A stretch of 38,475 bases of DNA from an uncultured Lachnospiraceae bacterium (GTDB lineage Bacteria > Bacillota > Clostridia > Lachnospirales > Lachnospiraceae), in the NCBI GenBank assembly GCA_947384285.1, contig CANDGI010000027.1, positions 1-38,475 on the forward strand, written 5' to 3'. The translations under genes and the position numbers were made by a program. Position 1 is the first letter of the stretch, and each line of letters opens with the position of its first letter. The notes beneath the pieces were generated by a model that was not told the origin of the DNA, searched no databases, and saw only the letters and a list, made by a program, of their open reading frames with translations. This document shows, in pieces, positions 1-38,475 of the stretch.

Positions 1-197
1 ATAAAGCTGAACCTCAGGAAGAAGCTGACAGCCAGGATAAAGCTGAACCTCAGGAGGAAGCTGACAGCCAGGATAAAGCTGAACCTCAGGAAGAAGCTGA
101 CAGCCAGGATAAAGCTGAACCTCAGGAAGAAGCTGGCAGCCAGGATAAGGTTAATCCACAGGAGGAAGCTGGCAGCCAGGATAAGGTTGAACCATAG
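1..197 (+). CDS. C-terminal end of an acidic 12-residue-repeat protein (5' end outside window)
   Basis: The reading frame enters from the left edge (codons from base 3) and ends at TAG 195-197. All 64 visible codons are tandem 12-residue units with consensus DKAEPQEEADSQ. The units drift towards the C-terminus (A to V, EP to NP, D to G at the ninth position). The visible part has no domain, membrane segment or sortase motif. It is strongly acidic, rich in Glu/Gln, and probably disordered, like the stalk or tail of a surface or secreted protein. The function cannot be told without the N-terminus. The stop codon sits where the repeat would have CAG. Reading past it gives one further degenerate unit ending at TGA 231-233, so the natural end may once have been there. 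Confidence 0.7.
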   Translation, partial: KAEPQEEADSQDKAEPQEEADSQDKAEPQEEADSQDKAEPQEEAGSQDKVNPQEEAGSQDKVEP

Positions 198-233
198 AAG
201 GAAGCTGATAACCAAGATGAGGTTAATCCGTGA
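1..233 (+). repeat. 36-bp tandem repeat, about six copies, coding
   Basis: The 36-bp unit (GAT AAA GCT GAA CCT CAG, then GAA GAA GCT GAC AGC CAG) is repeated in frame. The first three copies differ by a single base, the next two carry several changes, and the last (198-233) lies beyond a stop codon. The gradient from identical to degenerate copies is what recent expansion at the 5' side would give. The array continues out of the window to the left. Confidence 0.9.
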
Positions 234-240
234 TACAACA

Positions 241-271
241 GCCAAAATCCCCTAATCATAGGGATTTTGGC
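241..271 (+). terminator. Hairpin after the repeat gene, possible terminator
   Basis: A perfect 11-bp stem (241-251 with 261-271, arm GCCAAAATCCC) and a 9-base loop lie just after the repeat gene. The descending arm contains TTTT but no clear U-run follows, so termination is likely but not certain. Confidence 0.55.
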
Positions 272-310
272 CACCCGATATAAAGTGCAGGAATTAACAT
301 TAATTTTTAG

Positions 311-339
311 TTGATAATCTGGGCATAATAAGGTATAAT
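311..339 (+). promoter_or_regulatory. Sigma-A-type promoter for the 6S-like RNA
   Basis: TTGATA (311-316), 17-bp spacer, TATAAT (334-339). The predicted start is near 345-347, directly before the 5' arm of the closing stem of the RNA below. Confidence 0.7.
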
Positions 340-344
340 CAGTT

Positions 345-540
345 ATGGGTTAAAGTATTCCTGGGGTGTTCGATACCCTGCTATTTTGAACCTACATTTA
401 CTTTTATGGGATTCCTACATTGCCGATTGGATGTCAGGCCGCCGCAAGCAGCGGAAGGCAGAAGAGAGGCTGCGGTTACCCACCTGGCTTAGGCTAGGAG
501 TCAAAATTGCAGGAAACGGCATTTTGGGGTACTTTCCAGA
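345..540 (+). ncRNA. ssrS: Probable 6S RNA (RNA polymerase regulator)
   Basis: 6S RNA is a roughly 190-nt rod-shaped RNA that mimics an open promoter and binds sigma-A RNA polymerase. The transcript predicted here is about 190 nt. Its ends pair in a 10-bp closing stem (352-361 AAAGTATTCC with 526-535 GGGGTACTTT). It has a small GGGT/ACCC hairpin just inside the 5' arm, as in Firmicute 6S RNAs. A long internal stem includes GATTCCTA (410-417) with TAGGAGTC (495-502) and an apical CCGC/GCGG hairpin. This matches the overall 6S plan of closing stem, open central region and terminal stem. Identification is by structure, size and promoter, not by alignment. An 88-codon frame over it (386-652) is probably chance. 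The A-rich stretch 541-680 that follows shows no gene. Confidence 0.65.
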
Positions 541-680
541 AAAATTTAAAGTACAAAAGATTTTACAAAAGCGGATTGCGCATAAGTTTCAAAAGAAAAT
601 AAAAAGCACGAAAGATAGAAAGCACAAACGATATGCTTACAAAAGAATCTGAACGTACAAAGGATATAATACAAAAGAGG

Positions 681-710
681 AAAGGCTGCTTTGAGGAAAG
701 GCAGCCTTTT
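681..710 (+). terminator. Intrinsic terminator
   Basis: A 9-bp stem (AAAGGCTGC 681-689 with GCAGCCTTT 701-709) ends in a T-run. It is probably the end of any readthrough transcript from the 6S-like RNA and lies 100 bp before the next gene. Confidence 0.7.
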
Positions 711-810
711 CGCTTGATACGCAGGGGCAATGTAAGGATGGCTGTGCAGCCCGCCAGACGGCAGGATGGGCATGAAAGAAGTATAGTTTGAAAAGGGCAG
801 GAAATGTTGC

Positions 811-3075
811 ATGGAAAAGAGATATTCAGTGAAAAGGAAGAATCTTATCGCTGCAGCTGTGGCAGTAATAGTATTGGTTCTGGCCATTTTATTTATCCGT
901 ATAATAACAGAAGAAAAAGTGATTCAGGAATACAGCGATAAGTATGTGGCGATGGCAGAATTGCCCTCCCAGCTGGATTTTACATATTTTGAAGAGGCGG
1001 AATGGAAAGAGAAGATAAAAGAAATCAATGCCGGGAAGAACCTGAATGGGAAACTTACTTATGGAAAAATGAAAAAATTATTGGAACAGCTCTCTGTCCA
1101 GGAATATGTAACATATGACGGGAAGCTGCCCTGGAGCTATGTGTCCCGCCCTGAGTGGAATGGGGTGTATGAACAGATACTGGATTTGCTGGATACCGAA
1201 GGGAAGGTGTCGACAGAGAACCTGATGTTCCTTACCAAAGAGCCGGAGGCCTCAGAGGATGGGGAAACATTGCGCCGGCTGACACAAAATGGATTTTACA
1301 GCGTGGCAGAGGGCATTGATTATTTTCATGTTTATGATATGTATCAGGTATATGTAAAAAATAACCGGATTATTGGGATAAACAGTACATATAAAGGCTC
1401 ATTGACGTTGGAAAACGTGTTTGTGCATTCTACAGAGGAGGAGCAGGCGGAAATCTTATTCGAGCGGAGGAAAATCTCTGTGGATATGGAAGGGCTGAAG
1501 GAAGATATCGCAGATACCATCTGCGATATTGAGTGGACAGACCGGAAGGTTTCAGCCATCTATAAAAAAGAAGATAAGATTTCCGGCAAGGTGTTAAGCT
1601 ATAATGAGGAACAGATTGAGATTTCCGGTTATGGAACACTTCCATACAGCGGGCCTTTGAAAATATATAAGACTTATGGCACAGTGGAAGAGCTGGGGAA
1701 GTCCAAGCTTGTGATTGGAAACCTGCAGGCGGACTTTGTGGTAGCAGAAAAACAGGTCTGCGGTATTATTTTAAAAGAGCCTGCTTCCATTGAAGTAATC
1801 CGGGTGCTTCTGCTGGATGAAGAGGGCAGAAATTACCATGAAAACCCTGTTTTCACAGCAAGCGCTGATGGAACTGTGACGGTGGGCGGAAAAACAGAAC
1901 AGGTGAAGGCCAACCAGCCCATTACGGTATCAGACATTTTGAAGGAAGATTCTGAGTATGTTAAGGTTTCACTGGAAGATGAAAACGGGAGGATTTATTT
2001 TTCGGATGGAAACGGCAGCCCTATCTCTTTGGGATACCGGGGAACCTTGGAAATCCGCAAATATGAAGAAGGGTACGGTGTGGTGAATGAGGTGTCTTTG
2101 GAGCAGTACCTGTATGGGGTTGTCCCAAGCGAGATGCCAGCTTCCTATGAGCGGGAGGCATTATGCGTCCAGGCAGTCTGCGCCAGAAGCTATGCATATA
2201 TACAGCTCATGAAAGGAGATTATGCTGCATTAGGCGCCCATGTAGATGACAGCACCAGCTATCAGGTATATAATAAGCAGGAAGAGACCCCCCAGACAAA
2301 TCTTGCAGTGGACGATACGGTAGGAGAAGTGATAAAATACCAGGGGGAAGTGGCGGAAGCATACTTTTTTTCCACCTCTTGCGGCTATACGGGGGATATG
2401 GGGCTGTGGAATCTTCCGGGAGAGGAAAGATATGGGTATTTACAGGGGATTTCCCTGTTATCAGAGGAAACAGCGGCAGATATTTCCACGGAAGAAAATT
2501 TTAAAGCATTTATAGAGGATTCCCAGGTGGCGGCATATGATAGTGACAGCCCCTATTTCCGATGGCAGGCAAAGGTATCAGCTTTGGAGCAGACGGAGGC
2601 CATAAGGGAAGCCATTGCAGAACGTGCCAGGGCTAATCCTAAGAATGTCCAGATTTTAAAAGAAGATGGCGCCCAAGGGACAGAGGAAGACCTTGCAGGA
2701 TTTGGCGCTGTAAAGGAACTATCCGCAGGAGAACGGGGAGCCGGAGGCGGTATCCGTACTTTGTGCATTTCTTTTGAAAAGGGAACCGTGGATTTGTTTA
2801 CCGAATACAATGTGCGCTCTGTGCTTGGAGCCGCGGCTGAGAATTTGAAGGATAAAAACGGGGAAGCTATAGAGATGCGCCTTCTGCCCAGTGCCTACTT
2901 TACCATTGAGCCTGAAGGGCAGTCTTATGTTCTGCATGGCGGCGGTTATGGCCATGGCATAGGCATGAGCCAGAACGGGGCAAATGGAATGGCAGAAGCT
3001 GGAATGAATTATGTTGACATTCTGATGAAATTTTATCAGAATATTACGATAGAAAATATATATAATGAGGAATAA
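811..3075 (+). CDS. SpoIID/LytB domain protein (peptidoglycan remodelling)
   Basis: This 754-residue protein has a short basic N-terminus and one membrane segment (about residues 10-30, LIAAAVAVIVLVLAILFI), so the body is extracytoplasmic. The C-terminal half holds the SpoIID/LytB domain. SLEQYLYGVVPSEMPASYE at about 429-447 includes the conserved Glu of the SEMPASY motif, followed by ALCVQAVCARSYAY. Near 709-724 is the glycine-rich HGGGYGHGIGMSQNGA motif. Family members are glycan-strand hydrolases (SpoIID) or amidase enhancers (LytB). The 400-residue N-terminal region is not recognised and makes this much longer than B. subtilis SpoIID, so it is probably a SpoIID relative and not the engulfment protein itself. 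The ATG at 811 is preceded by a weak GGCAGGA. The next gene begins 2 bases after the stop, suggesting co-transcription. Confidence 0.85.
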   Translation: MEKRYSVKRKNLIAAAVAVIVLVLAILFIRIITEEKVIQEYSDKYVAMAELPSQLDFTYFEEAEWKEKIKEINAGKNLNGKLTYGKMKKLLEQLSVQEYVTYDGKLPWSYVSRPEWNGVYEQILDLLDTEGKVSTENLMFLTKEPEASEDGETLRRLTQNGFYSVAEGIDYFHVYDMYQVYVKNNRIIGINSTYKGSLTLENVFVHSTEEEQAEILFERRKISVDMEGLKEDIADTICDIEWTDRKVSAIYKKEDKISGKVLSYNEEQIEISGYGTLPYSGPLKIYKTYGTVEELGKSKLVIGNLQADFVVAEKQVCGIILKEPASIEVIRVLLLDEEGRNYHENPVFTASADGTVTVGGKTEQVKANQPITVSDILKEDSEYVKVSLEDENGRIYFSDGNGSPISLGYRGTLEIRKYEEGYGVVNEVSLEQYLYGVVPSEMPASYEREALCVQAVCARSYAYIQLMKGDYAALGAHVDDSTSYQVYNKQEETPQTNLAVDDTVGEVIKYQGEVAEAYFFSTSCGYTGDMGLWNLPGEERYGYLQGISLLSEETAADISTEENFKAFIEDSQVAAYDSDSPYFRWQAKVSALEQTEAIREAIAERARANPKNVQILKEDGAQGTEEDLAGFGAVKELSAGERGAGGGIRTLCISFEKGTVDLFTEYNVRSVLGAAAENLKDKNGEAIEMRLLPSAYFTIEPEGQSYVLHGGGYGHGIGMSQNGANGMAEAGMNYVDILMKFYQNITIENIYNEE

Positions 3076-3077
3076 TT

Positions 3078-3899
3078 ATGTTTTGGAAAATCATAGCGAG
3101 AACAAAAGCCTTCCTGCAGGAATGCAGGAGGGATAACGTCAGCGCATATGCGGCACAGTCGGCGTTTTTTATTATTATGTCTTTGATACCCTTTGCCATG
3201 CTGTTTATATCGTTGATCCAATATACCCCGGTAACAAAAAGCATGGTTATGGAGCTTATCAACCGGCTGATGCCTGGATACATTTCCCCGTTTTTAATTG
3301 GAATTATCAATGAGGTGTACCGCAATTCCGTAGGGACTGTGTCTGTGTCTGCCATTATGGCTGTCTGGTCTGCAGCCAAGGGGATTCAATGCCTGACCAA
3401 CGGGCTTAACAGCGTGTACGATATAGAGGAGACCCGGAATTGGATTTTCCTGCGTTTTAGGGCTATCCTCTATACGCTGATGCTGGTAGTTACAATTGTG
3501 GTTTCCCTTACGCTGATGGTATTTGGGAACAGCCTGCAGCATTTTATTGCAAAATATATTCCATTTGTGGCAAATATTACCCAGGGGATTTTAAAACGCC
3601 GTTCCCTGATTCTTCTGGTCATGATGATGATATTTTTCCTGCTGCTTTTTAAAATGCTTCCAAACCGGAAGGCGGAACTGAAAAGCCAGCTTCCCGGCAG
3701 CGTGATGAGCGCAGTGGGATGGTCGCTTTTGTCCTTTGGAATCTCGGTCTATGTGGATTATTTTAATGGATTTTCCATGTATGGCAGCCTGACTACGATT
3801 ATTTTAGTGATGATGTGGCTGTATTTTGGCGTCTACATTTTATTGGTGTGTGCGGAAATCAATAAGATGTATGAGGAATACCGGGAAGGAAAAGTCTGA
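3078..3899 (+). CDS. YihY/BrkB-family integral membrane protein
   Basis: This 273-residue protein has about six hydrophobic segments. The N-terminal signature is typical of the YihY/BrkB (formerly 'ribonuclease BN') family: NVSAYAAQSAFFIIMSLIPF near residues 20-39, then a segment with AVWSAAKGIQCLTNGLN, and a final pair of helices around LTTIILVMMWLYFGVYILL. The family is sometimes linked to transport or envelope functions, but no biochemical role is established. The old RNase BN name is an error in the family history. The start lies 2 bases after the SpoIID-type gene, with GAGGA inside that gene's end as ribosome binding site. Confidence 0.85.
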   Translation: MFWKIIARTKAFLQECRRDNVSAYAAQSAFFIIMSLIPFAMLFISLIQYTPVTKSMVMELINRLMPGYISPFLIGIINEVYRNSVGTVSVSAIMAVWSAAKGIQCLTNGLNSVYDIEETRNWIFLRFRAILYTLMLVVTIVVSLTLMVFGNSLQHFIAKYIPFVANITQGILKRRSLILLVMMMIFFLLLFKMLPNRKAELKSQLPGSVMSAVGWSLLSFGISVYVDYFNGFSMYGSLTTIILVMMWLYFGVYILLVCAEINKMYEEYREGKV

Positions 3900-3909
3900 A
3901 AAACCAGGG

Positions 3910-3938
3910 ATGACATTTTAAATTGAATGTGATAAACT
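3910..3938 (+). promoter_or_regulatory. Possible promoter for ftsK/spoIIIE
   Basis: ATGACA (3910-3915), 17-bp spacer, TAAACT (3933-3938). The -10 matches only 4 of 6 positions, so this is tentative. Confidence 0.3.
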
Positions 3939-3976
3939 GTAATTTGGAAATGAATGACAGTTTGGGAGGAAGTCGT

Positions 3977-6900
3977 ATGGCGTCAAAACCAAAGAATGCA
4001 GCAAAAGGGAAAAATACAAGAGGAAAAAGCGCTTCTGGAAAGAACGGGAAGGCAGCAGGAGGCAGCCAGGAAGTATCTTTTGGCAGTGAAGTGGCTCTTT
4101 TGATTATATTGGCAGTTTGTATTATTTTGTTTATCAGCAATTTTGGAATTGGAGGGTTTGTAGGAGAAAAGGTAAGTGGGTTCTGCTTTGGAGTATTTGG
4201 AATGATGGCGTATCTGTTTCCAGTTTGCTTTTTTATAGGAGCAGCTTTTTTTGTGTCCAATCGGGACAACAGCATAGCTATGGTAAAAATAGTGGCTGGC
4301 GTGATATTTGTGGTGTTCCTGTGCTTGTTTATGGAATTAGCGGCAGGGGATTCCTCTGATTATCAGATAGAAAAATCATTCCAGTATGCGGCAGAGCATA
4401 AGAGCGGAGGCGGAGCGCTGGGAGGAATGTTAGCCTTTGTGCTATGTCCCGCCATTGGAAGAATCGGGACATATGTGCTGGATATTATTGCCTTGATTAT
4501 TTCCATGGTGCTTTTGACCGAGCGGTCCTTTTTGAACGGCTTGAGAAAGGGCAGCAGGAAAATGTATGATACGGCACGGGAGGATGCTGCAAGGCGCAGG
4601 GAAGCAAAGGAGCTGCAAAGAGAGGAGCAGGTTCAGAGGAGAATCGATAAAAAAGCGGAAGGGGTGGCGCTGGATACAAGAATCCTTCCAATCTCTTCCA
4701 AGCGTTCTGACAATATTAGTGAATTAAAGCTTCCGAAGGAGACGGAGGCTCTTTCTAAGGAGCTGCAGGCAAAGCTGGCTGTTGGGAAAGAGGAAATCAA
4801 AAAAAGCGCATCAGGAGGTATTACGGGCTGGAATTTCCATGAAAACCCTTCGCCCGTTTCTATCGTGGAAATGCCGGTGGCAGCAGAAGCAGAATCTTCC
4901 CGGAAGGCGGTTCCCGACAGTGCCGCGAAAGAAAGTCCATTGCAGGGAGGATTTTCCCAGCCGATGAAGGAGGAGACGCTGTCCCAGGGGATATTTTCTG
5001 AGCCGGTAGTAGTAGAAAAAGTAAGAAAAAGCCCCAGAAGAAGCAGAGGGAGATCGGACAAGATACCATTTCCAGCGGAAAACCTCGACCAGATGTGGCA
5101 GCCGGAAACGGAAATACTTCTTCCAAGGGAAGAACCTGTGGTCATCCACTCAGAGCCCTCCGGCGCATTTGGGGAAATGGAAGAAAAGACATTGCCAGGA
5201 GCAGAAATTTCAGATGATATCCTGGATGGGTTAGAGTCTGCCATTATCTCAGAAGCAGTTCAGGAGCAGAACGCATTAGATTTGGCACAGTCTAAAGATA
5301 CTATGGCAGAACAGGCAGTTCAGGAAGCGGATTGGGGAACCGGGCAGGATTCCATGCCAGGACAGGCATCTATGGACGGAGATTGGGCGGATGGAATGGA
5401 ACCCTTATCTGCACATACAGATGAAAAGCCTGAGACAGAACCAGTATCAGAACATAGCGTTACAGGCTGGGGGCTGGAGCCGGCAGGAAATGCCCAAAGG
5501 CAGCCGAATGCCCAGCCGGCGGGCAGCGCGCCAGGGCAGCAGAATGCCAAGCCAGCAGCCAACACCCCAGGGCAGCAGATGCTGCACCAGCCAGCGGGCA
5601 GCGCCCCAGGGCAGCAGATGCCGCACCAAACAGCGGGCAGCGCCCCAGGGCAGCAGATATCGGCACCGCAGACTATGCCAAGGCCAGCCCTGGAACAGAA
5701 GAAGCCATATGTATTTCCGCCGGTTTCCCTGCTGAAGGAAGGAACCAGCGCCCAGGGCGATTCCAGAATGCATTTGCAGGAAACCGCCCTGAAGCTGCAG
5801 CAGACCTTGAAGAATTTCGGCGTCAACGTTACGATTACAGATGTAAGCTGCGGCCCAAGCGTTACCCGCTATGAAATGCAGCCGGAAATGGGCGTAAAGG
5901 TCAGCAAAATTGTAAATCTGGCAGATGACATTAAGTTGAATCTGGCGGCAGCGGATATCCGCATTGAAGCTCCGATTCCAGGGAAGGCAGCCGTAGGGAT
6001 TGAGGTTCCCAACAAGGAAAATGTGATGGTACGGTTCCGGGAAATGATAGAAACAGAAGAATTCCAGAAACATAAATCCAGCATCTGCTTTACCGCAGGG
6101 AAGGATATCGGCGGACAGCCGGTGGTAGCTGATATTGCAAAGATGCCCCATCTTCTGATTGCCGGAGCCACCGGCTCTGGAAAATCTGTGTGCATCAATA
6201 CCATTATCATGAGTATCCTCTATAAAGCGGACCCGGAAGATGTGAAGCTGATTTTGATTGACCCCAAGGTGGTAGAATTAAGCGTTTATAATGGGATTCC
6301 CCACCTGCTGATTCCTGTGGTGACAGATCCGAAAAAAGCCGCCGGGGCGCTTCACTGGGCTGTGGCGGAAATGATGGACCGATATCAGAAATTTGCAGAC
6401 TGCCAGGTAAGGGATTTGAAAGGATACAATCAGAAGGTCGCAGCCATTGCCCAGGTGGACGATGAGACAAAGCCCTCAAAATTACCTCAGATTGTGGTAG
6501 TGGTGGACGAGCTGGCAGATCTTATGATGGTGGCGCCAGGAGATGTGGAAGACGCAATCTGCCGCCTTGCCCAGCTGGCAAGGGCAGCTGGCATCCATCT
6601 GATCATTGCCACCCAGCGGCCTTCGGTAGATGTGATCACCGGGTTGATTAAAGCCAACATGCCTTCCCGTATTGCATTTTCGGTATCCTCCGGCGTAGAT
6701 TCCAGGACGATTCTTGATATGAATGGGGCAGAGAAGCTTTTGGGAAATGGAGACATGCTGTTTTACCCCCAAGGATACCAGAAGCCCCTTCGGGTACAAG
6801 GGCCTTTTGTCTCTGACCCGGAGGTGGAAGCGGTGGTGGATTTCCTGAAAAAACAAAGCACCGTGGTATACAGCTCCGAGATAGAAGAGAAGATGGCCAC

Positions 6901-7165
6901 AGCTTCTTCCGGCCATGGCGCGGGCCCAGGCGGAGGAAATGAAAGGGATGCCTATTTTGTGGAAGCAGGAAAATTTGTCATAGAGAAAGAGAAGGGTTCC
7001 ATCGGCATGCTGCAGCGCATGTTTAAGGTTGGTTTCAACCGGGCAGCAAGAATTATGGATCAATTAGAAGAAGCTGGGGTGGTAGGGCCGGAAGAAGGGA
7101 CAAAGCCCCGGAAGATATTAATGTCCTTATCGGAGTTTGAAGAGTATGTGGATGAATATGTATAA
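3977..7165 (+). CDS. ftsK: DNA translocase FtsK/SpoIIIE
   Basis: FtsK/SpoIIIE is a membrane-anchored hexameric motor that pumps chromosomal DNA through the closing septum. This copy has 1062 residues. The N-terminal region (about 30-190) has four membrane segments. A long low-complexity linker (about 190-590) includes a Pro/Gln repeat. The alpha/beta motor follows, with Walker A GATGSGKS at 730-737 and Walker [13 protein letters not shown]. At the end is a winged-helix gamma domain (from [20 protein letters not shown]). The start is ATG 3977, behind GGGAGGA (3964-3970); the frame is open further upstream, but those 18 codons have no ribosome binding site. The linker is longer than in B. subtilis SpoIIIE (about 790 residues in total). 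Whether it serves vegetative division or sporulation cannot be told here. Confidence 0.93.
5512..5656 (+). repeat. 36/39-bp coding repeats in the FtsK linker
   Basis: Four copies of a 12-13-residue unit around PAGSAPGQQ. The CCAGGGCAGCAG core recurs at 5531, 5567, 5606 and 5645, spaced 36, 39 and 39 bp. The last two copies are almost identical, which points to recent duplication in a disordered linker. Confidence 0.85.
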
Positions 7166-7203
7166 ATCTGATAATCTTTCTATCATGATATCTACATTTT
7201 ATC

Positions 7204-7232
7204 TATGATAACGGGCTGGATTGTGGTAATAT
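7204..7232 (+). promoter_or_regulatory. Possible extended -10 promoter for fhs-folD
   Basis: TGGTAATAT (7224-7232) reads as an extended -10 with a poor -35 (TATGAT, 7204-7209). It is followed by a 50-nt leader to the fhs start. No riboswitch fold is evident in the 116-bp gap. Confidence 0.35.
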
Positions 7233-7281
7233 ATATTTATATACAGAAGAGAGAACATACTGTGGTACATGGGAGGTAAAA

Positions 7282-8952
7282 ATGAAAACAGATATCCAAA
7301 TCGCGCAGGAAGCAAAAATGCTTCCAATCAAAGATGTTGCAGCACAGTTAGGAATAGAAGAAGATGAGCTGGAGTTATATGGAAAATACAAGGCAAAGCT
7401 GTCAAATGGATTGATGGATCGGATAAAGGACCAGAAAAATGGAAAATTGATTCTTGTAACAGCGATCAATCCAACTCCGGCAGGGGAAGGGAAGACCACA
7501 ACCAGCGTAGGCTTGGGACAGGCCTTTGGAAAGCTTGGAAAGAAAGCGGTTCTTGCTTTGCGGGAGCCTTCCCTGGGGCCGTGCTTTGGAATTAAGGGCG
7601 GCGCAGCCGGAGGCGGCTATGCCCAGGTGGTTCCTATGGAGGATTTGAATCTTCATTTTACCGGAGATTTCCATGCCATTACCTCAGCGAATAATCTGCT
7701 GGCCGCTTTGCTGGACAATCACATCCAGCAAGGGAATTTATTGGGGATTGATCCCAGGCAGGTGGTGTGGAAGAGGTGCCTGGATATGAATGACCGGGTG
7801 CTTCGGAATATTGTGACAGGGCTTGGAAGCAAAATGGACGGAATGGTCCGGGAAGACCATTTTGTCATTACGGTTGCATCTGAGATTATGGCGGTATTGT
7901 GCCTGGCAGAAGATATGGCAGATTTGAAAAAGCGTCTGGGCAGAATGATTGCAGCTTATAATTTTGAAGGGAAGCCTGTGACTGCCGATGACCTTAAGGC
8001 CACGGGAGCGATGGCAGCTCTCCTAAAGGATGCGCTGAAACCAAACTTAATCCAGACCCTGGAGCATACACCAGCCATTGTTCATGGAGGGCCTTTTGCG
8101 AATATTGCCCATGGCTGCAATAGTGTCCGTGCCACAAAGACAGCTTTGAAGCTGGCAGATTATGTGGTGACAGAAGCAGGGTTCGGCGCAGATTTGGGCG
8201 CTGAGAAATTTATGGATATCAAGTGCCGGATGGCAGGGCTTCGCCCAGATGCTGTAGTTCTTGTGGCAACCATCCGGGCGTTAAAATACAACGGCGGGGC
8301 GCCAAAGGCAGAGCTTTCCAAGGAAAACCTGGAAGCGTTAGAGAAGGGGATTGTAAACCTGGAGAAGCATATTGAGAACCTGCAGAAATATCAGGTTCCG
8401 GTTGTGGTAACCTTGAATTCTTTTGTCACGGATTCCAAAGCGGAAACAGCGTTCGTAGAGCAGTTCTGCAAAGAGCGGGGATGTGAGTTTGCCCTGTCAG
8501 AGGTGTGGGAAAAAGGCGGAGAAGGCGGCATTGTGCTGGCAGAAAAGGTTTTGGAGACAATAGAAACCAAAGAAAGCAGGTTTGCTCCTTTATACGAAGA
8601 TACGCTTTCCCTGACAGAGAAAATTGAAACAGTTGCAAAAGAAATTTATGGTGCAGACGGGGTAACCTATGCTCCGGCGGCATCCAAGGAATTAAAGAGA
8701 ATCGAGGATCTTGGAATGGGCAGCTTTCCAGTCTGCATGGCAAAGACACAGTATTCTTTGTCGGATGACCAGGCAAAATTAGGAAGGCCTACGGGATTTA
8801 CCGTGAATGTCCGGGAAGTGTATGCATCTGCCGGGGCAGGCTTTGTGGTTGCGGTTACAGGAGCGATTATGACAATGCCAGGGCTGGGAAAGACGCCGGC
8901 AGCCTACCAGATTGACGTGGACGAGGAAGGAAACATTACAGGATTATTTTAG
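7282..8952 (+). CDS. fhs: Formate-tetrahydrofolate ligase
   Basis: It makes 10-formyl-tetrahydrofolate from formate, THF and ATP in the cytoplasm, feeding purine synthesis and, in acetogens, the methyl branch of the Wood-Ljungdahl pathway. The 556-residue length is the family's normal size. The P-loop [10 protein letters not shown] is at 64-73, followed by the conserved block [20 protein letters not shown] and by [26 protein letters not shown] stands 7 bases before ATG 7282. The next gene, folD, acts on the same product and lies 74 bp downstream, so the two form a one-carbon unit. Their presence does not prove acetogenesis, because no CO-dehydrogenase genes are in view. Confidence 0.96.
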
Positions 8953-9026
8953 TGCATCCTTGCATTAATTTCTGAGTAATACGGCGCTGTACTGGCAGAA
9001 AGTTTACAGAGTAGAAAGGAAAAATC

Positions 9027-9878
9027 ATGGCAGTAATTATAGATGGAAAAAAAATATCCCAGCAGATCAAAGATGAATTAAAAGAAAAAGTGGAAAAGCT
9101 GCGCATGGAAGGAAAGACAGGAGCCCTTGCAGTAATCCAGGTGGGAGCAGATCCGGCTTCCAGCGTTTACGTACGGAATAAGAAAAATGCCTGCGCATAC
9201 ATTGGCATTGAATCCCTGGCCTATGAATTGCCGGAGGATACATCGGAGGATGCGCTGCTGCAATTGGTGGAGGAATTGAATGGAAAGGAAGAGGTAAAGG
9301 GAATCTTAGTGCAGCTCCCCCTTCCGAGCCATATCTGTGAGGATAAGGTGATTCAGGCAATCAGCCCAGGAAAGGACGTGGACGGGTTTCACCCCCAAAG
9401 CGTGGGAGCCATGGCCATCGGGGAGAAAGGGTTCTTATCCTGTACCCCGGCAGGAATCATTGAGCTTTTGAAGCGTTCCGGGATAGAGATGGAAGGAAAG
9501 CGCTGTGTGGTAATCGGCAGGAGCAATATTGTAGGAAAGCCTATGGCGCTTTTGATGCTGCGTGAAAACGCTACGGTTACAATTACCCATTCCAGGACGA
9601 AAAACCTTCCGGAAATCTGCAGGCAGGCGGATATTTTGATTGCAGCCTTGGGAAAACCCCGGTTTATCGGCGCTGAATATGTGAAGGAAGGCGCGGTGGT
9701 GGTTGATGTGGGAATCCACCGGGATGAAAATAATAAATTATGCGGAGATGTGAAATTTGAGGAAGTGGAGAAGATTGCTTCTGCAATCACGCCGGTGCCA
9801 GGGGGCGTAGGCCCCATGACCATTGCGATGCTGATGAATAACTGTGTACAGGGCATGGAAGAGGAACCGAAAGCATGA
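9027..9878 (+). CDS. folD: Bifunctional methylene-THF dehydrogenase / methenyl-THF cyclohydrolase
   Basis: FolD interconverts 5,10-methylene-THF, 5,10-methenyl-THF and 10-formyl-THF using NADP, continuing the pathway from fhs. The 283 residues are a full-length protein. The family motifs are all present: YVRNKKNACAYIGI with the catalytic Lys of the YxxxK type near residue 55, GILVQLPLP, PGKDVDGFHP, the nucleotide-binding VVIGRSNIVGKPMA, and the C-terminal TPVPGGVGPMT. ATG 9027 follows AGAAAGGA. The last codons overlap the next gene by four bases (ATGA), implying translational coupling with the zinc-ribbon/TPR protein. Confidence 0.96.
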   Translation: MAVIIDGKKISQQIKDELKEKVEKLRMEGKTGALAVIQVGADPASSVYVRNKKNACAYIGIESLAYELPEDTSEDALLQLVEELNGKEEVKGILVQLPLPSHICEDKVIQAISPGKDVDGFHPQSVGAMAIGEKGFLSCTPAGIIELLKRSGIEMEGKRCVVIGRSNIVGKPMALLMLRENATVTITHSRTKNLPEICRQADILIAALGKPRFIGAEYVKEGAVVVDVGIHRDENNKLCGDVKFEEVEKIASAITPVPGGVGPMTIAMLMNNCVQGMEEEPKA

Positions 9879-11017
9879 AGTGTGCAAAGTGTGGGGCAGA
9901 GCTGAAGGTTGGATGCGTGTATTGTTCTGTCTGCGGAGCAGAGGCCCAGATTGTTTCAGACTACAATCTTTTGGAGGATGATTTTTTAAAAGCATTGTTG
10001 AAGGATAAGAAACAATCCATCAAAAAGGCGAAAAAGGAGATAGCCGCAGGTAACAAAAAAGGAAAACAGAACCATCCCGGAAAGCAGAAGACTGGAAGAA
10101 AAAGAAAGAAGCCAGTATGGGCTTTTGTGATGGTGGCGGTACTGATTATTCTGCTGGTGGGAATTGGGTTTATCGTGAATTACGCACAGAACCATTCTTA
10201 TGAATATCAGATGAAGAAGGCAGAGGATTATCAGGGGAAAAAGGATTATGAGCGTGCAAGAAAACATTTGCAGCGTGCACTAGAGCTTGACAGCAGCAGC
10301 GAGGATGCAAAGCTTCTGCTGGCAGAGGTTTACCTGCTGCAGAAGGAAGAAGATGACGCCCTAAAGCTGCTGCAGGAGATTATTGAAAAAAATAAAAAGA
10401 ACCAAAAAGCATACGAATATTTTATTCAGATATATGCGGACAGAAAAGATTTTGAATCTCTTGAAAAATTCAGCAGGGAAATTACAGAAGATACGATGAT
10501 AGGGCTGTTTGAAGAGTATCAAGCCAAACCTCCAGTGTTTCAGACAAAAGGAGGGACTTATGAGGAAGAGATGCGGGTGGAGCTTGCCAGCCAGGGCAAT
10601 TGTACCATTTACTATACGACAGATGGATCTGATCCAAGGAATGGCAGAGAATATCGGGAGCCGATTTCTTTGGAGCCAGGGAAAAGCATAAGAATCCGCG
10701 CCGTTTCCTGTAACAAATATGGAGTGTATGGGGAAGAGGCGGAGGAACGTTTTTTCATAAAGCTGCAAAAACCGGATATGCCAGTGGTAATGCCTGGCGG
10801 CGGAAGTTTTTACAGCCCCAGGTCAATCTTGGTCAATGTACCAGAGGGATGCCAGGTGTATTATACCTGGGACGGCACAGAGCCAACCCAGGAGTCTGCC
10901 AGGTATACAGAGCCAATCAGTATGCCGGAGGGAAATAATATTCTTTCATTGATTTTAGTAGATCGTTACGGAATGGTTTCTGATGTCTTAAAATGCAATT
11001 ATATCTATATTCCCTGA
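9875..11017 (+). CDS. Zinc-ribbon, single-membrane-span, TPR protein with two chitobiase-C-like domains
   Basis: The protein has 380 residues in clear modules. An N-terminal zinc ribbon has two CxxC pairs (CAKC at 3-6, CSVC at 17-20). A very basic stretch follows, then one membrane span at about 85-108 (WAFVMVAVLIILLVGIGFIV), TPR-like helices at about 115-200 (KDYERARKHLQRALELD), and two beta-domains with YYTTDGSDP and YYTWDGTEPT. Those last motifs are typical of the chitobiase/beta-hexosaminidase C-terminal (Fn3-associated) fold. The predicted topology puts the zinc ribbon inside and the repeats outside. The architecture suggests a scaffold or envelope sensor; no enzyme motif is present. The start overlaps the folD stop (ATGA), which is odd for a protein with no obvious folate link. 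A hairpin follows at 11040. Confidence 0.8.
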   Translation: MKCAKCGAELKVGCVYCSVCGAEAQIVSDYNLLEDDFLKALLKDKKQSIKKAKKEIAAGNKKGKQNHPGKQKTGRKRKKPVWAFVMVAVLIILLVGIGFIVNYAQNHSYEYQMKKAEDYQGKKDYERARKHLQRALELDSSSEDAKLLLAEVYLLQKEEDDALKLLQEIIEKNKKNQKAYEYFIQIYADRKDFESLEKFSREITEDTMIGLFEEYQAKPPVFQTKGGTYEEEMRVELASQGNCTIYYTTDGSDPRNGREYREPISLEPGKSIRIRAVSCNKYGVYGEEAEERFFIKLQKPDMPVVMPGGGSFYSPRSILVNVPEGCQVYYTWDGTEPTQESARYTEPISMPEGNNILSLILVDRYGMVSDVLKCNYIYIP

Positions 11018-11039
11018 TTCATATATGTTTTGATGTTTC

Positions 11040-11075
11040 CGCAGCCACTTTCCCATCCTTGAGGAAGTGGCTGCG
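11040..11075 (+). terminator. Hairpin between the TPR gene and pheA, probable terminator
   Basis: A perfect 11-bp stem (CGCAGCCACTT 11040-11050 with 11065-11075) lies in the 83-bp gap. Only TTC and then an A-run follow, so it is a weak intrinsic terminator or a processing hairpin. Confidence 0.5.
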
Positions 11076-11100
11076 TTCAAAAACAATAAGGATGTGACGT

Positions 11101-12231
11101 ATGAAAGATTTAAGTGAAATTCGAGAAAAAATTGATGCCATTGATGGCCAGATTGTGGCATTGTATGAAGCGCGGATGCAGTTGACGGCGGAGGTTGCAG
11201 AATATAAGCTGTCTGTTGGAAAACCAGTGCTGGATAAGGTGCGGGAAAAAGAAAAGCTTGCAAAGGTAAAAGGCTTGGTGCAGGAAGAAGAAAACCGTTA
11301 TGGGGCAGGGGAATTGTTTGAGCAGATTATGGCTCTCAGCCGGAAACGCCAATATCAGATGATGATCCAGCATGGACAGGGAAGGGATATGGGGTTTTCC
11401 CAGGTGGACAAATTGCCATTTACCACTCATAAGGTGGTATACCAGGGGACAGAGGGTGCTTACAGCCAGCTTGCCATGAAAGCCTATTTTGGCGAGGAGA
11501 CGGATAGTTACCATGTGGAAACCTGGCGGGATGCTATGGAAGCCATTCACAGCGGCATGGCAGATTACGCAGTTCTGCCTATTGAGAATTCCTCGGCAGG
11601 GATTGTGGGAGAGAATTTTGATTTGCTGGTAGAATATGATAATTGTATTGTAGCGGAACAAACCATTAAAGTGGAACATGCGCTGGTTGGGATTCCGGGA
11701 AGCAGCCTTTCTGATATCACCCATGTATATTCCCATCCCCAGGCGTTGATGCAGAGCGTAGATTTTTTGGATGAGCATAAAGACTGGAAGAGGATGAAGG
11801 CAGAAAATACCGCTGTTGCAGCAAAAAAAGTGTTGGAAGACGGGCAGAAAAACCAGGCGGCCATTGCAAGCACCGTGACAGCAGATATTTATGGGCTGGA
11901 AATCTTAAAAAACAATATCAACTACAGTGATGACAACAGCACAAGGTTTATCATTGTATCCGGGAAAAAAATCTGTTTAAAAGAAGCGGAAAAGGTGAGC
12001 ATTTGTTTTGAAGTGTCCCATGAAAGCGGATCATTGTACCATATGCTTTCACACTTTATCTTTAACAACCTGAACATGGTAAAAATTGAGTCCAGGCCCA
12101 TTAAGGATAAGAGCTTTGAATACCGTTTTTTTGTGGATATGGAAGGAAACCTGGGAGACGGAGCCGTGCAGAACGCATTGAAAGGCTTGCAGGATGGAGC
12201 CCTTTACCTGAAGGTGCTGGGAAATTATTAA
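11101..12231 (+). CDS. pheA: Bifunctional chorismate mutase / prephenate dehydratase (P-protein)
   Basis: This enzyme converts chorismate to prephenate and then to phenylpyruvate, the committed route to phenylalanine. The 376 residues hold three parts. An AroQ-type chorismate mutase covers about 1-90 (LSEIREKIDAIDGQIVALYE). The dehydratase starts at about 118 with GTEGAYSQLA, then ENSSAGIVGENFDLL and the active-site DDNSTRFIIV. A C-terminal ACT domain (GSLYHMLSHF) carries the KIESRP motif that binds the feedback inhibitor phenylalanine. The order and size match E. coli PheA. ATG 11101 follows AAGGATG. No attenuator with Phe codons is visible upstream, only the hairpin at 11040. Confidence 0.95.
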   Translation: MKDLSEIREKIDAIDGQIVALYEARMQLTAEVAEYKLSVGKPVLDKVREKEKLAKVKGLVQEEENRYGAGELFEQIMALSRKRQYQMMIQHGQGRDMGFSQVDKLPFTTHKVVYQGTEGAYSQLAMKAYFGEETDSYHVETWRDAMEAIHSGMADYAVLPIENSSAGIVGENFDLLVEYDNCIVAEQTIKVEHALVGIPGSSLSDITHVYSHPQALMQSVDFLDEHKDWKRMKAENTAVAAKKVLEDGQKNQAAIASTVTADIYGLEILKNNINYSDDNSTRFIIVSGKKICLKEAEKVSICFEVSHESGSLYHMLSHFIFNNLNMVKIESRPIKDKSFEYRFFVDMEGNLGDGAVQNALKGLQDGALYLKVLGNY

Positions 12232-12250
12232 TAGAATCGGGGTTTTAAAA

Positions 12251-13543
12251 ATGGAGAGTGGAAAAAAACTGATTTTATACCGGGATTTTGTGCCGGGGAA
12301 GGTTTTTGAAGACTTCACCTGGCTGATGGATCATGAGGTTTATGTAGATTCTGAAAAGGAGAAGATGCAGTCCCTGTGCTATGAGGGGCTCCATGAACTG
12401 GTTGAGCTATCCGCAAGCCACGGGTTTGAAGGGAACCTTTGGCAGAATTACGTAACGTTTCTGCTGGTGAACCATGAAAATGCATACAGCACTTCCTGCG
12501 AGATGAAAGGAGCCGTCCAGGGAAGCATCAATGAACTGGCTTTTCACGATTTTGCTGTGTTGAAAGAATTATTTGACTTTGATTTTGAGAAGCTTCAGGA
12601 AAAGCTGGAAGTGCCGGAGCTTGCCATCATAAAAGATTACAAAAGGTCTGACCGGGACGGGAGGATTTTTAACCACCGGATCCGGGACAGGATTTGTGAG
12701 TTGAGCGTCCGCCTGAGGGAGACAGAAACGGTAGAAGAATTTAAGGAGGAAGTGACCGGGTTTTACCGGGAGTTCGGCGTAGGGAAGCTGGGATTGCATA
12801 AAGCGTTCCGTGTGGAGCATGAGAGGGATGAAGTTAAGATTGTGCCCATTGCCAATATCGCCCATGTCCATCTGGACGACTTGGTGGGATATGAGATGGC
12901 GAAACAGAAATTGATTGATAATACCGAGGCCTTTGCGGCAGGAAAACAGGCCAACAACTGCCTGCTGTTCGGGGATGCGGGAACAGGCAAATCCACAAGC
13001 ATCAAGGCAGTTATCAACCAGTACTATGAAAAAGGGCTTCGGATGATTGAAGTATATAAGCATCAGTTCCAGGATTTGAATGATGTGATTGGAAAGATTA
13101 AGAACCGGAATTATAAATTTATCATATATATGGATGATTTGTCTTTTGAAGAGTTTGAAATTGAATATAAGTATTTAAAAGCAGTCATCGAAGGGGGATT
13201 GGAGAAAAAACCAGATAACGTACTGATTTATGCTACTTCCAACCGGAGGCATCTGGTAAGGGAAAAATTCAGCGATAAGGCAGAACGCGACGATGAGCTT
13301 CACACCAATGATACGGTCCAGGAAAAGCTTTCTCTGGTATCCCGGTTTGGCGTTACGATTTATTTTGGGAAGCCGGACAAACAGGAATTCCAGGAAATTG
13401 TAAGAAGCCTGGCAAGGCGGCATAAGCTTCAGGTGGATGAGGAAGAGCTGCTGGCAGAAGCAAACAAGTGGGAATTAAGCCATGGCGGCCTTTCGGGAAG
13501 GACTGCCCAGCAGTTTATCAATTATCTGCTGGGAAAACAGTAG
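12251..13543 (+). CDS. DUF815 family AAA-type ATPase
   Basis: The 430-residue protein has Walker A GDAGTGKS at 241-248 and Walker B FIIYMDDLSF, followed by a sensor-1-like YATSNRRHLVREKF. This is the pattern of the DUF815 (YcjX-unrelated) ATP-binding family. The N-terminal 200 residues are helical without a known domain. Family members are cytoplasmic and of unknown role. They are often annotated as ATP/GTP-binding or AAA proteins, and there is no substrate to infer. The start lies 20 bp after pheA with only a weak upstream GGGG, and the next gene starts 28 bp after its stop, so all are probably one transcript. Confidence 0.85.
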   Translation: MESGKKLILYRDFVPGKVFEDFTWLMDHEVYVDSEKEKMQSLCYEGLHELVELSASHGFEGNLWQNYVTFLLVNHENAYSTSCEMKGAVQGSINELAFHDFAVLKELFDFDFEKLQEKLEVPELAIIKDYKRSDRDGRIFNHRIRDRICELSVRLRETETVEEFKEEVTGFYREFGVGKLGLHKAFRVEHERDEVKIVPIANIAHVHLDDLVGYEMAKQKLIDNTEAFAAGKQANNCLLFGDAGTGKSTSIKAVINQYYEKGLRMIEVYKHQFQDLNDVIGKIKNRNYKFIIYMDDLSFEEFEIEYKYLKAVIEGGLEKKPDNVLIYATSNRRHLVREKFSDKAERDDELHTNDTVQEKLSLVSRFGVTIYFGKPDKQEFQEIVRSLARRHKLQVDEEELLAEANKWELSHGGLSGRTAQQFINYLLGKQ

Positions 13544-13570
13544 CCAAATGCCTGGCAGAAAGGAATAGAT

Positions 13571-15103
13571 ATGAAGATTACAACATTTGCAGCAATTTAT
13601 ATCGGCTCTTATGAAGTGAGCCTGAAAGTGTTTGAGATATCTGCAAACCGGAAAATAAGGGCAATCGATTATGTGCGCAGCCATGTGGAATTGGGACGGG
13701 ATGCCTTTGGAAAAGGGGTAATCGGGTATGAGCTGGTGGAAGAGCTCTGCCAGATTTTAAAGGAGTTTCGTTCCATTATGGATGGCTACAAGGTGGACGT
13801 CTACAAGGCCTATGCAGGAAATGTATTCCGCAATGTGGGGAACGAGCTTTTTGTGTTAGACCAGATACGGCTCCGCACCAAAATTGAAGTGACGGTATTG
13901 AGCAATTCGGAGCACCGGCTGATGGATTATAAATCCCTGGCAGCGCTGCCCAAATTTGAAAAAATGATTCAAAAAGGGGCGGCAGTGGTAAATGTGGGAG
14001 GGGGAAGCATGCAGATTACCCTGTTTCGGAAAGGAACCGCCATTACCACCCAGCACATTGAGCTTGGAATTATGCGCATCCGGGAGAAGCTGTCCCAGAT
14101 TGTAAACATGGTTTCCCATTACGAGACCCAGATCCAGGAGCTGATTGACAAGGAACTTGAAATTTTCAAGCGGATTTATCTTAAGGACAAGGAGATTAAA
14201 TATATCATTGTCATGGGAGATTACATAGAGGATATGACAAAAGGATTCTCCAAAAAGGATGAAGATGGAACCATAGAGACGGAGCGGTTTATCAAGCTTT
14301 TGAATAAATGGTATAAGAAATCTACCGAAGAGATTTCCCTGGAATTAAATTTAACCAATGAGCATGATCCATTGATTCTGCCGTCGGTGGTGCTGTACAA
14401 GCGTTTAAGCGAAGAATTGAATGCAAAATATATCTGGGTGCCGGGGATGAATATCTGTGACGGGATTGTCTGTGATTATGCAGAACGAAACCATATGATT
14501 TACTTTGAGCATGATTTCGAGGAGGATGTGCTTGCGGCTGCAAAAAACCTGGCGGAACGTTACCAGGGGTATTCCAGCCATACCGAAGCTGTTTTGAATA
14601 TGTCGGTTGTGATTTTTGACGCCATGAAGAAGGTGCATGGGATGGGAAAACGGGAGCGGCTGCTGCTGCAGGTGGCGGCAATCCTCCATGACTGCGGCCG
14701 GTACATCAGCCTGGTAAACCAATCGGAATGCTCCTACCAGATTATAAGGGCTACCGAGATTATCGGAATGACCCATATGGAGAGGGAAATTGTGGCAAGC
14801 GCGGTAAAATACAATTCCCAGCCCCTGCAGTCCTACAGTGTGGTCAGCGATAAAATGGATCAGGCAGGATATATGGTGGTATCCAAGCTTACGGCTATTT
14901 TAAAAATCGCCAACGCCATGGACAGGAGCCATAAGCAGAAGTTTAAGAATATAAAGGCAGCGCTGCAGGAACGGGAGCTTGTGATTACCGTGGAAGCCCC
15001 GGAAAGCATTGTGCTGGAGAAAGGGCTTTTCTCCGCCTATGCCAATTCCTTTGAAGAAATTTTCAGCGTAAAACCAAGGATCAGGGAAAAGAAAGTATTT
15101 TAG
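13571..15103 (+). CDS. ppx: Ppx/GppA-type phosphatase with C-terminal HD domain
   Basis: This 510-residue protein is close to the length of E. coli PPX. The N-terminal part has the ASKHA-fold pattern of Ppx/GppA: AAIYIGSYEV at 7-16, VNVGGGSMQITLF, the conserved Glu in SNSEHRLMDYKSL, then an HD region with ILHDCGRY. PPX removes phosphate from polyphosphate; GppA converts pppGpp to ppGpp. The neighbour ppk1, 99 bp downstream, argues for a polyphosphate role. The first motif normally reads A-x-D-x-G-S, but here Tyr10 replaces the metal/phosphate-binding Asp, so catalysis may be altered or lost. ATG 13571 is preceded by AGAAAGGA. Confidence 0.8.
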   Translation: MKITTFAAIYIGSYEVSLKVFEISANRKIRAIDYVRSHVELGRDAFGKGVIGYELVEELCQILKEFRSIMDGYKVDVYKAYAGNVFRNVGNELFVLDQIRLRTKIEVTVLSNSEHRLMDYKSLAALPKFEKMIQKGAAVVNVGGGSMQITLFRKGTAITTQHIELGIMRIREKLSQIVNMVSHYETQIQELIDKELEIFKRIYLKDKEIKYIIVMGDYIEDMTKGFSKKDEDGTIETERFIKLLNKWYKKSTEEISLELNLTNEHDPLILPSVVLYKRLSEELNAKYIWVPGMNICDGIVCDYAERNHMIYFEHDFEEDVLAAAKNLAERYQGYSSHTEAVLNMSVVIFDAMKKVHGMGKRERLLLQVAAILHDCGRYISLVNQSECSYQIIRATEIIGMTHMEREIVASAVKYNSQPLQSYSVVSDKMDQAGYMVVSKLTAILKIANAMDRSHKQKFKNIKAALQERELVITVEAPESIVLEKGLFSAYANSFEEIFSVKPRIREKKVF

Positions 15104-15114
15104 GAGGAAGGCTA

Positions 15115-15228
15115 ATGCAAAGCATTGCCCGGAATGCCTTCCGACGATTTGCCGCCGGACCAAAGAGGAGGGGGCATTTCATGAAAAAAGGAGGATTATG
15201 TTATGGAGAAAGAAAAGGATTATCTTAA
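15115..15228 (+). CDS. Possible 37-residue upstream peptide overlapping the ppk1 start
   Basis: ATG 15115 has a very good ribosome binding site (AGGAGGAAG, 15102-15110, overlapping the ppx stop). The frame runs 37 codons to TAA 15228, overlapping the ppk1 start by 26 bases in another frame. The peptide is basic with no family resemblance. It could be a leader peptide coupling ppk1 translation to ppx, or a chance frame using a leftover ribosome binding site. Confidence 0.3.
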   Translation: MQSIARNAFRRFAAGPKRRGHFMKKGGLCYGERKGLS

Positions 15229-17335
15229 GCCGGAATATTATGAGAATCGGGAATTAAGCTGGCTGAAGTTCGACCACAGGGTATTAAACGAGGCAAGGGA
15301 TAAAAATATTCCCCTGCTGGAACGGTTGAAGTTTGTGAGCATTACTTCTTCGAACCTGGATGAGTTTTTCATGGTCCGGGTGGCCTCCTTAAAAGATATG
15401 GTTCATGCAGGATACAAGAAAAGGGATATTGCCGGAATGACTGCAAAGGAGCAGCTGGAGGCGATTAACAAGGATACCAGGGCTTTAGTGGAAATGCAGT
15501 ACAGCACCTATAACCGTTCTTTGGTGCCGCTGCTCCATAACCACGGCATAGACATTATTTCCGCCTATGAGGATTTAAGCGAAGCCCAGGGGGAGTATGT
15601 GGATCGCTATTTTGAGGAAACCATTTACCCGGTATTGACGCCCATGGCAGTGGATGCTTCCCGGCCATTTCCTCTGATTCGGAATAAATCTTTGAATATT
15701 GCAGCTCTTTTGACGAAAAAGGGGGATAAGAAAGAGGAGCTGGAGTTTGCTACGGTACAGGTTCCCTCCGTATTGTCAAGGATTGTAAGCATCCCCTCCC
15801 AGGAGGAAGGGAGGAAGACATTTATCCTGTTAGAGCAGATTATTGAACGCAGCATCCATCGGCTGTTTTTAAACTATAACGTGGTATGCGCCTATCCTTA
15901 CCGGATTATGAGGAATGCGGATTTGACCATTGAGGAGGATGAAGCTGAGGATTTGTTAAAGGAAATCCAGAAACAGTTAAAGAAACGCCAATGGGGCGAG
16001 GTCATCCGTCTGGAGGTGGAAGACAAAATAGATAAAAGGTTGTTAGGCATTTTGAAAGAGGATTTGCATATTGCCCAGGAGGATATCTTTAAGATTAACG
16101 GGCCTTTGGATCTTACCTTCCTCATGAAGATGTATGGGATGGAAGGGGAAGACGAGCTGCGGTATCCTGCTTACCGGCCAAAGCGTGTGCCCCAGATTGT
16201 GCCAGGAGAAGATATTTTTGAAGCCATCCGCAAGGATGATATTTTGCTGCACCACCCCTACCAGACTTTTGACCCGGTGGTAGATTTTATCCAGCAGGCC
16301 TCCGTGGATCCGGATGTATTGGCCATCAAACAGACCTTATACCGTGTCAGCGGCAATTCCCCCATCATTGCTTCTCTGGCACAGGCTGCAGAAAATGGGA
16401 AACAGGTGTCTGTGCTGGTGGAATTAAAAGCAAGGTTTGATGAAGAAAACAATATTGTGTGGGCAAAGAAGCTGGAAAAGGCAGGCTGCCATGTGATTTA
16501 CGGATTGGTAGGCTTAAAAACCCACAGTAAAATTGCATTGGTGGTGCGCAGGGAGGAAGACGGAATCCGAAGGTACGTCCATCTGGGAACTGGAAATTAT
16601 AATGACTCTACGGCGAAGCTGTATACGGATTTGGGAATGTTCACCTGTTCCGAAGCAATCGGGGAGGATGCCACGGCAGTCTTTAATATGCTTTCCGGCT
16701 ATTCCGAGCCCCCATCCTGGAACAAATTGGCGGTAGCCCCCATCTGGCTGCGCAAGCGTTTCCTAAAGCTGATTAAACGGGAAGTCAAGCATGCACAGGC
16801 AGGGCGGGAAGCGTTTATCAAAGCAAAAATGAATTCCCTCTGCGACAGGGACGTGATTGCAGCTTTGTATGAGGCTTCTGCAGCAGGCGTGAAGATTGAA
16901 CTGGTGGTCCGGGGCATCTGCTGCCTTAAGGTGGGAATTCCCGGCATCAGTGAAAATATTACGGTACACTCCATTGTGGGGAATTTCTTAGAGCACAGCA
17001 GGATTTTCTGGTTCCATAACGACGGGCAGGAAGAAATCTATATGGGAAGCGCAGACTGGATGCCCAGGAATCTGGACCGCCGGGTAGAAATCATGTTCCC
17101 GGTTGAACATGAGGCTTTGATGGCTCAGGTGCGCCATATTTTGGAAACACAGCTTGCGGATAACACGAAAGCCCATATTTTACAGCCGGACGGAACATAT
17201 GAGAAGATAGATAAAAGAGGGAAAAGGCTGGTAAATTCCCAGGAACAGTTTTGCGAAGAAGCACAGAATGCCCTTCCCAAAACAGTGCATGCATATCAGG
17301 ACAGGGTATTTATCCCGGCAGAACCGGTGGAATAA
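15203..17335 (+). CDS. ppk1: Polyphosphate kinase 1
   Basis: PPK1 reversibly transfers the terminal phosphate of ATP to polyphosphate. The 710 residues are the normal length. The N-terminal signature is ENRELSWLKFDHRVLNEA, followed by SITSSNLDEFFMVRVASLKD. The catalytic domains are phospholipase-D-like: GLKTHSKIALVVRRE carries the phosphorylated His, then YVHLGTGNYNDSTAKLYTD, and the second His is in HSRIFWFHN. SADWMPRNLDRRVEIMFPV is the usual C-terminal motif. The ribosome binding site AAGGAGGA (15188-15195) lies 7 bases before the ATG. The gene follows a Ppx/GppA-like gene, the common ppk-ppx pairing. Confidence 0.96.
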   Translation: MEKEKDYLKPEYYENRELSWLKFDHRVLNEARDKNIPLLERLKFVSITSSNLDEFFMVRVASLKDMVHAGYKKRDIAGMTAKEQLEAINKDTRALVEMQYSTYNRSLVPLLHNHGIDIISAYEDLSEAQGEYVDRYFEETIYPVLTPMAVDASRPFPLIRNKSLNIAALLTKKGDKKEELEFATVQVPSVLSRIVSIPSQEEGRKTFILLEQIIERSIHRLFLNYNVVCAYPYRIMRNADLTIEEDEAEDLLKEIQKQLKKRQWGEVIRLEVEDKIDKRLLGILKEDLHIAQEDIFKINGPLDLTFLMKMYGMEGEDELRYPAYRPKRVPQIVPGEDIFEAIRKDDILLHHPYQTFDPVVDFIQQASVDPDVLAIKQTLYRVSGNSPIIASLAQAAENGKQVSVLVELKARFDEENNIVWAKKLEKAGCHVIYGLVGLKTHSKIALVVRREEDGIRRYVHLGTGNYNDSTAKLYTDLGMFTCSEAIGEDATAVFNMLSGYSEPPSWNKLAVAPIWLRKRFLKLIKREVKHAQAGREAFIKAKMNSLCDRDVIAALYEASAAGVKIELVVRGICCLKVGIPGISENITVHSIVGNFLEHSRIFWFHNDGQEEIYMGSADWMPRNLDRRVEIMFPVEHEALMAQVRHILETQLADNTKAHILQPDGTYEKIDKRGKRLVNSQEQFCEEAQNALPKTVHAYQDRVFIPAEPVE

Positions 17336-17363
17336 ATTTATAAATGAGAGTGGAGGGATTCTT

Positions 17364-18185
17364 ATGAAGCATAAAATTTTGTTTACAGATTTGGATGGAA
17401 CATTGTTGAACCAGGACAAGAGCATTTCAAAAGAAAACCGGGAAGCAATAGCAAGGATGCTGGATGCCGGGCATGATTTTGTTTTGATGACCGGACGCCC
17501 TATTGAGACTGGCCGGATTGCAGTGAAGGAACTGAACCTGTCCATTCCCAGGTGCTACATGGTTGCTTACAACGGGGCGGTGGTTTATGATTGCGTGGCA
17601 GACCGGGTATTGGCAGAGCGCACCCTTCCGATGGAGGTGGCAAAGGAAATTATTATTGCGGCCCACAAAGAGGGAATTTACGTGCAGACCTACCAGCAGG
17701 ACACTATTTTAGCAGAACGCCACGGCAGGGAACTGAATTTTTACTTGCGGAATGCCAGGATGAAATACCGGCTGGTGGATGATATTTACAGCAGCCTGGA
17801 GCAGGAGCCCCATAAGGTTCTCTTGATCGACCTGGACAACCAGGAGCGGCTGCTCCAATTCCGCAGGGAGCATCCAGAGCTTTTGGAGCGGAGCAACTGC
17901 TTTTTCTCCTACAATGAATTTATGGAGTACTGCCCCAAGGAGACGGACAAGGGAAGCGGCTTAAAATACATGAGCAAATTTTTAAATGTTCCCCTGGAGG
18001 ATACCGTGGCAGTCGGGGATGAGCGCAATGATATCCCAATGATTCAGGCGGCCCACGTTGGCGCTGCAGTAAAAAATGGGCATGATGAACTGAAGGAAGC
18101 TGCGGATTACGTGACGGAGCATGACAATGAGCATGGGGCAATTGCAGAAATTATTGAAAAGTTTATTTTAAATGAGGATGCGTAA
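17364..18185 (+). CDS. Cof-type HAD family phosphatase
   Basis: A 273-residue cytoplasmic phosphatase of the HAD IIB (Cof) group. Motif I is DLDGTLLN at about 9-16 with the nucleophilic Asp. Motif II is LMTGRP. The conserved Lys is in the ETDKGSGLKYM block, and motif IV is GDERNDIPMI near residue 217. The cap between motifs II and III is of the C2 type. Substrates in this group are usually sugar phosphates, FMN or PLP and cannot be deduced. The start is ATG 17364 behind GTGGAGGG; the frame is open into ppk1, but those upstream codons have no signal. It lies 28 bp after ppk1, so probably shares its transcript. Confidence 0.88.
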   Translation: MKHKILFTDLDGTLLNQDKSISKENREAIARMLDAGHDFVLMTGRPIETGRIAVKELNLSIPRCYMVAYNGAVVYDCVADRVLAERTLPMEVAKEIIIAAHKEGIYVQTYQQDTILAERHGRELNFYLRNARMKYRLVDDIYSSLEQEPHKVLLIDLDNQERLLQFRREHPELLERSNCFFSYNEFMEYCPKETDKGSGLKYMSKFLNVPLEDTVAVGDERNDIPMIQAAHVGAAVKNGHDELKEAADYVTEHDNEHGAIAEIIEKFILNEDA

Positions 18186-18195
18186 AAGCGCAAGT

Positions 18196-18395
18196 GTTGT
18201 GGAGGATTTGGCAGACTAGCAGAAAAATATTATGCCCTATGATGGAATCTTGGAGGGGTATTTTGGCGCAGACAGGTTATCAGACGCTTTGAAAGAAAAA
18301 TTTGAGCGGTGTAGAGCCTGCCTTTGGATGAAATGGAGGAAAATGCGTTAGAATACCCGGAACTTCAGGAGTATGTGCAGTTAGATATTTCCTGA
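18196..18395 (+). pseudogene. Decayed gene fragment of unknown family (stop and frameshift)
   Basis: In this gap after the HAD gene (18186-18562, no intact gene) the + strand reads protein-like sequence in two frames. VVEDLAD, a TAG stop, then IMPYDGILEGYFGADRLS and DALKEKFER is followed, after a frame change near 18310-18320, by LPLDEMEENALEYPELQEYV and QLDIS with stop TGA 18393-18395. The composition is typical of coding sequence, but no family is recognised. Bases 18396-18562 also read partly protein-like (GTVGKWDFPTIYSCAAKGIA) with no start. It looks like the tail of a lost gene. Confidence 0.4.
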
Positions 18396-18562
18396 AATCA
18401 ATCAATGTTGGAACTGTCGGAAAATGGGATTTTCCTACAATATACAGCTGCGCCGCTAAAGGTATCGCAGTATATATTGTGGGCAGCATATCATTTCCCG
18501 ACGGCTCCAAGCATTTTATGATTGTATAATCACGGGATACTCCGCAGCTTGCAGCGGGAAGT

Positions 18563-19426
18563 TCATTGTGAAAATTTCCGCTCTTTTATTTTTTCCAGAA
18601 TTTCATAGGGAATATGAAGGTTTCCCCTTCCAGCGCCCAGGCGGATATGGGGCTTGTTTGTTCCGTGGAAATCAGAGCCGCCGCTGATGAGCAGGTCAAA
18701 TTCCTCGGAAAATTTCAGGAGATTTTTCTCATCCCCAGGTTCATTCATGGAATAGATGGCTTCTATGCCTGTAAGCCCGGCGTCTTTTAAATCTCTAAGG
18801 AAGAGCCGAAGCTTGTCATGGTTCATATGGCATAAAACCGGATGGGCAAAAAAAGCAAGGCCTTCCCCAGCCTGAATCAGGCGGATGGCTTCGAAGGGCG
18901 TGATTTTTTCCCTGGGGACATAGCATCTGCAGTTATCCCCCAGATACTTGCGGAACACGGTTTCCCGGTCTTTTACCATCCCATGCTCCACCAGGTATCT
19001 GGCAAAATGCGCCCTTGTGATGACGCTGTCCGGGTTCTCACGGGTAAGGGCTTCCATGGTAATGGCGAATCCTTCCTGTTGGAGGAGTAACGCCATTTTT
19101 TCATTCCGCATGTTCCGGCAGTCCACAAATTCCTGTACTTTTTTTGAAAAATCCGGCTGATCCGTGTTGATGTAATAGCCGAGGATGTGGATTTCCTTTC
19201 CATTGTAATCTGTGGACAGTTCAATGCCAGGAACCAGCTCTACCCCCAGTTCCTTTGCTATGGGCCTGGCTTTTTCGATTCCGCTTATGGCATCGTGGTC
19301 GGTGAGGGCGATGGCAGTAAGCCCGGTATCTTTTGCCAGCCCCATGAGTTCTTCCGGCGTTAAGGTTCCATCGGATTCTGTGGAATGGGTATGCAAATCA
19401 ATGATTTTCTCGGTAAAATAATTCAT
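18563..19426 (-). CDS. PHP-domain phosphoesterase (RNase AM / YciV-like)
   Basis: The only clear minus-strand gene, 287 residues. It has all PHP metal-binding motifs: DLHTHSTESDGTLTP at 10-24, ALTDHDAISGI, GIELST, a FAHPVLCH block and GSDFHG near the C-terminus. The closest group is the YciV/TrpH type, which hydrolyses 3',5'-nucleoside bisphosphates and short 5' RNA ends. The length (about 280) agrees with that family and not with histidinol phosphatase or DNA polymerase PHP domains. The ATG is preceded on the minus strand by GAGGAAGGA. It is transcribed away from infC, so the 440 bp between them hold divergent control regions. Confidence 0.88.
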   Translation of the reverse strand: MNYFTEKIIDLHTHSTESDGTLTPEELMGLAKDTGLTAIALTDHDAISGIEKARPIAKELGVELVPGIELSTDYNGKEIHILGYYINTDQPDFSKKVQEFVDCRNMRNEKMALLLQQEGFAITMEALTRENPDSVITRAHFARYLVEHGMVKDRETVFRKYLGDNCRCYVPREKITPFEAIRLIQAGEGLAFFAHPVLCHMNHDKLRLFLRDLKDAGLTGIEAIYSMNEPGDEKNLLKFSEEFDLLISGGSDFHGTNKPHIRLGAGRGNLHIPYEILEKIKERKFSQ

Positions 19427-19473
19427 AATATTCCTTCCTCATGTAAAATGTAATGTATGAAACGATTGCTCTA

Positions 19474-19507
19474 GGAATTGTTCAGAAAGTGATTTCTGAA
19501 CGGTTCC
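19474..19507 (+). repeat. 15-bp inverted repeat between PHP gene and infC leader
   Basis: GGAATTGTTCAGAAA (19474-19488) pairs along its whole length with 19493-19507 if two G-U pairs are allowed, leaving the loop GTGA. The pairing is complete only as + strand RNA; the other strand has A-C mismatches. No T-run follows, so it is not a classic terminator. It could be the end of a decayed element or an RNA structure. Confidence 0.6.
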
Positions 19508-19654
19508 TCAGAGCTAAAGATTGCGGTAATTGCTGCCGCGGGGGCAGCTGCCAAAGTAATAGTAACAGAAATCCGGAAATTTGAAAAGAAAAATAATTTA
19601 AAATTATGGGAAAAACACTTGACGGTGCTGCAAAAACATGGTAATCTAACATAG
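19493..19654 (+). pseudogene. Possible remnant of a small biotin-decarboxylase-type subunit
   Basis: An open stretch from a TGA to TAG 19652-19654 without a start codon reads SSELKIAVIAAAGAAAKVIV then TEIRKFEKKNNLKLWEK. The E-L-x-x-A-V-I-A-A-A run followed by an I-R-[KR] strand recalls the small gamma/delta subunits of sodium-pumping decarboxylases (OadG-like). The fragment is short, and the infC leader promoter lies inside it, so it is not a live gene. It is a weak family match by eye. Confidence 0.3.
19619..19647 (+). promoter_or_regulatory. Promoter of the infC-rpmI-rplT operon
   Basis: TTGACG (19619-19624), 17-bp spacer, TAATCT (19642-19647). The predicted start is near 19654, leaving a leader of about 210 nt before infC. 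Confidence 0.65.
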
Positions 19655-19867
19655 TTGTAAGAAAAGAAAGCAGAGTATCCACTCTCACCGTAGCACAATT
19701 GGGTGACTAATGGTTCATATTTGAAGAGATTCATTTTCCGGATGGAGTATGGGATTGTATTGCATACAGTTTTTGCAGGTTTCGGGGAGGAATGGTTTGA
19801 TTCAATGTAAGTGGATAGTCTATCTATTCACTTTTTTTGTGAAATTAATTTTTGGAGGTGCACGACC
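19654..19867 (+). promoter_or_regulatory. infC leader RNA (L20-type attenuation leader)
   Basis: The roughly 210-nt leader has an AGAGT/ACTCT hairpin (19672-19685), a TCACC/GGTGA helix (19685-19689 with 19702-19706) and a terminator at 19810-19838. This is the layout of Firmicute infC leaders, in which ribosomal protein L20 represses its own operon by favouring the terminator. The operon downstream does contain rplT. The exact L20 site is not deduced. Confidence 0.6.
19810..19838 (+). terminator. Attenuator terminator before infC
   Basis: The 9-bp stem AGTGGATAG/CTATTCACT (one G-U pair) is followed by seven T. It sits 16 bases before the infC ribosome binding site, so the operon is expressed only by readthrough. 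Confidence 0.8.
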
Positions 19868-20374
19868 ATTAGCGAGTTAATGATTAATGAACAAATCAAA
19901 GACAGGGAAGTCCGTCTCATCGGAGAAGGCGGAGAACAGCTTGGCATCATGCCGGTAAGGGAAGCAATGAAGATTGCCCAGGAAGCGGAGCTTGACCTGG
20001 TAAAGATAGCCCCGACAGCCAAGCCGCCTGTATGTAAGATTATTGATTATGGAAAGTACAAGTATGAGCTTGTAAGAAAAGAAAAAGAAGCCAAGAAAAA
20101 ACAAAAAACTGTTGAAATCAAAGAGATCCGTTTGTCACCGAATATTGATACAAATGATTTGAACACAAAAATTAATGCAGCAAAGAAATTTATTTCAAAA
20201 GGCAATAAGGTAAAAATCACTCTGCGTTTCCGCGGAAGGGAAATGGCGCATATGCAGAGCAGTAAACATATCCTGGATGATTTTGCAGAGCAGTTAGCAG
20301 ATATTGCTACTGTGGAGAAGGCTCCCAAGCTGGAAGGCCGGAGCATCAGCATTGTGCTGACGGAAAAGAAATAA
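19868..20374 (+). CDS. infC: Translation initiation factor IF-3 (ATT start)
   Basis: IF-3 binds the 30S subunit, prevents subunit joining and checks the start codon. The 168 residues begin [20 protein letters not shown], the usual IF-3 N-terminus, then [12 protein letters not shown] and a C-terminal domain with [11 protein letters not shown]. The start is taken as ATT 19868-19870, 7 bases after GGAGGTG. An in-frame ATG at 19811 lies inside the attenuator stem, so it is not the start. Rare ATT/AUU starts are a known feature of infC: IF-3 rejects the codon, so excess IF-3 lowers its own synthesis. It is the first gene of infC-rpmI-rplT. Confidence 0.95.
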
Positions 20375-20402
20375 CGAACTGGATGTTAAGGAGGAACGAA
20401 AA

Positions 20403-20600
20403 ATGCCAAAAATGAAAACAAGCAGATCAGCAGCAAAACGTTTTAAGAAAACAGGTACTGGGAAGTTAAGAAGAAATAAAGCTTATAAAAGCCATATTTT
20501 AACAAAGAAATCTCCTAAGAGAAAGAGAAACCTTAGGAAGCCTGCAATTACTGATGCTACAAATGTTAAGAACATGAAGAAAATTTTACCGTATTTGTAA
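20403..20600 (+). CDS. rpmI: 50S ribosomal protein L35
   Basis: A 65-residue very basic protein beginning [20 protein letters not shown] and containing the typical [19 protein letters not shown], the normal full length for L35. GGAGGAACG precedes ATG 20403. It sits between infC and rplT as in nearly all Firmicutes. Confidence 0.97.
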
Positions 20601-20624
20601 GAATGAGTTGAGGAGGAAAAAATC

Positions 20625-20981
20625 ATGGCAAGAATTAAAGGCGGATTAAACGCCAGAAAAAGACATAATAGAGTATTGAAGCTGGCAAAAGGATACAGAG
20701 GAGCGCGTTCCAAACAGTACCGTGTGGCAAAACAGTCTGTAATGCGGGCATTGGCAAGCTCTTATAAGGGAAGAAAAGAAAGAAAGAGACAGTTCCGCCG
20801 TCTCTGGATTGCAAGAATCAATGCTGCAGCAAGAATCAACGGCATTTCTTACAGCCAGTTTATGCATGGATTAAAGCTGGCAGGCGTAGAGGTAAACCGG
20901 AAGATGCTGGCAGAATTGGCAGTCAACGACGCAGAAGGCTTTGCAGAATTGGCTGAATTGGCAAAAAGCAAGGTGAATTAA
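20625..20981 (+). CDS. rplT: 50S ribosomal protein L20
   Basis: A 118-residue basic rRNA-binding protein beginning [20 protein letters not shown]. It contains [20 protein letters not shown] and [20 protein letters not shown], full length. L20 is essential for early 50S assembly and is the repressor of this operon in Bacillus, acting on the infC leader, which here carries a terminator (19810). The ribosome binding site is GAGGAGG. No convincing terminator follows, only a GCAGCC/GGCTGC helix near 21051-21072. Confidence 0.97.
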
Positions 20982-21106
20982 CAGGCAGCTTGAAATGGAC
21001 AACCATTCTTTGGCTTTTCGCAGAGGAAGGCAGATCCATTCTCTTTTCTCTGCAGCCTGGATTTCATGGCTGCTGTAGTGGATTGGATACAAGCAAGAAT
21101 ACATGC

Positions 21107-21135
21107 TTTACAAGTGTAATGAGCTATGCTATAAT
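21107..21135 (+). promoter_or_regulatory. rpsO promoter
   Basis: TTTACA (21107-21112), 17-bp spacer, TATAAT (21130-21135). The predicted start is about 21142, giving a leader of about 130 nt. Confidence 0.75.
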
Positions 21136-21247
21136 AGCAAGCGGTGAACAGATGGAAGCTTTTACAGATGTTCTTAAGTTTATGAGACAGCCCGTATTCA
21201 GTAACAGGATAACTCCGACCGTTGCTTAATATCTCATAATTTGGGCG

Positions 21248-21276
21248 ATAATAATCATTGAGGAGGTTATCATTAT
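21248..21276 (+). promoter_or_regulatory. Hairpin enclosing the rpsO ribosome binding site
   Basis: ATAATAAT (21248-21255) can pair with ATCATTAT (21269-21276, touching the ATG) with one mismatch, leaving GAGGAGG in the loop. S15 is autoregulated at translation in several bacteria, so this could be part of the S15 site. The stem is AT-rich and weak. Confidence 0.4.
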
Positions 21277-21541
21277 GATAGCAAAAGAAAAGAAACAGGC
21301 AATTATTGCAGAATATGCAAGGACACCGGGGGATACAGGTTCACCGGAGGTTCAGGTTGCAATCCTGACAGCAAGGATTCAGGAATTAACAGAGCATTTA
21401 AAGGTGAATCCCAAAGATCATCATTCCAGACGCGGACTTTTGAAAATGGTAGGCCAGAGACGCGGAATGCTTAAATACCTGAAGAAAGTAGATATTGAAA
21501 GATATCGCAGCTTAATTGAACGTTTAGGAATCAGAAAGTAA
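21275..21541 (+). CDS. rpsO: 30S ribosomal protein S15
   Basis: An 88-residue protein with the S15 signature [20 protein letters not shown] and [20 protein letters not shown], full length. It binds 16S rRNA at the three-way junction and leads assembly of the platform. GAGGAGG stands 8 bases before ATG 21275. It has its own promoter and terminator, so it is probably monocistronic, with pnp next as in many bacteria. Confidence 0.97.
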
Positions 21542-21552
21542 TTCCTTTCTCT

Positions 21553-21580
21553 GAAATAGAGCGGTTTTCCGCTCTATTTC
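21553..21580 (+). terminator. rpsO terminator
   Basis: A perfect 12-bp stem GAAATAGAGCGG / CCGCTCTATTTC with loop TTTT, followed by TTAATCTT. Confidence 0.8.
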
Positions 21581-21695
21581 TTAATCTTATAGGAAAGGCC
21601 ATAGTATGCCAGGCGGCGTCAGCGTGTGCAATCCTTTTAAGATTGAAGGCAAAGAGGTTAAAACGGGCAGTCCCGCTTTGGTTTGTCAGGAAAAA

Positions 21696-21770
21696 GCAGA
21701 AGAAGGTTCCGAGACCACTGAGCTGCATATAATTTTTTGTATATAGCTCAGTAGTTTCGGTGTCTTCTGC
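21696..21770 (+). promoter_or_regulatory. Long hairpin in the pnp leader
   Basis: Four consecutive paired blocks: GCAGAAGA (21696-21703) with 21763-21770, CCGA with 21757-21760, ACTGAGCT (21717-21724) with 21745-21752, and ATATA with 21740-21744. Small internal loops separate them. The fold ends 25 nt before the pnp start. In enterobacteria a 5' hairpin cut by RNase III mediates pnp autoregulation; a similar role here is inference. Confidence 0.65.
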
Positions 21771-21795
21771 AATCATGAGTAGAAGGAGAGAAAAT

Positions 21796-23886
21796 ATGTT
21801 TAAACAATTTACAATGGAATTAGCAGGAAAAACACTGTGCGTGGATATCGGAAGAGTCGCAGCCCAGGCAAACGGGGCGGCATTTATGCATTACGGCGAC
21901 ACCGTTGTGTTATGTACTGCAACAGCATCAGAAAAACCCAGGGAGGGAATTGATTTCTTCCCCTTAAGCGTGGAATATGAAGAAAAATTATATTCTGTCG
22001 GCAAGATTCCGGGAGGCTTCAACAAACGGGAAGGGAAGGCGTCTGAAAATGCAATTTTAACCTCCCGCGTCATTGACCGTCCCATGCGCCCCTTGTTTCC
22101 AAAGGATTACCGGAATGACGTAACCCTGAATAACCTGGTGATGAGCGTAGATCCTCAGTGCCGGCCGGAGCTGGTTGCAATGCTGGGTTCCGCAATTGCA
22201 ACCAGTATTTCAGACATTCCCTTTGCAGGTCCTTGCGCAACCACGCAGGTAGGGATGATAGACGGGGAATTCGTGATTAACCCTTCCCAGGAGCAGTGGA
22301 AAAACGGGGATTTAAACCTGACTGTGGCATCCACCAGTGAAAAGGTTATCATGATTGAGGCAGGCGCCAACGAGATTCCAGAAGAAAAAATGATTGAGGC
22401 CATTTATAAGGCTCATGAAATCAATCAGTCAATCATCGCATTTATCAATGAAATCGCAGCGGAGGTTGGAAAACCAAAGCATACCTATACAAGCTGCGCG
22501 GTACCGGAGGAGTTGTTTGCCGCTATCAAGGAATTGGTGCCGCCGGAAAAGATGGAAGAGGCTGTTTTTACCGATGTAAAGCAGGTGCGTGAAGAAAATA
22601 TCCGCAGGATTACAGAGCAGTTAGAGGAAGCATTTGCAGAAAAGGAAGAGTGGCTGGAGGTATTGGGTGAGGCAATTTACCAGTATCAGAAAAAGACCGT
22701 CCGCAAAATGATTTTAAAAGACCACAAAAGGCCGGATGGACGTGCCATCGACCAGATCCGCCCGTTGGCAGCTGAGATAGATTTGATTCCCAGGGTTCAT
22801 GGTTCCGCAATGTTCACCCGGGGGCAGACCCAGATTTGCGATGTGGTAACCCTGGCGCCTTTGTCCGAGGTTCAGCGCATTGACGGGCTGGATGAAAATG
22901 AAGTAAATAAGCGTTATATGCATCATTATAATTTCCCCTCATATTCCGTAGGGGAGACAAAGCCAAGCAGAGGGCCGGGACGCCGGGAAATCGGCCATGG
23001 CGCCCTGGCAGAGCGGGCGTTGATTCCCGTATTGCCTGCCGAAGAGGAATTCCCCTATGCCATCCGCGCCGTATCAGAGACCTTTGAGTCCAACGGTTCT
23101 ACCTCTATGGCATCCACCTGCGCATCCTGCATGGCATTGATGGCGGCAGGCGTTCCCATCAAAAAGATGGTAGCCGGAATCTCCTGCGGCTTGGTGACAG
23201 GGGATACGGACGATGACTATATTGTGCTGACAGATATCCAGGGATTGGAGGACTTTTTCGGTGACATGGACTTTAAGGTGACAGGAACCCATGAAGGGAT
23301 TACTGCAATCCAGATGGATATTAAGATTCATGGATTGACCAGGCCAATTGTAGAAGAAGCCATCAGAAGGACAAGGGAAGCAAGGCTTTACATTATGGAT
23401 GAGGTAATGTCCAAAGCCATTTCCAAGCCCAGGGATGAGGTAGGGGAATATGCACCTAAGATTGTCCAGATTCAGATTGACCCGGCGAAAATCGGCGATG
23501 TGGTGGGCCAGAGAGGAAAGACCATCAACGCCATTATTGAACAGACCGGGGTAAAGATTGACATTAGCGATGAAGGGGCTGTATCTGTCTGCGGCACGGA
23601 CCGGGCAATGATGGATAAAGCGGTAAAAATGATAGAGATTATCACCACAGACTTTGAAGCCGGACAGATTTTTACAGGCAAAGTCATCAGTATCAAGGAA
23701 TTTGGCGCATTTTTAGAGTTTGCGCCGGGAAAAGAAGGGATGGTCCACATTTCCAAGATTTCCAGGGAAAGGATTAACCGGGTAGAAGACGTCCTGACAC
23801 TGGGAGATATGGTGAAGGTAGTCTGCCTTGGAAAAGACAAGATGGGAAGAATCAGCTTCTCCATTAAGGATGTTCCAAAAAAATAG
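21796..23886 (+). CDS. pnp: Polyribonucleotide nucleotidyltransferase (PNPase)
   Basis: PNPase degrades RNA 3' to 5' with phosphate and is a core mRNA-turnover enzyme. The 696 residues carry the full trimer-forming protein: RNase PH domain 1 (from MFKQFTMELAGKTL, then VSVEYEEKLYSVG-like KIPGGFNKREGKAS), a helical linker, and RNase PH domain 2 (HGSAMFTRGQTQ, GRREIGHGALAERAL). Next are a KH domain (IGDVVGQRGKTINAIIEQTG) and an S1 domain (GKVISIKEFGAFLEF). ATG 21796 follows AGAAGGAGAG; the twelve upstream in-frame codons overlap the leader hairpin and are not used. Its own leader fold and a terminator at 23905 frame it as a single-gene unit. Confidence 0.97.
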   Translation: MFKQFTMELAGKTLCVDIGRVAAQANGAAFMHYGDTVVLCTATASEKPREGIDFFPLSVEYEEKLYSVGKIPGGFNKREGKASENAILTSRVIDRPMRPLFPKDYRNDVTLNNLVMSVDPQCRPELVAMLGSAIATSISDIPFAGPCATTQVGMIDGEFVINPSQEQWKNGDLNLTVASTSEKVIMIEAGANEIPEEKMIEAIYKAHEINQSIIAFINEIAAEVGKPKHTYTSCAVPEELFAAIKELVPPEKMEEAVFTDVKQVREENIRRITEQLEEAFAEKEEWLEVLGEAIYQYQKKTVRKMILKDHKRPDGRAIDQIRPLAAEIDLIPRVHGSAMFTRGQTQICDVVTLAPLSEVQRIDGLDENEVNKRYMHHYNFPSYSVGETKPSRGPGRREIGHGALAERALIPVLPAEEEFPYAIRAVSETFESNGSTSMASTCASCMALMAAGVPIKKMVAGISCGLVTGDTDDDYIVLTDIQGLEDFFGDMDFKVTGTHEGITAIQMDIKIHGLTRPIVEEAIRRTREARLYIMDEVMSKAISKPRDEVGEYAPKIVQIQIDPAKIGDVVGQRGKTINAIIEQTGVKIDISDEGAVSVCGTDRAMMDKAVKMIEIITTDFEAGQIFTGKVISIKEFGAFLEFAPGKEGMVHISKISRERINRVEDVLTLGDMVKVVCLGKDKMGRISFSIKDVPKK

Positions 23887-23904
23887 AACAGGAATTTTCG
23901 GAAG

Positions 23905-23946
23905 TACAGCCATTTTTGCAGTAACAGGAAAAATGGCTGTATTTTC
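23905..23946 (+). terminator. pnp terminator
   Basis: A 13-bp stem (TACAGCCATTTTT, 23905-23917, with 23929-23941) followed by TTTTCTT. Confidence 0.85.
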
Positions 23947-23971
23947 TTACACAGGATGGTGTGATGCAAGT

Positions 23972-24634
23972 ATGAGCCATATTTTAATTATTGAGGATGA
24001 TATGCATATTGGAAATATGCTGGAAGAAGCGCTGAAAAAGGAAGGATATGAAATTTCACGGGCTTATTCTGGGACGGAAGCTTTATTGGCGCTGCCAGGG
24101 ATAAAGCCAGACCTTGTACTGCTGGATTTAATGCTGCCGGGGGTAAAGGGCGAGGAGGTGCTTCCACGGATAAAGGACATTCCGGTCATTGTAATAAGCG
24201 CAAAAACGGACGTTGACGATAAGGTGAGGCTGCTGCTTGAAGGCGCGGATGATTACCTGGCAAAGCCATTCCACTTGAAGGAGCTGTCCGCCCGGATTGC
24301 CGTACAGCTGCGCAATGCCAAGGCCCCTTTGGCTGGCGTGGTTCTGAGATTTGATGGAATTACCCTTGATACAGATACCCATACTGTAACGGCTGGGACG
24401 GCAGAGATAAGGCTGACCCCTACAGAATATGCCATTTTGAAGCTGCTGATGCAGAATCCTGCCCAGGTGATGCCGAAATCCCGGATACTGGAGCGCATCA
24501 GCGAGGATACCCCGGACTGCACCGAAAGCTCCCTGAAAATGCATATCAGCAATTTGAGGAAAAAGCTTCGGCTGGGGAGTGGGAAGGATTATATAGAGGC
24601 GGTTTGGGGCATTGGGTTTAAATTGCGAGGTTAG
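23972..24634 (+). CDS. OmpR-family response regulator
   Basis: 220 residues. A receiver domain starts with MSHILIIEDDMHIGN (acidic pair at 9-10), with phospho-acceptor Asp52 in LVLLDLMLPG and Lys in the LAKPFHLKEL motif. A winged-helix DNA-binding domain of the OmpR/PhoB type follows (LTPTEYAILKLLMQNP, LRKKLRLG, VWGIGFKLRG). The start is chosen at ATG 23972, where the receiver begins. The frame is open back into pnp, but those codons contain the pnp terminator. The ribosome binding site is weak (AGGATGG). It probably controls the ABC genes downstream and pairs with the kinase at 26817. The order RR, ABC, permease, HK resembles envelope-stress or peptide-resistance modules. Confidence 0.9.
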   Translation: MSHILIIEDDMHIGNMLEEALKKEGYEISRAYSGTEALLALPGIKPDLVLLDLMLPGVKGEEVLPRIKDIPVIVISAKTDVDDKVRLLLEGADDYLAKPFHLKELSARIAVQLRNAKAPLAGVVLRFDGITLDTDTHTVTAGTAEIRLTPTEYAILKLLMQNPAQVMPKSRILERISEDTPDCTESSLKMHISNLRKKLRLGSGKDYIEAVWGIGFKLRG

Positions 24635-24671
24635 TGCTGCAGAGAACTTTTATATTCGGGGTACGGAGGCC

Positions 24672-24723
24672 AAGGCAGGATAGCCCTTTGCCACGCAAAC
24701 CAGGCAAAGGGCTATCCTGCCTT
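24672..24723 (+). terminator. Strong hairpin terminator after the response regulator
   Basis: A perfect 21-bp stem (24672-24692 with 24703-24723), GC-rich, ending in CCTTTCCT. It separates the regulator transcript from the ABC genes, which therefore need their own promoter. Confidence 0.75.
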
Positions 24724-24784
24724 TCCTGTGTATCGAAATATGCGATCTAAGGGATTTTGGGCTGGACAACAGGCGAAAATAAAT

Positions 24785-24831
24785 CTTTACCATTTCTTTA
24801 TCAATCTCTTTACCAATTCCTTTACCACTGT
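24785..24831 (+). repeat. Four direct repeats CTTTACCA at 11-12-bp spacing, putative regulator site
   Basis: CTTTACCA begins at 24785, 24808 and 24820 and CTTTATCA at 24796, giving intervals of 11, 12 and 12 bp, about one helical turn. OmpR/PhoB-type regulators bind such direct repeats. The array ends just upstream of the likely -10 region for the ABC genes and could be the target of the regulator at 23972. Confidence 0.5.
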
Positions 24832-24861
24832 TTGATAGAATATCAGAGAGTAAAATATTTT
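24832..24861 (+). promoter_or_regulatory. Possible promoter of the ABC genes
   Basis: TTGATA (24832-24837) with TATTTT (24856-24861) at 18 bp, or TAAAAT (24851-24856) at a short 13 bp. Poor -10 or spacing fits an activator-dependent promoter behind the direct repeats. Confidence 0.35.
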
Positions 24862-24960
24862 GATGTACAGGAAGGGCGCTCCTGCATTTCCGTCCGTATC
24901 CCGAAAAATAAAAATTACTCTTGCATTATATCCATATATTTTGGAAAGGAGATTCATTTC

Positions 24961-25875
24961 ATGGATTACATCTTAAGAACAACCGCCTTAAACAAACACT
25001 ACAAAGGATGCAAAGCATTACACGGCCTGTCAATGAATATTCCCAAAGGCTCAATCTACGGCTTCATCGGGAAAAACGGTGCTGGCAAAACCACATTAAT
25101 CCGGTTAATCTGCGGGCTGCAGGAGCCTACATCCGGGGAATACACCCTGTACGGCAGGAAAAACACCGACAAAGAAATCGGAAAATCCCGCAGAAGAATG
25201 GGGGCAGTGGTGGAAACCCCATCCATCTACCTTGATATGACAGCAGAAGATAACTTAAAGCAGCAATACCGCATCCTTGGGCTCCCATCCTTTGAGGGGC
25301 TTGTGGATATTCTAAAGCTGGTAGGCCTGGAGGATACCGGGAAAAAGAAAGCAAAACATTTCTCCCTTGGGATGCGCCAGAGGCTGGGCATTGGAATAGC
25401 TCTTGTGGGAAGCCCGGATTTTTTGGTTTTGGATGAGCCTGTCAACGGCCTTGACCCCCAAGGCATCATTGAAATGCGGGAATTGATTTCAAACCTTAAC
25501 CGTAAGCAGCAGATTACGGTTCTGGTATCCAGCCATATCCTGGATGAACTGGCAAAGTTCGCAACCCATTACGGCTTTATTGATCAGGGCAGGATGGTCC
25601 GGGAAATGAGTGCGGAGGAATTGAATGAAGCCTGCAGGAAATGTATCCATGTAGAAGTGAGCGATACGAAAATCCTTGCCCATGTGCTGGATGGAATGGA
25701 GCTTGAATATAAAATCCTCTCAGGCCGGGATGCTGATATCTATGCAAATGTAAACGTTTCAAGACTTGCGCTGGCTCTTGCAGAATACGGCTGTGAAGTA
25801 TTTTCCATGCAGGAACGCGGGGAAAGCCTGGAGAGTTATTATGTCAATCTGATTGGGGGTGCAAAGAATGAATAG
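24961..25875 (+). CDS. ABC transporter ATP-binding protein
   Basis: A 304-residue cytoplasmic ATPase. Walker A is GKNGAGKTT at 37-45, the signature motif is FSLGMRQRLGIG and Walker B is FLVLDEPVNGLDPQG, with the switch His in VSSHILDEL. The sequence belongs to the DrrA/BcrA-like group that pairs with ABC-2 permeases for export or self-resistance to peptides. The C-terminal 85 residues form a regulatory extension. ATG 24961 follows GGAAAGGAGA; the open frame upstream includes the repeat array and is not coding. The last eight bases overlap the permease start. Confidence 0.92.
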   Translation: MDYILRTTALNKHYKGCKALHGLSMNIPKGSIYGFIGKNGAGKTTLIRLICGLQEPTSGEYTLYGRKNTDKEIGKSRRRMGAVVETPSIYLDMTAEDNLKQQYRILGLPSFEGLVDILKLVGLEDTGKKKAKHFSLGMRQRLGIGIALVGSPDFLVLDEPVNGLDPQGIIEMRELISNLNRKQQITVLVSSHILDELAKFATHYGFIDQGRMVREMSAEELNEACRKCIHVEVSDTKILAHVLDGMELEYKILSGRDADIYANVNVSRLALALAEYGCEVFSMQERGESLESYYVNLIGGAKNE

Positions 25876-26728
25876 ATTATTATCTGCGGAATTTGTAAGG
25901 CTTTGGAAAAGCTTCGTGTTTCGGCTGGGGCTGTTCTTTTCGGCAGGGCTTGGTATTTTTATCATTGCAATGCGGTGGATGGATGTAAAGGCGCATCCGA
26001 AGATTTATGCAGAATTGCCAGCAGAATATACCTCTGCCGATGGATTGATTTTCATAGGAGGGATATATATCGTATTTGCCGCAGCTGTATTTGTGGGGAT
26101 ATTTACCGGGACGGAATATGGGGATGGAACCATCCGAAATAAGCTGGCAGTGGGACATAGCAGGAAAAACATTTATCTTTCCAAGCTTATAGCCTGCGGG
26201 GCAGCCTGCCTTACGATGCATGGATTGTATATAGCAGTTTCCCTGGCAGCAGGGCTCCTGCTCCTTGGCAGCATAACAATGGAACCAATAGAAATTCTTT
26301 CCTTCACAGGGGCTGGAATGGCGGCAATGATGGCTATGACGGCAATTCTGCTCCTGCTTGCCATGTCCATCCAAAATAAAGCCGCCGGCTCTGTGGCCTG
26401 CCTGCTCCTAACCATGATTATGCTGTTCGCATCCCTGACAATCTGGCAAAGGCTCAGCGCGCCGGAATACCATGACGCCTATGCTTACGTAAACGAAAAT
26501 ACAGGAGAAGTGATAACCGGGGAAAAAGAGGAAAACCCAAAATACTTAACAGGTACAAAACGCAAAGTATATGAATTTTTAAATAATTTCCTTCCAGTTT
26601 CCCAACTATACCAAATCGCATTGAATGATAGCCAAAATTTGGGTACAATGATAATGTATGACTGCTTAATCATCTGTCTTTCAACAGGCGCAGGCATTGT
26701 CATCTTCCAGAAAAAAGACTTAAAATAG
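25868..26728 (+). CDS. ABC-2 type permease
   Basis: A 286-residue integral membrane protein with about six hydrophobic segments. One lies near the N-terminus (LGLFFSAGLGIFIIAM); the others start around LIFIGGIYIVFAAAVFVG. The motif FTGTEYGDGTIRNKLAVGHS is typical of BcrB-like and lantibiotic-immunity permeases. A loop of about 70 residues (SAPEYHDAYAYVNENTGEV onward) lies before the last span and is probably extracytoplasmic. ATG 25868 has GGGGGTG behind it and overlaps the ATPase gene, so the two are translationally coupled. The substrate is unknown. Confidence 0.88.
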   Translation: MNRLLSAEFVRLWKSFVFRLGLFFSAGLGIFIIAMRWMDVKAHPKIYAELPAEYTSADGLIFIGGIYIVFAAAVFVGIFTGTEYGDGTIRNKLAVGHSRKNIYLSKLIACGAACLTMHGLYIAVSLAAGLLLLGSITMEPIEILSFTGAGMAAMMAMTAILLLLAMSIQNKAAGSVACLLLTMIMLFASLTIWQRLSAPEYHDAYAYVNENTGEVITGEKEENPKYLTGTKRKVYEFLNNFLPVSQLYQIALNDSQNLGTMIMYDCLIICLSTGAGIVIFQKKDLK

Positions 26729-26781
26729 CAAACAATCAATCTTTCCGTCCGCAACCCAATATGAAACGTTCGCTATCGCAT

Positions 26782-26804
26782 AGTTAAGACATCAGTTAAG
26801 ACAT
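26782..26804 (+). repeat. Direct repeat AGTTAAGACAT x2 upstream of the histidine kinase
   Basis: Two perfect 11-bp copies (26782-26792 and 26794-26804) separated by one base, ending four bases before the kinase ribosome binding site. The 12-bp period is like that of the repeats before the ABC genes, but the sequence differs. Confidence 0.6.
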
Positions 26805-26816
26805 AATGGAGGACTT

Positions 26817-27704
26817 ATGGAACATTGGTTTATGATATTTATGGGCATAATGGCTGTCATTATCCTTGTACTGTCCGCAAAAATATATCTGCTGCAAAAA
26901 GCCGCAAAGGAGATAAAAACCGGATTTGCCCACAGGCTTTCATCCGACACCAACACATTGATTGATATTTCCAGCAATGACAAATATATGTGCAGCCTGG
27001 CAGATGACATCAATATCCAGCTGCGGGAACTCCAAAAGCAGCGGCATCAGTTTTTACAGGGTGACATGGAGCTGAAAAATGCCGTTTTGAATATTTCCCA
27101 TGATTTGCGCACCCCACTGGCCGCCATCTGCGGATACCTGGATTTGCTGGAAGAGGAGGAAAAGACAGAAAACTGTGGACGGTATCTTTCGGTCATCCGG
27201 GATCGTGCACAGATGATGGCCCAGCTGACGGAAGAGCTCTTTCAATATTCGGTGGTTCTGGCAGGGGAGGATAAGCTTCAGAAAGAGCCGGTGGCAATCA
27301 ACCATGTATTGGAGGAAAGCATTGCTGCATTTTATGTTTCCCTTACGGAGCGGGGGATTAGGCCGAAGATACAGATTCCAGAAAAAAAGGTTGTCCGCAT
27401 GCTGGATCGTCCAGCATTGGCGCGTATCTTTTCCAATCTTTTGCAGAATGCCGTTACGTACAGCGATGGTGATTTGCGCATTGCTTTATCAGAAACAGGC
27501 GAGATTACGTTTGAGAATACAGCGCCCGGCTTAAGCAGGGTGCAGGCGGAACGGCTGTTTGACCGTTTCTACACGGTTGAGGCGGCCAGGACATCTACAG
27601 GGCTTGGCTTATCCATTGCAAAAGCCCTGGTTTTGCAGATGGACGGGACAATATCGGCAAAATATGAAAACAGCCAGTTAAGCATTTGTATTTTTTTCGA
27701 ATAA
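26817..27704 (+). CDS. Sensor histidine kinase
   Basis: 295 residues. A single N-terminal membrane span (about 5-27) leaves almost no extracellular part, then a linker and the dimerisation domain with His95 in NISHDLRTPLAAICGYLDLL. The ATPase domain has an N-box ARIFSNLLQNAVTYSDG and a G-box TSTGLGLSIAKALV. A short sensor part is typical of kinases that sense through a partner transporter (BceS-like). The neighbouring ABC genes fit that. ATG 26817 lies three bases after GGAGGA, an unusually tight spacing. Its partner is most likely the regulator at 23972. Confidence 0.92.
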   Translation: MEHWFMIFMGIMAVIILVLSAKIYLLQKAAKEIKTGFAHRLSSDTNTLIDISSNDKYMCSLADDINIQLRELQKQRHQFLQGDMELKNAVLNISHDLRTPLAAICGYLDLLEEEEKTENCGRYLSVIRDRAQMMAQLTEELFQYSVVLAGEDKLQKEPVAINHVLEESIAAFYVSLTERGIRPKIQIPEKKVVRMLDRPALARIFSNLLQNAVTYSDGDLRIALSETGEITFENTAPGLSRVQAERLFDRFYTVEAARTSTGLGLSIAKALVLQMDGTISAKYENSQLSICIFFE

Positions 27705-27732
27705 ATGATTCAAAATATATGAAAAAGAAATG

Positions 27733-27761
27733 TAGATTATCCTTCCAAGATGTGGTAAGAT
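27733..27761 (+). promoter_or_regulatory. Possible extended -10 promoter for the ParB/BMP-like gene
   Basis: TGGTAAGAT (27753-27761) gives an extended -10 with the weak -35 TAGATT (27733-27738) at 17 bp. Confidence 0.4.
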
Positions 27762-27851
27762 AGAGCCGAACATGAAATAGAGAGGAAAGAGAAGCCATAA
27801 GAACAAGAGTAAATACGAAAATTATGGTACGGCTGAATGCAGGAGGTCATT

Positions 27852-29771
27852 ATGGGAAGAGAAGATTACAGCAAAGCATTTAAATTAGGAAAAAAGGATT
27901 ACCAGACAAGGATGCTCCATGGGCAGCGGCCGATTCTGCAGGTACTGGATGACATTCTGCCAGAACGGGGCTCCTACTCAGAAGTGCCTCTTGGCCTGGT
28001 GCAGATTCCCATAGAGCAGATTGTAGGAACTAAGACATTTGGAAGGAGCAATTCTTTTGCAGGGAACTTTATGCCGATACTGAGGGAAGACACTGAATTT
28101 GCATCGAAATGGAGCAAGCTTTTGGATTCCCATCTGGAACAGGGGATTCGCGATCCAATAAAAGCTTATGAATATATGCACAAATTTTATGTGGTCGAAG
28201 GGAACAAACGGGTCAGCGTTATGAAATACCTGGAGGCAGTTTCCATTGCAGGGGATGTCACTCGTATTGTGCCCAAAAAGACCGAGGAAAAAGAAAACAG
28301 GATTTATTATGAATTTCTGGAGTTTTATGAGTTAGCACCCATCAATTATATTTGGTTTACCCAGGAGGGCAGGTTTGCCAAATTGCAGGAGGCGGTGGGA
28401 AAAGAGCCGGGGGAAGCGTGGACAGAGGAAGACCGGATGAAATTCAGCTCCATCTATACCCGGTTCAGCGCAGAGTACCGGGCAGAGGGCGGTGCGAAAC
28501 TGAATATTTCCACTGGGGATGCCTTTCTCTCATTCATTACCTTGTATGGATATGAGGCTGTAAATGAAAAAACCACCAGCGAGCTGCAGAAATTGATTGC
28601 AAAGAGCTGGGAGGAGTTTGTGCTGCTGGGAGAGGAATCCGAGGTTGAACTGAAAATGAAGCCGGTTCAAAAGAAAAAGTCGCTGCTTGATTTGATACAT
28701 CTGCCATCTTTAGCAGCGCCCCAGAAGCTGAAAATTGCTTTTATTTATGAAAAAACGCCAGGAACCTCTGCCTGGACCTATGCCCATGAATTGGGCAGGC
28801 TCCATCTGGAACAGACCTTCCCCGGGGAGGTACATACGGTCTGCTATGAAAATGGAACGCAGGAAAATATTGATACCCTCCTTGCAGATGCTGTCAATAC
28901 AGGGTGCGATCTGATTTTTACTACGACGCCGCCTTTTGCGCCAGCCAGCGTAAAAGCAGCCATTGACAACCCCAAAATACGGATTTTGAACTGTTCCCTG
29001 AATACGTCCCACCGTTACATCCGTACCTATTATTCCAGGATGTACGAAGCAAAATTTTTGATGGGGGCTATTGCGGGGGCGATGGCGGAGAATAACCGGC
29101 TGACTTATATTGCAGACTATCCGATTTATGGTTCCATAGCCAACATCAACGCTTTTGCCTTAGGGGCGAAGATGATTAACCCCAGGGCTAAGGTTTTCCT
29201 GGAATGGACGGCAAAAAAGGAGATGGATATTGAAGAAAACATCAGGAAAAACGGCTCCTCCGTTGTCTCTGGAAGAGATATGGTAATCCCTGAGGAGGCG
29301 TCCCGGTTTTTCGGTCTTTACCATATGGATGAGGGCCATCCCAGGAATTTTGCCATGCCCCTATGGCACTGGGGAAACTTCTATGAACAATTAATTTGGG
29401 CGATTTTAGATGGAACCTGGAAATATGATGATGATCCTTCTACCAAAAAGGCCATCAATTATTGGTGGGGGATGTCAGAAAATGTTATTGACGTGGTTTT
29501 TTCCAAATATCTGCCCATTGGGTTAAAACGCCTGGCAGGATTGCTGAAATCCTCCATCAGCGCCGAGCTGTTCCATCCATTTTCCGGCATTTTATATTCC
29601 CAGACGGGAATCGTAACAGATGATCCAGAGCATACCCTTTCCCCAGAGGAAATTATGACCATGGATTGGCTGGCGGAAAATGTCATTGGGGCTATTCCCA
29701 AAAAGGAAGAGTTGAAAGAGCAGGCAAAACCGATTATCAAGCAGCAAGGGATAAAAAAACAGGAAGGTTAG
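27852..29771 (+). CDS. BMP-family binding domain fused to a ParB-like N-terminal domain, no signal peptide
   Basis: 639 residues. The first 150 look like a ParB/sulfiredoxin-type fold: LVQIPIEQIVGTKTFGRSNS, then IRDPIKAYEYMHKFYVVEGN and KRVSVMKYLE at about 119-128, matching the ParB pattern of a GxRR-like loop after 'IxVxxxDGxYxVxEG'. A helical linker follows. From about 290 a BMP-type substrate-binding domain begins (LKIAFIYEKTPGTSAWTYA, then IFTTTPPF, GAIAGAM, GSIANINAFALGAKM). BMP proteins are normally lipoproteins that bind nucleosides for ABC import. There is no signal peptide or lipobox here, so this protein is cytoplasmic and probably a nucleoside-sensing regulator. AGGAGGT precedes ATG 27852. 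It is followed by a phosphoesterase. Confidence 0.75.
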   Translation: MGREDYSKAFKLGKKDYQTRMLHGQRPILQVLDDILPERGSYSEVPLGLVQIPIEQIVGTKTFGRSNSFAGNFMPILREDTEFASKWSKLLDSHLEQGIRDPIKAYEYMHKFYVVEGNKRVSVMKYLEAVSIAGDVTRIVPKKTEEKENRIYYEFLEFYELAPINYIWFTQEGRFAKLQEAVGKEPGEAWTEEDRMKFSSIYTRFSAEYRAEGGAKLNISTGDAFLSFITLYGYEAVNEKTTSELQKLIAKSWEEFVLLGEESEVELKMKPVQKKKSLLDLIHLPSLAAPQKLKIAFIYEKTPGTSAWTYAHELGRLHLEQTFPGEVHTVCYENGTQENIDTLLADAVNTGCDLIFTTTPPFAPASVKAAIDNPKIRILNCSLNTSHRYIRTYYSRMYEAKFLMGAIAGAMAENNRLTYIADYPIYGSIANINAFALGAKMINPRAKVFLEWTAKKEMDIEENIRKNGSSVVSGRDMVIPEEASRFFGLYHMDEGHPRNFAMPLWHWGNFYEQLIWAILDGTWKYDDDPSTKKAINYWWGMSENVIDVVFSKYLPIGLKRLAGLLKSSISAELFHPFSGILYSQTGIVTDDPEHTLSPEEIMTMDWLAENVIGAIPKKEELKEQAKPIIKQQGIKKQEG

Positions 29772-29779
29772 TTTACAAA

Positions 29780-30406
29780 ATGAAGATACTGGCAATTGCA
29801 GATGAAGAATCTAAGGGGTTATGGGAATATTTTGATAAGAGCAAGCTTAAGGATATTGATTTGATTATCTCCTGCGGAGATTTAGATCCTGCTTATCTCT
29901 CTTTTTTGGTGACCCTTTCTTCTGTGCCGGTATTGTATGTACATGGAAACCATGATGGGAAATACGATAAATTTCCGCCGGATGGATGCATCTGTATTGA
30001 AGACCAGATTTATGTCCATAAGGGCGTGAGGATTCTGGGATTAGGAGGATCCATGCGTTACAGTGCGGGAAAATATCAGTATACTGAGCGGCAGATGCGG
30101 CAGCGGGCGGCAAAGCTCCGGTTCAAGATTTTCCGGAAACGAGGGTTTGACATACTGGTAACCCATGCGCCCGCCTACCAGTTAAACGATGGGCGGGATC
30201 TGCCCCACCAGGGCTTCCAGGCCTTTCGAGCTTTGATTGAGAAGTACAGCCCTAAGTTTTTCCTTCATGGGCATGTGCATTTGTCTTATGGGGTGAACCA
30301 GAAGCGGTACGACAAGTACCAGGATACCCATGTCATCAATGCCTATGAGAAATGCGTGTTTGAGTTTGAGGATGAGAATCCTGGGGAGTCCTTGACGGTA
30401 TGGTAG
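29780..30406 (+). CDS. Metallophosphoesterase (calcineurin-like)
   Basis: 208 residues. The motifs are IISCGDLDPAYL (GD with two metal ligands), VPVLYVHGNHDG (GNHD), VTHAPAYQLND and FFLHGHVHLSYG (GHxH). The first metal-binding motif, usually DxH, is replaced by ADEESKGLWE, so the site lacks the first His. Members of this small group act as phosphodiesterases with unknown substrates. The gene lies 8 bp after the BMP-type gene with AGGAAGG upstream, so it is likely in the same operon and may have a linked nucleotide-related role. Confidence 0.85.
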   Translation: MKILAIADEESKGLWEYFDKSKLKDIDLIISCGDLDPAYLSFLVTLSSVPVLYVHGNHDGKYDKFPPDGCICIEDQIYVHKGVRILGLGGSMRYSAGKYQYTERQMRQRAAKLRFKIFRKRGFDILVTHAPAYQLNDGRDLPHQGFQAFRALIEKYSPKFFLHGHVHLSYGVNQKRYDKYQDTHVINAYEKCVFEFEDENPGESLTVW

Positions 30407-30497
30407 CCCCTTGTCTGGCTGCGTTTTTGTTTTACGATTCCATGGGTATCCATACTTTTAAGAAGAGTGCAGTTATTCTTAAGAATATATCAAATCA

Positions 30498-30626
30498 ATG
30501 GAAGAGCTGGATGGTATGATCGGGCAGAAAAACCTTCCGGGATTGTGGATGTCTATTGCGCCTGTCGTCGTTCCTCTGGTACTGATTCCTGCAAACACCA
30601 TTTTAGGCATGACCCACGCTGGTTAG
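30498..30626 (+). pseudogene. C-terminal or internal remnant of a GntP-like permease
   Basis: Within the 465-bp gap between the phosphoesterase and recQ (30407-30872), one frame reads MEELDGMIGQKNLPGLWMSI then APVVVPLVLIPANTILGM and stops at TAG 30624-30626. The LPGLWMSIAPVVVPLVLI stretch resembles a membrane segment of the GntP/gluconate permease family. Only 42 residues remain and no ribosome binding site is present, so it is a fragment. The rest of the gap holds the recQ promoter and nothing else recognisable. Confidence 0.5.
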
Positions 30627-30633
30627 TGTGGGT
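30612..30633 (+). terminator. Short hairpin at the end of the permease remnant
   Basis: The stem ACCCACGCT (30612-30620) with AGTGTGGGT (30625-30633) has one G-U pair. It is followed by ATACTAGTTTTA, so it is a weak terminator. Confidence 0.4.
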
Positions 30634-30716
30634 TATACTAGTTTTACCCTCTTTCCCCATTCCGTGAAAAGCAACAATCAGGTTTCAATAATTCGGGTTT
30701 ATATTGGCAGAAATTC

Positions 30717-30745
30717 TTGAACATGGGATGTATATCTGCTATATT
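30717..30745 (+). promoter_or_regulatory. recQ promoter
   Basis: TTGAAC (30717-30722), 17-bp spacer, TATATT (30740-30745). It leaves a leader of about 120 nt before recQ. Confidence 0.6.
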
Positions 30746-30872
30746 AGATATTGCAAATATTTATGAAGCGGCTGCTGTCAAGAAATGACAAAGGTTGCGC
30801 AAAATACCGTATATAAATTCCACTTCTCGGCAGCCCGCAAGAATTCCAAGAAAGAAGAGATAAAAATATACT

Positions 30873-33140
30873 ATGGACAAACATGAAATCTTAAAAAAAT
30901 ATTTTGGTTACAGCCAGTTTCGAAAAGGGCAGGAAACCCTCATAGACGCCGTTTTATCCGGCAGGGATGTGTTGGGTGTTATGCCCACCGGCGCTGGGAA
31001 GTCTTTATGCTACCAGATACCAGCGCTTCTTTTTCCAGGCATTACCCTCGTTATCTCACCTCTCATTTCTCTTATGAAAGACCAGGTACAGTCTTTGAAT
31101 CAGGCAGGAATCCATGCCGCTTATATCAACAGTTCTTTAACAGAAAACCAGATTGCAAAGGCGTTAAAGCTTGCAGCCAAGGGAACCTATAAAATCATTT
31201 ACGTTGCGCCGGAACGGTTAGAAACCTACGGTTTCCTGGAATTTGCAAGGCACGCGGAAATATCCATGCTTACGGTGGACGAAGCCCACTGTATTTCCCA
31301 GTGGGGACAGGATTTCCGCCCCAGCTATTTAAAGATTGTAAGGTTTATGCAGGAGCTGGACAAACGTCCCATTGTAAGCGCGTTTACGGCAACCGCTACC
31401 GAAAATGTCCAGGAGGACATCATCTGTGTCCTTGGATTGCAGGAACCAGAATTTCTTGTGACAGGATTCGACAGGAGCAACCTTTATTTTGCCGTTGAGA
31501 CGCCCAAAAAGAAGGATGATTATGTTCTGGATTACATAAAAGACCACCCTGGCGACAGCGGGATTATCTATTGCGCCACCAGGAAAAGTACCGACAGCCT
31601 GTATGAGAAAATGCAGGCAGATGGGATTTTGCCAGCAAAATACCATGCGGGGCTTGGGAAGGAAGAGCGGAGAGAGAACCAGGAGGATTTTGTCTATGAC
31701 AGGCGTCCGGTTATGGTTGCCACCAATGCATTCGGCATGGGGATTGACAAATCAAACGTCCGGTATGTGATTCACTATAACATGCCCCAAAGCCTGGAGA
31801 ATTATTATCAGGAGGCAGGCAGGGCGGGAAGGGACGGGGAACCTTCCGAATGCATTTTGCTTTATTCTCCTCAGGACATTATGATTAATCAATTTTTGAT
31901 AGAAAATAAGGAGCCGAACCCAGAGTTTACCAGGGAGGAGCTTGCCGCTATCCAGGAGCGGGACGCAGAGCGGCTTCGCATTATGAATTATTACTGCTTG
32001 ACCTCAAATTGCCTGCGCGCTTATATTTTAAATTATTTTGGAGAGCGGGGAAAAGAAACATGTCAGAACTGCTCCAATTGCCAGAAAGAGTTTGTGGAGA
32101 CAGACATGACAGAAGAAGCGGTTGAAATTATCTCCTGTGTGAAGGAGCTTCGGGGCAGGTACGGCATCAACGTGGCAGCAGGCACATTGGCCGGGGCCCG
32201 CAGGGCAAAGCTTTTGGAATATGGGATGGAAGCATGCAAGTCCTATGGAAGATTAAGCAAGCTTGGGGAGCCGAAAATCAAACGTCTGATCAACCAGATG
32301 CTGGTGGAAGGGTATCTGGATTCCACAAAGGACAAATATGCTTTATTGAAGCTGGCTGCCAGAACCGATGAACTTACAGAGGGAATAGGGAAATTTACAT
32401 TAAAGGAAGCAGAACAGCTCCCCCAGCCGGAAAGGAAGCAGGATAGCGCTTCGGGAAACAGGCGGAAATCAGATATCCTCAATTCAAGGGGATTGGAGCT
32501 GTTTGACCGTCTGCGGAGCCTGCGCAGTGAAATTGCCAGGCAGGAAGCGCTGCCGCCCTACATTATTTTTTCCGATAAAACCTTGGTGGACATGTGTGTC
32601 AGGCTTCCCTTTGGACGGCAGGAAATGCTGGAGGTAAACGGCGTAGGGGAGCATAAATTTCAAAAATACGGCGAACCGTTTTTAAGGGAAATCAGGGAGT
32701 ATACCGGAGAAGAAAAAGAAAAACTGTATTTTGGGGACTTAGAAGAGGCAAGCCGTTATGGAAGAAAGCAGGGAAAGCCAAGCGGCGGAAAAGCAAAAAC
32801 TGCAAAAGCAGATTTTTTCCTTACCCGAAACCAGGCTGGACAGTTCCCATATGCCCAAAAGTACCTGGCGCCGGAGCTGGGGGAAAAGCTCAATGAACTG
32901 CGGGACCCGGAATGGGTCAAAAAAACATCAGGGGCAGAGATTATCCGCAGGTCACAGGAGCTGGGCTTGTCAGAAGAGAAAGCTGCAAACGGGATGAGGT
33001 ATCGGGTGGTTACAGAAAAGGGCGAGGAGGCAGGGCTTTTTCTTGGAACCAGGATCAGCAAAAAAGGAACAGAATATGAGGATATTTATTACGGGGAAAA
33101 GGCTCAGCGGATGGTGGTAGAGTGGTTTATTTCCCCGTGA
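30873..33140 (+). CDS. recQ: ATP-dependent DNA helicase RecQ
   Basis: A 755-residue 3'-5' DNA helicase of recombination and repair. Walker A is MPTGAGKS at 37-44, DEAH is at 136-139 followed by CISQWGQDFRP, and motif VI is QEAGRAGRDGEPSECILLY. The RQC zinc site follows (NCLRAYILNYFG, then ETCQNCSNC), then an HRDC domain around LPPYIIFSDKTLVDMCVRLP and EVNGVGEHKFQKYGEPF. About 120 residues beyond the HRDC domain form an extension not found in E. coli RecQ, ending with a DIYYGEKAQRMVVEW-like segment. The ribosome binding site is weak (AGAAAGAAGAG). recQ stands alone behind its own promoter. Confidence 0.94.
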   Translation: MDKHEILKKYFGYSQFRKGQETLIDAVLSGRDVLGVMPTGAGKSLCYQIPALLFPGITLVISPLISLMKDQVQSLNQAGIHAAYINSSLTENQIAKALKLAAKGTYKIIYVAPERLETYGFLEFARHAEISMLTVDEAHCISQWGQDFRPSYLKIVRFMQELDKRPIVSAFTATATENVQEDIICVLGLQEPEFLVTGFDRSNLYFAVETPKKKDDYVLDYIKDHPGDSGIIYCATRKSTDSLYEKMQADGILPAKYHAGLGKEERRENQEDFVYDRRPVMVATNAFGMGIDKSNVRYVIHYNMPQSLENYYQEAGRAGRDGEPSECILLYSPQDIMINQFLIENKEPNPEFTREELAAIQERDAERLRIMNYYCLTSNCLRAYILNYFGERGKETCQNCSNCQKEFVETDMTEEAVEIISCVKELRGRYGINVAAGTLAGARRAKLLEYGMEACKSYGRLSKLGEPKIKRLINQMLVEGYLDSTKDKYALLKLAARTDELTEGIGKFTLKEAEQLPQPERKQDSASGNRRKSDILNSRGLELFDRLRSLRSEIARQEALPPYIIFSDKTLVDMCVRLPFGRQEMLEVNGVGEHKFQKYGEPFLREIREYTGEEKEKLYFGDLEEASRYGRKQGKPSGGKAKTAKADFFLTRNQAGQFPYAQKYLAPELGEKLNELRDPEWVKKTSGAEIIRRSQELGLSEEKAANGMRYRVVTEKGEEAGLFLGTRISKKGTEYEDIYYGEKAQRMVVEWFISP

Positions 33141-33167
33141 GCCAGACAGCGCGCGTTTTTATGTCTT

Positions 33168-33372
33168 TTAATATTCAGGACTGAGCAGGAAGTCCGAGAT
33201 ATGCATTGTCTTAACGCCCTCATAGTTTCCGCCTGCAAAACGCTAAATACATGATGTTTTCAAGGCTGGATGCTGCGCTGTCTGCGTTGTATCCGAGAAC
33301 GCTGTACCGGAGGGCAGCATCTGCAAGATAGAATTTTTCCTGGGTTTTGAGAATTTTGCAGGCTCTGCTTTT
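33168..33372 (-). pseudogene. C-terminal remnant of a DUF4143-type AAA ATPase
   Basis: The minus strand of the 420-bp gap (33141-33562) reads KILKTQEKFYLADAALRYSV then LGYNADSAASSLENIMYL and stops. In the next frame it continues YEGVKTMHISDFLLSPEY to TAA 33168-33170. These are the C-terminal pieces of ATPases with a DUF4143 domain (KFYLxDxGLR, LEN-x-VYLEL, and the final I-x-x-x-DFLL). The sequence between them is missing and the frame is broken, so it is a decayed gene. Further upstream on the minus strand the similarity ends. Confidence 0.6.
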
Positions 33373-33460
33373 GGATCTCTCACAGCGGCATGCTTTTCCT
33401 TGAACGATTCTGCGATTATAAGCCGCAGAACTTTTTGATATTTTATTTCAGCATATTTGC

Positions 33461-33489
33461 TTGAAGTTCTTCCTTGAAATGTATATAAT
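33461..33489 (+). promoter_or_regulatory. Promoter of the radical SAM - DUF2344 - rng operon
   Basis: TTGAAG (33461-33466), 17-bp spacer, TATAAT (33484-33489). TTGACA at 33491 has no -10 at a good distance. Confidence 0.6.
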
Positions 33490-33562
33490 ATTGACAATCG
33501 GGTTTTAATAAACACAGGTTATAAAAAATTGTGAAGTTTATACAAAAATCGAAAGGAAGACT

Positions 33563-35425
33563 ATGAGAAAACTAGCCTTAAATGATGAAATATTACTAAA
33601 AATTGAAAAACCTGCTCGCTATATCGGCAACGAGGTTAACAGCGTCATGAAAGACCCTGGGAAGGTGGATATCCGCTTCGCCATCTGTTTTCCAGATGTA
33701 TATGAGATTGGCATGTCGCATCTAGGCATACAGATTTTATACGATATGTTCAACCAAAGGGAGGATGTCTTCTGCGAGCGGGTGTATTCCCCCTGGTGCG
33801 ATCTCCATGAAATCATGAAAGAACAAAAGATTCCGCTGTTTACGCTGGAAACCCAGTCTCCGGTAAAAGATATGGATTTTCTGGGAATCACCATACAGTA
33901 TGAGATGTGTTATACGAATATTCTGCAGGTTCTTGATTTGAGCCAGATTCCATTGCTGTCATCCAGGCGGACCCAGCAGCATCCCATTGTGATTGGAGGA
34001 GGCCCTTGTGCCTATAACCCGGAGCCCTTGGCGGATTTCTTTGATTTGTTTTATATCGGGGAAGGGGAAACCCGTTATGATGAACTGTTTCACCTTTACA
34101 AGTCTGTAAAAGAAAAGGGCGGGACAAGGCAGGAGTTTCTGCGTGAAGCCTGCAGAATTCCAGGAATTTACGTGCCGTCCCTGTATGAAGCGGGGTATCA
34201 CCAGGATGGAACCATAGCCAGCTTTCAGCCAAAATATGAAGATGTTCCGGCAGTGGTAAAAAAAGAAGCTGTGGTGGACATAAGCCATGCCCCCTATCCC
34301 AGAAAGCCGCTGGTTCCTTTTATCAAAGCCACCCAGGACCGAGTGGTTTTAGAAATCCAGCGAGGCTGTATCCGGGGCTGCCGTTTTTGCCAGGCAGGCA
34401 TGATCTACCGCCCTGCCAGGGAACGGGATGTGGACATGTTAAAGCAATGCGCCCGTGACATGCTTACAGACACCGGGCATGAAGAAATCTCTTTAAGCTC
34501 CTTAAGCTCCAGCGATTACAGTGGGTTGAAAGAGCTTATCAACGATTTGATTGGCTTCAAAGAGCAGGGCGTGAATATCTCCCTTCCCTCTCTTAGGATT
34601 GACGCCTTCTCCTTAGAGGTGATGGGCAAGGTGCAGGATGTGAGAAAGAGCAGCCTGACCTTTGCGCCAGAGGCAGGCTCCCAGCGTCTTAGGGATGTGA
34701 TCAACAAAGGGCTCACCGAGGAAACCATCTTAAACGGGGCTGGCCTGGCTTTTGAGGGAGGATGGCAGAAGGTGAAGCTGTACTTTATGCTGGGGCTTCC
34801 CACAGAGACAGAAGAGGATATGAGGGACATTCCCAGGCTGGCGGATAAAATTGCCCGTAAGTATTATGAGATTCCCAAAGACAGACGCAATGGCAAGTGC
34901 CAGATTACCATCAGCACATCCTTTTTTGTCCCCAAGCCCTTTACGCCCTTCCAGTGGGCGCCCATGTATGGAAAAGATGAATATCTGGCAAGGGCAAGGA
35001 TTGTCAACGAGGAGATGAAAGAACAGTTAAACCGCAAGAGCCTAAAGTATAACTGGCATGAAGCTGACGTTACCGTCCTGGAAGGGGTATTTGCCAGAGG
35101 CGACCGAAGGGTGGGGCAGGTTTTGCAAAAAGCATATGAGAAGGGCTGCATCTTTGATGCCTGGAGTGAATGTTTTGACAACCAGAAATGGATGGAAGCA
35201 TTTGAGGAATGCGGCATATCCATTGGATTTTACAATCAGCGCACCAGAAACCTTGACGAGATCCTGCCATGGGATTTTATCGACTGCGGCGTAACAAAGA
35301 AATTCCTGCTCCGGGAATGGGAGCGGGCTAAGAACGGTGAAGTAACTTTAAACTGCAAACAGCAATGCAATGGCTGCGGCGCAGCTGCATTTCAAGGGGG
35401 TGTCTGTCTTGAACATCAGAATTAA
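33563..35425 (+). CDS. B12-binding-like/radical SAM protein (TIGR03960 type)
   Basis: 620 residues. The N-terminal half resembles a cobalamin-binding fold (FAICFPDVYEIGMSHLGIQI, then GGGPCAYNPEPLADF and YIGEGE). A radical SAM core follows with the 4Fe-4S cysteines 272, 276 and 279 in CIRGCRFC. Next are LSSLSSSDYSGL, FAPEAGSQRLR and a C-terminal region that ends with four Cys (CKQQCNGCGAAAFQGGVC). It belongs to the group always found beside DUF2344 and RNase G. The substrate is unknown; rRNA or tRNA modification is a guess. The ribosome binding site is GAAAGGAAGA. Its stop overlaps the next start by 17 bases. Confidence 0.9.
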   Translation: MRKLALNDEILLKIEKPARYIGNEVNSVMKDPGKVDIRFAICFPDVYEIGMSHLGIQILYDMFNQREDVFCERVYSPWCDLHEIMKEQKIPLFTLETQSPVKDMDFLGITIQYEMCYTNILQVLDLSQIPLLSSRRTQQHPIVIGGGPCAYNPEPLADFFDLFYIGEGETRYDELFHLYKSVKEKGGTRQEFLREACRIPGIYVPSLYEAGYHQDGTIASFQPKYEDVPAVVKKEAVVDISHAPYPRKPLVPFIKATQDRVVLEIQRGCIRGCRFCQAGMIYRPARERDVDMLKQCARDMLTDTGHEEISLSSLSSSDYSGLKELINDLIGFKEQGVNISLPSLRIDAFSLEVMGKVQDVRKSSLTFAPEAGSQRLRDVINKGLTEETILNGAGLAFEGGWQKVKLYFMLGLPTETEEDMRDIPRLADKIARKYYEIPKDRRNGKCQITISTSFFVPKPFTPFQWAPMYGKDEYLARARIVNEEMKEQLNRKSLKYNWHEADVTVLEGVFARGDRRVGQVLQKAYEKGCIFDAWSECFDNQKWMEAFEECGISIGFYNQRTRNLDEILPWDFIDCGVTKKFLLREWERAKNGEVTLNCKQQCNGCGAAAFQGGVCLEHQN

Positions 35426-36308
35426 ATTCCAAAAATACGGCGTGATGAAATTCATCGGGCATCTGGATATGATGCGGTATTTCCAAAAGGCAATCCGCCG
35501 GGCAGGGATTGACATTGCTTATTCTGGCGGCTACAGCCCGCACCAGATTATGTCCTTTGCCGCGCCTTTAGGGGTTGGCGTTACCAGTGGCGGGGAATAT
35601 TTCGATATTGAAGTGAATACCTCCAAATCCAGCCAGGAATCCATAGAAGCCTTAAACCAGGCTATGGTGGAAGGAATCTCTATCCTGGAGTATAAAAGGC
35701 TTCCCGATACAGCCAAAACTTCTATGTCGCTGGTGGCGGCTGCAGATTACCTTGTGTATGAAAAACCAGGGTATGAGCCGTTCTTTTCTTCCCTGGAGGA
35801 GCTTCAGGAAAAGGTTCAGGCTTTTTATGAAAAGCAGTCGGAAATCATTATTACAAAACAGACGAAAAAGAGCCAGATTACCATGGACTTGAAGCCGTTC
35901 ATCTATGAGATGAAGGCGGTAAAGTTAAAGGACATGGGCTTAAAGGACATGGGCTTAAAGGATAAGGTAAAGGATGAGGGCTTAAAGGACATGGGCCAAT
36001 CTGCGGAATACGGCTTATTCCTGAAGGTCTGTACTGGAAGCAGCAATAATATAAAGCCGGAACTGTTGCTGGAAGCATTCTGCCGGTTCTGCCAATTAGA
36101 TGATAACCTCTTAAGATTCCAGGTACACCGCCTGGAGGTTTATGCAAAATCAGAAGAGATTCCGGTTAAAGGAGAGAAAGAGCGGGCGGATTACCAGAAG
36201 CATCTGGAACAATTAAAGAAAACCTTTGCCGCAGAAGGAAAAAAATTCCCGGAATTTCTGCCGCTGGGAGCATTGGGGGAGGATATTTTGTGGGAAACAC
36301 ACTGCTGA
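35409..36308 (+). CDS. DUF2344 / TIGR03936 family protein
   Basis: 299 residues. The N-terminus (IRIKFQKYGVMKFIGHLDMM, then RYFQKAIRRAGIDIAYSGGY) is the DUF2344 signature. It is encoded next to the radical SAM gene in most Clostridia, sometimes fused to it, and probably assists the same reaction. The start is taken as TTG 35409 behind AAGGGGGTG, where the family's conserved sequence begins. An upstream in-frame ATG at 35370 would overlap further and has no signal. A low-complexity LKDMG repeat (about residues 173-196) interrupts the protein. It overlaps rng by 19 bases. Confidence 0.85.
   Translation: MNIRIKFQKYGVMKFIGHLDMMRYFQKAIRRAGIDIAYSGGYSPHQIMSFAAPLGVGVTSGGEYFDIEVNTSKSSQESIEALNQAMVEGISILEYKRLPDTAKTSMSLVAAADYLVYEKPGYEPFFSSLEELQEKVQAFYEKQSEIIITKQTKKSQITMDLKPFIYEMKAVKLKDMGLKDMGLKDKVKDEGLKDMGQSAEYGLFLKVCTGSSNNIKPELLLEAFCRFCQLDDNLLRFQVHRLEVYAKSEEIPVKGEKERADYQKHLEQLKKTFAAEGKKFPEFLPLGALGEDILWETHC
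35925..35996 (+). repeat. 15-bp tandem repeat (LKDMG) inside the DUF2344 gene
   Basis: TTAAAGGACATGGGC occurs at 35925, 35940 and 35982, with degenerate copies between (LKDKVKDEG). All are in frame. It looks like slippage-driven expansion in a loop between two conserved halves. Confidence 0.85.
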
Positions 36309-37492
36309 TTACCAAATTAAACCGAAATGATATATGCTGCATTGCAACGGCGCTTTATTCTGGACAAAGGTTGGTGGAAATCACCTTAGAGCCCCTAAAC
36401 CAGCAGAGCATTCTAGGAAATATTTACGTGGGAAGGGTAAAAAATATCGTGAAGAACTTAAACGCGGCCTTTATCGAAATTGCCCCGGGCATGCCTTGCT
36501 ATTATCCTCTGGATGAGATGAAGCGTCCGCTGTTTGTAAAAAAAATAAACAGCCCAAGGCTGGTGCAGGGGGATGAGGTGGTTGTCCAGGTATCAAAGGA
36601 AAACAGCAAATCCAAACCGCCGAAGGTTACCACCAATTTGAATTTTACCGGAAAATATCTGGTACTGTCCAGTGAAAACACCCAAATTGGATTTTCCAAA
36701 AAATTGGAGGAGCAGAAGAGGGAAGAATTAAAACAGGAGCTTTGCTTCGGGAATCCCGGGGAATGGGGAGTGATTGTCCGTACCAATGCAGCGGACGCTT
36801 CAAAGGAAGAGATTCTGGAAGAATATGAATTGTTGAAACAGGAATATTTTCACTTGAAGGAAACGGCGCCTTACCGCACGGTATTTTCCTGCCTAAAGGA
36901 AAGCATGCCGGAATATCTTCATATTCTTCAAAATGTGAACCAGTCCCAGCTTAGCTCCATCCTTACGGATGATTTGGAACTGCTAGGGAAAATCCGTGGA
37001 TACTTAGAACATTTCCAGCCGGAGGATTTAGGGAAGCTCACCTTTTATGAAGACCCGATGTTAAGCTTAAGTAAGCTTTACAGGCTGGAACACAGGCTCA
37101 AGGAAGCATTGCAGGAAAAGGTGTGGCTCAAATCAGGAGGATTTCTGGTGATCCAGCCTACAGAGGCTTTGACGGTGATTGATGTGAATTCAGGCAGAAG
37201 CATATCCAAAAAGCAGGTGCAGGAGCATTACCTTGCGATTAATCTGGAAGCGGCCGAGGAGATTGCACATCAGCTCCGCCTTCGGAACCTGTCTGGAATT
37301 ATTATTGTAGATTTTATTGATATGAAGTCCTCCCAGTCCCAGGAGCTGCTGATGCAGAGATTGCGAAACGCTGTCTGCCTGGATACGGTTCCAGTCCAGG
37401 TGGTAGATATGACAAAGCTGAATCTTGTGGAGCTTACTCGGAAAAAAGTGAAGAAAACTTTGGCAGAGCAGGCAGAACAAGCTTCATTGTAA
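36290..37492 (+). CDS. rng: Ribonuclease E/G family protein
   Basis: 400 residues, an RNase G-like endoribonuclease for rRNA maturation and mRNA decay. An S1-like domain is near the N-terminus (GNIYVGRVKNIVKNLNAAFI). The two catalytic Asp are present: Asp298 in VIDVNSGR and Asp341 in IIVDFIDMKS, followed by the RLRNA motif. No RNase E-type scaffold extension is present. It is somewhat shorter than E. coli RNase G (489), missing the C-terminal zinc-link region. The start is GTG 36290, with GGGGGAGGA just before. This is the last gene of the conserved operon. In relatives rplU-rpmA-obgE usually follow. Confidence 0.9.
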   Translation: MGNTLLITKLNRNDICCIATALYSGQRLVEITLEPLNQQSILGNIYVGRVKNIVKNLNAAFIEIAPGMPCYYPLDEMKRPLFVKKINSPRLVQGDEVVVQVSKENSKSKPPKVTTNLNFTGKYLVLSSENTQIGFSKKLEEQKREELKQELCFGNPGEWGVIVRTNAADASKEEILEEYELLKQEYFHLKETAPYRTVFSCLKESMPEYLHILQNVNQSQLSSILTDDLELLGKIRGYLEHFQPEDLGKLTFYEDPMLSLSKLYRLEHRLKEALQEKVWLKSGGFLVIQPTEALTVIDVNSGRSISKKQVQEHYLAINLEAAEEIAHQLRLRNLSGIIIVDFIDMKSSQSQELLMQRLRNAVCLDTVPVQVVDMTKLNLVELTRKKVKKTLAEQAEQASL

Positions 37493-37495
37493 AAT

Positions 37496-37539
37496 GAAAT
37501 GCGACAAGAGTTAATAAACTCTATCGCATTTCTTTTTTT
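37496..37539 (+). terminator. rng terminator
   Basis: GAAATGCGA/TCGCATTTC plus AGAGTT/AACTCT form a long stem with a small bulge, followed by seven T. Confidence 0.85.
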
Positions 37540-37553
37540 ATACGCTTTTATAG

Positions 37554-37596
37554 GGAATGTGTCAAGGGTTTAGGACTTTTGGCACATTCCTTTTTT
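37554..37596 (+). terminator. Second terminator directly before the accessory cluster
   Basis: GGAATGTG (37554-37561) with CACATTCC (37583-37590), extended by TCAA/TTTTGG pairing, then TTTTTT. It ends about 13 bases before the ribosome binding site of the next gene, leaving no room for a promoter between. It could be an attenuator. Confidence 0.75.
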
Positions 37597-37625
37597 ATTT
37601 TGGAGCGATAGGAGGTGTAGAAAGC

Positions 37626-37808
37626 GTGAGAAAAGGTAATAGGCGATTGAACTATGAGGACAGAAAACGGATTGAAAAAATGAAAGAGCAGGGGGCGAGA
37701 GTGATTGTAATTGCTGACACTATCGGGGTCCACCGTGCGACTATCTACAACGAGTTAAAGCGTGGAGGTACACCCTATCGGGCGGAAGTCGCACAAAGGA
37801 CGGTATAA
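37626..37808 (+). CDS. Small helix-turn-helix protein, IS30-like HTH
   Basis: 60 residues from GTG 37626, 8 bases after AGGAGGTG. The sequence RRLNYEDRKRIEKMKEQGAR then IADTIGVHRATIYNELKRGG matches the N-terminal HTH of IS30-type transposases (Y/T-x-x-ER...IA-x-x-lG-v-x-xxT-IyrELkRg). Nothing of the catalytic DDE part follows, and the protein ends at YRAEVAQ. It is therefore a stand-alone DNA-binding protein. Such proteins are common in prophages of this group. It starts a run of four genes packed within a few bases of each other. Confidence 0.7.
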   Translation: MRKGNRRLNYEDRKRIEKMKEQGARVIVIADTIGVHRATIYNELKRGGTPYRAEVAQRTV

Positions 37809-37810
37809 GT

Positions 37811-38023
37811 GTGGAAATGGTATGGGAAACGTTGCAGGAAAAGGCTAGGGAATTGGCGGATATGGTCGGTAGCGTGGTAGTAGATGAAGCGTTGCCGTTG
37901 GAGGTATTGGAAGCCGTGGCGGATTGTCTGAAAGAGGATTGCAGGCAGATTAGGCAGGCGGTACAGGATATGCAGGAAGAGCAGCAGGCAATAGAGAGAA
38001 TGACCGCAGGAAAGGAGGGATAG
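37811..38023 (+). CDS. Small acidic helical protein, unknown
   Basis: 70 residues starting at GTG 37811 (an ATG two codons later is also possible), two bases after the HTH gene's stop. It is acidic and rich in Glu/Gln/Val, with a probable coiled coil in the second half (EDCRQIRQAVQDMQEEQQAI). No family is recognised. The position suggests translational coupling with its neighbours. Confidence 0.55.
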   Translation: MEMVWETLQEKARELADMVGSVVVDEALPLEVLEAVADCLKEDCRQIRQAVQDMQEEQQAIERMTAGKEG

Positions 38024-38024
38024 C

Positions 38025-38228
38025 GTGGCAAGCAAAACGGAAAAGCACACGGTAGCGTACAGGAACGTGAAAAAGTGTGAGTTTCATAATATCGGGTCGC
38101 ATATCGTGGCGACAAGCATAATCGGCGGTACTACGTTTTGTGCGTTCTTTGATTCGGGATTGCATACCGAGGAAAGCATAAGACGGAGAGGAAGCATAAA
38201 GTTACATTCAATTTATTCTAAAAAGTAG
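38025..38228 (+). CDS. Small basic protein, unknown
   Basis: 67 residues from GTG 38025, one base after the preceding stop, with AAAGGAGGG as a strong ribosome binding site. It reads KTEKHTVAYRNVKKCEFHNI and then a hydrophobic stretch SHIVATSIIGGTTFCAFF. No family is recognised. Because it directly precedes the DGR-target-like gene, it may be a co-transcribed accessory protein. That is inference from position only. Confidence 0.55.
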   Translation: MASKTEKHTVAYRNVKKCEFHNIGSHIVATSIIGGTTFCAFFDSGLHTEESIRRRGSIKLHSIYSKK

Positions 38229-38242
38229 GAGGAAAAGAGGAA

Positions 38243-38475
38243 ATGAGTGAAGCAATCAAGCACAACAATGTAGCGGTTTTTGATGATAGGGGGATTCCCT
38301 CTATTATGGTCCGGTTTGAGAATCCGAGGGCAGCAGTTACCCCGGAAATGTTCATTATCGGAGGGAAAGAGGTAGACGCTATCTATATTTCCAAGTATCC
38401 CAACAAGGTAATCAAGGGCAGGGCGTACAGTCTGCCAATGGTAGACCCGACAACGGAAATTACCTTTGATGAAGC
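38243..38475 (+). CDS. N-terminus of a DGR-target-like (C-type lectin fold) protein, 3' end outside window
   Basis: The frame starts at ATG 38243, 10 bases after AGGAGG (38227-38232), and is open to the window edge (77 codons). It reads IPSIMVRFENP, then EMFIIGGKEVDAIYISKYPN, then GRAYSLPMVDPTTEITFDEA. The pattern G-K-E-V-D-x-I-Y-I-S-K-Y followed by G-R-A-Y-S-L-P and then [IV]-x-F-D-x-A is typical of the N-terminal part of formylglycine-generating-enzyme/C-type-lectin-fold proteins diversified by DGRs in gut Firmicutes and their phages. In full-length homologues the VR is at the C-terminus, outside this window. Alternatives are a phage tail or receptor-binding protein of the same fold without DGR. 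Confidence covers the fold, not the presence of a working DGR. Confidence 0.6.
   Translation, partial: MSEAIKHNNVAVFDDRGIPSIMVRFENPRAAVTPEMFIIGGKEVDAIYISKYPNKVIKGRAYSLPMVDPTTEITFDE

Follow-up and report, generated by a model that had tools for sequence, protein, structure and literature searches.

The analysed stretch of 38,475 nucleotides, hereafter the window, is the whole of contig C27 in the assembly of an uncultured Lachnospiraceae bacterium (GCA_947384285.1, here G000), which is 83% complete and comprises 74 contigs. The features at its right edge, all on the forward strand, are:

36290..37492, + strand: host rng (ribonuclease G-like), whose last codons and stop are supplied by the prophage end
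37466..37480, + strand: left copy, GAGCAGGCAGAACAA, of a 15-bp target-site duplication; the right copy is at position 444 of contig C42 of the same assembly
37481..37508, + strand: prophage left end, recognised from 13 flanks, with the terminal inverted-repeat motif TGCGACAAG at 37500-37508
37490-37495, + strand: TAAAAT, a -10-like box by its sequence, in the prophage left end
37496..37532, + strand: leader hairpin 1, followed by a T run and terminator-like by eye
37552..37592, + strand: leader hairpin 2, terminator-like by its predicted fold
37626..37808, + strand: 60-residue HTH_38 protein by domain match, a putative regulator
37811..38023, + strand: 70-residue ORF, also found at the equivalent position in the relative L010
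38025..38228, + strand: 67-residue ORF, also found at the equivalent position in L010 and L023
38243..38475, + strand: very probably the initial 77 codons of target 1 of a diversity-generating retroelement (DGR), complete in L023 with its VR (VR1) near the 3' end

The last of these begins as an ATG-started frame (38243-38473) of 77 residues that is open at the window end and contains GKEVDAIYISKY...GRAYSLP...FDE; its first 233 bp lie inside the window, whose end is the contig end in the source assembly, and the truncation is an assembly break. The first-pass annotation had reported this pattern, its cut by the window edge and three small, tightly packed genes ahead of it, and the frame, the quoted pattern, the contig end and the three ORFs were all found as described. 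The frame is real rather than a chance one, because the fragment matches phrog_2889 (E 6e-21) and has relatives at 28 loci, 16 on genome contigs and 12 on viral contigs; over the full 77 residues six relatives are 94-97% identical to it and two are 99-100% identical. The 60-residue protein shares its HTH family with the phage IS30 transposase described below, in which this domain is N-terminal.

The viral contig L023 is identical to positions 38025-38475 of the window (451 bp) and encodes a whole target 1 of 331 amino acids. In the relatives VR1 starts 0.84-0.86 kb into this gene, and from these, together with the 451-bp identity to L023, the window's own copy would be expected to carry a VR as well. 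We considered and rejected VR/TR repeats as the cause of the window's contig break, since the contig ends about 0.6 kb before the VR. Four other assemblies (L008, L017, L022 and L024) likewise end within target 1, and those of L008 and L017 stop just short of the VR, which is where VR/TR repeats or VR variation would be expected to interrupt assembly; in a further viral contig (L030, G021:C1:19398-20374) the target-1 gene is interrupted by stops. A profile built from 18 target-1 relatives matches the structure 5vf4 with E 6e-61 from positions 10 to 320, the VR included, and a single target-1 sequence aligns to it only at residues 18-208. This structure is TaqVP, a DGR variable protein of the CLec fold (PMC6328139; papers are cited here by PMC identifier), and both targets match it. 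The match supports a C-type-lectin-type C-terminus for target 1, with the VR at the 3' end of the gene.

In the relatives, target 1 is part of a tailed prophage of about 48 kb, the left part of which consists, in order, of the left end, the HTH gene, two small ORFs, target 1 with VR1 and a long block of phage genes. The right part continues with target 2 (VR2), Avd, TR, the reverse transcriptase (RT), lysis-like genes, an IS30-family transposase and the right end. In G004 the ORFs of the long block resemble phage genes in their order and sizes; the block appears to hold replication, head and tail genes, most of them named by analogy with the annotation of Faecalibacterium phage FP_Lagaffe. The element of Roseburia sp. 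1XD42-69 (G004) measures about 48.25 kb from left to right end and has target 1 at C259:44443-45435 and, on the same contig, target 2 at 82970-83968, the TR match at 84377-84610 and the RT at 85038-85697. VR1 and TR are separated by about 39.1 kb in the prophage and, by arithmetic, by about 8.9 kb across joined ends. The 346-residue transposase of this element belongs to the IS30 family (NF033563, E 1.6e-69), and the Mutator family was absent among the hits of a profile search at E 0.01. The left end starts with GCTTCATTGTAAAATGAAATGCGACAAG and adjoins 13 different flanking sequences, the window counted; among the left-end rows compared, L009 deviates in its initial bases, and a fourteenth row, L024, is an end-to-end junction. 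Right ends of a clade of 12 members are of the TTGACAAAA type, and by eye both ends of the prophage carry TGCGACAAG at bases 20-28.

A search of 21 genomes or records for the target and an RT recovered a target match in all 21 and some RT in 15. In 8 of the 21 a target-1 orthologue (69-100% amino-acid identity to L010) and a DGR-type RT share one contig. No contig was common to a target-1 orthologue (at least 69% amino-acid identity) and a DGR RT in the other 13, in 11 of which under 29 kb of contig remains on the downstream side of the target; the remaining two, G014 and G015, have only distant homologues (39-47%), that of G015 with an RT nearby. The RTs of the eight paired elements read IGNLTSQ in translation (by eye), which agrees with the DGR motif (I/V/L)GxxxSQ as opposed to the QGxxxSP of group II introns, retrotransposons and most other RTs (PMC3521204). 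Further RTs with IGNLTSQ or IGNLLSQ motifs at L043 (G007:C20), L050 (G001:C3) and L042 (G015:C40) lie near target-like genes of 39-47% identity and represent additional DGR elements.

We compared 110-bp stretches of VR1, VR2 and TR in each paired element, both VRs matching the single TR, which has 22-23 adenines in 110 positions. Mismatches between VR1 and TR fall at TR adenines in 95/96 cases over the eight elements and in 82/83 over seven independent ones, with one elsewhere; for VR2 the corresponding counts are 91/94 and 82/85. G020 was dropped for independence, as its mismatch counts duplicate those of G009. In all, one VR1 and three VR2 mismatches occupy non-A positions. Behind both VR1 and VR2, a hairpin with a GGTA/GATA loop and a 7-11 bp stem is present in 7/7 elements (G020 excluded), and the VR of L023 is likewise followed by a GRNA-loop hairpin; a target-recognition hairpin after the VR is described for phage BPP-1 (PMC3240598). 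The stems read (A)GGGGTGC for VR1 and AGGGTGTGC or AAAGGGTGCGC for VR2, the letters differing and the base pairing being retained. After the TR of the seven elements there is no GGTA/GATA loop, and two of them have a 9-bp hairpin with a different loop there. The Avd of the G004 element, the one searched, matches PF22296 (E 1.3e-24) and NF033474 (E 6.5e-27), above cutoff. Finally, among five close copies, namely L010 and four others at 92-97% amino-acid identity to it (L025, with a different frame length, was omitted), variable columns amount to 26/111 in the VR against 57/885 outside it (p 1.3e-7). These results bear out the first-pass annotation, which had proposed, from a short N-terminal pattern, a DGR target with a C-type lectin fold and had pointed to an avd gene and to VR variation among isolates as things to look for. 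It had erred in expecting RT and TR within about 5 kb, as they lie about 39 kb downstream in the integrated prophage, and in giving the RT motif as QGxxxSP; its rule that their absence within 5 kb would refute the proposal would reject a true case, because of that same distance.

Two readings dispense with a working DGR at target 1. In one, only target 2 is live, target 1 having arisen as a copy of it that was once a target and whose VR differences are old relics; this would fit the remoteness of target 1 from TR and RT in the prophage and the paralogy of the two targets, which share 43-46% amino-acid identity in the eight paired elements. However, at non-A positions VR1 departs from its cognate TR only once across the seven elements, although the two targets share only about 60-62% identity over a stretch of approximately 400 bp upstream of the VR, so that VR1 seems to have been kept in step with TR. 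Close phages also differ in VR1, which retains its own hairpin, and for 18 cognate Lagaffe genomes the published alignments have signal at both VRs (PMC11792537). We regard this reading as very unlikely. The other, that the gene encodes an ordinary FGE-sulfatase-like enzyme or a non-varying phage tail protein with no DGR, draws on matches to PF03781, the L010 copy lying just above the cutoff (24.8 against 23.3 bits) and the L023 copy just below it (21.6); target 2 has no Pfam match. It can be given next to no credence in view of the VR/TR pairs, SQ-motif RT and Avd found on the same element in the relatives. Very probably, a temperate tailed phage resembling Lagaffe carries a DGR with two targets, and the cut-off gene is the N-terminal portion of the first of these, target 1. 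In such an element, the TR RNA would be copied by the RT with Avd, adenines being misread, and the mutagenised cDNA would replace VR1 or VR2. The phage would in this way diversify two C-type-lectin proteins of the FGE type that most likely bind receptors, the gene for one lying beside the tail genes and that for the other in the left-end operon.

The window's own copy is inserted between rng and rplU. Contig C42 of the same assembly begins inside a transposase 98% identical to that of G004 (residues 215-346), and its right end is followed by GAGCAGGCAGAACAA, GTAAAAAAACA, TTGACT, 17 bases, TATTCT and rplU (the last by eye); the right copy of the duplication thereby lies 11 bp before the rplU -35 box. 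In three phage-free relatives (L072-L074) rng directly precedes the same promoter and rplU. Because of the repeat on C42 and these phage-free relatives, we conclude that the phage inserted within the final codons of rng, which thereby acquired a new end: its C-terminus now reads ...ASL, and ...VKKH across the right flank (by eye; empty site L072, right flank L113). An 18-base pattern around the duplication had matched only the window, because it was longer than the duplication, and the right end was found later by the transposase search. The start of contig C18 (G000:C18:1-800, L114) carries a second, related IS30-type prophage right end, with a transposase 85% identical over residues 118-346, which also lies 26 bp before a promoter-like TTGACT-17-TAGTCT.

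Queries with the RT family, target 1 and one 20-kb DNA stretch recovered no phage body from the G000 assembly, the null result of the last showing little on its own. Only two PF00078 hits were obtained, and both were rejected as the DGR RT. One (G000:C10:78553-79787; L004:8554-9788) is not of DGR type, having QGPAYAR where IGxxxSQ is expected (by eye); it is a 296-residue protein with RYVDD, followed by a 114-residue ORF, and might at a guess be a defence RT. The other (G000:C41:947-1228, L005) is a fragment too short for the motif and is group-II-intron-like by eye. This absence, and the fact that G000 retains no more than 1 kb at the left and the final approximately 0.4 kb of the transposase with the right end, would suit a decayed prophage remnant of which little was kept beyond the ends. 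Yet C27 and C42 stop abruptly within open frames, as fragmented assemblies would do at multi-copy phages, the assembly is incomplete to the extent given above, and in L023 the stretch of identity leads on into a gene that is intact; a remnant is accordingly rather improbable.

An exact 15-bp duplication is present in 6/6 copies tested with both flanks. We scanned 40 right-end loci, of which 24 have a recognisable end and flank and 16 do not. For the 12 TTGACAAAA-type ends, the promoter score averages 9.0/12 at an offset of 26 bp from the end, compared with 4.39 +/- 0.41 in shuffles (0/2000 as high). Seven of these 12 were not used in forming the rule and give 9.14 against 4.37 +/- 0.54 (0/2000 shuffles as high), a result to be read knowing that the flanks had already been seen when end sequence was used to delimit the group of 12 and that several of the seven had been eyed before the test. 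Within this clade the best score is at offset 26 in eight; L114 ties, L117 is best at 27 and L108 at 25. TTGACA is matched in at least 4/6 positions exactly at 26 in 9/12 and at 27 in L117, with L108 and L119 failing; for L119 (G010) no convincing promoter was found.

The 12 more distant ends follow the promoter rule weakly or not at all. Their score at offset 26 is 5.33 against 4.25 +/- 0.40 (9/2000 shuffles as high), the best score is at 23-25 in seven and at 28 in one, and L094, L096, L101 and L107 score no higher than 7/12 at any offset. Promoter-upstream insertion as a rule for every IS30-type end is contradicted by these distant ends and was discarded. Among a further 24 loci the end motif was present in seven: by eye, the flanks of L126 and L129 (the same site as L090) resemble promoters, and L128 and L138 have neither a promoter-like sequence nor a terminator-like repeat. 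The distant ends L124, L125 and L127 adjoin, again by eye, terminator-like inverted repeats rather than promoters, because of which target choice may differ among transposase clades. Genes identified by eye downstream of right ends include, besides rplU, hrcA-grpE-dnaK-dnaJ-like genes in G004 and an ssrA-like sequence at the distant end L092.

Junctions of right to left end were found in two viral contigs, L024 (= L148) and L149. In both the spacer between the ends is exactly 2 bp (TA and AT), generating TTGACA-18-TAAAAT facing the target operon. This is a putative promoter, the -35 of which would come from the right end and the -10 from the left end, with the 2-bp spacer between them. At the 13 integrated left ends the best hexamer, allowing spacings of 16-19, matches TTGACA in 1-4 of 6 positions, with 4/6 in six of them, as against 6/6 at the junctions; some integrated copies may be weakly expressed, because their hexamers match at up to 4/6. 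The leader at 37481-37625 is very stable, with two hairpins and a fold z of -8.4, and both terminator-like hairpins separate the HTH gene from the junction; in L149 a hairpin of other sequence occupies the position of hairpin 2 (by eye). The two hairpins weigh against simple read-through from the junction, so that attenuation or antitermination would be needed; alternatively, they may shut out transcription from rng. Taken together, these observations lead us to a tentative proposal, which we hold to be possible rather than probable. In this proposal the integrase, an IS30-family transposase of the copy-out/paste-in kind, recognises host promoter regions, and the 15-bp duplication that it makes ends 11 bp short of the -35 box, which leaves the host gene with its promoter. 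Excision would join the ends into a promoter that switches on the target-1 operon.

The closest layout in a described phage is that of Faecalibacterium phage FP_Lagaffe (Lagaffevirus lagaffe, MG711461; 48,211 bp), which shares the order target, Avd, RT, lysis genes, IS30 integrase, att, HTH and, further on, second target. Comparison of the G004 element with the Lagaffe record places the IS30-type integrase at one end and the HTH gene and target 1 at the other, and the target 2-Avd-RT module before the lysis genes in both. Lagaffe has two VRs, with VR-TR mismatches at A in 11/11 and 13/13 cases, and they are reported in MTD-like proteins (PMC11792537). It is flanked by direct repeats, which its authors found surprising for an IS30 transposase, makes virions and has a cos region, and the available text of the same study contains no mention of promoter targeting (PMC5883640). 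The two phages nevertheless differ. By target 1 alone, the Lagaffe protein is only 42% identical, that of Dulem virus 37 (PP511443) being slightly closer at 43%; the named relatives of the present phage are in Lachnospiraceae by record titles, unlike the Faecalibacterium phage Lagaffe; and the end sequences differ. By eye, the Lagaffe att region has no room for the two-hairpin leader of the present left operon and has TTGACT-16-TAATAT just before the HTH gene. Junction patterns taken from the Lagaffe record had no match among the viral contigs. The DGR described here has an already known layout, because Lagaffe shares the order, the two VRs, the IS30 integrase and the direct repeats; the candidate insertion rule and junction switch are put forward as new. 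In F. prausnitzii phage FP01, which was called lytic, an IS30 transposase (orf43) was read as an acquired IS, and a COG2826 HTH gene (orf46) lies near it in an arrangement reminiscent of Lagaffe (PMC13432834); by this analogy orf43 may be the integrase of FP01.

The DGR of Bordetella phage BPP-1 (Mtd) shares with the present element the TR/VR pair, the SQ-motif RT, Avd and the GRNA-loop hairpin, but the present element has two targets, one of them remote. The hairpin features of BPP-1 are those given in PMC3240598. The only solved structure matched by sequence is that of TaqVP, not Mtd of BPP-1. TaqVP, from a Thermus aquaticus prophage (5vf4), matches the target family over nearly the whole length, VR included, though its host is remote from the present one and a second target is unmentioned in the available text of PMC6328139.

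Among mobile elements, TnGBS, ISLre2 and ISKra4 insert at a fixed distance upstream of the sigma-A -35 with the right end by the promoter, as here; they have Mutator-superfamily transposases, and TnGBS lies 15-17 bp away (PMC3942029). The present phage differs from TnGBS in its IS30-family transposase, 15-bp duplication and 11 bp from duplication to -35. Copy-out/paste-in ISs such as ISCth4 and IS256 have a -35 at the right end and a -10 at the left, joined only upon excision (PMC7780238), as in the present phage, but here what the putative junction promoter would transcribe is a phage operon containing a DGR target, not the transposase gene. IS30 is listed among the circle-forming families (PMC3299598). 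We found no report of IS30-family phage insertion upstream of promoters in the open-access literature searched.

Searches confined to a few kilobases around the RT miss real DGR targets, one of which is located here at the far end of the prophage; by their own account, the metagenome survey of Roux et al. 2021 would overlook targets as remote as this (PMC8144416). The insertion rule offers a possible account of how phages with IS30-type integrases settle beside host genes and yet leave these joined to their promoters, as at rplU and, with genes identified by eye, at the hrcA-dnaK operon. The junction likewise offers a possible account of how excision turns on a hypervariable protein. If this is true, the lysogen would not express that protein, production of which would be confined to the excised phage, and the same excision would bring TR and VR1 from 39 kb to about 9 kb apart.
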